Shown here piece after piece: positions 1 through 57,978 of a stretch of DNA of 57,978 nucleotides. A program made the position numbers and the translations under genes. The stretch's first letter is position 1. Each line of letters begins with the position of its first letter. Under the pieces are notes generated by a model. That model was not told the origin of the DNA. It was given only the letters and a program-made list of their open reading frames with translations, and ran no database searches. Source of the DNA: a virus; the IMG/VR virus record IMGVR_UViG_3300025832_000009, positions 1 to 57,978 of that record. The stretch is one strand, 5' to 3'.

Positions 1-194
1 TTCTGCACTAAATTACTCGATAGTATCTGTACGTTTTCAACAAGACCTTGAGCATTTACTCTTGTAGCTGCTGAATTTCTGCTAAAATCAAAATCACCAT
101 AAGGTGGTTCACTCGGCTTTGCGCACAATACCTTACCGTTGTCATAAGCGGTTGGTGTTAATACTATCGATGCTTGATCTAAAAGGTTAGCCAT
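1..194 (-). CDS. Tail appendage protein, N-terminal part (cut by window edge)
   Basis: An ATG at 194 opens 64 codons that run off the left edge. The product begins MANLLDQASIVLTPTAYDNG and contains FSRNSAATRVNAQGL, a virion-attachment head seen on flavophage appendage proteins. A related FARGSEATYVDAQGL motif occurs inside the gene at the right end of the window (55815-57978). If the sequence is circular the two pieces join in frame, the two leftover bases AA pairing with T at 57978 to make an Asn codon. The join would skip the module expected after this head, so sequence is probably missing. Structural role inferred from motif and context. Confidence 0.75.
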   Translation of the reverse strand, partial: MANLLDQASIVLTPTAYDNGKVLCAKPSEPPYGDFDFSRNSAATRVNAQGLVENVQILSSNLVQ

Positions 195-210
195 GTTTTA
201 TTGTGTTTTA

Positions 211-384
211 TTATGGAGTATATGGTATTGCCTCTATCTCTGCTAAAATAGCGGTAGTGCATGTTTTATTTTCACAGTATGTAGCTCTGGCACATAGGTC
301 ATCTATTAGCCCTGGGATTATACTAGAGACACCCCTTTGACTGGTAAACAATATACCGTTACCTATACCTATTGCAAGACCCAT
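211..384 (-). CDS. Small late protein, 57 aa
   Basis: The product starts MGLAIGIGNGILFTSQRG and ends EIEAIPYTP. It has a Gly/Ile-rich N-terminus and two to three Cys (LCARATYCENKTC). It lies between the spike gene and the appendage gene in the late minus-strand block, with about 20 bp on either side, which fits a small virion or appendage-associated protein. No named family is recognised; it is accepted because it fills the gap, begins with ATG and has a composition unlike random translation. Confidence 0.6.
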   Translation of the reverse strand: MGLAIGIGNGILFTSQRGVSSIIPGLIDDLCARATYCENKTCTTAILAEIEAIPYTP

Positions 385-404
385 ACGTGTTTTTTAATTT
401 GTTA

Positions 405-668
405 TTACCAAAGAGCTAATACAGAAGCAGCGGTTGTACCCGTTGCGAAAACTCTTACTACCTGTACAGGTAAAAATCCTCCCGTTGGGAAGCCCACAAA
501 GGTAACCTCGTCACCACCTGCTGTTAACACCTTTAAGTCACCACCTGATCCTACGTATAGTACGCATCCGTTGTTTCTTGTAGTAGATGAGGATATATTA
601 GGAATGTCTACTGTGTCACTAGGAGTGACCGCAGCAGCTCTACTTGTTTGTAATTTTTGATATGCCAT
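405..668 (-). CDS. Spike/virion surface protein, 87 aa
   Basis: The product begins MAYQKLQTSRAAAVTPSDTV and continues with a Gly/Val/Thr-rich beta segment (GCVLYVGSGGDLKVLTAG, then FLPVQVVRVFATGTTA). This N-terminal pattern and the closing LPVQVxRVFATGTTA are typical of a small, beta-rich structural protein common in marine flavophages. It probably sits on the virion surface as a spike or decoration near the tail. It reads with the surrounding late minus-strand genes. The family role is inferred, not proven. Confidence 0.75.
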   Translation of the reverse strand: MAYQKLQTSRAAAVTPSDTVDIPNISSSTTRNNGCVLYVGSGGDLKVLTAGGDEVTFVGFPTGGFLPVQVVRVFATGTTAASVLALW

Positions 669-674
669 GTTTTA

Positions 675-866
675 TTATTTTTTATATGGAAACTTTCTGT
701 TTAAGGTATCTCTCCTTTCAGAACACCCACAAGGACGCCCTGTTGCTTTAGCTACAGTTTCAACTGCTTTTTTTATGCCTGTGGCAGTTGTAAATTTTTC
801 TATGCTATCACCTAGTCCTCTTGATTTAGGTGGTGTTTTTGAATATTTTAATGCTTGCTCTTTCAT
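675..866 (-). CDS. Conserved small phage protein, 63 aa
   Basis: The product is Lys-rich and carries LGDSIEKFTTATGIKKAVE followed by CGCSERRDTLNRKFPYKK. The pattern GD-x-IEK-x(3)-ATGI ... CGC-x-ER-x(2)-LN-x-xFPY recurs in small proteins of many marine phages and is usually found among late genes. The CxC pair may bind metal. The start codon overlaps the stop of the upstream 21-aa ORF by 4 bp (ATGA), implying coupled translation. Function unknown. Confidence 0.75.
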   Translation of the reverse strand: MKEQALKYSKTPPKSRGLGDSIEKFTTATGIKKAVETVAKATGRPCGCSERRDTLNRKFPYKK

Positions 867-928
867 GTTTTTTCAATAAAATTACCACAGACACATTGGC
901 CTACTTGCGTACATTCACACTTTTTCAT
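863..928 (-). CDS. Cysteine-rich microprotein, 21 aa
   Basis: This 22-codon ORF encodes MKKCECTQVGQCVCGNFIEK plus Thr, with two CxC pairs that could hold one metal ion. It starts 21 nt downstream of a TAnnTTTG promoter box and its stop overlaps the next start as ATGA. Those two placements are the reason for calling it a gene despite its size. Function unknown. Confidence 0.6.
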   Translation of the reverse strand: MKKCECTQVGQCVCGNFIEKT

Positions 929-948
929 CACTTTGATTTTTAATTATA

Positions 949-956
949 CAAATATA
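949..956 (-). promoter_or_regulatory. TAnnTTTG promoter box
   Basis: On the minus strand this reads TATATTTG, matching the Bacteroidota -7 consensus, in the short gap after the 84-aa gene and 20 nt ahead of the 21-aa ORF. It would drive 863-928 and the genes after it. Confidence 0.55.
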
Positions 957-958
957 CT

Positions 959-1213
959 TTATTTTTTAGATTTTGCTCCTGAGCATTTCCATCTCTTACG
1001 TGACAAGTTGTTCGGAGTGTTAGGATCGTTTCTTTTTTTAGCAGAAAGTCTTTTCTTAATACCTAGGCTTCTAGCACAGTAGCTATCACCCTTAGATGTC
1101 CCTGGTCTTACCCTTGGTCCACCACCTTTGGCTTTACCTGCCTGTCCATAGCTTACCTTCTTACCTGATGAGGTAATTTTTACTTTCGCTTTCCCCTTCC
1201 TTGGTGTCGCCAT
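959..1213 (-). CDS. Small basic late protein, 84 aa
   Basis: The product is rich in Lys, Arg and Gly. It carries VKITSSGKKVSYGQAGKAKG, then RPGTSKGDSYCARSLGI and NNLSRKRWKC. The signature [KV]SYGQAGKAK-x-GG-x(2)-[RI]RPGTxKG-x-[SA]YCARS is conserved in a family of small phage virion-associated proteins of Bacteroidota and marine phages. The high charge would suit DNA contact or packing into the virion, but that is inference. It is part of a tight run of minus-strand small genes. Confidence 0.75.
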   Translation of the reverse strand: MATPRKGKAKVKITSSGKKVSYGQAGKAKGGGPRVRPGTSKGDSYCARSLGIKKRLSAKKRNDPNTPNNLSRKRWKCSGAKSKK

Positions 1214-1215
1214 TG

Positions 1216-1497
1216 TTAACTACCTTTTTTTTTAGTTGAATTTTGTCCTTCCCATCTGCCCATTTTTTCATATTCAGTTTCACCCTGATATTTTAATCGC
1301 ATAGCAGAAGGTTTCCATCCTTTTTGTCCTCTTGCAAATCCAGTTCTATATTGTATAGAATCTCTTTGAGTAGCAGGAGTTGAACTATTAACCATATTCA
1401 ATCTATTAGTATTATTGTTAGCTTGTTTAAATAAGGTGAATTTTATTCCTGATTTACAATCTTTTAAAGCTTGTCCTTTTAATCCTTCACAACTCAT
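1216..1497 (-). CDS. Small late protein, 93 aa
   Basis: The chosen start gives MSCEGLKGQALKDCKSG, resembling the openings of other small flavophage late proteins. A longer in-frame version would begin at 1518 but would overlap the upstream 42-aa gene by 19 bp, whereas the 1497 start follows that gene's stop by 2 nt. The C-terminal half (YRTGFARGQKGWKPSAMRLK) is basic and the tail ends in a Lys/Gly run. Virion-associated role inferred from neighbours. Confidence 0.7.
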   Translation of the reverse strand: MSCEGLKGQALKDCKSGIKFTLFKQANNNTNRLNMVNSSTPATQRDSIQYRTGFARGQKGWKPSAMRLKYQGETEYEKMGRWEGQNSTKKKGS

Positions 1498-1499
1498 AA

Positions 1500-1628
1500 C
1501 TATTTTTTTTTGTCGCATTTAGCATACGAACTATTATTAATTTGTTTATTTGAAGGCAATCCGTTTTTCTCAGGATTAACCCCACTTTTTTGTGCTGCCG
1601 TAAAATACGGTTTTAGTGATCTTGCCAT
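1500..1628 (-). CDS. Small basic protein, 42 aa
   Basis: The product runs from MARSLKPYFTAAQKSGVN to a C-terminal CDKKK. It begins on the stop codon of the upstream 82-aa gene (TAATG overlap) and ends 2 nt before the next start, so it is translationally packed in the operon. No family recognised. Confidence 0.6.
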   Translation of the reverse strand: MARSLKPYFTAAQKSGVNPEKNGLPSNKQINNSSYAKCDKKK

Positions 1629-1876
1629 TACTTAGTGTATTTTTTGGTTACTTTCGCTTTTTTTGTATTTGACACAAACTGCTTCTTGCCGCCTGATGCC
1701 TTCTTTTTTCTTGCTGTCTTAGCCCTTTCTGCCTTACTTAAACTTTTAGCCTTAGCCAAAGGTAGACACCTGTCTGGGTTCTTTTTGTTCTTGCTAGTAC
1801 CGCATGCACCCTTTATAGAACCATCTGTTCCTATACGTACCCACTTCTCGTTTCTCCACTTAGCAAGCTCACCCAT
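1628..1876 (-). CDS. Basic virion-associated protein, 82 aa (DUF5872-like)
   Basis: The N-terminal part carries WVRIGTDGSIKGACGTSKN, then KNPDRCLPLAKAKSLSKAER, followed by a Lys-rich tail. The string KW-V-R-I-x(2)-DG-x-I-x-G-x-CGTSK-x-KKNPDRCLP-x-AKA is a hallmark of a small family (I believe DUF5872) found in marine phages and a few bacteria. Conserved Cys residues are present at both ends of the core. Start and stop overlap the neighbours by 1 nt (TAATG). The molecular role is unknown; the basic tail suggests nucleic-acid contact. Confidence 0.75.
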   Translation of the reverse strand: MGELAKWRNEKWVRIGTDGSIKGACGTSKNKKNPDRCLPLAKAKSLSKAERAKTARKKKASGGKKQFVSNTKKAKVTKKYTK

Positions 1877-1962
1877 TACTTTTTCTTGTAATTTCTAAAT
1901 GTTAATTTATACATTAACCTATTCCATTGGTGTTGTAACTTGTCAATAAATTTTTCTATCAT
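1876..1962 (-). CDS. Tiny protein, 28 aa
   Basis: The ORF encodes MIEKFIDKLQHQWNRLMYKL followed by TFRNYKKK. It would form an amphipathic basic helix. It is bracketed by 1-nt stop/start overlaps on both sides (TAATG), exactly like its neighbours, which is the main support for it being translated. Confidence 0.55.
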   Translation of the reverse strand: MIEKFIDKLQHQWNRLMYKLTFRNYKKK

Positions 1963-2120
1963 TATTTTTTCTTTTTTCCCTTACCGTAGTTAGGGTCTTT
2001 ACAATATTTACTTGCAGCCATATTAGCATAAGCAGATGGATATTTATCAAAGGTTCTTTTTGCCCATGAAATTCCAGCTGCGCAAATTTTATTTCCTTTT
2101 GTTCTACCTTTCTTTGCCAT
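1962..2120 (-). CDS. Small basic conserved protein, 52 aa
   Basis: The product carries KICAAGISWAKRTFDKYPSA followed by YANMAASKYCKDPNYGKG and a Lys-rich end. The pattern CxAGxxWAKRTFxxYPSAYAN-x-AASKYCKDPNY is a recurrent small-protein signature of marine phages, usually in the late region. Two conserved Cys are kept. It sits 1 bp from the upstream gene and overlaps the downstream 28-aa ORF. Function unknown; probably virion-associated. Confidence 0.7.
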   Translation of the reverse strand: MAKKGRTKGNKICAAGISWAKRTFDKYPSAYANMAASKYCKDPNYGKGKKKK

Positions 2121-2121
2121 A

Positions 2122-2433
2122 CTATTTGCCTCCTTTATTTCCTTTGTTTTTTCGGCCTTTTCCTTTCTTTCCCCTTGCTCTTTTGTCCCCTGGTGTGTTT
2201 GTTTTACTAGCTCTGTTTTTAGATTGAGCTTCTAAAACAATTCTTCCACCTTTATGAGATACATCTTTCTTATCTCCGTTGCCGTATGTACCAAGTTCTC
2301 GATTTTCTCTATTATTTCTAACCCTTCTTGCTATCTGAGCTTTACGAGCATTGTATCTTTTCTGATACGCTAGTCTTTTCTTACGAGCCTCTGGGTTATC
2401 CCTATAATATTTTGCTGTTCTACCTAATGCCAT
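2122..2433 (-). CDS. Basic late protein, 103 aa
   Basis: The N-terminus (MALGRTAKYYRDNPEARKKR) and central ELGTYGNGDKKDVSHKGGRI match a conserved, strongly basic phage protein family of Bacteroidota phages. The C-terminal 40 residues are almost entirely Lys, Arg, Gly and Asn. It is the first gene of this minus-strand run and follows a TATCTTTG promoter box 20 nt upstream that is part of a perfect palindrome. DNA-binding or virion packing is inferred from charge only. Confidence 0.7.
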   Translation of the reverse strand: MALGRTAKYYRDNPEARKKRLAYQKRYNARKAQIARRVRNNRENRELGTYGNGDKKDVSHKGGRIVLEAQSKNRASKTNTPGDKRARGKKGKGRKNKGNKGGK

Positions 2434-2442
2434 ATAAAAAAC

Positions 2443-2461
2443 TTATCTTTAGCAAAGATAA
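2443..2461. promoter_or_regulatory. Perfect 19-bp palindrome overlapping promoter (operator candidate)
   Basis: The sequence TTATCTTTAGCAAAGATAA has 8-bp arms around a 3-nt centre. It lies between divergent genes (2122-2433 minus, 2476-2943 plus). On the minus strand 2460-2453 reads TATCTTTG, a full TAnnTTTG -7 box for the small-protein operon. The plus-strand gene beside it encodes a winged-helix-like protein, so autoregulation is possible. Confidence 0.5.
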
Positions 2462-2475
2462 AAAAATTTAATTCA

Positions 2476-2943
2476 ATGAAATTCAAGACTAGATTTCGTA
2501 AAAATTACGATAGAAGAGAACCTAATGCAGACTACTTAAAGTACTGGAAGGTTGTAAAACAATGGGCTAGAGCTAGATACGATCTAGGAACTGCCGATAT
2601 TGAAATGATGCTGTTTCTTTACAGTGAAGGACTGTTCACCAAGTTTCAGTTTGAAGAATTTAATGAGATTATGTCCTGGGATAAGAACAGGTTTCATAAA
2701 ATGTTGAAAGATGAGTGGATAATTAAATGGCGTGAACGTAAAGGAAGAGAATCTACCCTATACGAACTTGGATTTAAAGGTAAGCGCGTATGCGCTTCAA
2801 TTTATAAAAAGCTAAACAAGGAAGAAACCATCTCCGAAGACCGAAGACGGAATCCCATGTTTAATAAATCTACCGAATACAGTAATAAAGTGTACCGTAA
2901 AATGATAAAAAAAATGAATCAAGAGGTAAAAGGTAATTTATAG
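2476..2943 (+). CDS. Winged-helix-like DNA-binding protein, 155 aa
   Basis: The product is basic and largely helical. Residues about 38-100 (TADIEMMLFLYSEGLFTKFQ ... ILF-free helix ... WDKNRFHKMLKDEWI) look like a MarR-type winged helix, followed by a beta wing (KWRERKGRESTLYELGFKG) and a basic tail. It is the only plus-strand gene in the first 5.4 kb. It starts 15 bp after a perfect palindrome shared with the opposing promoter, and its end overlaps groES by 6 bp on the opposite strand. A transcriptional regulator of the adjacent late genes is a reasonable inference; the fold is judged by eye. Confidence 0.6.
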   Translation: MKFKTRFRKNYDRREPNADYLKYWKVVKQWARARYDLGTADIEMMLFLYSEGLFTKFQFEEFNEIMSWDKNRFHKMLKDEWIIKWRERKGRESTLYELGFKGKRVCASIYKKLNKEETISEDRRRNPMFNKSTEYSNKVYRKMIKKMNQEVKGNL

Positions 2944-3195
2944 CACCACAACTATGTCGTGTTCCGATATGATGCTGACCATGTTCTCATTTAATATCAT
3001 GGAGTGTCCTGCACGCTTATCATAGTAAATATTATCACCTGCCTTAACTGTATCCACATCTGTTCCAGGGATAACTACTAACCCTTTCTTATACCTAAAT
3101 TGGTCGCTGTCATCTGACGTCAAAAGGATTCCAGAGTTAGTTGTTATCTGTTCTTTTATTTCTTCAATTACTATATGTTTCCCGATTGCTTTCAT
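2938..3195 (-). CDS. groES: GroES-type co-chaperonin, 85 aa
   Basis: The product caps the GroEL-type cage. It begins MKAIGKHIVIEEIKEQITTN and runs into SGILLTSDD, which matches the GroES mobile loop (SGI-h-L). The fold elements follow in order: GLVVIPGTDVDTVKAGDNIY resembles the G-x-V-x-x-G ... V-x-x-GD core, and ENMVSIISEHDIVVVL matches the closing strand. Length fits (GroES is about 95 aa). It starts immediately after the 46-aa ORF that follows groEL, so it is last in the operon rather than first as in bacterial groESL. Phage co-chaperonins such as T4 gp31 assist capsid folding; the same is inferred here. Confidence 0.85.
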   Translation of the reverse strand: MKAIGKHIVIEEIKEQITTNSGILLTSDDSDQFRYKKGLVVIPGTDVDTVKAGDNIYYDKRAGHSMILNENMVSIISEHDIVVVL

Positions 3196-3336
3196 CTATT
3201 TTAATTTTTCCATTAAAAGTTTTTTCAGATTCACATAAACTGAATTTGCAGATTGAACAGAGATATCTCCATTTTTGAATAATTTTCCTGCAAATTGGTC
3301 TGCTAATTTATCAGCTTTTCTTTCTATTGTTTCCAT
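3196..3336 (-). CDS. Small ORF inside chaperonin operon, 46 aa
   Basis: The ORF encodes METIERKADKLADQFAGKLF then a segment ending VNLKKLLMEKLK. It begins 3 bp after the groEL stop and its stop codon directly abuts the groES start, so it is translated between the two. It would form two helices and is mildly basic. No family recognised. Its placement suggests a link with the chaperonin pair or only operon filler. Confidence 0.6.
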   Translation of the reverse strand: METIERKADKLADQFAGKLFKNGDISVQSANSVYVNLKKLLMEKLK

Positions 3337-3339
3337 TTG

Positions 3340-4911
3340 TTATTTTCTTTTCATTGTTACTATTGCGTTTGTACTTAGTATTGTTGTGGCTACACTCACT
3401 GCATTCTTCAGCGCGTTCTTAGTAACCTTCGCAGGATCTATAACACCCATCTTATACATGTCCCCATATACCTTATTCTTCACATCGTACCCGTAATTCT
3501 TAGGTACATCTGCGCATGAGCATACTTTATCTCTTATTTCTTTAACATCTTCACCTGCATTTGTAAGAATCTGCTCAATTGGAGCTATAAGCGCCCCATA
3601 TAACACATCACTCGCGTGTCCGTCACCCAAATCTTCCGCACATCTAAGCAGTGCTATACCACCTCCTGGTAATATCCCCTCCTCAATAGCAGAACGTACC
3701 GCACACACAGCGTCTTCTACCCTGTCATACTTCTCTTTCTGCTGAATATCAGAGTTCGCACCAACATATATCACCCCAACCTTACCAGTTAGCAGCGAAA
3801 TACGCTCATCTATGAAATCTCTATCATTTTTATTGGTATTATGCTCCTTCTGAACCTTCAACTCCTCTATCCTAGTCTGAATGTCCTCAGTTCTCTCACC
3901 CTCTTTGATGATAATAGTCTCGTTTTTCCCAACCACAATCTTATCCGCATGGCCTAAGTCCTCCATAGACAACATCCCAATGTTATCCCCTTGTGACTCA
4001 CTGAAGTATTTCGCACCTACAGCCAGTGCAATATCACTCATAAGCTCATTGGTCTTATATCCAAACGATGGTGGTATAATATTACAAAGCTTCAAGTTAT
4101 TCTGCATTACATTCGCAGCCAAAGTATTAGTCACGTTTGATGCGCAATTCCCAATAATTAAAAGCTTCTTGTTCTGGTTTATAATAGGCTTCAGTACACC
4201 CTCAATCTGTAATATGTTCGTTATCTCCATATCAGTCATCAATATGTGAACATCATCCAAGATACACTCGTCATTACGATGATTGTTTATAAACAACTTC
4301 GATGAATACCCCCTGTCAATCTTAATACCCTTCGTAATGTCAATATACGTGTCCTCAGTCTTACTATTCTCAACAGTAAGCTTACCATCTTTACCCAAAT
4401 CACCATAAGCATCGGCAATCATCTTACCCAAATCCTTATCATTGTTCGTAGATATAGTAGCAACATCACGCAAAGTATTCCCAGACACCTTCTTAGAAGA
4501 CTTGTCCAAGCTCTTAATAACATCCTCTGAAATTTTACTGATGTCACGAGCAAGTTGACTCGTATTTATATTCGGCTCACGATCTATCAGTCGCATACCC
4601 TCCCTTATAATAGCCTCAGTTAAAACTATCGCTGTTGTCGTTCCATCACCAGCTGAAGTAGCAGTCCTATCAGAAGCCTCCTTCATCATCTTTACCGCTA
4701 AATTCTCTACAGGATCTTCGAACTCTATCTCCTTGGCAACAGTTACACCATCCTTGGTGATAATCATTCCCCTAGTGTGATTCATAGACTCCATCATCAC
4801 AGTATTACCTAATGGCCCTAATGTGCTTTTTACAGTCTTGGACATCTTAGTAATGCCCTCTAATAATTTTTCTCTCCCCTGCTTGTCAAAATGTAATTCC
4901 TTTGGATTCAT
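3340..4911 (-). CDS. groEL: Phage GroEL-type chaperonin, 523 aa
   Basis: This is a divergent group I chaperonin. The equatorial ATP-site motifs are present: LGPLGNTV (residues 31-38), TKDGVTVAKEIE (52-63), GDGTTTA (88-94), and RVEDAVCAVRSAIEEG with PGGG near residues 400-415, keeping the Asp equivalent to E. coli D398. The C-terminal DPAKVTKNALKNAVSVA is also conserved. It lacks the Gly-Gly-Met tail and ends VTMKRK. Length is close to the 540-aa norm. It reads first in groEL-ORF46-groES, preceded by a TATATTTG box and an AGCAT-box control region. It would fold capsid or other virion proteins. Phage-encoded GroEL is known but uncommon. Confidence 0.95.
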   Translation of the reverse strand: MNPKELHFDKQGREKLLEGITKMSKTVKSTLGPLGNTVMMESMNHTRGMIITKDGVTVAKEIEFEDPVENLAVKMMKEASDRTATSAGDGTTTAIVLTEAIIREGMRLIDREPNINTSQLARDISKISEDVIKSLDKSSKKVSGNTLRDVATISTNNDKDLGKMIADAYGDLGKDGKLTVENSKTEDTYIDITKGIKIDRGYSSKLFINNHRNDECILDDVHILMTDMEITNILQIEGVLKPIINQNKKLLIIGNCASNVTNTLAANVMQNNLKLCNIIPPSFGYKTNELMSDIALAVGAKYFSESQGDNIGMLSMEDLGHADKIVVGKNETIIIKEGERTEDIQTRIEELKVQKEHNTNKNDRDFIDERISLLTGKVGVIYVGANSDIQQKEKYDRVEDAVCAVRSAIEEGILPGGGIALLRCAEDLGDGHASDVLYGALIAPIEQILTNAGEDVKEIRDKVCSCADVPKNYGYDVKNKVYGDMYKMGVIDPAKVTKNALKNAVSVATTILSTNAIVTMKRK

Positions 4912-4938
4912 ATTATAGTATTTAATTAAATTATTCTA

Positions 4939-4946
4939 CAAATATA
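4939..4946 (-). promoter_or_regulatory. TAnnTTTG promoter box of groEL operon
   Basis: The minus strand reads TATATTTG 28 nt ahead of the groEL start. A TTT triplet lies 19 nt further upstream at 4966-4968, in the place of a -33 TTG. The AGCAT dyad at 4968-4984 abuts this -33 region. Confidence 0.6.
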
Positions 4947-4967
4947 AGCTTTTTTATAGAACCATAA

Positions 4968-4984
4968 AGCATGACGACTATGCT
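4968..4984. promoter_or_regulatory. Inverted repeat AGCAT-N7-ATGCT (operator candidate)
   Basis: AGCAT at 4968-4972 and ATGCT at 4980-4984 form a dyad at the upstream edge of the groEL promoter. The same AGCAT core recurs upstream at 5110-5161 and at the start of the primase-helicase gene. Confidence 0.45.
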
Positions 4985-5017
4985 CACTTTTCGTCTCTAT
5001 ACTCTCTATATAGTTTT
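4979..5017 (-). promoter_or_regulatory. 39-bp element shared with the primase-helicase start
   Basis: Read on the minus strand, this segment begins AAAACTATATAGAGAGTATA and ends AAAAGTGAGCATA. It aligns without gaps to plus-strand 16684-16722 with 34 of 39 positions identical. It lies about 70 nt upstream of groEL. A shared binding site for a phage or host factor is inferred. Confidence 0.6.
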
Positions 5018-5109
5018 TATATATATATATTTTTTATTCCCCTGTAAAAAAGGAAAAAAGAAAGCATTTATAACATATTCTTTATTCATAGTACTTAAGA
5101 AAGGAAAAG

Positions 5110-5161
5110 TAAGCATAAACTAAGCATAAACTAAGCATAGATTTCAAAAGTCAGCATAAAA
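5110..5161 (+). repeat. Tandem 11-bp repeats, TAAGCATAAAC type
   Basis: TAAGCATAAAC occurs at 5110-5120 and 5121-5131, TAAGCATAGAT at 5132-5142, and the related TCAGCATAAAA at 5151-5161. The first three copies are exactly head to tail. The 11-bp period places the AGCATA cores on about one face of the helix. They lie upstream of groEL, in the gap before the terminator of the next gene. Confidence 0.7.
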
Positions 5162-5193
5162 AAAGAGGTAAATACATAAAGTACCTACCTCTT
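5156..5193 (-). terminator. Rho-independent terminator after the 69-aa gene
   Basis: The arms AAGAGGTA (5163-5170) and TACCTCTT (5186-5193) are perfectly complementary. On the minus strand the hairpin is followed by a run of T (complement of 5156-5162). It ends transcription of 5223-5432 before the groEL control region. Confidence 0.75.
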
Positions 5194-5222
5194 GGAAAAC
5201 AAAATTAACTCTGGGAAGAAAG

Positions 5223-5432
5223 TTAACGCTTGAAAAATTTTCTCATTTCTTCTCTGCTTTCTGCTAATTCAATTCCATCAGCAATGTCTTGAACAACACT
5301 TCTCTGATTATTATCCTTACGCATTCTCGCAAATTTAGAAATACCTGTCTCATAATAGTTTCCCCTAGAAAGCATCTCGCCCCTTTTTCTACTATTCAAA
5401 TGCTCTTGCATTATTGACCCTTTACTATCCAT
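5223..5432 (-). CDS. Small hypothetical protein, 69 aa
   Basis: The product begins MDSKGSIMQEHLNSRKRGEM and has charged helices, ending EEMRKFFKR. It is a single-gene unit, with a near-consensus TATCTTCG box upstream and a clear intrinsic terminator downstream. It is the first minus-strand gene after the divergent control region. No family recognised. Confidence 0.7.
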   Translation of the reverse strand: MDSKGSIMQEHLNSRKRGEMLSRGNYYETGISKFARMRKDNNQRSVVQDIADGIELAESREEMRKFFKR

Positions 5433-5450
5433 AACTTTAAATTTAGATTA

Positions 5451-5458
5451 CGAAGATA
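5451..5458 (-). promoter_or_regulatory. Near-consensus -7 box for the 69-aa gene
   Basis: The minus strand reads TATCTTCG, one mismatch from TAnnTTTG, 19 nt ahead of the start at 5432. Confidence 0.4.
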
Positions 5459-5615
5459 CGAAAAAAAAATCATCAGATACTTAGAGGGTTCGGGTAATAA
5501 TATAATATACGCGCGCTGACTCCAATCTGAAGTCGTTTTAAAAATCGCTAGGGGGGTACAATATTTTTGCGTTTTTGTTGAATTTTTTTAGCTTTTTGTA
5601 GGGGCTACATGTACC

Positions 5616-5655
5616 CGTTTGTAAACGTTTGTAGTCGTTTGTTGTCGCTTAAAAT
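5616..5655 (+). repeat. 10-bp iterons, CGTTTGTnnn
   Basis: CGTTTGTAAA, CGTTTGTAGT and CGTTTGTTGT follow one another exactly (5616, 5626, 5636), and a weaker CGCTTAAAAT at 5646 keeps the phase. A period of about one helical turn is typical of protein-loading iterons. They lie upstream of the A/T-rich part of the divergent region. Confidence 0.7.
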
Positions 5656-5942
5656 CCAATGGCCTGGTAAATTACCTTTTTATTTTCTTTGTCTCTTGTC
5701 ATGAGCGAAGAGATAAAACAAGCCTTAAAAAATCCTTATAATTAACATTTTTAATACTTATAACTTTAAACAAATAACCCTAAAAACAAGTAAAAAACAA
5801 ATGTGATCCAATTTTAACGCAAAAAAAACTTTGCTTTTAAACTATTGATATTCAGTAACTTATAAATTATTTTCATTTTATTTTAAAAATAACTTGCATT
5901 TTGTTTTTTATATCCAATAATCCTTTTTACTTTTACACCTCA

Positions 5943-5962
5943 GTTGTGCAATAGTGTACAAC
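5943..5962. promoter_or_regulatory. Dyad ahead of first early gene
   Basis: GTTGTGCA (5943-5950) and TGTACAAC (5955-5962) pair over 8 bp with one G-T, around ATAG. It lies 38 nt upstream of the start at 6000 and could be an operator or an RNA hairpin. Confidence 0.35.
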
Positions 5963-5999
5963 ATTAACCGCCTTATATATAGGCACAAATTTATTTATC

Positions 6000-6437
6000 A
6001 TGACTACATTAAAAACGAATTCAGTACAAAAAACAGTTTCAACAGTTAACAAAGTAGCTACAAAAAAAGCTACTGAAAGAGTAACACCAAAGAAAAAAGC
6101 GGTAAAAAGTGAGGCTACACTATTAAAACAATCTGCCAACGATAATTGGAAAAACAATACACGCTCCATGAGTGCATTAGTGAGATATTGCAAAGGGGAC
6201 GGCAAACAAGATTTGCAAAAATTAATCGATGCAACAAACAAACGCAATAATACAAAGATACAATTTGGTCAAGTGGCAAATATTAAAACGATTGTAGACA
6301 ATGCAACTGAGCGCGAGTTATTCAAAAACGCAAACCCCGACAAAAGCAAGGGAGCAAAATTTATTAAGGGAGATAAAAAATCTTTATTTTCATTTTGGCT
6401 TGTTGTTCTTACAGTCGGACGTCTTGCAAAAAAATAA
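6000..6437 (+). CDS. Basic early protein, 145 aa
   Basis: The N-terminal third is a Lys/Thr/Ala-rich, probably disordered basic segment (KKATERVTPKKKAVKSEATL). The rest is a compact domain with WKNNTRSMSALVRYCKG and FGQVANIKTIVDNATE, ending with a hydrophobic stretch FSFWLVVLTVGRLAKK. It is the first gene of the rightward block and is followed by a hairpin and the large gene-free region. The basic tail suggests nucleic-acid binding. No family is recognised. Confidence 0.6.
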   Translation: MTTLKTNSVQKTVSTVNKVATKKATERVTPKKKAVKSEATLLKQSANDNWKNNTRSMSALVRYCKGDGKQDLQKLIDATNKRNNTKIQFGQVANIKTIVDNATERELFKNANPDKSKGAKFIKGDKKSLFSFWLVVLTVGRLAKK

Positions 6438-6451
6438 TAATACACCACCAA

Positions 6452-6477
6452 TATAGGGGGCTTCGACGCCCCTTATA
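6452..6477 (+). terminator. Strong hairpin after the first early gene
   Basis: TATAGGGGGC (6452-6461) pairs with GCCCCTTATA (6468-6477) over 10 bp including one G-T, around a TTCGAC loop. There is no long T-run, so it may be a terminator, a processing site or the 5' edge of the candidate RNA that follows. Confidence 0.5.
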
Positions 6478-6480
6478 TAA

Positions 6481-7060
6481 CTAAAATTACTCTTTGTTGT
6501 GAGCTTTATGCCACATTAACACATATTTTTATAGGTAAGCAAGACAATCGCTACGTATAAAAGTGCAAGGAAACGCTCATTGAAATATTGAATTAATAGT
6601 AACCTCTACAGGGGCTGAAAGTGTATGACTACGTACTACCATCTTTGGTATTTCATGCCGTTCCACTAGGTAAGTAAATACGCTACCACATTAGCAGAGA
6701 ACGAACAAACAAACAGCAAGACTTAAGAGCATCTATAATTCAAAATGAAACCACTATAAATAAAAAATCAATAGACGAGGTACGTGCCAGCAACACGTGT
6801 GTCCCTTGACAAGTGGGTTTATTAGTGTAGAGATTGGGTATCAAGGTACAAGCTACACATACTATGGGTAAGGCCTGGCGAGAGGGAGATTTATATATTT
6901 TGCAACTCCGCGCGGGAAACCAATAGTATACTGAAAAGAAAATATATAACGATAGAAAAGACGAGAGCGAAACCACAAGAGTGGTGGATAGAATACATAA
7001 AAGTAAAACTAACGGCATGAGGAGTGATCTTTGTGCCGTATCTATTTAAAACAAATATTA
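6481..7060 (+). ncRNA. Candidate large structured RNA, about 580 nt
   Basis: No convincing gene is seen between 6438 and 7079. Possible helices include 6623-6628/6653-6658 enclosing 6637-6641/6646-6650 (TCTT loop), 6782-6786/6794-6798, 6825-6830/6853-6858, 6859-6865/6923-6929 extended by GGT/ACC, 6972-6976/6981-6985 (AAGA loop) and 7012-7020/7031-7039. Base composition is more mixed than in the neighbours. Plus strand is inferred from flanking genes. I could not match it to tmRNA, RNase P, group I or II introns, or known giant phage RNAs. It could instead be a long leader or a decayed coding region. Confidence 0.4.
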
Positions 7061-7079
7061 ATTAAAAACAATTAAACAA

Positions 7080-7310
7080 ATGGGAAAACGAAAAAGAATA
7101 GTACGCATACAAGTGGGAGAACTCAATGCGTTAATTGAACAACAGAAGAACAAGTTTGAAAGATCAAAGAGTATGTATGCAGAGGTCGTGCAAGACATCA
7201 TGAAAGAAAATGATTGCTCCTGGACCGAGGCTAAACAGATATACAAGTTCAAGAAAGTAAGCCAAGGCATCAAGAGAGAGATAGATTTATTAAATTGTTC
7301 ACACCCATAG
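7080..7310 (+). CDS. Early protein, 76 aa
   Basis: The product is basic and helical (RKRIVRIQVGELNALIEQQK, then WTEAKQIYKFKKVSQGIKRE). Its start follows an A-rich leader. The last residues, NCSHP, are encoded by a copy of the 15-bp repeat TTGTTCACACCCATA, which also forms the end of the 230-aa gene at 8691. Function unknown. Confidence 0.65.
   Translation: MGKRKRIVRIQVGELNALIEQQKNKFERSKSMYAEVVQDIMKENDCSWTEAKQIYKFKKVSQGIKREIDLLNCSHP
7295..7309 (+). repeat. Early-region repeat, copy 1
   Basis: TTGTTCACACCCATA is repeated exactly at 9368-9382 and 11732-11746, with a variant at 16219-16233. Here it overlaps the end of the 76-aa gene and lies 4 nt before the next ATG. Confidence 0.7.
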
Positions 7311-7312
7311 AT

Positions 7313-7396
7313 ATGAAAGAATTAGAAATAGTAATAGCAAAAGTAAAATCATTATCAAACATTTTAAACATAGAGATATGGAACATAGAATTGTAA
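7313..7396 (+). CDS. Tiny early ORF, 27 aa
   Basis: It encodes MKELEIVIAKVKSLSNILNI followed by EIWNIEL. It starts 3 nt after the previous stop and overlaps the next start by 19 bp. It may be real or only carry the leader of the next gene. Confidence 0.35.
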   Translation: MKELEIVIAKVKSLSNILNIEIWNIEL

Positions 7397-7548
7397 ACGG
7401 ACTACATATAGTAGATAGAGATGGACACATAAGTGTGTACACAGAACAAGAGTACAGAGACCTAGAGATACAAAACTCATGGTGGAATAGAGTAAAGGAA
7501 ACACTAACTAGTTTAGGTGCAGGTGCATCGTGGGCAATTAAACATTAA
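7378..7548 (+). CDS. Early protein, 56 aa
   Basis: The product begins MEHRIVNGLHIVDRDGHISV and continues YTEQEYRDLEIQNSWWNRVK. A beta-hairpin followed by a helix is likely. It ends 4 nt before the membrane-protein start. No family recognised. Confidence 0.55.
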   Translation: MEHRIVNGLHIVDRDGHISVYTEQEYRDLEIQNSWWNRVKETLTSLGAGASWAIKH

Positions 7549-7552
7549 ACAG

Positions 7553-7726
7553 ATGAAAACAACAAACGTATTGTACGCAACACTAGTAATACTATTAAGT
7601 ATATGGTGCTTCTTAATATGGGAGGGTACACCTAGATTTACGATAGAGCAGATAATATATGTCCAGGCACTATGCCTAGCAAATATATTCGCATTAATAA
7701 TAACACTTAAAAGAGAGCAGGCATGA
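7553..7726 (+). CDS. Two-helix membrane protein, 57 aa
   Basis: Two hydrophobic segments are visible: VLYATLVILLSIWCFLIW and ALCLANIFALIITL, with a short loop and a charged C-terminus (KREQA). The ATG at 7553 was chosen over an in-frame start at 7517 because the latter would overlap the upstream gene. The stop overlaps the next start as ATGA. Host-envelope targeting is possible; function unknown. Confidence 0.6.
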   Translation: MKTTNVLYATLVILLSIWCFLIWEGTPRFTIEQIIYVQALCLANIFALIITLKREQA

Positions 7727-7881
7727 CAAAAGAGTTTGAAGACTGGCTTGTAAGCGACAATGTTTGTCGAGTTAGAGATAGCTCAGGCAAGTATTACGCA
7801 TCACAAGACGCACTATATCGCAATAGGTTGTACACAAAAGAGCAGGCATGGGAGTACTACAAAAAAGAATTTATTAACTAA
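7723..7881 (+). CDS. Early protein, 52 aa
   Basis: The product starts MTKEFEDWLVSDNVCRVRDS and ends with an aromatic, charged segment (TKEQAWEYYKKEFIN). It overlaps the preceding membrane-protein gene by 4 bp. Small acidic early protein of unknown role. Confidence 0.55.
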   Translation: MTKEFEDWLVSDNVCRVRDSSGKYYASQDALYRNRLYTKEQAWEYYKKEFIN

Positions 7882-7894
7882 TACAATTAGAATT

Positions 7895-8233
7895 ATGAAA
7901 AATTATTACAGAGAATTAAGACACAATCCACCAACGCTAGAGGTGGTAAAAAATCCAAAGAGAGTAACACTAAAAATGGTTGAGTGTATGTGCGACAATC
8001 GTTCAGAAATCAAGTTTATAAAGACAGAAGATTTTTGGAAGGTATGGTCAGTTCTTCCGAGTGGAATGGGCAACGCAATGAGCAACTATCAGTTCGGTTG
8101 TGGTGCAACTGGAGGTGGCTTTAAGGCTAGTGCTGACGACCTATGTTGGATGGCTGAAGAAGGCAATTGGGATGGCATCCTAAAGACCATTAATAGTGGA
8201 ACTGCCGTAATAGAAAAAGTAAGAAGTAATTAA
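7895..8233 (+). CDS. Early protein, 112 aa
   Basis: The start at 7895 (MKNYYRELRHNPPTLEVVKN) was chosen because the leader TAATACAATTAGAATT before it resembles the leaders of neighbouring genes, and a longer reading would overlap the 52-aa gene. The core has a Cys pair (MVECMCDN) and a Gly-rich stretch (GCGATGGGFKASADDLCWMA). Unknown function. Confidence 0.65.
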   Translation: MKNYYRELRHNPPTLEVVKNPKRVTLKMVECMCDNRSEIKFIKTEDFWKVWSVLPSGMGNAMSNYQFGCGATGGGFKASADDLCWMAEEGNWDGILKTINSGTAVIEKVRSN

Positions 8234-8303
8234 TAATATAGAGGGATAGCCGAAACCCTAAAGAGTAGGTTTAATTTAATTTATTAATTAATACAATAGA
8301 GTT

Positions 8304-8567
8304 ATGAGAGAATACTTTAAGAAAGAAGTGACTAGCACTAAGGATGCTGAGTTATTCATTGACCAACTAGCAGCGGATGATTTGTTATATCATCCCGAAA
8401 CATATGCTAAAGAAGTGGTGGACATGAGGTACGGCAAGAGATTGTTTACTGATGAAGAAGCCATTGAGTTAGACATACGAATGGATGAATGCTACTACTA
8501 CATGGACGACCCGTGTGCGTACATACTAGACAATTTTGTTAACGATGAATCAGAGCTAATATGTTAA
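8304..8567 (+). CDS. Acidic early protein, 87 aa
   Basis: The product is strongly acidic and aromatic (FTDEEAIELDIRMDECYYYM, then DPCAYILDNFVND). Its leader AATTAATACAATAGAGTT matches neighbouring starts. It overlaps the next small ORF by 7 bp. Acidic early phage proteins are often inhibitors or DNA mimics, but nothing specific shows that here. Confidence 0.6.
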   Translation: MREYFKKEVTSTKDAELFIDQLAADDLLYHPETYAKEVVDMRYGKRLFTDEEAIELDIRMDECYYYMDDPCAYILDNFVNDESELIC

Positions 8568-8674
8568 GTACTTGTTGTGACGCTGAAGCGAGCTATTTAA
8601 GTGATGATATATGTGGTGCATGTAAAGATCACTCTGACTTCTATGATGAAGACGAAGAAGAATTTATTAACTAA
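8561..8674 (+). CDS. Zinc-ribbon-like microprotein, 37 aa
   Basis: Two Cys pairs, STCC near the start and CGAC at residues 18-21, are spaced like a zinc ribbon. The tail is acidic (DEDEEEFIN). It overlaps the preceding gene and precedes the 230-aa gene by 16 bp. Metal binding is inferred. Confidence 0.45.
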   Translation: MLSTCCDAEASYLSDDICGACKDHSDFYDEDEEEFIN

Positions 8675-8690
8675 CTAATATAATTAAACT

Positions 8691-9383
8691 ATGGAAACAA
8701 AACAATTAGTGTACAAGATGCTAACAGAGAACACGGGTAAACACTTCTTAGATAGTGGTGGTACTGATGGGAGAATGTGGCAGAGAAACCAACGTAAAAC
8801 AATGCAGGACTTTGAGGATGAAGATGAGGAGTCTTATGTATTTGACTATAGGTATGGAGATATAGAGAGGACTGTATCTGTGTTTCACTTCCTAACTAAC
8901 AACCTAGAGATAGATGATATCTGTGAGGAGTTTAACAGACTACAAGATGAGAATGACAATTGGGATGCGGTGTGTAATCTATACGGTGTATCTACAGAGG
9001 CATATGAAATGCTAGACGAGTTACATGATATAGAGATAGAGAGTACATGGAACACGTACAACGGAGACTCTGACCTATCGCAGATATTGCAGGGTAGTAA
9101 CCTTATTATTGATGGGGAGTATTACCATATCATACAGATACATAATGGTGCAGATGCTAGGGGAGGGTACACGCATGCCAGGATGTTCAAGGGTGGTGAC
9201 CATTGTGATGGCATGATACACGAATACCTTTGGGAGTATAAGGATAGATGTGAGATACAAGACGATATAGATCAGGGGTATCTAACTGATATAAAAGATA
9301 TCGATGACGAATCTATTACATATACAAGTAAAGAAATATTAAAACGTTGTGAAGAACTTAAATCAGATTGTTCACACCCATAA
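8691..9383 (+). CDS. Conserved early phage protein, 230 aa
   Basis: The N-terminus carries MLTENTGKHFLDSGGTDGRM followed by WQRNQRKT. The string TGxHFLDSGGxxGRxWQRNQ is a well-conserved signature of an uncharacterised family found in many unrelated phages. The rest is acidic, with a D/E-rich segment after residue 40 and a Gly/His region (HNGADARGGYTHARMF). Its last codons come from a copy of the 15-bp early repeat, giving a DCSHP end. Function unknown. Confidence 0.75.
   Translation: METKQLVYKMLTENTGKHFLDSGGTDGRMWQRNQRKTMQDFEDEDEESYVFDYRYGDIERTVSVFHFLTNNLEIDDICEEFNRLQDENDNWDAVCNLYGVSTEAYEMLDELHDIEIESTWNTYNGDSDLSQILQGSNLIIDGEYYHIIQIHNGADARGGYTHARMFKGGDHCDGMIHEYLWEYKDRCEIQDDIDQGYLTDIKDIDDESITYTSKEILKRCEELKSDCSHP
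9368..9382 (+). repeat. Early-region repeat, copy 2
   Basis: Exact copy of TTGTTCACACCCATA overlapping the stop of the 230-aa gene and 12 nt before the start at 9395. Confidence 0.7.
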
Positions 9384-9394
9384 TAACAAAAACT

Positions 9395-9604
9395 ATGAGT
9401 AGAGATAAACACATTTGGGAAGGCTGGACTGTAGGAGATTTTATCGATGAGATAGAACCTACGTTTAACATGAAGCTAAGGGTTATACAACACCCTTGGC
9501 TTTCTGAGTCAGCATTAAAAGAGTGGGTTGCATCAGAGCAACCTTACTATAAAAAACATATACCTGAAGTATATGAATATTTTCTAACTAAAATTAAATT
9601 TTAA
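9395..9604 (+). CDS. Conserved early phage protein, 69 aa
   Basis: The start at 9395 gives MSRDKHIWEGWTVGDFIDEI, and the C-terminus has YYKKHIPEVYEYF. The WEGWTVGDFI ... QPYYKKHIPEV pattern is shared by a small uncharacterised phage family. The longer in-frame start at 9368 lies inside the repeat and the preceding gene. Function unknown. Confidence 0.7.
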   Translation: MSRDKHIWEGWTVGDFIDEIEPTFNMKLRVIQHPWLSESALKEWVASEQPYYKKHIPEVYEYFLTKIKF

Positions 9605-9606
9605 CT

Positions 9607-9849
9607 ATGAAATCAGAAGATCAAAAACACGGGTACAGATTTGAGAAAATCTTAAAAGGAAAGAAGGTAGATTCATGTAGGTACATGACTAAAGAAGAGG
9701 CAGACGACTTCGGTTGGTACAAGAGGCCACTATGTATAATATTCACAGATGGAACATACCTCGTATTACAATCAGATGATGAGGGTAATGATGGAGGCGC
9801 TGGGTTTATTGGAGGAGGTAAAGAAGACCACACAATCTATACGATATGA
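9607..9849 (+). CDS. Conserved early phage protein, 80 aa
   Basis: The core is CIIFTDGTYLVLQSDDEGND followed by a Gly-rich loop GGAGFIGGG. The strand-turn pattern TDGTYLVLQSDxEGNDGGA recurs in small phage proteins. It is 2 bp after the previous gene and its stop overlaps the next ATG. Function unknown. Confidence 0.7.
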   Translation: MKSEDQKHGYRFEKILKGKKVDSCRYMTKEEADDFGWYKRPLCIIFTDGTYLVLQSDDEGNDGGAGFIGGGKEDHTIYTI

Positions 9850-9995
9850 GTAAGTTCATGATATACAATGCAGATGAAGTAACATTCATACTAGCGAGAA
9901 CCCTTGACGAAGCAAAGCAATGGGCAATAATGTATTGCGACCATTCTTATGAGATAATAGTAAGAGAAGTAAGTGATATTAAATATAAATACTAA
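9846..9995 (+). CDS. Early protein, 49 aa
   Basis: The product begins MSKFMIYNADEVTFILARTL and includes DEAKQWAIMYCDHSYEIIVR. It overlaps the previous gene by 4 bp (ATGA). A compact alpha/beta mini-domain is likely. Function unknown. Confidence 0.6.
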   Translation: MSKFMIYNADEVTFILARTLDEAKQWAIMYCDHSYEIIVREVSDIKYKY

Positions 9996-9999
9996 AACT

Positions 10000-10350
10000 A
10001 TGATACCAACACTAAGAATATTAACTAGGAAAACAAAATTAAGATTTGGAAAATGGAAAGATTATACTGTTCAAGAGCTACTTGACTTAAGAAGACAAAA
10101 AGAATTAATTTCTCCATATTATAAACTAACAACTATAAACTATACAGAAGACATACTCATTGAGTTAAAAATAACTAAAGATTACAGGATTGAAAAGCCT
10201 GGAACAGATAGAGAAATGTACTTTAAATTTATTAGTGAAAATGGCTACTATACAAAACATAAGCTTAAAGGAGGCGCGGATATAATGAAAATAAGAAGTA
10301 GGCCATTAAGCAAAGCACAATTAAAATCAATTAATCAATCAAATAAATAG
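10000..10350 (+). CDS. Conserved early phage protein, 116 aa
   Basis: The start at 10000 gives MIPTLRILTRKTKLRFGKWK. The pattern LTRKSxLxFGKxxDxTVQELLDL is typical of a small uncharacterised phage family. The remainder is basic. The earlier in-frame start at 9973 would lie inside the 49-aa gene. Function unknown. Confidence 0.7.
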   Translation: MIPTLRILTRKTKLRFGKWKDYTVQELLDLRRQKELISPYYKLTTINYTEDILIELKITKDYRIEKPGTDREMYFKFISENGYYTKHKLKGGADIMKIRSRPLSKAQLKSINQSNK

Positions 10351-10354
10351 AGTT

Positions 10355-10582
10355 ATGGAAAAAAACAAATCAGTTTACGTAGGAGAAACAAACAGCTTAC
10401 ACTGTTCAGATGGGGAGCTAGTAATACATCATGGAGATGTGGGTAACGAGCAGGTCCTTGTAATAAACGTGGAAGAGTTATACAAAGACCTTCCGTTTAT
10501 CATTGAGCAAGTATGTAAGGAACAAAAGAAGATGCAAGAGATGTATCTAAAAATGATTAAAGAATCACTTAATAAACTATAA
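10355..10582 (+). CDS. Early protein, 75 aa
   Basis: A beta-rich N-terminal half (SVYVGETNSLHCSDGELVIH) precedes a helical half (FIIEQVCKEQKKMQEMYLKM). It follows the usual A/T-rich leader with 4 bp spacing. No family recognised. Confidence 0.6.
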   Translation: MEKNKSVYVGETNSLHCSDGELVIHHGDVGNEQVLVINVEELYKDLPFIIEQVCKEQKKMQEMYLKMIKESLNKL

Positions 10583-10584
10583 CT

Positions 10585-10779
10585 ATGGGAAACATGAGCT
10601 ACTGTCGATTTGAAAATACTGTGCGTGATATGCGAGACTGCATAGACGCTATAGAGTCAGGCGACACCGATGAATTAAACGAATATGAGTTAGAAGCATT
10701 AGAACAATTTCTATCTTTAGCCGATGAAATAAAGTATAACGAACATGAAATAAAATCAATATTAATTAGATACCAATAA
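10585..10779 (+). CDS. Conserved early phage protein, 64 aa
   Basis: The opening MGNMSYCRFENTVRDMRDCI is a recurring signature of a small phage/plasmid family. The rest is an acidic helical segment (LNEYELEALEQFLSLADEIK). It lies 2 bp from each neighbour. Function unknown. Confidence 0.7.
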   Translation: MGNMSYCRFENTVRDMRDCIDAIESGDTDELNEYELEALEQFLSLADEIKYNEHEIKSILIRYQ

Positions 10780-10781
10780 CT

Positions 10782-11051
10782 ATGGGAGCAACAAGTATAC
10801 ATTACGATGCAAGTAAGAAACATTACAAATCAGCAAGAGAAGCCTACCAATCTTTGAGAGAAGAGGCACAGTATGAGTACGGACACGATATGTACAGCGG
10901 TACAATTGCCACGTGTTCATTGGAGGGTAAGATATCCGAGCCTAAAGATGACGATTCCTATGAGGAGGCATTGGATAATATAGACAAGAGAGAGTGCAAG
11001 TATTATGAGACAGACACACACTATGTATTTATTGGGTGGGCTGCATGTTAA
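10782..11051 (+). CDS. Early protein, 89 aa
   Basis: The product begins MGATSIHYDASKKHYKSARE and contains YGHDMYSGTIATC, a stretch shared with uncharacterised phage proteins starting MGA. It ends THYVFIGWAAC. It is spaced 2 bp from the upstream gene. Function unknown. Confidence 0.65.
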   Translation: MGATSIHYDASKKHYKSAREAYQSLREEAQYEYGHDMYSGTIATCSLEGKISEPKDDDSYEEALDNIDKRECKYYETDTHYVFIGWAAC

Positions 11052-11079
11052 TCAATTAATTAATTTAAATCTAAATCAA

Positions 11080-11727
11080 ATGCCAAATCACGTTTACGCA
11101 CAGATAACTGTGTCAGAGAAGTATAGTAAGAAGTTAGAAGAGATAGCTAAGGTGGGGCTATGTAGATACTACAAGCCCATGCCTGATGAGCTAATCAACA
11201 CATCAAGTCCTGCTAGGATTGTAACCCAATCAGAGTATGACAAGCAGATGGAGAAGAACAAGACAGATAAGTTCAAGCACTATCCATTGACCATAGACAG
11301 GCAAAAGATGTTGCTTGATAAATATGATGCAGATAATTGGTATGACTGGGCTTATGTAAATTGGGGGACAAAGTGGGGGTGTTATGACAATGAGTACGAT
11401 GATGGGACATACAGATTTACCTCAGCATGGGGGCCTATTGATAGTAGCATCATCTTAGAGTTTTTAGTTAAAGACATACCAACTTTCAGTTATTATTATG
11501 AAGAGGAACAAGGTTGGGGTGCAGAGTTTGAGTTTGAAAACGGAGAAGAAACTAGTGGGTTTGAATGGGACTTACCTGATTGGGATTCCACAGATCACGA
11601 TGATATATACTTCCTTGAAAATGATTACCAGAATAGTATAGGTAATTACAAAAAGGGGTACTATGGATGGGGTAGCCTAGATGAATATCTTGGAGACACG
11701 CTAGAAGAAGCTATAAAAGAATTATAA
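11080..11727 (+). CDS. YubB/DUF1281-like protein, 215 aa
   Basis: The start at 11080 gives MPNHVYAQITVSEKYSKKLE. The pattern MPNxxxxxLTV at the N-terminus and WVNWGTKWGCYD in the centre, then FTSAWGPI, is that of the YubB/Api92 ferredoxin-like fold family (DUF1281), widespread on plasmids and phages with no known activity. A longer in-frame start at 11005 would overlap the previous gene. It closes the small early gene cluster. Confidence 0.75.
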   Translation: MPNHVYAQITVSEKYSKKLEEIAKVGLCRYYKPMPDELINTSSPARIVTQSEYDKQMEKNKTDKFKHYPLTIDRQKMLLDKYDADNWYDWAYVNWGTKWGCYDNEYDDGTYRFTSAWGPIDSSIILEFLVKDIPTFSYYYEEEQGWGAEFEFENGEETSGFEWDLPDWDSTDHDDIYFLENDYQNSIGNYKKGYYGWGSLDEYLGDTLEEAIKEL

Positions 11728-11731
11728 TATA

Positions 11732-11746
11732 TTGTTCACACCCATA
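11732..11746 (+). repeat. Early-region repeat, copy 3
   Basis: Exact copy of TTGTTCACACCCATA, here 4 nt after the stop of the 215-aa gene. Its CACAC can pair with GTGTG just downstream (11747-11752). Confidence 0.7.
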
Positions 11747-11936
11747 AGTGTGTAAAAAATTAGACACGCCATAAATACAATCCTTAGTTGTCGCTAATGT
11801 AGGCCGTTGTAATGCTTAATCAGTTAAATTGAGAAGGCGTGTGGGCTTGATTAGTCCTTCATTACCTCATAAATTACAACAAGACTGACAGGACGGAAAG
11901 ACGCCCCTCCAAGGAGGTAACTTAAAATTAATAATA
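11747..11936 (+). ncRNA. Structured leader ahead of the methyltransferase operon
   Basis: This 190-nt gene-free stretch has several exact helices: ACACGCC 11764-11770 with GGCGTGT 11836-11842, GTTGTAAT 11806-11813 with ATTACAAC 11873-11880, and TAATCAG 11817-11823 with TTGATTA 11847-11853. The first two interleave, which implies a pseudoknot or alternative folds. It ends with CCTCCAAGGAGG close to the 52-aa start, so a rare AAGGAGGT site may be masked. A riboregulator is inferred. Confidence 0.45.
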
Positions 11937-12095
11937 ATGGTAAAAGACCAACTGTTTAAAGTAAAACTCTCTAACTCTAAAGATAGTATCCTGGTTAGGA
12001 CTAGGTATACATTTGACTTACAGGAGGCTAGGAGGTGGAAGAAAGAAGCGCCATATGGTGAGATTATTAACGCTCAAAACAATAAGATACAATGA
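11937..12095 (+). CDS. Small protein upstream of methyltransferase, 52 aa
   Basis: The product begins MVKDQLFKVKLSNSKDSILV and continues with a charged helix (YTFDLQEARRWKKEAPYGEI). It overlaps the methyltransferase start by 4 bp (ATGA), so the two are probably co-translated. Function unknown. Confidence 0.6.
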   Translation: MVKDQLFKVKLSNSKDSILVRTRYTFDLQEARRWKKEAPYGEIINAQNNKIQ

Positions 12096-13132
12096 ATGTA
12101 CTATCATTATTCGATGGCATGTCCTGTGGACAGATAGCCCTCAACAATCTAGGCATTAAAGTAGACAACTACTTTGCCTCTGAGATTGACAAGTATGCTA
12201 TACAAATAGCTAAGAAGAACTACCCTAACATGGTTCATGTTGGAGACGTTACCAAGCTAAGTTACTCTGATTATAGAGGCTGTTTGGTAAGAGAAAAGGA
12301 ATCAAAGTATATAGTTGACATTCCTAACTCAAAACGTATTGACCTTATTATGGGTGGCAGTCCATGCCAGGGGTTTAGTAGGGCAGGCAAGGGACTTGAC
12401 TTTGAAGACCCTAGAAGTAAGCTGTTCTTTGAGTTTGTTAGACTCATAAAAGAATGCAAGCCAAAGTATTTCTTATTGGAGAATGTCAAGATGAACAGCG
12501 ACAGCAGAGATATAATATCTAATTACTTAGGTGTGCAACCTATTTACATAGACTCAGCAGTATTATCTGCACAAACTAGAAAGAGATACTATTGGACTAA
12601 TATACCTTATCTTCTTGATCCTGTTGACCAACGCATAAAACTAAAAGATATCATTCAAACAGAAGGAGAGCTTAAAGGCTCTAAGGTTGATGAGAGGATG
12701 GTAACTAATAAGGGTAAAGCCTATTGCTTAACAGCTAGGTATGCAGGTGCTACTTGGTGGAATAGTATAGAGAGAAGCCAACGCACTATGATAAGGATAG
12801 AAGATAAGGTTTGTTTTCCCGAAGCCACTAAGAAAGGTTATGTTGCAGCAGGTATTGGTGAGGGGATTGACATACAGTATCCTACTAGCACTACTAGAAG
12901 AGGTAGGTTGTTAAAAGATAAAGCCCACTGTCTTCAATCAGCAGAGACGAGTCAGGGAATTATAAATGAGAAATATAATTGGAGGAAGCTCACACCAATA
13001 GAGTGTGAGAGACTGCAAACAGTGCCAGATAATTATACTGAGGGTGTGTCTAATGCACAAAGGTATAAGATGATTGGTAATGGTTGGACAGTCAAAGTAA
13101 TCGAGTATATACTTAAAAACATAAAGATATGA
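12092..13132 (+). CDS. C5-cytosine DNA methyltransferase, 346 aa
   Basis: The enzyme transfers a methyl group from S-adenosylmethionine to C5 of cytosine in DNA. Motif I is LFDGMSCGQIAL (residues 6-17), motif IV with the catalytic Cys is GGSPCQGFSRAGKG (about 88-101), motif VI is LLENVKM, motif VIII is QTRKRYYWTN, and motifs IX-X appear as RKLTPIECERLQTVPDNYT and MIGNGWTVKV. All key residues are present and the length is normal. No cognate restriction enzyme is adjacent, so protection from host restriction or epigenetic control is more likely than a restriction system. It overlaps the genes on both sides by 4 bp. Confidence 0.95.
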   Translation: MNVLSLFDGMSCGQIALNNLGIKVDNYFASEIDKYAIQIAKKNYPNMVHVGDVTKLSYSDYRGCLVREKESKYIVDIPNSKRIDLIMGGSPCQGFSRAGKGLDFEDPRSKLFFEFVRLIKECKPKYFLLENVKMNSDSRDIISNYLGVQPIYIDSAVLSAQTRKRYYWTNIPYLLDPVDQRIKLKDIIQTEGELKGSKVDERMVTNKGKAYCLTARYAGATWWNSIERSQRTMIRIEDKVCFPEATKKGYVAAGIGEGIDIQYPTSTTRRGRLLKDKAHCLQSAETSQGIINEKYNWRKLTPIECERLQTVPDNYTEGVSNAQRYKMIGNGWTVKVIEYILKNIKI

Positions 13133-13734
13133 ATCTACTAACACAAAACAGTAAGTTAAAGAAAACAAGTAAGGCTCTTAATTTAAGAGTCTTTAACTTT
13201 GGAATACCTGCATACAAGTCGGCAAGTGGTAAGCTTACCTGCCCTATGGCTGACGAGTGTGTTAAGTTCTGTTACGCAAAGAAGGGTGCTTATGTATGGA
13301 GTAATGTAAAGCCCGCCTTTGAAAAGAGATACCAACTTAGTAAGACTGTAGAGTTTATTGATGCTATGAATGCAGAGATAAAAAAGAAACGTCCTGATTA
13401 TGTAAGGGTACACGATAGTGGTGACTACTACTCAAGGAGTTACCTAGCTAAGTGGATTACAATAGCTAATCAGAATCCAGATGTAAGATTCTACAGCTAC
13501 ACTAACATGATAGATATGATTTTAAAAACTAACCTACCTGATAACTACGACATCATATTCAGTGATTCAGGTAAACAAAAACATTTAATAGATGAAGAAC
13601 TACACAGGCACACAAAGATTTTTAACAATATTGATGTTCTTAATTCCGCTGGCTATATTGATTCTAGCAGCATTGACTTGATGGCTACCAAATGGTTCAG
13701 TGATAATAAAAAAGTAGGATTAATCTTTCATTAA
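13129..13734 (+). CDS. gp88-like cysteine-rich protein, 201 aa
   Basis: The N-terminal half carries SKALNLRVFNFGIPAYKSAS followed by CPMADECVKFCYAKKGAYVW, a Cys cluster (C-x5-C-x3-C) that resembles a metal or Fe-S site. Next comes YVRVHDSGDYYSRSYLAKW, the most conserved part of the phage gene-product-88 family. The family has no demonstrated activity. It overlaps the methyltransferase by 4 bp and is probably co-expressed with it. Confidence 0.75.
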   Translation: MNLLTQNSKLKKTSKALNLRVFNFGIPAYKSASGKLTCPMADECVKFCYAKKGAYVWSNVKPAFEKRYQLSKTVEFIDAMNAEIKKKRPDYVRVHDSGDYYSRSYLAKWITIANQNPDVRFYSYTNMIDMILKTNLPDNYDIIFSDSGKQKHLIDEELHRHTKIFNNIDVLNSAGYIDSSSIDLMATKWFSDNKKVGLIFH

Positions 13735-13751
13735 TAAAAGCAAATAAATAG

Positions 13752-13781
13752 TTCTTATTTATAAAATAAAATGTATATTTG
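13752..13781 (+). promoter_or_regulatory. Promoter candidate for the replication/recombination operon
   Basis: TTC at 13752-13754, a 19-nt spacer and TATATTTG at 13774-13781 match the Bacteroidota TTG-N19-TAnnTTTG layout with one change. The start at 13810 follows by 28 nt. Confidence 0.6.
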
Positions 13782-13809
13782 TAAAAAATAATAATTAAAT
13801 TCTATACTG

Positions 13810-13947
13810 ATGGGAAGATCAAGTGAAGAGTTCATTAAACAAAGAGAGGGAGAGTTGAACTCACTCCCCATTATTCAAGCACCATTTTCTTGGGGCTTTA
13901 TTTCTAACGATACTAATACTGAAAAAAATGAAGAACAGAATATTTAA
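13810..13947 (+). CDS. Small protein, 45 aa
   Basis: The product begins MGRSSEEFIKQREGELNSLP and continues IIQAPFSWGFISND. It is the first gene after a good promoter box and overlaps the next gene by 20 bp. No family recognised. Confidence 0.55.
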   Translation: MGRSSEEFIKQREGELNSLPIIQAPFSWGFISNDTNTEKNEEQNI

Positions 13948-14224
13948 TCTGTATGCCAACTTCGTATGTGAGGAGTGTGGCATTACAAGAGAGGAATTAT
14001 TTTCCAATACCAGAGAGATAAGATTCTCTATTCCAAGGTACATACTGTACTACATATGTACCAAGAGACCAATGAAGATAGTAGACATTAGAAACCTAAT
14101 GAAAAGCAATGGCTTTGATGTTACTAGACAGAACATTGACTATGGTATTGAAAAGATAAACAAGTCTACAGACAAAGATGTGTGGGACTTAATTGAAAAA
14201 TGCATAGAAAAATTTAATGACTAA
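13928..14224 (+). CDS. DnaA domain IV-like protein, 98 aa
   Basis: The helical product contains ITREELFSNTREIRFSIPRY followed by ILYYICTKRPMKIVDIRNLM and VTRQNIDYGIEKINK. The order (an R-x-x-E-I-R-x-x-R-x-I-h-Y helix, then a helix-turn-helix and a short recognition helix) resembles DnaA domain IV, which binds DnaA boxes. The diagnostic DHxT motif is replaced, so this is tentative. A clearer relative is encoded at 23021. Confidence 0.5.
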   Translation: MKNRIFNLYANFVCEECGITREELFSNTREIRFSIPRYILYYICTKRPMKIVDIRNLMKSNGFDVTRQNIDYGIEKINKSTDKDVWDLIEKCIEKFND

Positions 14225-14615
14225 AAAGTATACCCTTTTAGATATATGGCAACAGGCCATTGAAGATAATGTCTCTGTAGACATGTCTTATGGAAACAAA
14301 CAAGCATACATTTATAAAGGTATTAAAGTTGTTAAGGTACGTGATGAAATAAAAATACTCAACACTAGAACCTTTGGATTAGAGTATGAAGAGATAGAGG
14401 AATATCTATACGACTCATTTCTAAACAATGGATTTAGGCCAGGGGTTGTAGATGTCTTAAAGAAATCCTACTTAGATAGGATAGAAGCTTTAAATAAAAG
14501 CATAAAGAAAGAGATCAACAGCAGGAACAATAAAAAACATTACAAGTCTATGAAGATTAAAAGAAGTGAATTAATAAATAAGTACAGTAAAATTTCTAAA
14601 ACCAAACGATTATGA
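14217..14615 (+). CDS. Basic hypothetical protein, 132 aa
   Basis: An alpha/beta N-terminal part (LLDIWQQAIEDNVSVDMSYG, then YIYKGIKVVKVRDEIKIL) is followed by a long basic helix with Lys/Asn-rich sequence (KSIKKEINSRNNKKHYKSMK). Start and stop overlap the neighbours. DNA binding is possible; no family recognised. Confidence 0.6.
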   Translation: MTKKYTLLDIWQQAIEDNVSVDMSYGNKQAYIYKGIKVVKVRDEIKILNTRTFGLEYEEIEEYLYDSFLNNGFRPGVVDVLKKSYLDRIEALNKSIKKEINSRNNKKHYKSMKIKRSELINKYSKISKTKRL

Positions 14616-14872
14616 CAAATTATGACGCGTATAACGCACAAGCAGTAGACAAGGGTAACATATGGATTTTATTCCTATTATTAGGATGGTCTTATGGAAG
14701 TATGAACAAGATGGGTAAACAAATATTCTATTACCTAACATTAGGTGGCTGTGGTCTATGGACATTGTATAGGCTATTTACACTTAGTGGTGCTATTAAG
14801 AAGCACAATAAGAAGGTAGCTGTAAAGTGTGGGCTATCTACAGAGGACATGTTAAAACTAGAACTAATATAA
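14612..14872 (+). CDS. TM2-like two-helix membrane protein, 86 aa
   Basis: Two hydrophobic helices, IWILFLLLGWSYG and IFYYLTLGGCGLWTLYRLF, are joined by a short basic turn (NKMGK). The arrangement resembles TM2-domain proteins; some phage proteins of similar shape act in superinfection immunity. The C-terminal 35 residues are polar. It is placed just before the recombination genes. Role uncertain. Confidence 0.6.
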   Translation: MTNYDAYNAQAVDKGNIWILFLLLGWSYGSMNKMGKQIFYYLTLGGCGLWTLYRLFTLSGAIKKHNKKVAVKCGLSTEDMLKLELI

Positions 14873-14883
14873 TTTAAAACAAA

Positions 14884-15489
14884 ATGGCAACAAAAACAAC
14901 AACGGGAAAAAAGACAACATTCAAAACATTAGCAGCACTTAATGTTAAGGATAGATTAGAAAAGAAAGGAAGGTTTGATTACTTATCTTGGGCATATGCC
15001 TGGGCTATGGTAAAAGACCAATACCCTGATGCAAACCGAAAGGTATATGAGTCAGAGGCAACTGAGTTGAACTTCTTTACAGATGGCAATACAGGTTATG
15101 TAAAGGTTGGTGTAACAATAGAAGGTGTAGAGCATATCGACTACCTACCTATAATGGGACACAACAACCAATCACTTAGTGTGGATAAGATCACATCATT
15201 TGCAGTAAACAAGACCATACAACGTAGTACGGTTAAGGCTATTGCTATGCATGGATTGGGATTATCTTTATGGGCAGGCGAAGATTTAGTAGACATTAGT
15301 GAGGCAGCACCTGCTGTTAAGCAAGAGTCTAAGCCTACACTTAAGAAGACCAGTGATAAGTGGAATGATGTAGTAAACTATGTTAAGGCAAACAACACTA
15401 AGTCGTTGTCTTCAATAGTTAAGACACTAGAAACTAAATACATTATACCTACAGCAATCAAAAAAGAATTATCAGCCTATGTCAAGTAA
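14884..15489 (+). CDS. Sak-type single-strand annealing protein (DUF1071), 201 aa
   Basis: The protein anneals complementary single strands during phage recombination. Residues about 30-140 match the DUF1071/Sak family: FDYLSWAYAWAMVKDQYPDA, then FTDGNTGYVKVGVTIEGVEH, LPIMGHNNQSL, ITSFAVNKTIQRSTVKAIAM and HGLGLSLWAGED. The C-terminal 60 residues are Lys-rich and probably tether partners. It overlaps the following exonuclease by 11 bp, the classical annealase-exonuclease pair. Confidence 0.85.
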   Translation: MATKTTTGKKTTFKTLAALNVKDRLEKKGRFDYLSWAYAWAMVKDQYPDANRKVYESEATELNFFTDGNTGYVKVGVTIEGVEHIDYLPIMGHNNQSLSVDKITSFAVNKTIQRSTVKAIAMHGLGLSLWAGEDLVDISEAAPAVKQESKPTLKKTSDKWNDVVNYVKANNTKSLSSIVKTLETKYIIPTAIKKELSAYVK

Positions 15490-16216
15490 TATAATAGAAC
15501 AGTTAAGAGACGATTCTAAATACTACGGAGACTTTGGTAAACAATATCTATCTAACTCAGATATATATAACCTACTAAAAAACCCTAGACAATTTAGAAA
15601 GAACGATAAAAGCCTTCCATTAATAATGGGGGGTTACTTTCACACGGCAATGTTAGAGCCTGAGAAGCTTTCTAACTACAAAATAGTAGAGGCTTCAACA
15701 AGATCAACCAAAGTATTTAAAGAGTACATTACAGCTAACGATTTGCATCCATACGATGTGTTGTTAAGTAAAGAGGTGGACACTATTAATACTTGGGTAG
15801 ACTCAATGAAGTCTAACTTTGTAATGCATACAGATATCTATGAGTCAACTAACATATATGAGCAGCCTGCTGTTACTGAGTTGTTTGGTTTGACCTGGAA
15901 GGGTAAGGCTGATATTGTAACAAAGGACAAGGTGATTGACATCAAGACCTCTGGAGACATCAACAAGTTTAAGTGGAGTGCTAATGACTACAACTATGAT
16001 AGTCAGGCATACATATACCAACAACTATTTGGTAAGCCTGTTGAGTTCTATATAGTGGATAAGAAGACCTTAATGCTTAAGATAGCAAAGCCAAGTGAAG
16101 AAACCTTACTAAGAGGTAGAGACAAGGTTATAAGAGCTGTAGAGATGTATAAGAAGTTCTTTGCTGAAGATGCAGAGAAAGACCTCACACAGTTTGTTGA
16201 GTACGAACAGTTTTAA
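15479..16216 (+). CDS. RecE-like PD-(D/E)XK exonuclease, 245 aa
   Basis: The predicted enzyme resects double-strand ends to feed the annealing protein. The opening QYLSNSDIYNLLKNPRQFRK and MGGYFHTAMLEPEKL match the DUF3799/RecE-like group. The catalytic core is FGLTWKGKADIVTKDKVIDI followed by KTSGD, giving the GxxD ... DxK signature, and YDSQAYIYQQLFG is the usual motif after it. Length is normal. It is translationally coupled to the annealing protein. Confidence 0.85.
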   Translation: MSSNIIEQLRDDSKYYGDFGKQYLSNSDIYNLLKNPRQFRKNDKSLPLIMGGYFHTAMLEPEKLSNYKIVEASTRSTKVFKEYITANDLHPYDVLLSKEVDTINTWVDSMKSNFVMHTDIYESTNIYEQPAVTELFGLTWKGKADIVTKDKVIDIKTSGDINKFKWSANDYNYDSQAYIYQQLFGKPVEFYIVDKKTLMLKIAKPSEETLLRGRDKVIRAVEMYKKFFAEDAEKDLTQFVEYEQF

Positions 16217-16218
16217 TT

Positions 16219-16233
16219 CTTTTCACACTCATA
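16219..16233 (+). repeat. Early-region repeat, variant copy
   Basis: CTTTTCACACTCATA differs from TTGTTCACACCCATA at a few positions. It lies 3 nt after the exonuclease stop and ahead of the SSB-like gene leader. Confidence 0.45.
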
Positions 16234-16241
16234 ATAATAAA

Positions 16242-16272
16242 GGAGTCAGAGTAGCTTCTCCAACTAAGCTAC
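16242..16272 (+). promoter_or_regulatory. Possible pseudoknot in the SSB leader
   Basis: GTAGCTT 16251-16257 pairs with AAGCTAC 16266-16272. The loop CTCC (16258-16261) can pair with GGAG (16242-16245), an H-type pseudoknot arrangement. It lies 20 nt before the start at 16292 and could control translation. Confidence 0.4.
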
Positions 16273-16291
16273 CAAATAAATACCATTAAAT

Positions 16292-16570
16292 ATGTCACAA
16301 GACAAAATTTTTGCAGACGGTTTCATCTTCAAGAGAAGAGAGAACGCACCCGATTTCGTAATAGGTAACATCAGCGTAAAAGTTGAGAGCGCTATTGAGT
16401 TTTTAAAAGCCCATGATAAGAATGGATGGGTTAATCTAAATGTTCTTAACAGCAAGGGAGGTACAGCTTATATTGAGCTTGACCAGTTTGTTCCTAAGAA
16501 AAGTCAGGATAAAGCTCCTGCTCCTGCTCCTGTAAAGGAAGAGGAAGAAGATGATGGATTACCATTCTAA
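16292..16570 (+). CDS. SSB-like single-stranded DNA-binding protein, 92 aa
   Basis: A beta-rich domain of about 70 residues (DGFIFKRRENAPDFVIGNIS, KNGWVNLNVLNSKGGTAYIE) looks like a small OB fold. After a Pro/Ala linker the protein ends EEEEDDGLPF, very close to the acidic DDxIPF tip with which SSB recruits replication partners. It follows the Sak-exonuclease pair and is closed by a strong terminator. The fold is judged from sequence pattern; the tail is the strongest evidence. Confidence 0.7.
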   Translation: MSQDKIFADGFIFKRRENAPDFVIGNISVKVESAIEFLKAHDKNGWVNLNVLNSKGGTAYIELDQFVPKKSQDKAPAPAPVKEEEEDDGLPF

Positions 16571-16591
16571 TACACTCTAATAGAATAGATT

Positions 16592-16620
16592 AGGGGCTAT
16601 TTGCCCCTTTTCTTTTCTTT
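16592..16620 (+). terminator. Rho-independent terminator after the SSB-like gene
   Basis: AGGGGC (16592-16597) and GCCCCT (16603-16608) enclose TATTT and are followed by a T-rich run to 16620. It separates the recombination operon from the primase-helicase gene. Confidence 0.85.
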
Positions 16621-16683
16621 TATCTATGTTAAGAATGCTTAGTTTTTCCCTTAGATATACAAATTAAAAAAAATAATATTAAT

Positions 16684-16722
16684 AAAACTATATAAAGAGT
16701 ATATAGAAAAAAAGTCAGCATA
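16684..16722 (+). promoter_or_regulatory. 39-bp element shared with the groEL control region
   Basis: This begins AAAACTATATAAAGAGTATA and ends AAAAAGTCAGCATA, running into the start codon at 16722. It matches the minus strand of 4979-5017 at 34 of 39 positions without gaps. The palindrome GCATATGC (16718-16725) covers the ATG, and a reversed CTAAGCAT box lies at 16635-16642. Confidence 0.6.
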
Positions 16723-19151
16723 TGCAACATAACAATGTTACTATATTTAGAAATATAAGGGACACCTCCACTCCCTTCTTCAGAGACTTGAACTCTATCC
16801 TTGAAAGAATAAAGGAAGGTAAGTCAAAAGATTTGATTAAACAGATTAGATCAGAGAAGAACAAAGAGGTTAGGCAAGAACTTAAAAAGAGTTTACCTGC
16901 TATATGTTTTTCAGGAACATTCAATAAGAGAAGTGATGATAGCTTGATTGAGCATAGTGGTTTTATATGTTTGGATTTCGATGGTTATAAAACCAAGAAA
17001 GATATGACATCTGAAAAAGAAAGGCTATCAAAAGATAGATACGTTTACTCTGTATTTGTATCGCCTAGCGGTAATGGTCTAAAAGCTATTGTTAAGATAC
17101 CTAAAGAACCAGAGAACCATAAGAACTATTTCATATCACTAGAAAGATATTTTAATTCTGATTACTTTGATAAGACTAGTAAGAATATATCAAGAGTTTG
17201 CTATGAGTCGTATGACCCATTAGTTCATGTAAACGAAAACTCAAACACCTGGACTAAGATAGAGGAGCAGGAGTACAAGGTTGTAGATAAGTATTCATCT
17301 AGGCCTACGATACCTGTCACTAATGAGAAAAAGATAGTGGATATACTTATGAAGTGGTGGACTAAGAAGTATGGTATAGTTGATGGCGAGAGAAACAATA
17401 ACGTATACATATTGGCTGCGGCCTTTAATGACTACGGAGTTACTAAGTCACTAACAGAATATATCATGTCTCAGTTTCAGAGTAGTGATTTTACAATGAA
17501 TGAAATACAGACCACTATAAACTCTGCATACTCACAAACTCAAAACCATGGCTCTAAGTATTATGAGGATGAGGATAAGGTTAATCAGGTTAGGGTTAAA
17601 TTAAAACGAGGAGTATCAAAAAAAGAAATTCGTCTTCAATTAGTTGAGTCAGGTATTGAAGATGCTATAGCGGTTTCTACTATAAGATCAATAGAAGAAG
17701 AAGATAATGACAAAAGGTTTTGGACCAAGAGCGATAAGGGTGTTATAACACTAATACATTATTTGTTTAGGCAGTTTCTTGAGGACAATGGATTCTGGAA
17801 GTATTCTCCTGAAGGTACTAAGAGTTTTATATTTGTTAAAGTAACCAACTACAAAATAGACCATACTACTGAGGAAGAAATCAAGGACTTTGTGTTAGGG
17901 CATTTGGAAAAACTTGATGATATGTCTATCTATAATTACTTTGCAGATAAGACAAGGTACTTTAAGGAAGAGTTCTTGTCCCTGTTAGGAACTGTTAATG
18001 TTTACTTTATTGAAGACGATAAGAATACAGCATACCTGTATTATAATAACTGCGCTGTAAAGGTCACGAAGAATAGCAAGACCACGATAGACTACCTAGA
18101 CTTGGGTGGATATGTTTGGAAGGACCAGGTTATAGATAGAGACTTTGAGTTGTGTGAGTCACACGAATGTGATTACAAAACATTCGTATCAAACGTAGCA
18201 GGATCTGATAAGAAAACTATTAAGTCAATGGAGAGTACGATAGGCTATATGCTTCATGCTTATAAGAATCTATCTTACTGCCCTGCTGTTATATTGAATG
18301 ATGAGATTATATCAGACAATCCAGAGGGTGGTACAGGTAAGGGTTTATTTATCAATGCCATATCCAAGATGAAGAAGTTGGTAGTTATTGATGGTAAAGG
18401 TTTTAATTTTGAGAAGAGTTTTGCCTACCAGTTGGTTAGTGCAGATACTCAGATACTTTGTTTTGATGATGTCAAGAAACATTTTGACTTTGAAAGATTG
18501 TTTAGTGTTGTTACCGAGGGGTTAACACTAGAGAAGAAGAACAAGGATGCAATCAAGATACCATTCCATAAGTCACCAAAGGTTGCTATAACAACTAACT
18601 ATGCGATTAAGGGTAAGGGTAATTCATTTGAGAGAAGAAAGTGGGAGTTAGAGTTTAAGCAATTCTATACAAAAGAATTTACTCCATTGGTAGAATTTCA
18701 AAAGCTTTTATTTTCTGACTGGAATGAAGATGAGTGGTGTGCATTTGATAACTATATGATAGAGAACCTTATGTACTATCTTAATCATGGATTAGTTAAA
18801 TCTGAATTCAAGAACCTATCTATTAGAAAACTATCTGCTGCTACCTCACATGAGTTCATTGAGTTCTGTGGATTGATACTAGGAAGCAATCCAAATGAGT
18901 TACTTAGAATGAATGAAAAGATATACACTAAAGATTTGTTTACAGAATTTATAAGTGAGAATCAGGATTATGCGCCAAGGGCTAAAAGAAGTATTTCTAA
19001 CATTGCTTTTAATAAATGGCTAAAAGACTATGGAGAGTTTAGGAAAGATGTAGTTAATGTAGTTCTAGACAGAGACTTAAACGGTAAGTTTATTATTTAC
19101 TCAACAAAGAAAACTAACCCAAAACAAAAAGAAGATGAGTTTGAATTCTGA
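16722..19151 (+). CDS. VirE-N primase and helicase fusion, 809 aa
   Basis: Residues 1-180 resemble the VirE N-terminal/BT4734 domain related to archaeo-eukaryotic primases: VTIFRNIRDTSTPFFRDLNS at the start, ICLDFDGY with the DxD metal site, and SPSGNGLKAIVKIP. A middle helical linker follows (190-400). The C-terminal half holds a helicase core: Walker A NPEGGTGKGLFINAI (about 530), Walker B ILCFDDVK (about 585) and a sensor region VAITTNYAIKGKGNS. It would prime and unwind phage DNA. No polymerase is found nearby, so host polymerase is probably used. The start sits on the shared AGCATA element. Confidence 0.85.
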   Translation: MQHNNVTIFRNIRDTSTPFFRDLNSILERIKEGKSKDLIKQIRSEKNKEVRQELKKSLPAICFSGTFNKRSDDSLIEHSGFICLDFDGYKTKKDMTSEKERLSKDRYVYSVFVSPSGNGLKAIVKIPKEPENHKNYFISLERYFNSDYFDKTSKNISRVCYESYDPLVHVNENSNTWTKIEEQEYKVVDKYSSRPTIPVTNEKKIVDILMKWWTKKYGIVDGERNNNVYILAAAFNDYGVTKSLTEYIMSQFQSSDFTMNEIQTTINSAYSQTQNHGSKYYEDEDKVNQVRVKLKRGVSKKEIRLQLVESGIEDAIAVSTIRSIEEEDNDKRFWTKSDKGVITLIHYLFRQFLEDNGFWKYSPEGTKSFIFVKVTNYKIDHTTEEEIKDFVLGHLEKLDDMSIYNYFADKTRYFKEEFLSLLGTVNVYFIEDDKNTAYLYYNNCAVKVTKNSKTTIDYLDLGGYVWKDQVIDRDFELCESHECDYKTFVSNVAGSDKKTIKSMESTIGYMLHAYKNLSYCPAVILNDEIISDNPEGGTGKGLFINAISKMKKLVVIDGKGFNFEKSFAYQLVSADTQILCFDDVKKHFDFERLFSVVTEGLTLEKKNKDAIKIPFHKSPKVAITTNYAIKGKGNSFERRKWELEFKQFYTKEFTPLVEFQKLLFSDWNEDEWCAFDNYMIENLMYYLNHGLVKSEFKNLSIRKLSAATSHEFIEFCGLILGSNPNELLRMNEKIYTKDLFTEFISENQDYAPRAKRSISNIAFNKWLKDYGEFRKDVVNVVLDRDLNGKFIIYSTKKTNPKQKEDEFEF

Positions 19152-19407
19152 TCTACAATGGTGTATCGACAATGACTTTCAGGTTTATATAAAGAAGATG
19201 GACCATAGCGGTTATTTTAAAGTTGCTATAAGAAAAGGAGGTATATCATCTAATGGTAAGGATATTTTCTTTTGTAAAGAAACTCAGATGAACTTGTATA
19301 GTGTAGAGAAGCTTGGTAAAATAGATTATAAGAATCAAGAGAAAGCTAATAAGGTTTTACCAGGTGTCTACAAGTATTTAAAAGAAACATACCAAAAAAA
19401 GCTATGA
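19135..19407 (+). CDS. Hypothetical protein, 90 aa
   Basis: The product begins MSLNSDLQWCIDNDFQVYIK and has a central basic beta segment (FKVAIRKGGISSNGKDIFFC). It overlaps the primase-helicase end by 17 bp and the next gene by 4 bp, so it belongs to the replication operon. No family recognised. Confidence 0.65.
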   Translation: MSLNSDLQWCIDNDFQVYIKKMDHSGYFKVAIRKGGISSNGKDIFFCKETQMNLYSVEKLGKIDYKNQEKANKVLPGVYKYLKETYQKKL

Positions 19408-19640
19408 AGAAAAAAGAATGGTTGTTCATGCAAACACCAAAAGAAAAAGCATACGAGATATATAAGAAGTTTTACAATGTAGATGGTCAAGACTTTCACA
19501 ATACGGTTAGTAGTAAGATATCAAAGCAATGTGCTAAACTACACGTAAGACTTATACTTGAAAACGAAATAATAAAACCATCTAACAACCAAGCAATAGA
19601 ATACTATCATTTGGTTGAAGAAGAAATACATAAGATATGA
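19404..19640 (+). CDS. Hypothetical protein, 78 aa
   Basis: A helical product with KEKAYEIYKKFYNVDG and a C-terminal EYYHLVEEEIHKI. The ATGA overlap favours the start at 19404; an internal ATG at 19431 (MQTPKEKAYEIY) would also be plausible, since related small phage proteins start near there. Function unknown. Confidence 0.65.
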   Translation: MKKKEWLFMQTPKEKAYEIYKKFYNVDGQDFHNTVSSKISKQCAKLHVRLILENEIIKPSNNQAIEYYHLVEEEIHKI

Positions 19641-19861
19641 AAGAAATTATAGTTTTTAGTTACCAGGGTTCAGATCCTATTTTATACAAGGAAGTTGATT
19701 ATAAATTTTCAATTGGCGATACTGTATATTGTGAATTAACAAAAGAGGAATTAGAAATTCTGAAAGATTTTTACCCTCATTCAGATTGTGAAGGGGTTAT
19801 AACTAAAAAATGGATTAATATAGTAGATATGAAAATATTATGGACTGTTGATATTTCCTAA
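19637..19861 (+). CDS. Hypothetical protein, 74 aa
   Basis: A beta-rich acidic product (MKEIIVFSYQGSDPILYKEV, then FSIGDTVYCELTKEELEILK). It overlaps the upstream gene by 4 bp and is followed by 57 bp without a gene. No family recognised. Confidence 0.6.
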   Translation: MKEIIVFSYQGSDPILYKEVDYKFSIGDTVYCELTKEELEILKDFYPHSDCEGVITKKWINIVDMKILWTVDIS

Positions 19862-19918
19862 TGCACCCTAACGTAATACAGATAAGAATAGTTGTGAATT
19901 AAATAAAAAATAAAACAA

Positions 19919-20191
19919 ATGATAAGTAGAGAAGAATATAATAAAGCATTAGACACAGTAGAAGCCTACCATAAACAATTATTTTTATGCGATGTTGGTA
20001 GTAGTTTAATAACCAAAAAAACGCCAATAGATAAATGGAGCGAATACGCTAAATTGCCGACAAAAATAAAAAATGTCTTTTTCAGAACAGGGACTGAATT
20101 TATGGAGGATATGACTTATGAATTAATGATGAGGCAGCCATATTTAGGACAAAGTCATTGGAGTACTTTTATAGCACTTAGAGGTTATTAA
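19919..20191 (+). CDS. Hypothetical protein, 90 aa
   Basis: The product begins MISREEYNKALDTVEAYHKQ and ends QSHWSTFIALRGY. It follows an A-rich leader (AAAAATAAAACAA). Base composition is like the neighbours. No family recognised. Confidence 0.6.
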   Translation: MISREEYNKALDTVEAYHKQLFLCDVGSSLITKKTPIDKWSEYAKLPTKIKNVFFRTGTEFMEDMTYELMMRQPYLGQSHWSTFIALRGY

Positions 20192-20230
20192 ATTACTACC
20201 AACTCCGTATAACGTTAACTAAAATAAACT

Positions 20231-21469
20231 ATGATAAAATTTAGAGACTATCAGAAGGATATTATAACCAAAGGGGTTAAGTGTTTGCTTGATTACAGTT
20301 TTGTATACTTGTCTATGGAAGTAAGAACAGGTAAGACGCTTACATCACTAGGAATCTTAAATAAGATTATGAGTGTGAACAGAGTATTATTCATTACAAA
20401 GAAGAAGGCAATAAGCAGTATTGAATCTGATTATAAGCTACTGAGTCCAGACTATGAGATATTCGTTATAAACTACGAATCCTTGCATAAGGTTGATCTT
20501 AAAGGTTGGGATGCGATTGTGTGTGATGAGGCTCATAGTATGGGGGCTTTTCCAAAGCCAAGTAAAAGAGCAAAGCAGGTTAAAGAGTTTGTAATTAAAA
20601 ACAACCCATACGTAATACTGCTATCAGGTACACCTACTCCAGAGTCATTTAGTCAAATGTATCATCAGGTATATAGTATAGCAGGTAATCCTTTCAGAGA
20701 ACATACAAACTTCTATAAGTTTGCTAGAGAACATGTTGTCGCTAAGACAAAACGTATAGGTTCTTTTATGGTTAATGATTACTCAGATGGAAAACAAACT
20801 ATACTTGATAAAATGAATCAGTATATGATTTCATACACTCAAAAAGAAGCAGGGTTTAATTCTTCTATAAAAGAAACCATACTTACAGTTGATGCTCCAG
20901 AATCTATTCACAGCCTCTGTAAGCTACTTAAAAAAGATTTAGTTGTGCAAGGTAAGGATGATGTTATATTGGCTGATACAGGCGTTAAACTAATGCAGAA
21001 GCTTCATCAGATGTATAGCGGAACTGTTAAGTTTGAAAGTGGCAACTCTATGGTCTTAAATAATTTCAAAGGGGAGTTTATTTACAACAACTTTTGTGCT
21101 AATAAGATAGGAATATTTTATAAATTTAAAGAAGAATTGAATTGCCTTAAAGAAGTGTATGGAGATCAATTATGCACAGACTTAGAGACGTTTGAAAGTA
21201 CAAACAAATCTATTGCATTGCAGATTGTTAGCGGTAGAGAAGGCATTAGTTTAAGACAAGCAGAGTACCTAGTCTATTATAACATAGACTTTAGTGCTAC
21301 TAGTTATTGGCAGAGTCGTGATAGAATGACTACGAAGGATAGACCTGAGAACGAAGTCTTTTGGATATTCACTAAGGGAGGAATAGAGAAACAAATATAT
21401 AGAACAGTAAGCAAGAAAAAAGATTATACGTTAAAACATTTCAAAAGAGATTTATTAACTTTAAATTAA
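20231..21469 (+). CDS. SNF2/DEAD-type superfamily 2 helicase, 412 aa
   Basis: Helicase motifs are clear: FRDYQKDIITKG (Q-like), Walker A SMEVRTGKTLTSL (about 30-42), Walker B VCDEAHSMG (DEAH, about 98), motif III LSGTPTPE, then motif V REGISLRQAEYLVYYN and motif VI-like YWQSRDRMTTKDRP. The compact size and phage context fit the SNF2-like helicases that act in phage replication or recombination by remodelling DNA or stripping proteins. It is in the replication operon 40 bp after the previous gene. Confidence 0.9.
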   Translation: MIKFRDYQKDIITKGVKCLLDYSFVYLSMEVRTGKTLTSLGILNKIMSVNRVLFITKKKAISSIESDYKLLSPDYEIFVINYESLHKVDLKGWDAIVCDEAHSMGAFPKPSKRAKQVKEFVIKNNPYVILLSGTPTPESFSQMYHQVYSIAGNPFREHTNFYKFAREHVVAKTKRIGSFMVNDYSDGKQTILDKMNQYMISYTQKEAGFNSSIKETILTVDAPESIHSLCKLLKKDLVVQGKDDVILADTGVKLMQKLHQMYSGTVKFESGNSMVLNNFKGEFIYNNFCANKIGIFYKFKEELNCLKEVYGDQLCTDLETFESTNKSIALQIVSGREGISLRQAEYLVYYNIDFSATSYWQSRDRMTTKDRPENEVFWIFTKGGIEKQIYRTVSKKKDYTLKHFKRDLLTLN

Positions 21470-21474
21470 ATACA

Positions 21475-21810
21475 ATGAACGAAAGAAAAAATTATAATAA
21501 ACTAACTTATGTATGCGACAATTGGTCGTATGAAAACTCATACAATGATGTAAAAGTAAAACAGTTGGTAAAATGGATACATGAAGAAGGAAGGCCTCTT
21601 GAGAGAAAAGAGATTTTAGAGAAATCTAAATCCATGTTTATAAAAGAACGAACTTTAGCTGATATATTAAAGAAATTAGTTTTAACTAAAAAAATAAAAA
21701 GGTTATCTCATGGTGTGTATCTAGGTAAGTGTAAAGTTTTTTATACTTATGACAACTTTGGTGAGTCAAGATGGTGTGTAAACTGTGGTCAACCTGAATC
21801 AGAACATTAA
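21475..21810 (+). CDS. Winged-helix and zinc-finger-like protein, 111 aa
   Basis: Residues about 25-75 (VKQLVKWIHEEGRPLERKEI, then RTLADILKKLVLTKKIKRLS) form a plausible winged helix. The C-terminal WCVNCGQ pair resembles half of a zinc knuckle. It starts 5 bp after the helicase. A DNA-binding accessory role is inferred. Confidence 0.55.
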   Translation: MNERKNYNKLTYVCDNWSYENSYNDVKVKQLVKWIHEEGRPLERKEILEKSKSMFIKERTLADILKKLVLTKKIKRLSHGVYLGKCKVFYTYDNFGESRWCVNCGQPESEH

Positions 21811-21826
21811 CTTTAAATTAAATATA

Positions 21827-21931
21827 ATGGTAGAAGCAATAGGTTGGCTAACTATAGCCTGGATAGTAATGGTAGTAGGAAAAGCAATAGGTAGAAGAAT
21901 ATGGCCTGAAGACTGGAGAGATGATAGTTAA
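21827..21931 (+). CDS. Single-helix membrane microprotein, 34 aa
   Basis: The ORF encodes a hydrophobic helix (GWLTIAWIVMVVGKAIG) and a charged tail (RRIWPEDWRDDS). It overlaps the next gene by 11 bp and is preceded by an A/T-rich leader. Membrane location inferred. Confidence 0.5.
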   Translation: MVEAIGWLTIAWIVMVVGKAIGRRIWPEDWRDDS

Positions 21932-22382
21932 ATTAGACGAATTAGAGATAGAGCTATGCGAATATATTGGGAAGCTTAGATCTAGTATAGCTAGAAGTAA
22001 TAATGTTTTTGATGCCAAAATAGGAGACCAAAACGGAGTAGAAGCAGATATTCAAGGATTTAAAGCAGAATATGCTTTTGCTAAAAAAAATAATTTATTT
22101 CCAGATTTTGGATTGTCACCAAGAAGTGGTAGTGCTGATGGAGTAACAAAAGAAAATAATAGATACGACATAAAATCTACTAACTATAAAACTGGTAACT
22201 TACTTTCTACTTTAAAAGTAAATCAAGATGTAGACGTTTATGTTTTAGCTTACGTAAACAAAAACATAGTGGATTTTGTAGGTTGGGCTACTAAAGATGA
22301 ATTAATAAGAAAAGAAAATATAAAAAGCTTAGGGCATGGCTCTGGATATTTTTTAAGCAGACATAAGCTACATAAATTTTAA
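21921..22382 (+). CDS. PD-(D/E)XK endonuclease-like protein, 153 aa
   Basis: A conserved helix GFKAEYAFAKKN (supplying E) is followed by SPRSGSADGV and RYDIKSTNYKTG, giving the E ... D ... D-I-K nuclease signature. After it come strands VDVYVLAYVNKNIVDFVGWA. The arrangement resembles phage-borne restriction-endonuclease-like folds. Substrate unknown; a role in DNA processing is inferred from position in the replication block. Confidence 0.6.
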   Translation: MIVKLDELEIELCEYIGKLRSSIARSNNVFDAKIGDQNGVEADIQGFKAEYAFAKKNNLFPDFGLSPRSGSADGVTKENNRYDIKSTNYKTGNLLSTLKVNQDVDVYVLAYVNKNIVDFVGWATKDELIRKENIKSLGHGSGYFLSRHKLHKF

Positions 22383-22383
22383 T

Positions 22384-22536
22384 ATGACAAAAGAAACTTT
22401 AGGAGAAACAAGAAAAACTATTTGGGTATTTGGAAAACCACAAAGTATGTGGATTCCAATGATGAATCCAAAATATTTAACCGAGAATAATCTTTGGGAC
22501 AATGACGGAACAACAGATACAAGCGAAAAGGATTAA
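22384..22536 (+). CDS. Hypothetical protein, 50 aa
   Basis: The product begins MTKETLGETRKTIWVFGKPQ and is Trp- and Met-rich in the middle. It overlaps the VRR-NUC gene by 35 bp in another frame, so it is less certain than its neighbours. No family recognised. Confidence 0.4.
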   Translation: MTKETLGETRKTIWVFGKPQSMWIPMMNPKYLTENNLWDNDGTTDTSEKD

Positions 22537-22741
22537 ACAGCTAGAGGCTGAAGGGTACTATGTTATCAAGCTTATTAAGACTAATAAGAATGGCATACCT
22601 GATGTTGTAGCTATACCACCTAACTGTGGTGTCCTATTCTCTGAAATAAAAAAGCCAAAGGGCAGGGTGTCTGCCTTACAAGAATATAGACTAAAAGAAT
22701 TAGAAAAGCATGGAGTCAGAACAGAAGTATATAGAGGATGA
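22502..22741 (+). CDS. VRR-NUC domain nuclease, 79 aa
   Basis: This is a minimal VRR-NUC (PD-(D/E)XK) domain: GIPDVVAIPPNCG supplies the catalytic Asp, FSEIKKPKGRVSALQEYRLK gives the E-x-K and the following Q-x-x-x-L motif. Stand-alone phage VRR-NUC proteins cleave branched or structured DNA such as Holliday junctions. Length is normal for the phage form. It overlaps the next gene by 32 bp. Confidence 0.85.
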   Translation: MTEQQIQAKRIKQLEAEGYYVIKLIKTNKNGIPDVVAIPPNCGVLFSEIKKPKGRVSALQEYRLKELEKHGVRTEVYRG

Positions 22742-23024
22742 GTTTGAATTGGATGAAAACTTCCTATATCAAATACACACATTTAACCCTAGTGTAAAGA
22801 ATAAGATAGCAGCGCAAATAGATACCTTAATAGGTCTGCCTACAACAAAGGGTTTAGACAAGTTAAAGTCTGGAGTAGTACACGATAAAGATGGAACACC
22901 AACTTTCTTTACTCTTTCCTATTCCAAAAGAAATAAGAACTCACCATCTATACTGTTAGATATATTTGAAATAACACTAGACCAATACCTAAACGATATT
23001 AATTTAAACATTCATATAAAATGA
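22710..23024 (+). CDS. Hypothetical protein, 104 aa
   Basis: Acidic N-terminus (EQKYIEDEFELDENFLYQIH) followed by a basic core and a hydrophobic end (ILLDIFEITLDQYLND). It overlaps the VRR-NUC gene and the DnaA-like gene. No family recognised. Confidence 0.6.
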   Translation: MESEQKYIEDEFELDENFLYQIHTFNPSVKNKIAAQIDTLIGLPTTKGLDKLKSGVVHDKDGTPTFFTLSYSKRNKNSPSILLDIFEITLDQYLNDINLNIHIK

Positions 23025-23425
23025 AATTCGAATCATCACCTGAAATCAAATTAAAAAATAAAGTAGAAGCCGAGTCAATTAAGGTATTAATTGAACAAGA
23101 AATGGAAATTGAAAATATATTTAAAAACACTAGAAGACGAGAGTATGTGGACGCAAGAAGAATACTATTCTACATTCTTAGAAACAACTTTCTTCTAACC
23201 TATTTTGAAATAGGAAGGATTTCTAAAAGAGATCACGCAACTATTATACATGCAATTAAAGATTTTGATTATATAATTAAGGCTGACCCAATATTAAATG
23301 GTGTATATCAAAAAGCGCTAGAAAGAGCTGAGTTTATTACAACGTACTCTCCAGAGGCAAGAAAAGAAGAGATAATCAAAAAGATAGAACAGCTTAACGA
23401 AGAGTTACTTACTTTATCTAATTAA
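23021..23425 (+). CDS. DnaA domain IV-like protein, 134 aa
   Basis: Residues about 45-85 match the C-terminal DNA-binding domain of DnaA: YVDARRILFYILRNNFLLTY then FEIGRISKRDHATIIHAIKD, with the R-DH-x-T-I-x-HA signature that reads DnaA boxes. The AAA+ ATPase part is absent. A coiled, charged C-terminus follows (ARKEEIIKKIEQLNEELLTL). It may bind the phage origin or interfere with host DnaA. It overlaps the upstream gene by 4 bp. Confidence 0.8.
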   Translation: MKFESSPEIKLKNKVEAESIKVLIEQEMEIENIFKNTRRREYVDARRILFYILRNNFLLTYFEIGRISKRDHATIIHAIKDFDYIIKADPILNGVYQKALERAEFITTYSPEARKEEIIKKIEQLNEELLTLSN

Positions 23426-23458
23426 AATAATTAACTTTTATTTTGTATCTTTATTGAC

Positions 23459-24490
23459 ATGGAAAACAATAATGTAGGTTACAGACCAAGACTTACTGAT
23501 GAGGAAAGTGTGATGATAAGTAATCACAGAGCATTAAAAGTAGAATGCGAAACTAACGGAATACCAATGAGTGATGTAAATCATTACTGGTATAAAGGCA
23601 AAAGCTTTTCTCTTCATGTAAAAAACAACGGTGTCTCTTTAGACAAAGTAAGAGAGGATATTATAAAGGAAATGAATAAACATTCTCCTTCATATCCTAA
23701 GATTAAAAGAACAAAACAGAAAGACCCTCACCTACTAGTAATTGATCCTGCTGACATACACATAGGTAAGCTAGCATCATCATTTGAAACAGGTGAGGAT
23801 TATAACTCACAGATAGCTGTCAAGAGAGTAAAGGAAGGAATACAAGGAATACTTGAAAAGTCTAATGGCTTTAAAATAGATAAGATATTATTTGTAGGTG
23901 GTAACGATATACTTCATATCGATGAGCCACACCGAAAAACAACAGCAGGTACACCACAAGATACTGATGGGATGTGGTACGAAAACTTCCTTACAGCAAA
24001 AAAACTTTACATAGATGTATTAGAAACATTAATCGCAGTGGCAGATGTTCACTTTGTTTACAACCCAAGTAACCACGATTACATATCAGGATTCATGTTA
24101 TCGGACTCTATACAGTCTTGGTTTAGGAAAAGCAAGAACATTACATTCGATTGCTCAATAGCCCATAGGAAAGGTTTTAAGTACGGAAATAACTTAATTG
24201 GAACAACACATGGAGATGGAGCGAAACAAGCTGATTTACCCCTTATAATGGCTAATGAGTTCTCTCAGTGGTGGGCAGACACAAAGCATCGTTATGTTTA
24301 CACACACCATATACATCACAAGTCTAGTAAAGACTATCATGGCATTACAGTTGAGTCGTTAAGGTCACCAAGCGGATCTGATTCCTGGCATCATAGAAAA
24401 GGTTATGGTGTTGGTGGAATAAAAGCTGTCGAAGGATTTATACACTCAATGGAACATGGACAAGTAGCAAGATTAACACACATATTTTAA
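23459..24490 (+). CDS. Metallophosphoesterase, SbcD-like, 343 aa
   Basis: The N-terminal 70 residues look like a helical DNA-binding part. The calcineurin-type phosphoesterase motifs follow: DPADIHIGKLASS (D-x-H), FVGGNDILHID (GD-type), YNPSNHDY (NH[ED]), THGDG and YTHHIHH (final H-x-H). Such phage enzymes act as nucleases or phosphatases, often in DNA processing. A TATCTTTA box lies only 5 nt before the ATG, suggesting a nearly leaderless message. Confidence 0.8.
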   Translation: MENNNVGYRPRLTDEESVMISNHRALKVECETNGIPMSDVNHYWYKGKSFSLHVKNNGVSLDKVREDIIKEMNKHSPSYPKIKRTKQKDPHLLVIDPADIHIGKLASSFETGEDYNSQIAVKRVKEGIQGILEKSNGFKIDKILFVGGNDILHIDEPHRKTTAGTPQDTDGMWYENFLTAKKLYIDVLETLIAVADVHFVYNPSNHDYISGFMLSDSIQSWFRKSKNITFDCSIAHRKGFKYGNNLIGTTHGDGAKQADLPLIMANEFSQWWADTKHRYVYTHHIHHKSSKDYHGITVESLRSPSGSDSWHHRKGYGVGGIKAVEGFIHSMEHGQVARLTHIF

Positions 24491-24493
24491 AAG

Positions 24494-24622
24494 ATGGAAA
24501 ACACAAAATGTATTGAAGTAAGAAAAGATTATTACCTATTAATAGTTAATGACGTTTCACTAGGCGAGTTTGAAAAAAGTGACTTAAGACACGTAATAGA
24601 AGTTATAGACAATGCAATATAA
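24494..24622 (+). CDS. Small protein, 42 aa
   Basis: The product begins MENTKCIEVRKDYYLLIVND and ends LRHVIEVIDNAI. A small beta-beta-alpha shape is likely. It overlaps the DUF3310-like gene by 11 bp and follows the phosphoesterase by 3 bp. No family recognised. Confidence 0.5.
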   Translation: MENTKCIEVRKDYYLLIVNDVSLGEFEKSDLRHVIEVIDNAI

Positions 24623-24839
24623 ACAAGACACAACTCTTCTAGAGGAACGATATTCTTCTAGAAAGATTAATGGATTAGATGTCATTGATTTAATTAAGCA
24701 CTGGGATTTAAATTTTAACGAAGGGAATATTCTTAAATACCTACTAAGAAAAAAAGGAGACGATATATCTGACATGAAAAAAATAGCTGACTATGCAAAT
24801 AGAGAAGCAGAACACTTACAAAATGATGGAACAAATTAA
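24612..24839 (+). CDS. DUF3310-like protein, 75 aa
   Basis: The core KINGLDVIDLIKHWDLNF followed by GNILKYLLRKKGDDISDMKK and ADYANREAEHL is the DUF3310 pattern ([LI]DVIDxxxxWxLxFxxGNIxKYxxRxxxKxxxxDLxKAxxY). Members are often annotated as nucleotide kinase-like, although activity has not been shown for most. It is near the end of the rightward block. Confidence 0.8.
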   Translation: MQYKQDTTLLEERYSSRKINGLDVIDLIKHWDLNFNEGNILKYLLRKKGDDISDMKKIADYANREAEHLQNDGTN

Positions 24840-24930
24840 AGAGCAAATACTAAAAGAGAAGTTGAAAGATAAACCCAACTTCTCTTTGATTAGAAAATTA
24901 CAACAGTTAATTGATAAGGTTAAAAATTAA
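24823..24930 (+). CDS. Last rightward ORF, 35 aa
   Basis: The product begins MMEQIKEQILKEKLKDKPNF and ends RKLQQLIDKVKN, a basic amphipathic helix pair. It overlaps the previous gene by 17 bp and the opposing 2500-aa gene by 4 bp. Its coding region contains the convergent terminator hairpin. Could be real or only a read-through of the terminator. Confidence 0.4.
   Translation: MMEQIKEQILKEKLKDKPNFSLIRKLQQLIDKVKN
24853..24887. terminator. Bidirectional terminator between convergent blocks
   Basis: AAAGAGAAGTTG (24853-24864) and CAACTTCTCTTT (24876-24887) form a perfect 12-bp stem with an 11-nt loop, flanked by short T or A runs on both sides. It lies where the early and late blocks converge. 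Confidence 0.65.
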
Positions 24931-27900
24931 AAAGATTTAGGATTAAACGATTTTCCACTTTTCTTTTTTCCTTTCTCATTACCAAAAGAAGCTGGTGAAA
25001 AAGATTTATCATTTTTACTTTTGCTATTTGTTTTTTCAACTTTACGATCCTTACCTTGATCTATTCTTTTTAGTTGCTTTGCTTCATTATCTATCATTTT
25101 TTGAGAAGGATTTTTAATACCTCTCTGATTTAGTACAGCTTCAGCTTCTACAATATAATCAACTTTCTCTTCTATTTCTCTTGATTTACCTATATCCTTA
25201 AAAGCTCTTTCAGCAATATATCCTACTTCACTTGAATTTAAAACAGGGACACCAATTAAATGCATAGCATAAGCCATAGTCGTCATTTTCAAGGCGTTTA
25301 ATTTTTCAGGGTCTATTTCAGCTTTACTTTCTCTACCCATAAAAACAGTGGTCTTTTCTCCTGTAACAATTGTTTTAATCATATCAGCAAGTATTACTGC
25401 TTTTTTTGCACCGATTCCTAATGTACCTAGTTGGTCAATTATTTTTTTATCTGTCTTTGCAAAGAACTGAAATGGATTATCCTCATCGTCTTGAAACATA
25501 GACATCAATCCGTTTATTTTATTTAAACTTTCGTCATTTAAAATAGGTATTGGAACAAGAATATCTGCTAATGCATTTCCAGTTCTACCTATTAACCTTT
25601 GATTAAACTCTTTCTCTCTTTTTTCTTCTCTTGCTCTTTTATTAGCATATCTGTTTAAATTCGGGTCTTCTTCTTCTCCTGATATTAATCTTGCGGCAGC
25701 AGCTAATGTTTGAGTTATTCCTAAACCAATAGCATTAAACATTGCTGTTTCTACACCTAAACCTCCCAATGACCTAAGCGCTCTAGTCTTATCACCTGGA
25801 AGAGCAGTTGGGTTATTAGTTAAAGTATTTATATCTGAATACATTCTTGTTTTTTGATTTAACAAAAAGTTTGCAAAAGGAAATAATGTTTTACGAACCA
25901 TTTGAGAACCAAAGTTTTGATTAGTAAACAAGTCTCCTTGAAGGTCTTGGTCAGATGTATTTTGTTGCCTATCCACTTGTTGCTGTGCATACTGTGCAGC
26001 TTTTTTGTCTAATGGTTTAGACCAATCAATATTAGTAGTATCTCCTCCATCTTTTTTTACTTGCTGAATATAATAAGCAATAAAAGAAGCTCTTGCTGTC
26101 TGAACATCTGGATACACCAAGAAAGCTTCAAGTGTCTTTTTATTTATTTTATCAGCAGCATCAATTACTCTACCTCCTTTTGTCTGTGCTTTCTTTTTAA
26201 TTCTACTATCAGCATTTTCAATATCTGATTGAGATTGTATTCCCCTGTTAGCAATAGGTAAGCCTGAATTGTCTATAGCCTTTTGAACCTCAGCATCAAA
26301 AATTAACTTAGATCCTTTTAATGTATTGCTGAGACCTGCATTAAACATTGTGTTAAAAATAGGAACTATTTGTTTTACAAACTGAGTTGGCCCACCTAAA
26401 ACTCTAGACACACCTAATGTAGCAACCTTATTCAAACGATTTAAAGCTCTTTTTGTTGAACCATCAACATATTTTTTACCTCGTTTAGAATCTACATAGC
26501 TATTTATTCTTTCATTAATTATTTCTTTTGCTGATTCATTTGTAAAAACTTCGTTAAAAGCTTTTGACTCTCTAGCTCCTTTCACTTGTTGTATAGAAGG
26601 GGCTGTATATATATCAGTTAAAGCAGCTTTATAATTACTCATATTCTGAGCATCAAAACTTAAGTTTAATACATCTCCTGTCTCAAGAGAACCAGGTTTA
26701 GTAGCTTCTTTTAAAACACCTGTTTTTTTGTCGTAAGCGCTTTTTCTTTTATTTCCTTCAGGATTAAAAACAGGTTGTGTTATATCTACATCTTCTGCTT
26801 TTGGTTGCTTTACTTTTTGAATGTTTCTAGGAGTATAGTTAGTATCTTTTCCTAAATTCTTGTTATATACATTCAAGGACGTATCAGCTAATTCATTATA
26901 TTTTTTAGCCCAGATTTCCGTAACATATTTTACTCCATCTAAATTTGCAGGGTCTGCTTTACTTTCAACGTCCTCTATAGAGTTAGAGTCTTTCAAAAGC
27001 TTATCATATTGAGCTTTAACAATCTCACCTTTTTTAACTTTTAACTTGTCTCCTGAAGCCATAAGTCTCTCATAAGTTTGCTGAATAAGTTTCTTACTCT
27101 TTTCAAATTCCTTTTGTTCTTTCCCTGGTGTAAACCTCCTTACATCTGCTAATATACCTCTTTGAGTATCATTGGATTCGTCAAAGTATATACCATCTTG
27201 CATTTTCTTTTTTGCAAATTTATCTGCATAATCTTTCTCTGTATTAGCTGCTTCTTTTTGAGCTTTTGCGCTACCGTTTATTATTCCATCAAGCCCTAAA
27301 GCCTCCATAACCATTCTCGCCTTCTGTTGAGACTTAAATGTAAGTTCAAAGACATTAGGTAAAGTGGATATTTGTTTATTCCAAAACTTACCTAAGCCAA
27401 ATAATGATTTGTTTTCAGTATTTTTAATTCCTTTATTTTTTAAACGAGTTATTTTAGTATTACCAACTTGCTGCATTAGAGAAGCCTCCATTCCACCCGT
27501 AGATTGGTTAAGCTCAAAATTAACTATCGAATCTAATGCTTCCAATTTTTGCTTGGTAGTCATTAGACTTAAGTCCATGTTTAAAAAATTATTGATTAAA
27601 GTTTTTTGAGTCTTGGTAACCTTTATGTCTCCAGACTCTATAGCTCCTTTTATATTTATCTTAGTGTTTTTAAAAGCGTTATTTGCTGCTTTATCAATTG
27701 CGTTCTTTTTATCCTTAAGAATCTGTGCATCTGTTTCAGAAGTATTTGTTGAACCATCTACCTCATACAGTATCTCTTTCATTTGGTCAAGAGTTAAGTC
27801 CCCTGGTTCTAGCCCTGTCAATTCTTGAAATGACTCTTTGGCTAACTCATAGTTTCTTTCTGATTCTAATTCAGTTTCTTTTTTTGAATACTCCTCAATT

Positions 27901-30900
27901 TTTTTAATATCAAAAGGCTTACTTACTTTAAGTTCCCCCTTAGATGGTTTCTTAGTTGGTGTAAGACCATTACTAATTTCAGATGCTTTTTCTAAATATG
28001 TATCAATATCGTTTACATTGCTTGGATTTACTTGAGTAAATTTCTTTGCAGCGTCAGACAGTCCAGCTTCTTTACCTTTTAATTTATTCTTAATAGATTT
28101 TTGAAGTTTTTTAGCCTTATCTAGCTTATTAGAATACTCAGCATCATTCATTGCTCTTGTAGTAAAATCTATTACGTCTTGAACTTTCTTGGCGTTATAT
28201 AAATTTACATTAGAAACTTTTTTAAGTAATGAGTTTGCTTTTTTAGTTGTAATATTACCTGCTTTCAGAACTAAATCTATAGCCCCCTGTAATCCTTTTC
28301 TTCTTTTGTTTACATCGTTTTTAGCATTTCTAGCAACCCTAGCTTCCTTCTGAAGATCTTTCTTCATTGCCGAATAGTCGCTCTTTACTTTAATAGTCTT
28401 AGGCTTTCCTTTTATTTTTGTAGAGGCTATTATAGATTTATAAGTATTAGCTGTTACTGTCTGACTGTTTGTCTTTCCTATAGCATCTACTTCAGCTTTA
28501 ACTGCTCCTTCAGATTTAGCGTACAAGTCTATTTCTGCATTTGAAAATTCCGTATCACCCCTAGCTATTTTTAAAGCTAAGGCTCTTTCTTTAGATTGTG
28601 TTTTGGGTTGTTGTTTTTTCTTTTGAGCAACCGCATTATCTATTGCTTCTTTATTTTCTGCGTAAAACTGAATAGCATCTTCAGAAAAAGATTCTTGATT
28701 TCCTCCTTCAACAATACGATTTGCAAATGACTCTATTTTATTGTTCACACTCATATCTCCCTCTGTTGAGGTAGGTTCTGTTAACTGTTCAACATCTGTC
28801 TGCGTAGTCGTGTCGCTAGGCTTATCGGTTTGCGTTTCACCTTCTTCGATTTGCGTGTCGGTAGTGACTTGCTCAACGTCTCCTTCTCCCACTTGTTGCA
28901 ATTCCACTTCGGAGTCTTTCCCTCCTTCTGTGCTTGTTGGAGCATCTGGTAGCACTTGCTCCTCTGTGCTTGGCTTTGAAATGGCATCTTTTCCTTTTTT
29001 AATTAATACTGGCAACTCTACATCAATAGTGTATGTTTTTTTTCCTCTCTTAGTTCCTTGTCTTTTTATTTTTACCTCAATACCTGGATAAGCTTTTTTT
29101 ATTTTTTCAACTTCAGCTTCAGCTTTAGCTTTATCATCAGTCTTAAAAGGATCATAAGCAGCTTGACCTTTCTCTTCTACAGATTGTTTTGTTGCATCAC
29201 TATATTTTGTGGTATTAGTAACAACGTTACCATCGGCATCGGTCTCTACATCTAAATTAGATTTATTGAAAGTCCTAAGTCCACCCTCAGAAATAGTAGT
29301 CGTTTCAACAACTCTTGCGCCATCAGGTAATGTAGCATCAGCAGATGTAATCATATTCTTAAACGCACCACCTGTAGACTCCATTTTTGCTGAAAACTTA
29401 TTTGTTGGCCTTCCGTTTTCATAAACCCTAACATATCCGACAAAGTTTTCTTTGTTTTTAGAAGTTATAATAACATCTAAAATACCTGTCTCTGGATTTA
29501 CATAAGTTGCTGTTGATACCCCTTCTTTATCAAGACTTGTAACGTTTGATATGTTTGCTTCTCCTTTAGGATTAGAGGGAGTTACTAACCTTTTGTCTGT
29601 ATGATATTCTCTAAGTCGGTCTTTTGGAACTTGCTTTTCTGTGCTTGGCTTTGAAATGGCATCTTCTTTTTGTTTTGTTAATTCTTCTTGAACTTGTAAT
29701 TCGTCTTTTTTATATAGAGCATCTAGTTGCTGGTCAACAGCCGCTATCTGTTTATCAATTCTAGCTTTACCTGGGCCTTCTAGTCCCTGTTTTTTGTTTA
29801 TTAAATTCTGTCTTTGAGTTAATAAATCAGATGCAGGTTGTAAGTTTTCAGAAACTTTTATAGTCCCTTGAGTTTTTAACTCAGCTGACTGCATATTGTA
29901 AATTTCTGTATATGCATTTGAAGCCTCTTTTTCAGTCAAAGAACCTTCTTTAACTAAAACATCTAATGTAGATTGTAAATCTTTAACATTTGCTGCTGCA
30001 AGCCTAACTAAGTTAGACCTTCTATTTCCTGACAATAAATTTTTAGCACCCAAACCAGAGGTAGCTCCTACGGTCATTACTACAGTTTCCATTATACCTG
30101 CCTTTGTAATTTTGTCACTTAAAACTTCGTTTCCAATATGTCTATTCACCAAATGGTTTATACCCTTTTCAGAAAAATAAACTGGAAGCTCTTCTATAAA
30201 AAGTTCTTTAGCGTTTTCTTTTAACAAACCCTTGCCCTTATCTACAAGTTGTTTTACTGTGAATTTTTTACCTTCTTTTAATGCTAGGTTTTTAATCTGG
30301 TCTTTAATTCCTGTAAAACCTGTTAGTAATTTTTGATTACCACCTGCTAATCCAGAGAATATACCATCTAAAGTAGATATTGCCTGACCTGCATTAACAG
30401 CTATATTCATAGCTTCTTTTTCAGACATACCTGAAGCTACTAGCTGAGACCTTACGTCCTCCACGTTCCCTGTAATACCACTTGCAAAAGAAGTAATTCC
30501 CATTCCTAGACCAGCTCCTTTAGGGCCTTTAAATCCTAGTTTCTTTGTTACTTTTCCTGATGTTCTAATTAAGCCGTATAAGTGTACAAGCATGCCTACT
30601 CCTCCTTGAGTTACAGATCCTGCTGTCCAATTAGTTACAGTCTCTGTAACATCTTTAGATAGTGTTTGTATTTCTTTTATTTTTTCAGGAGAAATAATCC
30701 CATCCATTCTTATGTTCGTATTTGCATCATATACTGTTCCATTTTCATCAACAATATATTGTTTACCCATACTTAAAACTGGCTTTCCGTCTAAAAAAGC
30801 AGATCTTTTTACTGCGCCAGTTGTGATATCAAGAGTCTCCTTACTTTGGGTAAACATTTCTTCAAGGCTTTTTAAAACACCTTTATTATCAAATTTATCA

Positions 30901-32429
30901 TCTCCCTTCCCTATAGTTGCAATCCTTTGGTCAAAAAAAGCAGGTATAGAAGCGAAAAAATCAAGACCAAAACCAGCCAAACTATTTCCTGCAACAGCAA
31001 GTAACTCAACTAATCCTTGACCTCCTTCAGCTGCTCCACCTTCCTGAGCGGCCTCATACATTGCTTTTCTTCTTCTTAAGTCAGTATCCTCTGTGTATTT
31101 TGTAAGCACAGGAAAATCTTTAATAGTAGTAGAAATGCTTTCAACTTTTGCGTAAAATTCTTTGGTTAATTCTTTTCCCTCATTTTTTAATTCTTTTATC
31201 TGTTTAGGGTCAGAGGTTAAATCTATTTTCGCTTGAATTTGATTTAATCTCTTACTAATTTGATTAAGTTGTGCCGTCTTGTATGATTGAACTTTTTCAT
31301 AATAATTTTTTTGTTCAAAGTACTCATCACCTTCATCATCTGTAAGAAGTTTCTTCATCCACTTGTATACACCAGTTTCGTTCCTAGTGTTTTTCTTTTC
31401 CCACTTTAAATAATCTGTTACATCACCACCATCATTTTTAATAAGGCTTGTTAAAAATGCGTTAGCATTTCCAACCTCTCCTTCATCAAGATCAACATCT
31501 GAGTAATTTGGAGTTTGAACATCTTGAGTTGCAATTTCGTATGTTTCAACGGCTTCTAATAATTCTGGGCTAAGTTCTGATTCTTTCTTAAATTCTTTTT
31601 GACCTGTTTCTGGATTAATAAATCCATATTCTTTTTCTGGTGTGACATTTACGTTTATACCTTCTTTATCAAAATCAATAGTGTTTAAAACATTTCCTGA
31701 GTTCTCTTCTTTATAAGCCAAATATCCTGAATCTAATAGCAGCTTGTTTTTTTTATTAGAATCATATGAAGGCTTCCAGCTTCCTTTTCCATATGCTAAT
31801 GCTGATTTTTCATCTTTACCAAACTCTATAACTTCACCTCTTTTCTTAGCTTCTTCATATACAGGCTCCCAGTTTTGTTTTGCCTCTTCAGACATGTCAA
31901 CAAAACTTCCATCTTCATTTTGAAATACTGTAGGGAATGAAAACCAATTACCTTGACCATCTGTTTCGGTCTTCATTTTATGAGTAGACACACTTCCGTC
32001 TTCATTTTTAAGTGTACCTGACCTAGACGGTGCTTCAGGAATTAAAGTTTCAATCTCTTCTTCTACGACAGGAAATTCAACAAATGGTGCTAAGTCACCA
32101 TTATCATCTTGCACTAAAGGTATTACAGCTACTTCATCTTGCTCTTCTAAAGAATCCGAAGAGCCAGGAGTTGTTTCCGTTTCTGTAATGGATTCCGTAA
32201 CTTCCTCTTGACCATCTGAAGGAGTATCGACTTGATTTTTTTTTTCAGCCCAAGCAGATGTAAATACATCAAGAGTGGTTTCTGAGCTTATTATTTTTTC
32301 GTCAACACCTTGCTTATATAGGGCTTCCTGTATAGAAGAGTCTGATTGAGAAAATTGCTCAAAGCTAGTTTCTTTACTTAACAATCCCTGTTCAATATAA
32401 CTTTCGTATAGAGCTTTTAATTTATCCAT
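24927..32429 (-). CDS. Giant internal virion-type protein, 2500 aa
   Basis: The N-terminus has two alternating repeats (LYESYIEQGLLSKETSFEQF and a second ending SSETTLDVFTSAW), then acidic linkers and a conserved-looking domain at about 145-215 (LKNEDGSVSTHKM, WFSFPTVFQNEDGSFVDMS). Residues 480-830 include Gly/Ala-rich, membrane-prone helices. Residues 1130-1240 are an acidic low-complexity linker. Later parts include long coiled-coil stretches and, near 2000-2200, VYPDVQTARASFIAYYIQQV and a hydrophobic LFPFANFLLNQKTRMY. The tail is Lys/Ser-rich. Its size and late position match the ejected internal proteins of podoviruses. No catalytic motif was identified. Confidence 0.8.
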   Translation of the reverse strand: MDKLKALYESYIEQGLLSKETSFEQFSQSDSSIQEALYKQGVDEKIISSETTLDVFTSAWAEKKNQVDTPSDGQEEVTESITETETTPGSSDSLEEQDEVAVIPLVQDDNGDLAPFVEFPVVEEEIETLIPEAPSRSGTLKNEDGSVSTHKMKTETDGQGNWFSFPTVFQNEDGSFVDMSEEAKQNWEPVYEEAKKRGEVIEFGKDEKSALAYGKGSWKPSYDSNKKNKLLLDSGYLAYKEENSGNVLNTIDFDKEGINVNVTPEKEYGFINPETGQKEFKKESELSPELLEAVETYEIATQDVQTPNYSDVDLDEGEVGNANAFLTSLIKNDGGDVTDYLKWEKKNTRNETGVYKWMKKLLTDDEGDEYFEQKNYYEKVQSYKTAQLNQISKRLNQIQAKIDLTSDPKQIKELKNEGKELTKEFYAKVESISTTIKDFPVLTKYTEDTDLRRRKAMYEAAQEGGAAEGGQGLVELLAVAGNSLAGFGLDFFASIPAFFDQRIATIGKGDDKFDNKGVLKSLEEMFTQSKETLDITTGAVKRSAFLDGKPVLSMGKQYIVDENGTVYDANTNIRMDGIISPEKIKEIQTLSKDVTETVTNWTAGSVTQGGVGMLVHLYGLIRTSGKVTKKLGFKGPKGAGLGMGITSFASGITGNVEDVRSQLVASGMSEKEAMNIAVNAGQAISTLDGIFSGLAGGNQKLLTGFTGIKDQIKNLALKEGKKFTVKQLVDKGKGLLKENAKELFIEELPVYFSEKGINHLVNRHIGNEVLSDKITKAGIMETVVMTVGATSGLGAKNLLSGNRRSNLVRLAAANVKDLQSTLDVLVKEGSLTEKEASNAYTEIYNMQSAELKTQGTIKVSENLQPASDLLTQRQNLINKKQGLEGPGKARIDKQIAAVDQQLDALYKKDELQVQEELTKQKEDAISKPSTEKQVPKDRLREYHTDKRLVTPSNPKGEANISNVTSLDKEGVSTATYVNPETGILDVIITSKNKENFVGYVRVYENGRPTNKFSAKMESTGGAFKNMITSADATLPDGARVVETTTISEGGLRTFNKSNLDVETDADGNVVTNTTKYSDATKQSVEEKGQAAYDPFKTDDKAKAEAEVEKIKKAYPGIEVKIKRQGTKRGKKTYTIDVELPVLIKKGKDAISKPSTEEQVLPDAPTSTEGGKDSEVELQQVGEGDVEQVTTDTQIEEGETQTDKPSDTTTQTDVEQLTEPTSTEGDMSVNNKIESFANRIVEGGNQESFSEDAIQFYAENKEAIDNAVAQKKKQQPKTQSKERALALKIARGDTEFSNAEIDLYAKSEGAVKAEVDAIGKTNSQTVTANTYKSIIASTKIKGKPKTIKVKSDYSAMKKDLQKEARVARNAKNDVNKRRKGLQGAIDLVLKAGNITTKKANSLLKKVSNVNLYNAKKVQDVIDFTTRAMNDAEYSNKLDKAKKLQKSIKNKLKGKEAGLSDAAKKFTQVNPSNVNDIDTYLEKASEISNGLTPTKKPSKGELKVSKPFDIKKIEEYSKKETELESERNYELAKESFQELTGLEPGDLTLDQMKEILYEVDGSTNTSETDAQILKDKKNAIDKAANNAFKNTKINIKGAIESGDIKVTKTQKTLINNFLNMDLSLMTTKQKLEALDSIVNFELNQSTGGMEASLMQQVGNTKITRLKNKGIKNTENKSLFGLGKFWNKQISTLPNVFELTFKSQQKARMVMEALGLDGIINGSAKAQKEAANTEKDYADKFAKKKMQDGIYFDESNDTQRGILADVRRFTPGKEQKEFEKSKKLIQQTYERLMASGDKLKVKKGEIVKAQYDKLLKDSNSIEDVESKADPANLDGVKYVTEIWAKKYNELADTSLNVYNKNLGKDTNYTPRNIQKVKQPKAEDVDITQPVFNPEGNKRKSAYDKKTGVLKEATKPGSLETGDVLNLSFDAQNMSNYKAALTDIYTAPSIQQVKGARESKAFNEVFTNESAKEIINERINSYVDSKRGKKYVDGSTKRALNRLNKVATLGVSRVLGGPTQFVKQIVPIFNTMFNAGLSNTLKGSKLIFDAEVQKAIDNSGLPIANRGIQSQSDIENADSRIKKKAQTKGGRVIDAADKINKKTLEAFLVYPDVQTARASFIAYYIQQVKKDGGDTTNIDWSKPLDKKAAQYAQQQVDRQQNTSDQDLQGDLFTNQNFGSQMVRKTLFPFANFLLNQKTRMYSDINTLTNNPTALPGDKTRALRSLGGLGVETAMFNAIGLGITQTLAAAARLISGEEEDPNLNRYANKRAREEKREKEFNQRLIGRTGNALADILVPIPILNDESLNKINGLMSMFQDDEDNPFQFFAKTDKKIIDQLGTLGIGAKKAVILADMIKTIVTGEKTTVFMGRESKAEIDPEKLNALKMTTMAYAMHLIGVPVLNSSEVGYIAERAFKDIGKSREIEEKVDYIVEAEAVLNQRGIKNPSQKMIDNEAKQLKRIDQGKDRKVEKTNSKSKNDKSFSPASFGNEKGKKKSGKSFNPKSF
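28781..28987 (-). CDS. Conserved small phage protein overprinted inside the giant gene, 68 aa
   Basis: In another frame of the same strand, this ORF starts MPFQSQAQRSKCYQMLQQAQ and continues WNCNKWEKETLSKSLPTRKS. The pattern PFxSxAQRxKCY ... WxCxxWxKET-x(3)-LP is what I know from a widespread family of small phage proteins. The main frame here is low-complexity acidic sequence. The ATG is preceded by AAAGGAAAAG. Local DNA is more GC-rich than its surroundings. Whether it is translated is unknown. Confidence 0.5.
   Translation of the reverse strand: MPFQSQAQRSKCYQMLQQAQKEGKTPKWNCNKWEKETLSKSLPTRKSKKVKRKPISLATRLRRQMLNS
28964..28990 (-). repeat. 27-bp intragenic direct repeat, copy A
   Basis: Positions 28964-28990 and 29639-29665 are identical over 27 bp. 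In the main frame both encode DAISKPSTE; in the overprinted frame both encode MPFQSQAQ. Copy A begins the 68-aa overprinted ORF. Confidence 0.8.
29639..29665 (-). repeat. 27-bp intragenic direct repeat, copy B
   Basis: Second identical copy. In the alternative frame it opens a short ORF (MPFQSQAQKSKFQKTDLENI) that stops after about 25 codons and so looks like a truncated relative of the 68-aa protein. Confidence 0.8.
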
Positions 32430-32432
32430 TTA

Positions 32433-34526
32433 TTATTTTATTATATTTCCGAATGCATCTTTTTTTACCTCAGCACTACCACTACCACCAGGGTTATAGT
32501 CTTTATCTGAACCTAAGTTTTGAAAGAATTCATTAAGAATTGCATCTATCTCAACCTTCATTGCATCTGGCTCAGTTGACGATTGGTTACCTGTAACGGT
32601 TATTGTTTTTCCTTTAGAATTTACACCTGTTATAGTAAAATTGTTACTGCCGTTATAAGTTACAGTAAGACCATCAACCTTTTGCTCAGACTTAATTAAA
32701 GCCTGATTAAGCGCACCCTCAATACCTTTAGCTAATAAATCTTCATCAACTCCACGCATTGTGGCGTCATCCGCTGTTTTAATAACATCTGTTATCACAT
32801 CGTTTAATGTAATAGCCTTATTCCCTTTACCTTCAACAATTGTCTCCATACTTAACGAAGTTTTTGGGCCAGTGCTTACAGTAATTTCTTTAAATTTTGC
32901 TGGATTATACGTTTCATTAAAGTCATTTCCTGCACCTGTATATACATTAAATAAATCTTGAGTCTCTATTGGATTTGTTGCAATAAGACTTAAAGTTTGT
33001 TGTGTTCTATCCTGTAAGGAAGTTACTGAGCCATCTTCATTTGTGTGGTAAACAGTTCTTGGTTCTACTCCCCTTGAAGTATAAACTTGATAAATCTCAC
33101 CCTTCCTTGGATTACCTTTGCTATCTTTTTCTTCTAAATCTATTAAGCCACTTTTGGATAAAATCTCATTAAAGTCCTCTTTATCAGTATACAACCCACT
33201 CGCCTTCATTTCCTCAAGTACTCTAGGGTCACCAGAAGCCATTCTCTTAGCAAATTCAACTCTACCAATCTTCTTTGTTTCAAGTTCTTTTGCGGTTGTT
33301 CTAGAAGCTCTGTTAGGATCAAAAGCTGTACCTCCACTCTTAATACTTTTTTCTAATGAGTTATATATGGAGTATTCGGATAGATTAGTAGAAGCTTTCT
33401 TATCTATATTCTTAAATTTTGGAACATATTGATTATTAGCGCCCATCACAAGAGGTATGTACTTGGTCTTTTCTCCCTTGTCCATTAAGCCTGTTTCAAA
33501 ATTAAAGTAATCGTATTCAATTGTTTCGGCTTTTTGTTTTGCTGTTAACCTAGCATACATGGCTGGATTCATTGCTTGTGATTGTTTATCCTTCGGGCCA
33601 TTATCAGTCAACACGCTAAGTTGTTGATCTACCCCTATAATCATTGTAGCAGCAGTACTTTTTATTAAGTCGGGTAATCCGTCTTTTTTGTTTGCTTTAA
33701 TGTCATCCGTTATGACTCCCATCAAACCCTTTGTGTTTATTATATCCTGATAGTCTCTATCAAAAACAGTTCCTTCACCAGTTAGTTGAGCAGTTACTTT
33801 AGGTAAATTTATAATGCCCATCACCTGATTGTTACCCCCATCAAATGCCATTGCTTTTATGTTTGGAACTGGGTTTCCATTTTCATCTCTAACTGGAATT
33901 CTGTCTCCGTTTTCATCTCTTTTGGCAACCATTATATTGTTTGGACCAACCTCAGTTTCATACATTATAACTTCAGGAGAGCCTTTTTCATTAAAAGTAA
34001 GGCTATATAAATCAGGGTTATTGAGCTGTACATGGATATCATTTAAAGCTGCTGCTCCTGACCCATATACAGGAGGTACAAACTCACCTTTATCATTGGT
34101 ATATCCTCTAGCTCCTTTTAAATAATCTTCCTGTATTTTAGCGTAGTTTTTTTGCATATCTGAAACTACACCAATGCCTTGAGTGGCATTCTCACGAAAT
34201 ATAAGATTGTCATTAGCGCTTACCACACCTCTTTGAACTAACTTCATGTTAGTATACAGTCTTTCTTTGTACGAATCTAAACCCTCTAAAATATTGCTTT
34301 TAAAAGTTTTATCGGTAGGCATATTCTCATATGCTTTCTTCTCTGCTTCTAAGTACTGGTCAGCGGTATCTTTCTTTAGCTTTTCTTTAGCTTCGTCTCT
34401 TTTTGTTTTCCAATCAGAAATAGTTTTAATACCTTCAGTAATTGCTGACAATGAGGCCGTAGGGTCACTTACCCCTGTTAATCCTTGTGATGCTGAAAAC
34501 TTAGCTGCGTCTAATGCGTTACCCAT
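32433..34526 (-). CDS. Internal virion/structural protein, 697 aa
   Basis: The N-terminus is helical (ALDAAKFSASQGLTGVSDPT, then a Lys/Ala-rich coiled coil to about residue 110), with mixed alpha/beta sequence after that and a Gly/Ser/Lys-rich end. Two almost identical NENG/DENG turns occur near residues 200-220. It lies between the giant protein and the 306-aa helical protein, with 3-6 bp spacing, as in podovirus internal core protein operons. No enzyme motif is visible. Confidence 0.7.
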   Translation of the reverse strand: MGNALDAAKFSASQGLTGVSDPTASLSAITEGIKTISDWKTKRDEAKEKLKKDTADQYLEAEKKAYENMPTDKTFKSNILEGLDSYKERLYTNMKLVQRGVVSANDNLIFRENATQGIGVVSDMQKNYAKIQEDYLKGARGYTNDKGEFVPPVYGSGAAALNDIHVQLNNPDLYSLTFNEKGSPEVIMYETEVGPNNIMVAKRDENGDRIPVRDENGNPVPNIKAMAFDGGNNQVMGIINLPKVTAQLTGEGTVFDRDYQDIINTKGLMGVITDDIKANKKDGLPDLIKSTAATMIIGVDQQLSVLTDNGPKDKQSQAMNPAMYARLTAKQKAETIEYDYFNFETGLMDKGEKTKYIPLVMGANNQYVPKFKNIDKKASTNLSEYSIYNSLEKSIKSGGTAFDPNRASRTTAKELETKKIGRVEFAKRMASGDPRVLEEMKASGLYTDKEDFNEILSKSGLIDLEEKDSKGNPRKGEIYQVYTSRGVEPRTVYHTNEDGSVTSLQDRTQQTLSLIATNPIETQDLFNVYTGAGNDFNETYNPAKFKEITVSTGPKTSLSMETIVEGKGNKAITLNDVITDVIKTADDATMRGVDEDLLAKGIEGALNQALIKSEQKVDGLTVTYNGSNNFTITGVNSKGKTITVTGNQSSTEPDAMKVEIDAILNEFFQNLGSDKDYNPGGSGSAEVKKDAFGNIIK

Positions 34527-34532
34527 ATCTTG

Positions 34533-35453
34533 TTAATTGTTAAAGTTTAAAGGGTCGTATTCACCTTCAAAAAGACTTAAATCTTGCTTACCACCTAAAG
34601 CACTAAAATCCGTAGCAAACAACCCCTGAAACATAGTGGAAAATTGATTGTTCATAAAAGGATTAACTATAGGCTGTGTTTTAATCCCTGTCTGTTGAAG
34701 CTGAGGTTGAGGAGTGATTGGTTGTTGGGTTATTTTATTTCCTGTAAAAGCCGCTATGTCCATATCCCCTCTGTTAAATATTCTCGTGTTTTTTTGAGAC
34801 TGATCGGCTACAGTTTTTTGAGCGTCAACAATACTCATTCCTCCTGCAACTAACTTATCTATAGCTCCTTGCGCTTTAGCTCCTGAAATCTCACCAGCTA
34901 TTCCAACACCTTGCATGATTGCTTCAGTTCCTGCTGTAACATAATTAGCCGTAGCTTGTCCTCTTAATGTATCTGATTGCTTCATTAAAGTGTCTGCTCT
35001 AACTCCTGCTGCTGCTGCTCTATCGTCTTGCATGGCCGCTATTTCAGCAGCTGACAATTCCTGAGCCTTGGCTCTAGCTAAATCTATGTTTGTTTTGTCT
35101 TGAGAAAATTTATCAGAAAGAGCGCTTAACCCAGCTTGTTCTATTTCCTTTACTTTTCCTGCTGTTGCAGCAACACCTCTTTGGTCTCCTTCTTGAGCAG
35201 CCTGAACAAGTTCAGCACCCTTTACATTGGACATCTCTAAAGCTTTGTCGTATATATCTGTATTAACTCTAACCGCTTCGTAAAAGTCTTGGTCTAAACG
35301 AGCTATAGCTTCTTTTTCTAGTTCTGCTTGTTGTAGTCTTAAGTCGCCTGCTTCTCTAGCAGCTACGGTTGCAGCATCACCTGCTAATACTCCCTTTGTA
35401 ATTGCGCCCCCTACTGCCACTGTGGCCATTGCTATTGATGTTACTACGCCCAT
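34533..35453 (-). CDS. Helical internal virion protein, 306 aa
   Basis: A hydrophobic Ala/Gly N-terminus (VVTSIAMATVAVGGAITKGV) precedes a long Ala/Glu/Gln coiled coil (residues 30-190) and a Gln/Pro-rich C-terminus. The architecture and position resemble the gp14-type channel proteins of T7-like phages, which enter the host envelope with the DNA. It follows the acetyltransferase-like gene by 1 bp. Confidence 0.7.
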   Translation of the reverse strand: MGVVTSIAMATVAVGGAITKGVLAGDAATVAAREAGDLRLQQAELEKEAIARLDQDFYEAVRVNTDIYDKALEMSNVKGAELVQAAQEGDQRGVAATAGKVKEIEQAGLSALSDKFSQDKTNIDLARAKAQELSAAEIAAMQDDRAAAAGVRADTLMKQSDTLRGQATANYVTAGTEAIMQGVGIAGEISGAKAQGAIDKLVAGGMSIVDAQKTVADQSQKNTRIFNRGDMDIAAFTGNKITQQPITPQPQLQQTGIKTQPIVNPFMNNQFSTMFQGLFATDFSALGGKQDLSLFEGEYDPLNFNN

Positions 35454-35454
35454 A

Positions 35455-35865
35455 TTATAATTTTTTAATCATTTCTTTTGTGTACTTATCCCCTTCGCTA
35501 TATCCAACATCTTTATATATTGACATAAGTGACTTTGAATTTATTAGAGCGTAAGAATATTTACATCCATGTATAGTCAAAGCCTTTGTTAGTGTTGAAA
35601 CCAATTCTGTTAATGCTTCGCGTCTTTTTTCTTTATCTTTATATTTAAAATTAGAAATAACCCAATCACACCAACCTACTTTAGAGTTTGTTAAATAAAT
35701 ATATCCTGCACATACAGGAATATCTCCATCATAAACAATAAAACCTCCTGCACCATTTTCTGGTAAAAAATCTTTTGCTGGTGGTGTCCATCTCCAATCT
35801 TTCCACCAATCAACTAAAATAGAATCGTAATCTTCTTGATTTAATTTTCTTATTTCAAATTTCAT
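35455..35865 (-). CDS. GNAT-like N-acetyltransferase, 136 aa
   Basis: The opening FEIRKLNQEDYDSILVDWWK, then GGFIVYDGDIPVCAGYIYL and ALTIHGCKYSYALINSKSLM with YKDVGYSEGD resemble a compact GNAT acyltransferase fold, with the final alpha/beta pair typical of the family. The acetyl-CoA P-loop (R/Q-x-x-G-x-G/A) is not clear. Such genes are common within late operons of flavophages; the substrate is unknown. A TATCTTTG box lies 5 nt before the ATG, so the message could be leaderless. Confidence 0.65.
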   Translation of the reverse strand: MKFEIRKLNQEDYDSILVDWWKDWRWTPPAKDFLPENGAGGFIVYDGDIPVCAGYIYLTNSKVGWCDWVISNFKYKDKEKRREALTELVSTLTKALTIHGCKYSYALINSKSLMSIYKDVGYSEGDKYTKEMIKKL

Positions 35866-35870
35866 TAAAA

Positions 35871-35878
35871 CAAAGATA
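35871..35878 (-). promoter_or_regulatory. TAnnTTTG promoter box, possibly leaderless
   Basis: The minus strand reads TATCTTTG and ends 5 nt before the start codon at 35865. Transcription starting 6-7 nt downstream would begin at or beside the ATG. Confidence 0.5.
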
Positions 35879-35885
35879 CAAAAAA

Positions 35886-36638
35886 CTAAGGATTACTTTT
35901 GAATGCATCTGAATCAACAGTAAAAAGTTCAACGGCACTAGTATTTGAATTACTAAGTTTAAACTGCAAGAAGTAACCCAACGTCCCATAAGACTCAGCA
36001 ACGCTATTTTTAACATATAATATATATGATACAGGAACAGTACCTGCATATGTTGGAGCTGCTATTGTAATTGTTTTTCTATCTTGACTTATGCCTGTTA
36101 TTGTTCCTATTTCTACAGGTCCGATAATTGAGTTTGTATATGCAACATCACCTATACTCATTATTGAATTAATAGCAAAAGAAAAAGTTAATGTTATAGG
36201 TGCTGGACCTACACCTGTTGTACTTAAAAGCGTACCTAATCCTTGAGCTGACCTTAACGCTAAATTATCAACCCCATCTAGTCTTCTTATAAAGGCAAAG
36301 AAAGCCCCTTCTTTTTCAACAAAATAACTATCTGGCATATACCCTGCTCCAAGATCAGATACTAGCTCACAATTCCAGGCATCATCACTTTCTAGTTCAA
36401 TGGTCTTAAATACTTTAGTAGCTGTTGGCTGTTCATTAAAAACACCAGTTATTGTAGAGTCATAATTAACTCCGTAATAATTATTTCTTGTTTCATTGGT
36501 ATTATGCCTATAAAGATTTCCACCTTTAAAAGAATATAAATATTGATTCATTCCCAAAGCAAAATCTGGAAAATAGCTGTAAAATGAAGGCCATCCATTT
36601 ACAGACTCACTATATGTTAAGGTATAATTTTCTCTCAT
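35886..36638 (-). CDS. Tail/virion structural protein, 250 aa
   Basis: The product is beta-rich (YSESVNGWPSFYSYFPDFAL, then NQYLYSFKGGNLYRHNTNET). A Trp/Tyr-rich strand followed by GGNLYRHN recurs near the ends of long stabilization or tail hub proteins in crAss-like phages, suggesting that it is a split-off part of that assembly. It lies 6 bp from the next upstream gene. No enzymatic motif. Confidence 0.6.
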   Translation of the reverse strand: MRENYTLTYSESVNGWPSFYSYFPDFALGMNQYLYSFKGGNLYRHNTNETRNNYYGVNYDSTITGVFNEQPTATKVFKTIELESDDAWNCELVSDLGAGYMPDSYFVEKEGAFFAFIRRLDGVDNLALRSAQGLGTLLSTTGVGPAPITLTFSFAINSIMSIGDVAYTNSIIGPVEIGTITGISQDRKTITIAAPTYAGTVPVSYILYVKNSVAESYGTLGYFLQFKLSNSNTSAVELFTVDSDAFKSNP

Positions 36639-36644
36639 TGTTTT

Positions 36645-37109
36645 TTATAAATCTTGACACTGCGTAGCTCCGCATTCACTAATGTTAGTTATTACATTGT
36701 TTTGTATTTTTAATATTTTCCATAAACCCTTATCAGCACCTGTAGTTGCTATATATGGAGAAACAGCGTAGAAACCGTCAAACGATAGTCCACCTACAAT
36801 TACATCACCATTTGTTAAATTTTCATAATCTCTTGCAGGATTTGTTGTGAACTCAATGTCCATATCATAAGCTGAACTAGTGCAATAGTTGTCACAAACA
36901 CTCGTTTCCTCATCTGTTCTATACAATGACCTAGTACTACAATCATCACAAATTACAGAAGAACTTAAAACACCTGACAATTGCCGTCTATAATTTCCTC
37001 CAAACTGATAATAACCATCTGGAGATAGTATTGTTAAATCCACATCATCATAAACAGCAGTTGCAGTTAAAAAATTATCTGAATTAATATATTTATTTAC
37101 TAAACTCAT
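36645..37109 (-). CDS. Cys-rich structural protein, 154 aa
   Basis: The protein begins MSLVNKYINSDNFLTATAVY and has a Cys-rich middle (VICDDCSTRSLYRTDEETSV, then CDNYCTSSAYDMD) that could hold metal or disulfides. It lies between the 1466-aa stabilization protein and another tail gene. Virion location is inferred from context. Confidence 0.6.
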   Translation of the reverse strand: MSLVNKYINSDNFLTATAVYDDVDLTILSPDGYYQFGGNYRRQLSGVLSSSVICDDCSTRSLYRTDEETSVCDNYCTSSAYDMDIEFTTNPARDYENLTNGDVIVGGLSFDGFYAVSPYIATTGADKGLWKILKIQNNVITNISECGATQCQDL

Positions 37110-37122
37110 TTTTTTTTAAATT

Positions 37123-40100
37123 TTAAGGTGCGCAATCACAGCAAGCATCTATCGGGTTTGTTTGGTCGTAACATAATTCAATTGCTATTGGAGACCTAAA
37201 ATCCCATACAAGATATAAATAATCATTATTAGATGGGTTGTTGTAAGTAAAAGAAGCTTGTTTATCTAGTGTAATAGCCGTATTTAACAGTGGTAATAAA
37301 GTATTTATAGTTGCCTCAGTATACTGAACATTAGAAACTAAGTATTTAAATTTATCTCTAGTAGGATCAAAAACAAACGTTTGCCCTGAACCCTGTATGC
37401 TTTGCATTACAACAGTAGCCCCCTCCGTAGGTATTGAGCCAAATGATTCTTGGTTTGTTTGCGACTCAAAAAGTGAAATACCATCATTTTCAAAAACTAC
37501 AGTGTTGGTGTTATATGGACTAGAGTCTCCTGCTAATTCCCATTTGTATCTTGTAGTGGTTGTTAAACCAACATCCCCTTCAAAATTAACTAGAATCTGA
37601 GTGACCGTTAGCTGCTCTCCTTGAGGGCATCCAAATGTCATTTCGTAAGTAGCTGTTAAAATAGGAGTTATTGTAACCTGAGCTATAATAGGATTTGTTT
37701 GTGACTTTGTAAAAGAAACAGAACCTGAATTTGATACATTAGTATTTAATACATTAACTCCATTATAAACAACAGATATATTTGCACCGCCTATTGAAAA
37801 GTCATAATCAATAGATATATCTCCAATTAAGTTTGTGCAATCTAAATCAAAAGTGACAACAGATGTAGAATTATTTTGCAATAAAGTATATCCACAATTC
37901 CTAATTACAGGAACTTGAGGTATTAATACTTCATTAGAATTTAATACGTACTCATTCATGTATGGGTCAAAAGCACCTAATTTTTGAGTGTCAAAAGAAT
38001 CAATGAATAAATCTCTAAACCAACTTCTCATTCCTACTTGAGAAATAACAGAAAGCTTATCTGAACGACCTCCTTCAGATTGACCTTTTAAATTTATTAC
38101 ACTACTTCTTTTTGCGTCTGTAAAATAAACATCAGGACCATATGAGGAAAAACTCTCAGGGTTATTACTAATACCATACTCTTCAGACCTAGCAACTTGC
38201 AGGCCTAAAACTTCTGGTACAGACGTTAATGCTCCACCTCCTGACGCATCAGAAAGCAAGTTCTTTCCAACTAAAATATAAGATATTCTGTCTTCTTGAA
38301 GTATAAGTATGTCTGTCTGCCTTGCGTGCATTTTTCTAATAGGACCATAAGAAGTTTCTAGTGTCTTAAAATTTGCTAAAGCCAAATTAAATTGGTTCAA
38401 CTTATTTAGGTTTGTTTCTTGATTAAAGTTACCGCTATAGGTTATATCAGAAAAACGATGAACCTCTCTGTATTGCTCTTCAGCTACCGAAGTAACTTTT
38501 TCTCCTAATGATAGAGATGGCTTTACTAAGGCATCTAGCACCCTGTCGCTTTCTACACCATTACCAAATGTGTAGCAATTAAAAAATGTTAAATCTATTA
38601 TCGCAGGCAAAGAAGCTGTTTGGTCTTGGTCAGCATCAGCATCTCCTGATAAATGAAAACCATTAACAATATCGAATGTCTGCTCATTTTCGTAATAAAG
38701 CTCATCATTAGCAGGTATTGGCTCAGTCTCAAATACCATTAAAGTTGATGCTCTAGTAACTATTGTTTCAATTTGCGTAAATGATTCTCTTTTATCAATA
38801 CCACCGCACGTGGGAGTACCTGTCTGAATAGACATATATTGTTTTCCGTCAAGCACACCTGGAGAGATAAATCCTTGTTGAAAAAATATAACGGTTTGAC
38901 CATCGCCTCCAGGCCCAAAGCTAGGTGATTGAGGATAGTCATATATAAATTCGTCAAAAGAAACTGTATTTTGATTATCATCTGAACCACTTGTAACACC
39001 ATTTGTGAAGTCTATATTATCCCCTACTGCCCAATCATATAGGCTATTATAGTCGTTACTAGAGGTAAAAGTTTTATCGTATTTATAAATACGACCACCA
39101 CATTTACTACCTCTTTTATTTCTTCTTGTATCTAATTTTATCTGAATAATACTTCCAGCAGGAATATCGTAAGGAGCAAACACTGAAGGATCAACCTCTG
39201 TATCTTCAAGACTAGTAGATACTGTTGCTATTCCAAAACTACCTCTATCCGCATTTTCTCTTTGTATAAAAGAGTTTTCTGGCGCACTCGCATTAAACCC
39301 TGACGGTCTTAATTTCATATATGTTCCAGCTGGTTGACCACAAGTACCACTTGTAACCACTCCATCTTGTTTAACACATAAAAAGTCTTCTATTTGACTT
39401 TCAAAAGCTAAAACTTTTGTAGTAGCACAATTTAAAACAGCACCTGTAGTATCTCTTTTTGGATACAGGATGCTATTGTTTTTTATTTTGTCTCTGTTGT
39501 CTCCTTCAATTTTAAACCATACATCGCCTGTTTCTTCTTCTTGAAAAAATATTTGAGAGTAAACAGTTCTGTATTCGCCTTCAGATTCTTTTATAACAAA
39601 TTTATATTTTGTTGCCCAATAAGGAGGTAAATTATTTAGTTGAACCCTAATATTATTTTGGTCAATTGAGTTTTCACATGGTATAAAAACAGTATTATCA
39701 GTGTCTACTAATGCCGTACTACTACGCCCATACTCATCCATATAAACAATAGCAATCTCATAATCTCTATTACTATGTAATGATTGTTTAGAAGCGTTTT
39801 TAGAATATAACCCCACTCCATCTATAGCTGAAATATACTCATATGCTAACACTGGGGGGTTAAAAAATACAGGGTTTGCAGGATCAGCAAGGTTTAGCTT
39901 ATTAAATCTTAAAGCAGGTATAGTAAAGCTTATGCTGTCGCTGCCTACAGAAGTACCAATTCCAAATCCTTGATTTGTTTGTGTTATACCAAACTTATCA
40001 AAAACCCATTCATTTTTACTAACTATTTGACAGTTGTAAATATCAGTTAATGAAGAACCTCTTATTCCACTTACTAAAGAAGAATCAAAACAACTTGAAC

Positions 40101-41523
40101 CACTAGGTGGCACAAACTCACTTACTGCGGCTTCAAACTCTGCGCTACTTGCTAAATCATTAACATCTAAGTAGTCTCTTTGTAAATTAAATAAAAATGT
40201 AAAAACAAATTCATTTTCAGGTTGAGTTCCATCATCATAAGATGCATCTCCATTAAAAAAACTCCCTTTGTAATTAAACTCCACACCTATCTGAGCGCCT
40301 TGGATAAGTTCTAATCCTCCAAAGTCTATTGTTATTGTAGCGTCATCAACAGGTGTAGATATTCCTATATTGTAATTTGTAATAGGGACAATATCTGCCT
40401 CTATCTCTTCATTGCTTAAGCTATTCGATATAAGTTCTAAATCATAGTCTATGTCTATTTGTTTTCCAACACTATTAGCAACATCATATCCATCAACATA
40501 ATTACCATACATTAATCTATTACCCATTAATGTTTGTGCCTGTGCTACTCTTGGTACATTATCAAATAACCTAAGTAATTGCTCCGCAGGTAATGCAGTA
40601 AATATTTTTTTATTAGTAAACGTAATGTTTTCAGAATCATTATCTGACCAACCCTCATCTGATTTGTTAAACCTTTCTATTACATTTACATTTTGACTTG
40701 TAGAAAACTTAAAAAGAACATCAACTGAAACTACATTTCTTCCACCTGTTTCAAAAGTTATTTTTACACTATTAAAAGTGTTAACCATTGCAGCATTGTC
40801 AAAAGTACTGTAATCCAATCTAAAAGGACCAGGGCTAAATGCTGTTTGTGAAAATGGAGATATAGCAGAATATTCCCCATCTTCATATTGCCATCTATAA
40901 GCAAAACTCAGGAATAACTCTTCCATATAGTTTTCTCCACCACCTAAATTAAACTGCTCTATAATAGGTGAGTTTAATGGAGGTGCTAATATAACGCCAA
41001 TGTCTTGTTCGGTAATATTATCTACTCCAGATACAGGAGATAAATAAGTTTTGTTTACATTTATTTTTCTAGGAGGATTTAGATTATCAGTAAAAAACAA
41101 TAAACCATCAATTAGGTTTATGCCATTCATTATATAATCTTTATCAAAATTTAATACTGAAGTAGATATTACATGATAAAAAACTAAATTTAATTTAGTA
41201 TTATATGATACTATTAAATCAACTTTCCCTGTTACAATAGAATTAGTATTACTAGGATCACTAATAAACCAGTAGATAGTTTCATTTGCACCATCATCAT
41301 AAGCGCCAATACATCTAGCGTCATCACTCAACACCTGTCCATTAAACTTTACCTGTACTAGTAGCTCATTTCCCTTTGAGTTTTCTACAGCTCCAATTTC
41401 ATTTCCTTCACTTGAACCTAGTCTTATATTTAAAGCATCAATGTATTCACCTTGAGGAACTAATCGTTCATCAACGCTTTTATTCATTCGCCCTTTTATG
41501 AAATTCTTTTGAATCTTAGCCAT
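37123..41523 (-). CDS. Tail stabilization protein (T7 gp12-like), 1466 aa
   Basis: The opening IQKNFIKGRMNKSVDERLVP and QGEYIDALNIRLGSSEGNEI is the hallmark of stabilization/tail tubular protein B relatives in flavophages and crAss-like phages. The long body is beta-rich, with NGINLIDGLLFFTDNLNPPR (propeller-like repeat) and multiple Tyr/Asn strands. The C-terminus ends with Cys pairs (DACCDCAP). It would extend the tail tube and hold the DNA in the head. It follows two smaller head-tail genes, the usual order. Confidence 0.85.
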   Translation of the reverse strand: MAKIQKNFIKGRMNKSVDERLVPQGEYIDALNIRLGSSEGNEIGAVENSKGNELLVQVKFNGQVLSDDARCIGAYDDGANETIYWFISDPSNTNSIVTGKVDLIVSYNTKLNLVFYHVISTSVLNFDKDYIMNGINLIDGLLFFTDNLNPPRKINVNKTYLSPVSGVDNITEQDIGVILAPPLNSPIIEQFNLGGGENYMEELFLSFAYRWQYEDGEYSAISPFSQTAFSPGPFRLDYSTFDNAAMVNTFNSVKITFETGGRNVVSVDVLFKFSTSQNVNVIERFNKSDEGWSDNDSENITFTNKKIFTALPAEQLLRLFDNVPRVAQAQTLMGNRLMYGNYVDGYDVANSVGKQIDIDYDLELISNSLSNEEIEADIVPITNYNIGISTPVDDATITIDFGGLELIQGAQIGVEFNYKGSFFNGDASYDDGTQPENEFVFTFLFNLQRDYLDVNDLASSAEFEAAVSEFVPPSGSSCFDSSLVSGIRGSSLTDIYNCQIVSKNEWVFDKFGITQTNQGFGIGTSVGSDSISFTIPALRFNKLNLADPANPVFFNPPVLAYEYISAIDGVGLYSKNASKQSLHSNRDYEIAIVYMDEYGRSSTALVDTDNTVFIPCENSIDQNNIRVQLNNLPPYWATKYKFVIKESEGEYRTVYSQIFFQEEETGDVWFKIEGDNRDKIKNNSILYPKRDTTGAVLNCATTKVLAFESQIEDFLCVKQDGVVTSGTCGQPAGTYMKLRPSGFNASAPENSFIQRENADRGSFGIATVSTSLEDTEVDPSVFAPYDIPAGSIIQIKLDTRRNKRGSKCGGRIYKYDKTFTSSNDYNSLYDWAVGDNIDFTNGVTSGSDDNQNTVSFDEFIYDYPQSPSFGPGGDGQTVIFFQQGFISPGVLDGKQYMSIQTGTPTCGGIDKRESFTQIETIVTRASTLMVFETEPIPANDELYYENEQTFDIVNGFHLSGDADADQDQTASLPAIIDLTFFNCYTFGNGVESDRVLDALVKPSLSLGEKVTSVAEEQYREVHRFSDITYSGNFNQETNLNKLNQFNLALANFKTLETSYGPIRKMHARQTDILILQEDRISYILVGKNLLSDASGGGALTSVPEVLGLQVARSEEYGISNNPESFSSYGPDVYFTDAKRSSVINLKGQSEGGRSDKLSVISQVGMRSWFRDLFIDSFDTQKLGAFDPYMNEYVLNSNEVLIPQVPVIRNCGYTLLQNNSTSVVTFDLDCTNLIGDISIDYDFSIGGANISVVYNGVNVLNTNVSNSGSVSFTKSQTNPIIAQVTITPILTATYEMTFGCPQGEQLTVTQILVNFEGDVGLTTTTRYKWELAGDSSPYNTNTVVFENDGISLFESQTNQESFGSIPTEGATVVMQSIQGSGQTFVFDPTRDKFKYLVSNVQYTEATINTLLPLLNTAITLDKQASFTYNNPSNNDYLYLVWDFRSPIAIELCYDQTNPIDACCDCAP

Positions 41524-41524
41524 A

Positions 41525-42448
41525 TTATTTTATCCACTTGTTTTGACCTCTTAGATTCATTAATAATCTTCCTGGGTGCATATTGCTTATTCTAAGTTTT
41601 GCGTTCCTTAGAAGCGCTGATTTCTCTTTTCTAGACCTGTTTATGATGTATTCCTGCACACCATATTTACTTGATAGTATTACATACTTCATGTAAGAGT
41701 ATACAAACTCTTCAAATAGTTTGTTTACGCTTATCTCAGAGTCGTCTCCATTCTCCATTCCATCAGATACATATTCAAGAACTATTAACTCTCCTGCAAC
41801 ATCTGAACTAAAATTAATTACACCACCTTTTTTGTTTATCTTAAATGTAGGGTTAGCATTTGCTGTCTCTGTATTTAAACCATATCTAGCTCCAACAGGA
41901 TATTCAAAATACCATAGGCCATTATAAAAATAACCCTCTTGTCCATTGTACGGGCTTTGTTGGTTTAGGTATATAGTTTTATTACTTCCTGTTATTCTAT
42001 CAAGATCTAATGTAGAGTTTTCAGGCTTTAAAACATTACCATCTTGGTCAAATAAAATCCTGCAATTATTGTCTTGCAAGTATGCATCACTCCAATTAGT
42101 TTGAATATTCTCAGTCAATGGAAACAATGTTCCATCTCTATACATTGATATTCTAACCCAATTAACATAGTCTTGTGGCAATACAAATCTTAATGTATCA
42201 CAAACTTCTAATTCAAGTATCTTAATTTCTTTTAAAGAGTCATAGTTTAATTCCTGTATAGCTCTCTTTGCGTGAAACACAATGTTATACCTCTCAACAT
42301 TATTAATTAGTTTGTCGTTTCCAACATACATAACCATAAAGTTATTTACTATATCATTTAAAGATATGTATTGATACGAACCCCAATTAGCATCTTCGGG
42401 TTGGTTTCCGTTATTTTCGTAGTACTGATAATCTGTTATATATGCCAT
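41525..42448 (-). CDS. Head-tail connector/ring protein, 307 aa
   Basis: The N-terminal helix region (YISLNDIVNNFMVMYVGNDK, then IVFHAKRAIQELNYDSLKEI) and VCDTLRFVLPQDYVNWVRIS are typical of a conserved tail tubular protein A or ring protein of crAss-like and related podoviruses. The C-terminal third is helical and basic (SRKEKSALLRNAKLRISNMH). It is one bp from the stabilization gene. Confidence 0.75.
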   Translation of the reverse strand: MAYITDYQYYENNGNQPEDANWGSYQYISLNDIVNNFMVMYVGNDKLINNVERYNIVFHAKRAIQELNYDSLKEIKILELEVCDTLRFVLPQDYVNWVRISMYRDGTLFPLTENIQTNWSDAYLQDNNCRILFDQDGNVLKPENSTLDLDRITGSNKTIYLNQQSPYNGQEGYFYNGLWYFEYPVGARYGLNTETANANPTFKINKKGGVINFSSDVAGELIVLEYVSDGMENGDDSEISVNKLFEEFVYSYMKYVILSSKYGVQEYIINRSRKEKSALLRNAKLRISNMHPGRLLMNLRGQNKWIK

Positions 42449-42451
42449 ATC

Positions 42452-43453
42452 TTATGATGTTAGATTGGGTGATTGTTGGGTATCATCCATCTGTTCCTGT
42501 GCTTGACCAAATTGAGTTAGTGATATTTCTCGTATTGACATACCTGCGTATTGCAATATTTTGTTTATAAGATTAACTTGATCTGATAAAGGTAATTCAA
42601 AGTCTTGATAATCAGATGCTGACTCATCAAACAAAGGTTCTCCTGCTGCTAATGTAGCATACGTCCAATTAGGGTCTTTAGGATATCTAATATACTGAGA
42701 AACAACTGTTCCTGCTGTAACAATAGATTCAGGATAAACTGTAATTGTATTGCCTGTATTAACATTGTTTGCCCCTCCTAAAACATACGCAGGGAATGAA
42801 AGCCCTGGAGTAGTAAGTGGTGAAGAGTTTAAATAAAATATTTTGTTTTGAGATACTCTCTCTATTTCTGTTATTCCTTTTGTACTTAAAATTGAATAAG
42901 ATGTGCCTTCAAAAGTTCCTGTAAAAAAATCATTAGTCGATATTGTTAATTGAGTTTCGCTATCTACACTTACAACAAATGCGCTTCCTCCAGAATATAT
43001 TCCTCCTCCTGTAGTATTGACTATTAACTGACCTGCCACTACTTGACCTCCTGTAACAAAAGTTGCTGCTGAATCTATTAATGTATTTCCTGTTGAACCA
43101 AAAGTTAAAGTACCTGTAGCTGTAAGGTTTGGATAGTAATTAATTTTATCTATTAAATAATAATCATCAGGTAAATCAAACAAGTTTATACCTGTGTTAA
43201 TTAGTCCTTTAGTAGAAGAAAAACTATCTATTACTTCCACTAACCCTTTTATAATATCAGCATAATCACTTCCAGATACTCTTGCATTTTGCTTTACAAT
43301 CCAACTATTATACTGATAAAAATAATCTTCAAATATATCTAATTGAGCTTGCTTTGCATATAAATTAAAATCATTAGGAGTTATGTACCCATAATTATTT
43401 TTGTTTGCAATTGAAAGAACAGTAGCTCTTACTGTATTTATTATTGATGCCAT
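42452..43453 (-). CDS. Structural tail/connector protein, 333 aa
   Basis: A helical N-terminus (TVRATVLSIANKNNYGYITP, then DFNLYAKQAQLDIFEDYFYQ) precedes a beta-rich insert (residues about 110-190, with Gly/Thr-rich turns) and a helical end (SDQVNLINKILQYAGMSIRE). It is the first gene after a terminator-promoter junction, before the connector gene. This N-terminal pattern is common to a conserved neck protein in flavophages. Exact role unproven. Confidence 0.7.
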   Translation of the reverse strand: MASIINTVRATVLSIANKNNYGYITPNDFNLYAKQAQLDIFEDYFYQYNSWIVKQNARVSGSDYADIIKGLVEVIDSFSSTKGLINTGINLFDLPDDYYLIDKINYYPNLTATGTLTFGSTGNTLIDSAATFVTGGQVVAGQLIVNTTGGGIYSGGSAFVVSVDSETQLTISTNDFFTGTFEGTSYSILSTKGITEIERVSQNKIFYLNSSPLTTPGLSFPAYVLGGANNVNTGNTITVYPESIVTAGTVVSQYIRYPKDPNWTYATLAAGEPLFDESASDYQDFELPLSDQVNLINKILQYAGMSIREISLTQFGQAQEQMDDTQQSPNLTS

Positions 43454-43470
43454 TTATAAACTTATTTTCA

Positions 43471-43478
43471 CAAAGATA
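43471..43478 (-). promoter_or_regulatory. TAnnTTTG promoter box for tail genes
   Basis: The minus strand reads TATCTTTG 18 nt before the start at 43453. It overlaps the downstream flank of the preceding terminator's T-run. Confidence 0.6.
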
Positions 43479-43482
43479 CAAA

Positions 43483-43513
43483 AAAAGAGGCTTCATATTT
43501 TGAAGCCTCTTTT
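43483..43513 (-). terminator. Strong terminator between head and tail genes
   Basis: AAAAGAGGCTTCA (43483-43495) and TGAAGCCTCTTTT (43501-43513) form a perfect 13-bp stem with a 5-nt loop. On the minus strand a T-run follows directly. It ends the 249-aa gene and is followed at once by a promoter box. Confidence 0.9.
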
Positions 43514-43522
43514 GTATAGTTA

Positions 43523-44272
43523 TTATTTCATTTTAGAATCTAATATTTTTAAAACTTCTAACCCTTCATCACTCTGTAAAAATGATGCTAGTATAAATAA
43601 TGGGTCTTCACCATAAGGAACAGTAAGTAGTTTCTTCTTGTTTCCTTTTAGATTATAGTAAACATCTTTTTTGTTTTTTAATGTTAAAAGATTTTCACTA
43701 AAGAAATTAGCACATTTGTTTTGAAGCTTTAATAAAGGATCATTCATAGCCTCCATAAAGTCATTTGGATATCTCTTAGCAAATAATCTAACATCTCTTT
43801 TTAATTCAGAAGAAGTTAAATTCTCAACTCTTAATCCTATTACAACTCTAGCTATAGTTTCAAGCATTTCAATACCTAAATCTTTTGCTATAAGCTGAGA
43901 CTCTAAAGCTAAGTCTAAAGATTCTACATCTTCACTTGCGTCTCTTTCTTTGTCAACCTCTACAAACATTTGTCCGTTTGATGGATGATAAGCTAAAAAC
44001 TTTTGTAATATCTGATTTTGTTTTGATACAAACAACATACCATCTTCAAAGACGATAGGTTCTAAAATAACATTCTTGTCTTGCTCATCTTCAAAAATAC
44101 TTTTTGAATTTCTAGCATAACGTAATGCTTTATTTACTCCAGTTTCCTCATCAAACCATAGTAATGACCTTCTCTTTGTGTTTCTTGAAGGGATACTGTA
44201 GCTTAAGGGCGCTCTGTTTTGTGTTAATTTGTAAACCTTGTCTACAAATACTGGTTTGTTTTTTAATGCCAT
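43523..44272 (-). CDS. Head-region protein after the capsid gene, 249 aa
   Basis: The product starts MALKNKPVFVDKVYKLTQNR and is mainly helical with charged segments (FAKRYPNDFMEAMNDPLLKL, NKCANFFSENLL). It is flanked by a terminator on each side, so it can be a separate transcript. Position just after the major capsid gene suggests a head assembly or auxiliary protein. No family is recognised with confidence. Confidence 0.6.
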   Translation of the reverse strand: MALKNKPVFVDKVYKLTQNRAPLSYSIPSRNTKRRSLLWFDEETGVNKALRYARNSKSIFEDEQDKNVILEPIVFEDGMLFVSKQNQILQKFLAYHPSNGQMFVEVDKERDASEDVESLDLALESQLIAKDLGIEMLETIARVVIGLRVENLTSSELKRDVRLFAKRYPNDFMEAMNDPLLKLQNKCANFFSENLLTLKNKKDVYYNLKGNKKKLLTVPYGEDPLFILASFLQSDEGLEVLKILDSKMK

Positions 44273-44301
44273 ATTGATTTAATTTTGATTTAATTTATAA
44301 T

Positions 44302-44336
44302 AAAAAAAAGGGAGCTACTTTAATTCACTCCCCTTT
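44302..44336 (-). terminator. Terminator after the major capsid gene
   Basis: GGGAG (44310-44314) and CTCCC (44328-44332) pair, with the outer AAA/TTT arms extending past one bulged C. On the minus strand eight T follow (complement of 44302-44309). It would limit read-through from the abundant capsid message. Confidence 0.75.
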
Positions 44337-44348
44337 GATAATTTACTT

Positions 44349-45770
44349 CTAGTTTGTAAAGATAAAGAAGTTATTAGCACCTAAAGTACATAAAGCTCTC
44401 TCTGATAAGAAGTTTACTTCCATCGCATCTAAATCCGATGTAGCAGCTCCACCAGCTGAACCTGTAATCCAAGTTTTATAACGTCTGTCTTCAGTTTCTG
44501 AAGCTCTGTAACGAACGTGTAAGAATGGACGCTTTGCGTTCTTTCCTAATACTTGGTCATATACAGTAGTTGAACCTGCTGGTACTAAAACACCATTAAT
44601 TGCTCCACCTACGATATCTCCACGCATTGTCGGATCGTTTAGGTATTTCCAGTCTGTCTTGTAGAAATCATAACCTCTACGGAATCCTGTAAATCCTAAG
44701 TTCAAAGCCATCTCTTTGTCATTGTCAAAAAGACCATATGAAGTACCACCTGCTCCGTAAGAGTTTTGTGATGCTAACATATCATCAATATCAAATCCAA
44801 ATTCTCTGTTTAAGAAAATAACATTCTCTTCGATTGAACCTTGCTTATCTAAACGAGAGATAATAGCATCAAAATCTGCTAATGCAGCAGGGTTTCCACC
44901 TGACCATACATTTCCTCTGTTTTCGATAACATAAAACATTCCTTCAGAACCTTTGTTACCAACTCCAGTTGCTACACCTTCAACGATTGCCGCTGCTCCA
45001 CCATTCGCTTCAGCAGGAACTGCTTCAACCATTGCTGTTTCTAGGTAATCCTCAAAACGTAAACGAGTTTCGTGTTCTGATTTCATGTACCACAAGAATC
45101 CAGTTGCACCGTTTTCTGTAGTTACTTCAATCCATCCAATTTGAGCCATGTCAGAACCTGATACTGCGTAACGGTCTTTAATGATAATTGGAGAATTTTC
45201 AAAGATAGAATCATCAGCTTCTAGCTGTCCTTGCATACCAACAGATCCTTTCTGAAATTCAGAACCATAGATAAATAAAGAACATACAACTCCTGCTGCC
45301 ATTGTCTGACCTCCAGCTGCATAGTAAGCTACATCAATTGTACCTGCCGCTGTATCAACTGCTGTTACAATAGCTTTGTTGCTATTTGTAGAAGCCGCTG
45401 TGCTGTCAGATAACATAATTGTTTGTCCAACACGAATTGCGATAGAACCAGAACCTGGTACTAAAACATCTCCAATTGTTAATGTTGCTGTGTCAGCTGC
45501 TGCCGCTGCTCCTGAAGTTACGTTTGTATACTTCGTGTGTAGTCTTCCTTGTTCTGCCCATTTGATAAGGTCAGAGTTAGAAGGCATTTCAGCGCCTACC
45601 ATTCTTAAGAATGATGCTACTGTTCTGTTTCCATAACGTTCAAATTCTTTCTCATAAGTATCTGGAAGATACTGATTTAAGAAATCAAAGTTAGTAATAT
45701 AATTTGTCTGTAATAAGACTTGTTCTGAGCTTGGCTGTAAGTCAAACCCTGGTACTGCATCTACTGCCAT
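44349..45770 (-). CDS. Major capsid protein, 473 aa
   Basis: The N-terminal TNYITNFDFLNQYLPDTYEK followed by FERYGNRTVASFLRMVGAEM matches the conserved opening of HK97-fold major capsid proteins of flavophages and crAss-like phages. A beta-insert with Ala/Gly-rich sequence (residues 85-165) follows, then helical and strand segments (IISRLDKQGSIEENVIFLNR, ALNLGFTGFRRGYDFYKTDW) and a short C-terminus (ALCTLGANNFFIFTN). Codon use is smoother and less A-ending than in neighbours, as expected for a highly expressed gene. It follows the scaffold gene and is terminated separately. Confidence 0.9.
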   Translation of the reverse strand: MAVDAVPGFDLQPSSEQVLLQTNYITNFDFLNQYLPDTYEKEFERYGNRTVASFLRMVGAEMPSNSDLIKWAEQGRLHTKYTNVTSGAAAAADTATLTIGDVLVPGSGSIAIRVGQTIMLSDSTAASTNSNKAIVTAVDTAAGTIDVAYYAAGGQTMAAGVVCSLFIYGSEFQKGSVGMQGQLEADDSIFENSPIIIKDRYAVSGSDMAQIGWIEVTTENGATGFLWYMKSEHETRLRFEDYLETAMVEAVPAEANGGAAAIVEGVATGVGNKGSEGMFYVIENRGNVWSGGNPAALADFDAIISRLDKQGSIEENVIFLNREFGFDIDDMLASQNSYGAGGTSYGLFDNDKEMALNLGFTGFRRGYDFYKTDWKYLNDPTMRGDIVGGAINGVLVPAGSTTVYDQVLGKNAKRPFLHVRYRASETEDRRYKTWITGSAGGAATSDLDAMEVNFLSERALCTLGANNFFIFTN

Positions 45771-45792
45771 TTTTTTAGTTTTTTAAAATTAT

Positions 45793-46887
45793 TTATTTAT
45801 TTTTACTTCTTATTCTCAAACCTTTTCTACTTCCAGTATCAACCTGTCTTGCTTTAAATCCTGTGTCGCCTATTGATTGCGGAGTACTTCTTATGTTCAT
45901 GTTAACATTTTTACTTTTTTTAGAAATATCTCCAACACTATCGGCTTTACCTTGCTCATAAAAATATTTTGCAAAGCGGTCAGGATCCATCGCAGCACTA
46001 ATTGCTTTATGCCAACCTTTAGCATCTTTAATCAATCCATCATCTCCTAGGTATTTACCTATGAAATTATTTAGATCCATTTGTTTTGCCTTCATTTCCT
46101 GTGCATCTCCATAAGAATAACCTATCTTTTTATCTCCTATCTCGAACTCAAAACCTTTGAATTCAGAATTAAAAACATCGTTAGTTCGTTTCTCGAAATA
46201 CTCATTCTTTTTAAGATTAGCTTCTTGAACTGTCTTAGATTCTTGAATATAACTTTTATAAGCATCAAGTTCTTTTTTCATTTCTTCAGAAACAGCTTTC
46301 CCACTTGACTCAAGAGGAACACTATATTTTTCTTTAAAATCATTAAGATACTTTTTTGCCTTAGAAAGTTCTCTTTTTTTAGCTATATTTTTCTTTTTAA
46401 TCTCACCTTCATCATCTAAATCCTCATCATATGAAAATTTATCTTCAATTAAATAATGAATGTCATCATTATCTAAATCAGTTTCTGTTAAAGAATAATA
46501 CTCTGCTAACACTTGGTCTTCGTTTAAATTATCGTAATCCCTATTAGCTTTTACGAAGTCATTAAATCCACGACCAGTTTCTTTTTTAAAATTTAAATAT
46601 TTAGAAACATCTTCTGGTAATTCTTCGTTCATCTCTTTTTGAGTAAACAAATCATCTACAGATGATATATCCTTATTATATCTATTGTTAATATATGAAA
46701 GAACGTCTTCGTCCTTTATAGTTGGACCAACTTCAGCCTCTTCAGCTTGTGACACTTCTTCAACAGGTTCTTTATCTACTGACTCTTCAGCATTTAATTG
46801 TTGCTCATGTTTTTCTAAAAGTTGACTCTCTACTTCTTGAACCGATTTTGATTCTAAAGGATTTACTTCAGATACTTTAATTTCCAT
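45793..46887 (-). CDS. Capsid scaffolding protein, 364 aa
   Basis: The protein is highly charged with an acidic N-terminal half (VEEVSQAEEAEVGPTIKDED), long helical segments (KRELSKAKKYLNDFKEKYSV) and a short basic C-terminus (TGSRKGLRIRSKNK) that could bind the capsid interior. Composition, length and position between portal and capsid genes match tailed-phage scaffolds. It has its own TAACTTTG promoter box 17 nt upstream. Confidence 0.8.
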   Translation of the reverse strand: MEIKVSEVNPLESKSVQEVESQLLEKHEQQLNAEESVDKEPVEEVSQAEEAEVGPTIKDEDVLSYINNRYNKDISSVDDLFTQKEMNEELPEDVSKYLNFKKETGRGFNDFVKANRDYDNLNEDQVLAEYYSLTETDLDNDDIHYLIEDKFSYDEDLDDEGEIKKKNIAKKRELSKAKKYLNDFKEKYSVPLESSGKAVSEEMKKELDAYKSYIQESKTVQEANLKKNEYFEKRTNDVFNSEFKGFEFEIGDKKIGYSYGDAQEMKAKQMDLNNFIGKYLGDDGLIKDAKGWHKAISAAMDPDRFAKYFYEQGKADSVGDISKKSKNVNMNIRSTPQSIGDTGFKARQVDTGSRKGLRIRSKNK

Positions 46888-46903
46888 TTGATTTGATTTT
46901 TTA

Positions 46904-46911
46904 CAAAGTTA
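46904..46911 (-). promoter_or_regulatory. TAnnTTTG promoter box for scaffold and capsid
   Basis: The minus strand reads TAACTTTG, 17 nt before the scaffold start, in a 54-bp A/T-rich gap after the portal gene. Confidence 0.6.
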
Positions 46912-46941
46912 TATATATAATTTAAATTTAATTCTAATAAA

Positions 46942-49377
46942 TCACCTTGGCTCGAATTGAGCTAGGTCAAATCCATCTAAACTATCTTCAGAAGATTCAA
47001 AAGTAACAGGCGGTAAGTTATTTTTTCTTTGCTCTATTAGTTTTGATTGCTCTGTATTAGCTTGAGTTATTCTTTCTGACTTGGCTTTTTCGCGTTGTGT
47101 TTCTCTAGTTTTTAAACCTTCAACCTCAACACCTTTTAATTTCATGTTAAGATCAAACTCTAAGTTCATCAACTCAGCTTTTATTGCTGCCTCACCTTGC
47201 ATTCTTTTAACAGAGAATTGAGCCTTGGCCTCTTCTATTTGCATAGTGGCTTGAGTCTCCATCTGTATTTTTTGCATTGCAGTTTGCGCGGCCATTTGTT
47301 GAGACTGCATATTTATCTGTCCCTGTTGTTCAGCTGCTGCTGATTTTTGTTGCTGTTCTAAATCTTGTTTAGCTTTACGTTTAAGCTTTAATACTTGATT
47401 AGCTAATTTTATATTTCTTATTTCTCTAATATCAATAGCGTCCTCTAAGTTTATAGAATCTCTTTGAAGAGCCATTTGAATATTAGCTTCCAACATTCTT
47501 TTTTCTTCTTCGTCTGGAACTATTTCTATAAAGATTCCAAAATCACTTAAGTATAAATCTTTAATCTCCTCTATTAGACCAACATTAAATTTACCTATTT
47601 GATTTACAAATTCTTCTTTAAAGTCAGAATACTGAAGCATATCTGCAATTCTACTAGACAATGCTGTACATAGTCTTTGTGACATATGAAGACTCGCATC
47701 TAATATATGTCTTGTTGCAGTGTTACTGCTTAAAGCTGCTAACTTTTGTAATCCAACTAATGCATAAGAATCTGGAGTAGCTCCATCTCTAGCTTCATTT
47801 AGACCAGTTACATCTCTAAGCATTGATAAGTAGTGATTGTAACTACCTATAAGACTTTGAATTTTTGCTTGACCAGAATTACTATTTAATTGTTGAATAG
47901 GAATTTTAGCTTGATTGTAATCTCCATCTTGAGTGTAACTTCTACCAATAACACTACCCGTTTGAAAAAACATTCTTAATGCATCTTCAGGATTATATGC
48001 TTGACCTGTTCCAAGATCTACTTCACTTAATCCATCAGCATCAATATATACACCATCTGGTACGACTCTAGATATTACTTGCTGTAACTTTAAGTGTGTA
48101 ATCTGTATTAAATCAGCAAAGGTTATCATTCTTCTAACCAAAGATTCTAAAGCTCCTTTATACATTCTTGGAGCAGAAGCTACAAACTCTGGATATACTT
48201 CTTGAGATGCTGATTGTGGTCTAGCCATGTTTTCTGACATTTCCCATTTAAGCAAAATGTTAGTACCCATAACCATAACACCCTCATACCAAACATCAAT
48301 AGTTTTAGAAATTTTTTCAAAGTTCCCTTCATCCATCATTTCTTCTGTAGGATTAAAAGTATCATCTTTTTCAATTACTCTTTCAGCTCCTGCTGCATTC
48401 ACTTTCTTTTTGTAGGTAAATGTTTTGGTGGTTTTATAGTTAAAAAACAAAACAGTACAACTGTCTTTGCTAAACAAACTATTATTATAATATTGAGCTG
48501 TATTGTTGTAGTCATACCAGCTTTGTGAATAATTAGATATCTCTTCCATATCAGCCCTAGTTAAGCTAGGGTCAATCTTCATCAACTCAATAATTGGTAG
48601 TGTTTTAATTTCACCCCAGTAGAAACAATCTTGAAAATTAGGGTCTTCAGTATAACTGTAAACTACACTAGCAGGGTCAACATACTCTACTTTTATTCCA
48701 GCTCCAGGCTGAAAACTATTTTTACATATTTGTATTCCTAAAACAGTTTGATCGTAATATAATCTTTTTTGTATTTCATTATATCTATTTTCTGCCAATA
48801 CAGTATTAACAGCTTCTTCTTCAGCTATTTCTATTGAAGGCTTATATTTCATTTGCATATGAAGCGCCAGTTCTTCTGAAGTATTTGGAACTTCTTCTTC
48901 AGACATAGCAAAAGTGTTTACACCAAACTGCTCTTGAACCTGCTTCATCATGTCTTTAGCAAGCATATCTTTTTCTAGATTTACTTGATACTTACTTCTT
49001 TTATCCAAAGACATTCCGTCCTGAGCATACGCGTTTACAGTAAACACCCTGTCTGCCATACCGTTAACTACAATATCAACAAACTTAGGAATAATAGGTA
49101 CAGGTGTCCAGTCTAAGTTAAGATAACTTAAATCTCCATCTACAGCTAGTTCATTCTTGTACTTCTGAATAGACTGTTCTCCTCTAGCATAAAGTCTTAA
49201 TCTATGGAAATCAGCCCATTGATTATAGAACCTACTTTGACCACCATCTTTTCTAAACCATTCGTATTGAATAGCTTGACCTATTTGTAATCCAAATTCA
49301 AAAGACTTTTTTTCTGCGTCAGAAACAAATTGACTAGGGAATCCTGTAGGATTAATATTTACTTTTACGTCCTTCAT
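46942..49377 (-). CDS. Portal protein, 811 aa
   Basis: The portal is the dodecameric DNA channel at one capsid vertex. The N-terminus carries FHRLRLYARGEQSIQKYKNE and NLDWTPVPIIPKFVDIVVNG followed by MADRVF, a hallmark of crAss-like and flavophage portals. Then come IEYVDPASVVYSYTEDPNF-like wing strands and a long stem helix with DVTGLNEARDGATPDSYALV followed by GLQKLAALSS. The C-terminal 160 residues are Gln-rich coiled coil. It lies 1 bp after the terminase. Confidence 0.9.
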   Translation of the reverse strand: MKDVKVNINPTGFPSQFVSDAEKKSFEFGLQIGQAIQYEWFRKDGGQSRFYNQWADFHRLRLYARGEQSIQKYKNELAVDGDLSYLNLDWTPVPIIPKFVDIVVNGMADRVFTVNAYAQDGMSLDKRSKYQVNLEKDMLAKDMMKQVQEQFGVNTFAMSEEEVPNTSEELALHMQMKYKPSIEIAEEEAVNTVLAENRYNEIQKRLYYDQTVLGIQICKNSFQPGAGIKVEYVDPASVVYSYTEDPNFQDCFYWGEIKTLPIIELMKIDPSLTRADMEEISNYSQSWYDYNNTAQYYNNSLFSKDSCTVLFFNYKTTKTFTYKKKVNAAGAERVIEKDDTFNPTEEMMDEGNFEKISKTIDVWYEGVMVMGTNILLKWEMSENMARPQSASQEVYPEFVASAPRMYKGALESLVRRMITFADLIQITHLKLQQVISRVVPDGVYIDADGLSEVDLGTGQAYNPEDALRMFFQTGSVIGRSYTQDGDYNQAKIPIQQLNSNSGQAKIQSLIGSYNHYLSMLRDVTGLNEARDGATPDSYALVGLQKLAALSSNTATRHILDASLHMSQRLCTALSSRIADMLQYSDFKEEFVNQIGKFNVGLIEEIKDLYLSDFGIFIEIVPDEEEKRMLEANIQMALQRDSINLEDAIDIREIRNIKLANQVLKLKRKAKQDLEQQQKSAAAEQQGQINMQSQQMAAQTAMQKIQMETQATMQIEEAKAQFSVKRMQGEAAIKAELMNLEFDLNMKLKGVEVEGLKTRETQREKAKSERITQANTEQSKLIEQRKNNLPPVTFESSEDSLDGFDLAQFEPR

Positions 49378-51624
49378 TTATCTTAAAATTTGGCTGTAAC
49401 TTCCATTATTATCATATTTAGCAAAGTTAAGTTTTATTTTTGATTTCTTTTTTAAAGGTTGATATAGTGTTTTTTGACAAGCCATTATAGCTAATCCAGA
49501 GCTAATTGAAGCATCAAACTTAGTTCTATTGTTTATATTGAATCTAGCCCAGTCTTCTAGAGTCCTTGTGAAATACATAGAGCCTATTGCATCAGGATCT
49601 CTGTAAGTTCCTTGCATATCAAATCCTACATGCTTTTCTATGTAAGACTCTATTGCTGCTGCGTGAGCCTGCTTTATGTCTTCAGAACTGTTAGGCATCC
49701 CACCTAATTCCTTTTCTGTTACAGATAGTTTATTATATGGTTTATCAGGTCTATTAATACTATATTTTCTATACCCTCTATTTTTAAAATGATATAATAA
49801 CCTAGGTTTGTTATTTTCTATAAGTATGGGCATTCCATAAAAAACACAAGCCATTAATACATCTTCAAAAAACATTTCTGCCGTTTGAGGTCTAGCCACA
49901 TATTCTAGAAAAAACTCGTTAACAGGCCCTTCATCCATATGAAACTTTGTTAGTCCATGTAACGCCCCATTAGAAGCGCCACCACCAACAGTACCTGATA
50001 TATCGTAACTATCACAACCAAAAGCCCCCATGTGTTCATTACCAGGAAGTTTTAGTCCGTTTCTTGTATTGTAATTATTCTGTAGCTGTTTGTTTGGAGT
50101 CCAAGATATTAAAAACCTTCCTTTTTGATTAGGGCTAAATATAACCTGAGTATCTTTTACACCATCTTTCCATGAAAAAGAACCTCTTGTTAAAAACCTG
50201 TCTTTTATTAAAGAATCGTTATAATCTATTTGCTGATATATCTTAGTTAAATTAAATAATGATTGCTTACTCTCATCTCTAAACGCATGAGATTCAGTTC
50301 TTGGAAACTGTCTATAAAATTCGTTTAATGCATCAGGGTCATTTTTTAAACTATCTACTTCAGCCTCCCAATAATCAACTGCACCTTGTGTTATATATTC
50401 TCCATCTATTCCTATTATTGGATTTTTTGGAGTTCTAAATACAGGCATTCCATATCTATCTATAAAACCTTCCATGTTATATTCCATTGGAATAAACAAA
50501 CTATACAAACCACTCTTAGTTTGTCCATTACGGTTTCTGTTATTGACTTTAGAATCAAAGTATAATTTCTTACCATTGTCCCCACCTTTTTCTAATGCAT
50601 TAGCAGTAGAACCCATCATACATTTTCCAATAACTTTGCTACCTAAACGCAAACACGTTTTTGTAACCCTCCAGTTATTTAAAATATTATTTGGCTTCTC
50701 CCATTTCTTAGATTCATCATGAATCAATAGCTTTAATTTTTCCCCATCATAACTGTTATCCCCTGTATTTTTCCAGTCAATAGAAGTGTCTAGTCCCTCA
50801 ACAATGGTTTCGTCTTCCTCATACATATTTTTTTTAGTAATCTTAGAAGCAGGAACTCTAAACGCTAGTTCTGTCTTAGGCTTATCCATACCGTCTTGTA
50901 CGGGTTTAAAAAAGAAAGGGTAATTATTTACAATTGGAACAACTTTATCTGTAAACATTTTTTTAGCATCAGCTCCTGTCTTAGACAAAATACCTATCCT
51001 AGCATCTTTACTTATTGTTCCTATGTTACTAGCCTCTTCACTAGCCATATAAGAAAATCCTGAACGCCTTATCTTTAAATAGTCTTGACCAAAACTTCGT
51101 TTATCTGCTTTGCATGCTTCCCAGTGTAAATAAAATACTCTGTTAGCATCTCTGTATTCTGGAAGCCCAACATCTATTTTAGTCCATTGAATATACATAT
51201 AATGAGATCCTGTGATATATGTAGGAACACCATTATTCATGAACCAAAATCCATCTTCTCTTCTGTCGAATTCCTGTTCAATGTAATCTACCCATTCATT
51301 CTTAAAAGATAATGATGTGTTATGCCATTGAAATATAGATTTAATTTTATGCAATACTTTGGGGTAGTCAAAAGGTTCCCAGTATTGTTCTTTCTTTTCT
51401 TTGCTTCTTGAATGTATTTTTTCAGGAGGCTTTGGCAGTCCTATTTTTAAGCCTTCAATTTCAACTATGTCTTGAATCTGACCAGTCTTTGATATAACTA
51501 TAAAGTCATACTTTTCATTATAACCATAAACCCAGGCCTTACCTTTGTTTTTAGTGGTTATAACACTTTTAGGAATAAAATTATTTAATTCCTTAATTAA
51601 GCTATGTTGCTCTTCCTTCTGCAA
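49378..51624 (-). CDS. terL: Terminase large subunit, 748 aa
   Basis: The protein is the DNA-packaging ATPase and nuclease. The N-terminal region includes FWFMNNGVPTYITGSHYMYI and QDYLKIRRSGFSYMASEEAS, the divergent Walker-A-like segment seen in this terminase group. Walker B-like and coupling motifs follow (KLKLLIHDESKKW). The nuclease half has FGCDSYDISGTVGGGASNGA (first Asp) and LIENNKPRLLYHFKNRGY. The reading frame has no ATG near the beginning: the only start is TTG at 51624, inside the end of the upstream 91-aa gene, with an in-frame stop seven codons upstream. A non-ATG start is therefore inferred. Confidence 0.9.
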   Translation of the reverse strand: MQKEEQHSLIKELNNFIPKSVITTKNKGKAWVYGYNEKYDFIVISKTGQIQDIVEIEGLKIGLPKPPEKIHSRSKEKKEQYWEPFDYPKVLHKIKSIFQWHNTSLSFKNEWVDYIEQEFDRREDGFWFMNNGVPTYITGSHYMYIQWTKIDVGLPEYRDANRVFYLHWEACKADKRSFGQDYLKIRRSGFSYMASEEASNIGTISKDARIGILSKTGADAKKMFTDKVVPIVNNYPFFFKPVQDGMDKPKTELAFRVPASKITKKNMYEEDETIVEGLDTSIDWKNTGDNSYDGEKLKLLIHDESKKWEKPNNILNNWRVTKTCLRLGSKVIGKCMMGSTANALEKGGDNGKKLYFDSKVNNRNRNGQTKSGLYSLFIPMEYNMEGFIDRYGMPVFRTPKNPIIGIDGEYITQGAVDYWEAEVDSLKNDPDALNEFYRQFPRTESHAFRDESKQSLFNLTKIYQQIDYNDSLIKDRFLTRGSFSWKDGVKDTQVIFSPNQKGRFLISWTPNKQLQNNYNTRNGLKLPGNEHMGAFGCDSYDISGTVGGGASNGALHGLTKFHMDEGPVNEFFLEYVARPQTAEMFFEDVLMACVFYGMPILIENNKPRLLYHFKNRGYRKYSINRPDKPYNKLSVTEKELGGMPNSSEDIKQAHAAAIESYIEKHVGFDMQGTYRDPDAIGSMYFTRTLEDWARFNINNRTKFDASISSGLAIMACQKTLYQPLKKKSKIKLNFAKYDNNGSYSQILR

Positions 51625-51877
51625 ATCCTCTTTTTGGTTTTTTTACTTCTTTACTAACTCCCTCAATTTCATTCTTTTCCAATTCTATTCTGCTCAGTAT
51701 TTCAAAAGCATCAAATATAGCCAGTTTTTTTGTAGCCGCTGCATTCTTTAGCTTGTCTGCCGCTAACTCATCATCTTCCCCGTATTTTATAATATCTTCT
51801 CCAGCAACCTTTATTAATTCATTAACTGCTTTTTCACCTGCTTTTATAATCTTTAACTTAATCTTATTTACATCCAT
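51602..51877 (-). CDS. Protein upstream of terminase, 91 aa (small-terminase candidate)
   Basis: The product is helical (KIKLKIIKAGEKAVNELIKV, then ADKLKNAAATKKLAIFDAFE and EILSRIE). It is conserved next to terL in related phages, as far as I recall. Size and position fit a small terminase subunit, but no helix-turn-helix is evident, so that remains a guess. It overlaps the terminase reading frame by 23 bp. Confidence 0.65.
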   Translation of the reverse strand: MDVNKIKLKIIKAGEKAVNELIKVAGEDIIKYGEDDELAADKLKNAAATKKLAIFDAFEILSRIELEKNEIEGVSKEVKKPKRGFAEGRAT

Positions 51878-51878
51878 A

Positions 51879-52442
51879 TTATATAGCTAAAGTTATTTGA
51901 TGGTCAAACATTCTATACAGTTTTTCTCCATCTACCATAAACTCATATTCGCTTTCAGGCTTAAAAGAAACTTTGTCTCCATTGTTAACACCCTTACTAA
52001 CTAGGTATTTGTTTGAGTATTTAACTAGACCCATTAACGGTTCTTCTTCTTCGTGGCTTTTTAGGTAGTAGTCTTCTTTTTTTACAGGCTTAATCATACA
52101 ATATTTAGAATGTGAATTCCAAGTATCATTATTTTTGTACATAAAAAATTGATCGTTGTCTATAAAAAATAAATCATCTTTAAAAAAACTTTTTCCGCTT
52201 TTCTCTCTACCCTTCATGTCATTATAATATTTAAAAACATTATGATGAACTAAAAGAGTATCTCCTATTTGAACAGGACCATTATAGTTTATTGGAGTCT
52301 CAATGACTATTGCGTATCTGTTAGATGCAGTGTGGTCTTCTTTTGAAGTGCTGGTAATAAAGTCTATGTTACCAATCTTTTTTGTGTTGTCGTATCTCCT
52401 ATCGTCTTTAGGTTTTACTATAAAATAAAAAGGTGATTTCAT
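51879..52442 (-). CDS. GroES-like duplicated protein, 187 aa
   Basis: The C-terminus, NGDKVSFKPESEYEFMVDGE followed by KLYRMFDHQITLAI, resembles the last strands of GroES (GDxVxFxxxxGxExxxDGExYxxxxxxDILA). The N-terminal half has FIVKPKDDRRYDNTK, RYAIVIETPINYNGPVQIGD and TLLVHHN, which fit the first GroES strands, mobile loop and GD turn. The protein thus looks like a long or doubled co-chaperonin fold. It is distinct from groES at 2938. Whether it contacts the phage GroEL or acts in the virion is unknown. Confidence 0.55.
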   Translation of the reverse strand: MKSPFYFIVKPKDDRRYDNTKKIGNIDFITSTSKEDHTASNRYAIVIETPINYNGPVQIGDTLLVHHNVFKYYNDMKGREKSGKSFFKDDLFFIDNDQFFMYKNNDTWNSHSKYCMIKPVKKEDYYLKSHEEEEPLMGLVKYSNKYLVSKGVNNGDKVSFKPESEYEFMVDGEKLYRMFDHQITLAI

Positions 52443-52672
52443 TCAAAATATATATTGTACTCAATTGAAACAGGCATAGAAGAATTAAATTCTTTCCAAA
52501 GAAATATTTCTCCTTTTTTGTTTTCAATAAAAATAGTTAGTGATTGATTTGATTCATTTTTCTTAATTAAATGAATCATATGAGTACCACCAAATATCTC
52601 TTGATCTACAATATAATGCATAGCTCCTGACTTATAATCAGCACCTATTGATATTTTTCTAATTTGTTCCAT
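52439..52672 (-). CDS. Conserved small protein, 77 aa
   Basis: The product begins MEQIRKISIGADYKSGAMHY and is beta-rich, with GGTHMIHLIKK and EIFLWKEFNSSMPVSIEYNI. The pattern IRKISxGADYKSxAMHYxVGQ recurs in marine flavophages next to the terminase. It is the first gene after the three-hairpin RNA and terminator, and has its own promoter. Function unknown. Confidence 0.7.
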   Translation of the reverse strand: MEQIRKISIGADYKSGAMHYIVDQEIFGGTHMIHLIKKNESNQSLTIFIENKKGEIFLWKEFNSSMPVSIEYNIYFE

Positions 52673-52688
52673 TTAATTTAATTTACAA

Positions 52689-52696
52689 CAAATATA
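52689..52696 (-). promoter_or_regulatory. TAnnTTTG promoter box for the packaging operon
   Basis: The minus strand reads TATATTTG 17 nt ahead of the start at 52672, directly after the terminator T-run. It would start the transcript carrying the terminase. Confidence 0.6.
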
Positions 52697-52699
52697 AAC

Positions 52700-52730
52700 A
52701 AAAAAAAATACCTCCGAATCAACAGAGGTA
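52700..52730 (-). terminator. Terminator of the three-hairpin RNA
   Basis: TACCTC (52709-52714) and GAGGTA (52725-52730) form the stem, extendable by A-T and G-T pairs. On the minus strand nine T follow (complement of 52700-52708). Confidence 0.85.
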
Positions 52731-52741
52731 CTTTGTTAGAA

Positions 52742-52820
52742 GCAAGCAGCAAACCATCCCTTGGACTATCCAAGGAGCGAACCACGCCTTAGACTAGCTA
52801 AGGCTCAAACCACTGCTTGC
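52742..52820 (-). ncRNA. Three-hairpin, circularly permuted RNA element
   Basis: Three perfect helices are present: outer P1 742-749/813-820 (8 bp), P2 759-764/770-775 (6 bp) and P3 786-792/798-804 (7 bp), all plus 52000. P2 and P3 have 5-nt loops (ACTAT, ACTAG on the plus strand). Each arm is separated by a linker CAAACCA, CGAACCA or CAAACCA. The arms are tandem repeats of about 28 nt whose third copy is split between the two ends. It lies between the 331-aa tail gene and a T-tailed terminator, so it is probably transcribed leftward. Function unknown; a packaging RNA is one idea. Confidence 0.65.
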
Positions 52821-52827
52821 ACTTATG

Positions 52828-53823
52828 TTAACTTACAGTTCTTGAAATCATAGAACTATGTCCCTGAGCTATTTGATAGGCCTGTATTTCTGATGTCCCA
52901 CTCAGGTCGCTCTGGTATTGAAATGTAATTGCGTCTGATAAATCCCCCATTATGTATGGAGTTTGTTTATTTGTATTTGTCCAAGTAGGGTTCGGTATTC
53001 CTATAGCAAACTTAAAATATGCTTTTCTCGACTTGCTTGTGCTATCCCAAGGAGTATTTGTATTAAACCTATTTTGTGCAGTCCCTGATTTTAACAAGCA
53101 CCTAAAACCTAGGTCGTTATTAATAGTTACAGGAAACGAAGTAAACGGCGTTAAAAGGTCACCTTTATCAAATAGAAATTGCAGGGGATTTATAGGCACT
53201 TCTACATAAGCCGTGCTGTTTACAGTTTTAAAGTCTGTAATAGTTACCCCTGGAGTGACCACTGGGTTTTGAAATTTTTGCACGTAGTTCAAATCCCCGT
53301 TAAAATTCCATTCTGTAGTTATTGGGAATAATTCACTGGGATTGCCTTGATCGTCAACATAGTTTTGAGGTGATGAACACCAATTACTTCCTGGAAAATT
53401 TGTTTGTATATATTGGCCATTCAAGTGGGAGGGGTGAACATAATTTCCGCGCTTAAACGGGGTTCCACCATCGGACGTATTTGATGGTCTATATCTAAAT
53501 AAGAAAAGCCTCGGGTTATTATCTAACCATCTTTTGTCGAACTGGGTAGGGACACTAATACACAACGCCCTTTGTTTTAATGATGGGCCAGAGGCTTGAT
53601 ATGGATTTGGACTACCTGACTTATACACCCACATTTGAGGTGTAGGTATTTGTATACCGCCAACATAAGAAGAATTTCCAATAAACTCTGCTATATCATC
53701 AAATTTAAATGTTTTTGTTTGCAAAGGGGTTGGAGATGAACTTCCATGTGTTCCAATAACATAATCATCTCCATTTACTGGATTTTGATTAGGGTAACTA
53801 TTTGTGTTACTTATTTTTGCCAT
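52828..53823 (-). CDS. Tail appendage/receptor-binding protein, 331 aa
   Basis: The first 45 residues (MAKISNTNSYPNQNPVNGDD, then YVIGTHG, LQTKTFKFDDIAEFIG) are shared in pattern with the next gene upstream, so they form a common docking head. The rest is unrelated: a Pro/Asn/Trp-rich beta domain (FLFRYRPSNTSDGGTPFKRG and others) typical of host-facing tips. It ends 7 nt before the three-hairpin element. Receptor binding is inferred. Confidence 0.7.
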   Translation of the reverse strand: MAKISNTNSYPNQNPVNGDDYVIGTHGSSSPTPLQTKTFKFDDIAEFIGNSSYVGGIQIPTPQMWVYKSGSPNPYQASGPSLKQRALCISVPTQFDKRWLDNNPRLFLFRYRPSNTSDGGTPFKRGNYVHPSHLNGQYIQTNFPGSNWCSSPQNYVDDQGNPSELFPITTEWNFNGDLNYVQKFQNPVVTPGVTITDFKTVNSTAYVEVPINPLQFLFDKGDLLTPFTSFPVTINNDLGFRCLLKSGTAQNRFNTNTPWDSTSKSRKAYFKFAIGIPNPTWTNTNKQTPYIMGDLSDAITFQYQSDLSGTSEIQAYQIAQGHSSMISRTVS

Positions 53824-53824
53824 A

Positions 53825-54307
53825 CTATGATACTGCTTGTATTACAATCCAATTTGAACCATCAGACCAAAATTGCGCTCCGTTGTAAGGTTTGTTTACA
53901 TTATAAAAACTAGCACCATTTACAGTTTCTGCTCCAGGTCCTAATACATGTATTTTATCACTTGCATTTAGAGTTCCATCTGTTACAAGTCTTATTATTC
54001 TATAAGGAGTACTTGTTGCTGATGGTAGTGTTAATTCGTAAGTTCCATTACTACCTGTCCAAGTGGCGTATATTGTGTTTTTGCTTGAAGAGTAAGAGGA
54101 AGAACCTCCTGAACTAGCGGTTACTAAAAAAGGATTAGAAGTATCTACAGTTGTTTGATTTTGAACAAACTCAGCAATATCAGCGAGCGTAAATACTTTT
54201 GTTTGTAAAGAAGGGTTAGTAGCTACACCATCTGTACCAATTAAATAATCTTTAGCATTAACATCTGTTTTTACAGGATATGATGAAATGTTACTAATCT
54301 TTGCCAT
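53825..54307 (-). CDS. Tail appendage protein, 160 aa
   Basis: The N-terminus MAKISNISSYPVKTDVNAKD followed by YLIGTDGVATNPSLQTKVFT and LADIAEFVQN matches the head of the following gene. After a Ser-rich linker comes a small beta domain (YATWTGSNGTYELTLPSATS, then FYNVNKPYNGAQFWSDGSNW). It has a TATCTTTG promoter 24 nt upstream. A short tail tip or adaptor is likely. Confidence 0.7.
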   Translation of the reverse strand: MAKISNISSYPVKTDVNAKDYLIGTDGVATNPSLQTKVFTLADIAEFVQNQTTVDTSNPFLVTASSGGSSSYSSSKNTIYATWTGSNGTYELTLPSATSTPYRIIRLVTDGTLNASDKIHVLGPGAETVNGASFYNVNKPYNGAQFWSDGSNWIVIQAVS

Positions 54308-54330
54308 TTTTTTTATTTTAATTCTTTTAA

Positions 54331-54338
54331 CAAAGATA
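54331..54338 (-). promoter_or_regulatory. TAnnTTTG promoter box for the tail appendage genes
   Basis: The minus strand reads TATCTTTG 24 nt ahead of the start at 54307 and just after the holin gene. Confidence 0.6.
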
Positions 54339-54352
54339 CATATTATTCTTTT

Positions 54353-54829
54353 CTATTTTTTAAATGTCTTCATTACCTTTTCTATTCCTCTTGAACCAAA
54401 GTAAAATATAGTCATTGTACCAAACAACGACTGTATTACAGGAACGTATGCCTTGTCTATTGTAAACTCACCTAGGTTTCCATCAAAGAATACACAGGCT
54501 AAAAACATAATAAACATAGCACCAGTAAGTACAGGCCTAATTAACCTTGTTACGGCATGCTCGTTATCCATGGAAAGTCTTTTGGTAACCTCAACCATTT
54601 CAATCATGTCGTTCTCCATTTCCTGTAGGAGAATACTCTTGTCTGGCTCACTAAGGTTCTTGTCGCCTCGTATAGCTGTCCCTAATGAGTTTAATTGCTT
54701 TATCCCTGTTATGTTACCAGCTAGGTCTAAAAGTTCAGGAGAAACGCTCTTACCCTGTTTAACTAGCCAACGAAGTGCATTCCCTACGTTAGTTCCCTTA
54801 CCGCCATTTTTTCTTTTATTGTCTTCCAT
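54353..54829 (-). CDS. Holin-like membrane protein, 158 aa
   Basis: The N-terminal 95 residues are polar and helical (KSILLQEMENDMIEMVEVTK). They are followed by two or three transmembrane helices, PVLTGAMFIMFLACVFF and PVIQSLFGTMTIFYFGS, separated by a short loop, and a basic end (GIEKVMKTFKK). This is the layout of the GTA-type 3TM holin family. It is next to the M15 peptidase gene with 1 bp spacing, forming a lysis cassette. Confidence 0.75.
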   Translation of the reverse strand: MEDNKRKNGGKGTNVGNALRWLVKQGKSVSPELLDLAGNITGIKQLNSLGTAIRGDKNLSEPDKSILLQEMENDMIEMVEVTKRLSMDNEHAVTRLIRPVLTGAMFIMFLACVFFDGNLGEFTIDKAYVPVIQSLFGTMTIFYFGSRGIEKVMKTFKK

Positions 54830-54830
54830 G

Positions 54831-55202
54831 TTAGTATGTCCACATTACTGATTGAGCCTTATCAAAGTCTATGTCTACGTGAATAAACGTACTTCCTACC
54901 CCTATTCTTTGAAATCCTGTCTCCTGTAATAAGAATATTAGGTTATACCTGTCCGTAGAGTTTGTGCATGATAGATCTGCTGCCAGTCCATACATATGGC
55001 TTGAACCCTTAGACGTCTCTGTCTTTGGCTTACCGCCAACTTTAGCGTTATGCTCTTCTGTTCGATATCCGCTGTTTATTTTTATAGGACTCCCTAGCTT
55101 ATCCCTAACCTCGTCTAGCATTTCAAGTAGGGTTTTACTCATTAAAGATCCGCTACCAGGTTTATCTGGGGAGTCAAACTCTGATGTTGTAAAATATTTC
55201 AT
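54831..55202 (-). CDS. M15-type peptidase endolysin, 123 aa
   Basis: The zinc site of M15 D-Ala-D-Ala peptidases is visible: INSGYRTEEHNAKVGG, then SSHMYGLAADLS with the H-x(6)-D pair, and GVGSTFIHVDIDF with the final His. Length is normal for the short phage form. The opening MKYFTTSEFDSPD and the LLEMLDEVRDKLGSP helix are also typical. It would cut peptidoglycan peptides at lysis. It is coupled to a small membrane protein upstream (ATGA overlap) and the holin downstream. Confidence 0.9.
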   Translation of the reverse strand: MKYFTTSEFDSPDKPGSGSLMSKTLLEMLDEVRDKLGSPIKINSGYRTEEHNAKVGGKPKTETSKGSSHMYGLAADLSCTNSTDRYNLIFLLQETGFQRIGVGSTFIHVDIDFDKAQSVMWTY

Positions 55203-55354
55203 TTGTTTTCTTTATAATTCACATATATCCTTTGTGCGGTATAAACTATTGATCCTATTAATAGTATTAATTTTAATACGGCTTCTATTTTACTAAAAGA
55301 TACAGCTAATGTAATGCTGTTAAGCAGGTATATTTTCAAGTCTGATATGGTCAT
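55199..55354 (-). CDS. Small membrane protein in lysis cassette, 51 aa
   Basis: A hydrophobic segment (VLKLILLIGSIVYTA) is preceded by an amphipathic helix (MTISDLKIYLLNSITLAVSF) and followed by a basic end (QRIYVNYKENK). Similar one- or two-helix proteins stand next to endolysins in many flavophages and could be a pinholin or spanin part. The stop overlaps the endolysin start as ATGA. Confidence 0.6.
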   Translation of the reverse strand: MTISDLKIYLLNSITLAVSFSKIEAVLKLILLIGSIVYTAQRIYVNYKENK

Positions 55355-55358
55355 TTTA

Positions 55359-55445
55359 TTAAACATTCTTTGGTTTGTAATTCATTTGAACATCAATCAA
55401 CCAGGAATTGTTTTGAAAAAAATAATATGCAGTTCTTGATTTCAT
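55359..55445 (-). CDS. Possible microprotein, 28 aa
   Basis: The ORF encodes MKSRTAYYFFQNNSWLIDVQ followed by MNYKPKNV. A TAACTTTG box ends 5 nt before the ATG and the ORF ends 4 nt before the next start. A longer reading from 55568 would overlap the 117-aa gene. Support is from spacing only. Confidence 0.35.
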   Translation of the reverse strand: MKSRTAYYFFQNNSWLIDVQMNYKPKNV

Positions 55446-55450
55446 ATAAA

Positions 55451-55458
55451 CAAAGTTA
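55451..55458 (-). promoter_or_regulatory. TAnnTTTG promoter box of lysis genes, possibly leaderless
   Basis: The minus strand reads TAACTTTG just after the stop of the 117-aa gene and 5 nt ahead of the ATG at 55445. It could drive the lysis cassette. Confidence 0.5.
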
Positions 55459-55464
55459 CTAAAA

Positions 55465-55818
55465 TTATTCTTCACTATTTGTAGGTGGTACTTCTGCACC
55501 TCTTGGCCAACCCATAAAACTATGTGCCGCTGCATCCCCTGGGAACACTTCATACGTTCCGAAATCAAGTAGGTCGCTAGACATTACATCATAAGCCCAA
55601 CCATCGTAATAAACTGGAGGTGTAAGCTCGTGACCATCAGGACCGTAAGTCCCAGGTGTCTCAACCACCTTACCAATGTTTACCACTGCGGCTGTTCCGT
55701 TTGTAAACTGCATAGTAGTTACACCTTCTTCTGTTACCTCTTCCCATACCCCTTTGGATATTAGGATGTCTTTACCTTGTTGTTCTGTATCAAATACAGT
55801 CTTATAAATTTGCATCAT
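55465..55818 (-). CDS. Conserved virion-associated protein, 117 aa
   Basis: The product carries YKTVFDTEQQGKDILISKGV, then WEEVTEEGVTTMQFTNGTAA and ETPGTYGPDGHELTPPVYYD and ends with DAAAHSFMGWPRGAEVPP. This pattern is conserved in a family that follows appendage genes in marine flavophages. It overlaps the appendage gene end by 4 bp. It probably assists or caps the appendage; no activity known. Confidence 0.75.
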   Translation of the reverse strand: MMQIYKTVFDTEQQGKDILISKGVWEEVTEEGVTTMQFTNGTAAVVNIGKVVETPGTYGPDGHELTPPVYYDGWAYDVMSSDLLDFGTYEVFPGDAAAHSFMGWPRGAEVPPTNSEE

Positions 55819-57978
55819 GTTGTTAGTTTTATTAGTTCCGCATCCGATAGTGCTTTTGTGTAAACTTGTAGGTCTTTTGTGTTTCCAAAGAAAGGGAAGG
55901 TACCGTTTCCACTATTAAAATCTATGTTATTAATTGTATTTGCTGCAAGTACATTTCCAGAATTATCAACCCCAACTTCCACTCCATCAACCCATAATGC
56001 AAAATCATTTAGAGAGTACTTAAAAGCAATTTTATGAGAATTTGTTATGGTTGTTGCAAAGGCAATGCTGCATTGTGCTACACCACCAATTTGATACCTT
56101 GCAACAATTACCCCACTTGCCTCATACCTTAAAACAACAGCATCTAATGAAGTTCCGCCGTTTAGTGTTATAAATCTTCTTGCATTATCTACTTCAACCA
56201 AAGCTGCTATCTCTGCATACAATACCCCTTCCTCACTGTTTATCTCTGGTGTTGCGTTTATACAAGTTTCTTGGTTACGTGTAACTGTAGTTCCCGATGT
56301 TGGGATATACGATGTTGCGTAGGATTGTTGTTCAAGCATTGCACCCCAAATGTAAACGCCTTTTGTAATATCTCCCGTTGTTGAATTGGCTGCACCATCG
56401 CTTGTGAGCAATTCAACAAAGTTGCCTCCCGCTAAAGTTGATGCACCAGTAACGATACAACGATACCAGCCATTGCCGAAATCTTCAATGTCTGCCGTTC
56501 CTAAAACCGCATTTGCCGTTCCAGCAGTCAAATTAAACCAAGCCCTTCCGCCCCATTTATTTGAATTTTGAGTATCAACATACAAGTCTCTTCCGTTTGA
56601 TTTCGCAAAAATACTAAAGGTATAATCGCTTGAGCCGTCAAATGTTACTGATGTAATTAACTTGTGTTGACCCGTTGTAGCCGCCTCTAAAAAAGATGTT
56701 GCGTTTGTTAGCCCTTCGGGACTTGTTGTGGCGTTTGCTTCATCCGTTGAATTGCTATTGGAATAGCCTCCAAAATCCTCTGAATAAGTTATTAAATTCG
56801 TACTCTGCGGTTCTAGTAAAAATGCCTCTGCTCCCGTTGAGTAATCTAATCTGGGAGTGTTAGTTGCAGTTATGTATTCTTTTACAGATACGCTGTCTAT
56901 TGAGCCAGTTGAACCAGAAAGACCTAAGGGTGTTACTTGGTAGCTTGAAGATGTAACTGTTCTGTAAAAAACATTTTCCCCTACATTTAAACCATAAGCA
57001 ATAACACCATTATTATCATATAATCTAAAACCCGATGATTTAGAAATAACATTTACTACAACTTTATAAGTTTTTCCCGGTGTTACGGACATAGCAGTTG
57101 AGCCAAGACCAGAACTACCACCATACCTTACATCAAGTGTAGCAATACCGCCACTAATAGACCAACCCGGGCCTTTTAACCAATCAGTATCGCTACTGAA
57201 ATTTCCATTAGTAACCAACTCTGGTCCTAGTTCATTAGTACTTTGTATTAACCCTTGAGCATCTACGTATGTAGCCTCCGAGCCTCTAGCAAATGTGAAA
57301 TCAGTTGCTATCGTATCAAAGTCTAAAGCAAACGTTGGATCAGTTGGTGTTGGGTATGTAAGGTCAGCAAGTTCTTGGTCGCTTAAAGCCTCTTTCCAAA
57401 CTGCAAGTGCTTTTGTTTTGCCGTAGAAAGCTCCCGCTGTTGTATTTATTTCACTAAAAGATAATTTTGTAATTGTATCGGCAGACCATACCGAGCCACT
57501 TGTATCGGTTGAAACAAGAACACCATTAAGATATATTTTAAAATTATTTTCTTTATAACTAAAGGCTATTTTATTAAAGTCTGTTACATCGCTAACTGCA
57601 TTACTTACATCTATTTGTGATACTCCTCCAACCCTTAAAAATGTTCTTATATTATTTGTGCTACCATTAGAAAATAAAATTGATGCTCTATTGTTATATG
57701 TTCCATCACTTATGGTAATATATTGAGATACATTTGCAGTTTGATTTAAAGCCGCTATCTCTGCATATAAAACACCCTCTGTGCTATTTATACTTGCTAA
57801 ACTACCGCCATTGTTGCATACGTCTTGGTTACGTGTTACTGTTGTTCCCGATGTGGGTATGTAACTAGTACCCGTTCCAAGTTCAACTTGTGCGCCAAAT
57901 ATGTAAACACCAGATGTTCCATCCCCTGTATATGAAAAACTATCTGCATCATTTATAAGATAAACTGAGCAACGATTA
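55815..57978 (-). CDS. LamG-type modular tail appendage protein, C-terminal part (cut by window edge)
   Basis: The frame is open from the right edge to a stop at 55815, about 720 residues. It contains two copies of a module: SGVYIFGAQVELGTGTSYIP then TSGTTVTRNQDVC, a LamG/concanavalin-like domain (EGVLYAEIAALNQ), FARGSEATYVDAQGL, then GPELVTNGNFSSDTDW (carbohydrate-binding type), and again VYIWGAMLEQQSYATSYIPT with a second LamG-like domain. It would bind host surface glycans. An in-frame TTG at 57218 is not a likely start. The N-terminal head is probably at 1-194. Confidence 0.85.
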   Translation of the reverse strand, partial: NRCSVYLINDADSFSYTGDGTSGVYIFGAQVELGTGTSYIPTSGTTVTRNQDVCNNGGSLASINSTEGVLYAEIAALNQTANVSQYITISDGTYNNRASILFSNGSTNNIRTFLRVGGVSQIDVSNAVSDVTDFNKIAFSYKENNFKIYLNGVLVSTDTSGSVWSADTITKLSFSEINTTAGAFYGKTKALAVWKEALSDQELADLTYPTPTDPTFALDFDTIATDFTFARGSEATYVDAQGLIQSTNELGPELVTNGNFSSDTDWLKGPGWSISGGIATLDVRYGGSSGLGSTAMSVTPGKTYKVVVNVISKSSGFRLYDNNGVIAYGLNVGENVFYRTVTSSSYQVTPLGLSGSTGSIDSVSVKEYITATNTPRLDYSTGAEAFLLEPQSTNLITYSEDFGGYSNSNSTDEANATTSPEGLTNATSFLEAATTGQHKLITSVTFDGSSDYTFSIFAKSNGRDLYVDTQNSNKWGGRAWFNLTAGTANAVLGTADIEDFGNGWYRCIVTGASTLAGGNFVELLTSDGAANSTTGDITKGVYIWGAMLEQQSYATSYIPTSGTTVTRNQETCINATPEINSEEGVLYAEIAALVEVDNARRFITLNGGTSLDAVVLRYEASGVIVARYQIGGVAQCSIAFATTITNSHKIAFKYSLNDFALWVDGVEVGVDNSGNVLAANTINNIDFNSGNGTFPFFGNTKDLQVYTKALSDAELIKLTT

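Follow-up and report, generated by a model that had tools for sequence, protein, structure and literature searches.

Two 39-bp elements that match each other across 11.7 kb of a viral genome, one in the groEL control region and the other at the start of the primase-helicase gene, belong to a longer module of helically phased sites around an AT-rich core, which recurs in related phages. We consider it somewhat better than an even bet (a probability of roughly 0.55) that the two elements are parts of a two-copy, iteron-type phage replication origin read by phage proteins resembling DnaA domain IV. The window, by which we refer to the whole 57,978-nt stretch analyzed, is the viral record IMGVR_UViG_3300025832_000009 of IMG/VR, for which we infer a Bacteroidetes host from TAnnTTTG promoters and flavobacterial phage relatives. 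If correct, this reading identifies a candidate origin, together with the proteins likely to bind it, in uncultured phages that form a widespread group, probably infecting Bacteroidetes, and for which we found no origin described; it would place the box-reading domain of DnaA at work without its ATPase, with a bearing on how origins open, and it would explain why chaperonin and primase have a control-like sequence in common. The open-access literature on phage-encoded DnaA, on Bac_DnaA_C in phages and on groEL/primase podoviruses contains no description of the module that we could find.

Architecture and stability of the module

The analysis concerns the following features of the window:

3340-4911 (minus): groEL, an ORF of 523 aa; 20 related records have homologues of about 55-79% identity
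4939-4946 (minus): -7 box TATATTTG, of host type, in the promoter of groEL and immediately downstream of the module
4959-5207 (minus): groEL-side module, arrays and AT-rich core, located with an nhmmer profile of relatives
4979-5017 (minus): 39-bp element, groEL copy, with AT-rich segment CTATATAGAGAGTATAG and terminal site GAGCAT
5062-5076 (plus): 9-bp-spaced pair AAGCAT/TAACAT, sites at 5062 and 5071
5111-5157 (plus): site array, AAGCAT at 5111, 5122 and 5133 (11-bp spacing) and CAGCAT at 5152
13928-14224 (plus): protein A, 98 aa, stand-alone DnaA domain IV-like candidate site reader (profile, AlphaFold2, Foldseek)
16625-16735 (plus): primase-side module, AT-rich core flanked by inverted site pairs
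16626-16640 (minus): inverted 9-bp-spaced pair AAGCAT/TAACAT, sites at 16626 and 16635
16684-16722 (plus): 39-bp element, primase copy
16716-16730 (plus): 9-bp-spaced pair, CAGCAT at 16716-16721 and CAACAT at 16725-16730
16722-19151 (plus): primase-helicase, with Pfam domains BT4734-like_N, PriCT_1 and DUF5906
23021-23425 (plus): protein B, 134 aa, DnaA domain IV-like alternative candidate reader (Bac_DnaA_C, E 5.7e-12)

Recomputation confirmed the ungapped match claimed by an earlier note on this DNA between minus-strand 4979-5017 and plus-strand 16684-16722 (34 of 39 positions identical), and the elements are non-coding, as the note had it, except for base 16722, which is the A in the primase start codon ATG. 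When all 39-mer pairs in the window were compared in both orientations, just three reached at least 33 matches; the remaining two, at 28952/29627 (36 matches) and 56268/57822 (34 matches), are direct repeats in leftward coding DNA. Both non-coding regions are AT-rich, and shuffling had been put forward as a check on whether composition accounts for the similarity. With dinucleotides preserved, the best ungapped 39-mer score per trial ranged from 22 to 29 of 39 over 3000 shuffles of the two regions, versus 34 for the real sequences, and the module is conserved in dozens of contigs. Chance similarity is thus ruled out by shuffles and relatives alike, and the probability that either chance or A/T richness explains the match is negligible. 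Short words shared within a genome by its groEL and primase regions also exceed permutation for 7-mers (p 0.004) and, weakly, for 8-mers (p 0.05).

The 39-mer does not hold up as a unit in its own right, constituting instead one AT-rich edge of a module that spans approximately 4959-5207 and 16625-16735. The AGCATA box in which it had been said to terminate is indeed present, but as one instance of a repeated site, with four more copies at 5111-5157 (plus), and the description of an unusual operator running into the primase ATG was incomplete, in that the site pair extends further, into primase codons 2-3. The pair at 5062-5076 (plus) occupies the position of the pair AATCGACATAATCGACAT in relatives.

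Sites are of the AGCAT type in the window and read CGACAT, CAACAT, TGACAT or GAGCAT among relatives, and the build common to these phages consists of tandem sites, an AT-rich stretch (often holding CTATATATATAG or GAGAGTATAG in relatives) and then more sites facing the other way. An unbiased k-mer count is led by ATCGAC, CGACAT, TCGACA and TGACAT, with CAACAT and TATATA further down the leading list. The sites are helically phased, combining 9-bp pairs with 11-bp arrays: same-strand RRCAT spacing yields 8 pairs at 9 bp and 9 at 11 bp at groEL, where about 0.2 are expected, and 14 and 5 pairs, respectively, at primase, where about 0.1 are expected. Their consensus is roughly ATYRRCAT, and they resemble the DnaA box TTATCCACA. 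Host DnaA boxes were discarded as the repeated element, TTAT(C/A)CACA occurring just 0-3 times per genome.

In many relatives, a near-palindrome of the type ACTGATTATCAGT, often beside GTTAGTTA, separates the 9-bp pair from the 11-bp array and may be a site for another factor; examples lie upstream of groEL in L104, L096 and L103 and near 4472 in G028, and the window version is degenerate. The near-palindrome CTATATA...TATATAG, present in several copies, and the 11-bp iteron arrays would fit a centromere or packaging-type nucleoprotein site with parC-like iterons, or a hairpin promoter for a virion RNA polymerase. We judge this highly improbable, given that G029, G031, G036, G025 and MW202828 have a broken palindrome or none while keeping the arrays, that a non-exhaustive scan of window proteins recognized no partition protein, and that the module has no Rfam match. 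Loss of the palindrome in relatives also led us to reject a hairpin or cruciform as the essential feature, and the lack of an Rfam match to reject an RNA family.

Duplex stability was computed genome-wide from nearest-neighbour energies in 15 genomes. The least stable 30-bp stretch falls within a module in nine of them (8/15 at 50 bp, 6/15 at 80 bp), with modules representing 0.76% of the DNA compared, counts that do not stem from independent samples, the related genomes being fragments akin to one another. The window’s least stable 30-bp stretch starts at 5007, inside the groEL-side 39-mer, and with 50-bp stretches its second least stable region is the segment at 16655. The low stability of the module is supportive of an origin but short of decisive, because AT richness is general in non-coding DNA. 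The sign of the GC skew switches around 5-6 kb, coinciding with the change in gene direction, and the skew is uninformative on the origin since it tracks gene direction and carries no separate replication signal.

Beyond the groEL-side module, the intergenic region 5433-5999 between the diverging operons also contains CGTTTGT three to four times, spaced at 10 bp (TGTACCCGTTTGTAAACGTTTGTAGTCGTTTGTTGTCGC; 5610-5642, plus); a search of 15 related genomes did not find the CGTTTGT pair pattern.

Conservation and gene context in related phages

Relatives were gathered through a primase scan that returned 80 loci, with groEL also found in 20 of their 40 records. A module profile trained on groEL-side modules and one standalone copy recovers primase-side copies absent from its training set (for example, 4.7e-11 in MW202828, 3.4e-16 in L080, 3.5e-16 in L083 and 9.3e-20 in G022). 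The groEL-side module of the window is detected by nhmmer at E 9e-25 when the window is part of the model; with the profile rebuilt without it, the two best window matches are 4988-5216, on the groEL side (E 1.5e-8), and 16624-16731, on the primase side (E 0.0063), versus a best E of 0.29 in five shuffled windows.

Across relatives the module measures about 100-250 bp and lies upstream of groEL and, mostly, of primase too. The earlier note had named absence of the similarity from both loci in relatives as evidence against it; it is kept at both. At most two modules are found per genome, and none at other operons such as those of structural genes. Orientation towards groEL is constant, and either direction occurs at primase, where the module is reversed in MW202828, L037, L039, L078, L080 and L083. 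G028, G030 and G040 contain one module each, in non-coding DNA about 1-3 kb from groEL and away from both genes; in G028 the standalone module still precedes a small leftward gene that has a host-type promoter.

The exact 19-mer ATCGACATAATCGACATAA was scanned against 2.9 million viral contigs (IMG/VR) with the reversed pattern as control, matching 28 stretches versus 5. The profile detects the module in 26 of the 28 stretches (E ≤1e-14), mostly adjoining groEL, and a Bac_DnaA_C protein is encoded in 17 of the 28 records versus none of the five controls, a small comparison among related contigs. Elemovirus phages, which are primase relatives, gave no significant module match and have no such repeats and no DnaA annotation in the regions read.

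A purely transcriptional role has to be taken seriously as a rival, given that the groEL promoter usually borders the module and that a terminator-like sequence precedes the primase copy. Under this explanation, proteins A and/or B would be transcription factors with DnaA-IV helix-turn-helix folds, and the module an operator or activator switching the groEL and primase operons together, with no role as an origin. Most phages have the module immediately upstream of groEL and of the TAnnTTTG promoter belonging to it (in 20 of 22, TAnnTTTG is no more than 120 bp from the groEL start), and the constant orientation of the module towards groEL is that of an operator. Directly before the primase module lies an apparent intrinsic terminator (AGGGGCTATTTGCCCCTTTTCTTTTC, 16590-16620), so that the primase operon would need a new promoter, and no host-type one is seen after it. 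Set against these points are the limit of two modules per genome with none at other operons, the occurrence of both orientations at primase, the modules removed from groEL in G028, G030 and G040, and a core stability so low that it exceeds the needs of an operator. On balance we regard control without any origin role as rather unlikely, serious as it is. The earlier proposal of one common factor or paired origin/regulatory sites is compatible with this evidence, and its origin half is the better supported, since several phages have the module some 0.4-3 kb away from groEL, its orientation towards primase is variable, and the host-type promoter found at groEL is hardly seen at primase (1 of 29 phages) and hence is not a feature of both loci.

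Candidate site-reading proteins

Protein A on its own matches Bac_DnaA_C weakly (27 bits, with a cut-off of 31.5), 26 of the 27 members of its family match this domain, and DnaA chains are the only PDB matches of the family profile. In a Foldseek search with its AlphaFold2 model (pLDDT 94.6), the top eight matches are all DnaA (probability 1.00, with modest E-values of 0.005 to 0.2), and the next, unrelated match has a probability of 0.18; the model aligns to 1j1v with TM 0.79/0.82 and matches 3pvp with probability 1.00. Protein A is accordingly modelled, and predicted, to have the DnaA domain IV fold. The DnaA signature (D/N)HxTV is missing from its recognition helix, which reads TRQNI at this point in the window and ARTGV, TYENV, THSNI and others in relatives. 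Protein B scores 45.9 bits for Bac_DnaA_C, above the Pfam cut-off, and its signature, RDHATIIH, contains the DnaA-like DHATI. By Pfam, both possess only the C-terminal domain and lack the AAA+ ATPase domain, and another protein would consequently be needed for melting and loading.

At least one Bac_DnaA_C-type protein is encoded in 39 of 40 related records, and GenBank MW202828.1 labels its protein A ‘dnaA’ and a second gene, positioned like B, ‘chromosomal replication initiation protein’. The recognition helix of A varies as the site core varies, with no simple residue-to-base code discernible by eye; B is more general and its helix hardly changes. A second module at primase occurs in 15 of 17 records with A and in none of three without (Fisher p 0.009, from a hand tally with relatedness uncontrolled). 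The presence of A was dropped as a simple predictor of the module, as A is not detected in G028, G030 and G040 though each keeps one.

The sites might instead be read by the primase-helicase itself, with A and B acting elsewhere. Satellite phage P4 offers a precedent, its two separated iteron regions, ori and crr, being bound by the alpha primase-helicase; the phages studied here likewise combine two separated iteron regions with a primase-helicase, one copy abuts the primase gene, and related phages encode primase. We nonetheless consider this explanation improbable: unlike P4, these genomes encode separate small proteins whose predicted fold is the one with which DnaA reads its boxes, the sites themselves are DnaA-box-like, and Pfam recognizes no origin-binding domain in the primase-helicase.

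Proposed origin function and known systems

The two-copy iteron origin that we favor is suggested by the conjunction of phased DnaA-box-like sites, very unstable DNA, a copy at the primase-helicase gene and phage DnaA-IV proteins. In its proposed operation, DnaA-box-like sites in 9-bp pairs and 11-bp arrays surround an AT-rich, easily melted segment; the stand-alone DnaA domain IV-like proteins (A and/or B) would bind the arrays and, through the strain this creates, open the AT-rich segment, where the primase-helicase, whose gene lies at one module copy, would be loaded. Binding, melting, helicase loading and regulation by the module are steps that we infer. The groEL copy is placed near the divergence of the leftward and rightward operons, with its terminal sites coming close to the host-type promoter of groEL, for which reason binding probably also tunes groEL. 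By analogy, origin and transcriptional roles can coexist in a single module, as in phage lambda, the opening of whose origin depends on transcription nearby (PMC5043065).

More tentatively, we put forward a split initiator, in which an ATPase-free, stand-alone DnaA domain IV, present as two paralogues, would open two DnaA-box-like origins for the primase-helicase; one of these origins would double as the chaperonin control region, coupling replication to groEL expression. This extension is possible, and we hold it with clearly less confidence than the origin reading as such.

Bacillus phage SPP1 has two origins, oriL and oriR, separated by about 13 kb, which contain repeats and an AT-rich DNA unwinding element (DUE) and are bound by a single phage protein, gp38 or G38P (PMC6316719). 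The window resembles it in having two similarly built putative origins, here 11.7 kb apart, with direct repeats and an AT-rich segment, one of them within a replication gene; here too, a phage-encoded protein would bind them. The likeness is one of build; the candidate reader here is DnaA domain IV-like, and host and helicase-primase type differ. Lambda ori with its O protein, and iteron plasmids, also place iterons beside an AT-rich opening segment (PMC5043065), but lambda employs 19-bp inverted-repeat iterons for an O dimer, whereas the units considered here are short, advance in 9- and 11-bp steps and lie on both sides of the AT core. With bacterial oriC and DnaA the module has in common boxes resembling TTATCCACA, an unstable AT-rich segment and, by prediction, the DnaA domain IV fold of its readers; it differs in its altered box core (CGACAT, AGCAT), and the phage proteins differ from bacterial DnaA in being devoid of the AAA+ domain and, for A, of the DnaA signature.

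A further gene of the early operon, at 12092-13132, encodes a C5 cytosine DNA methyltransferase; its residues 80-135 additionally match a PHROG whose annotation is DNA primase.
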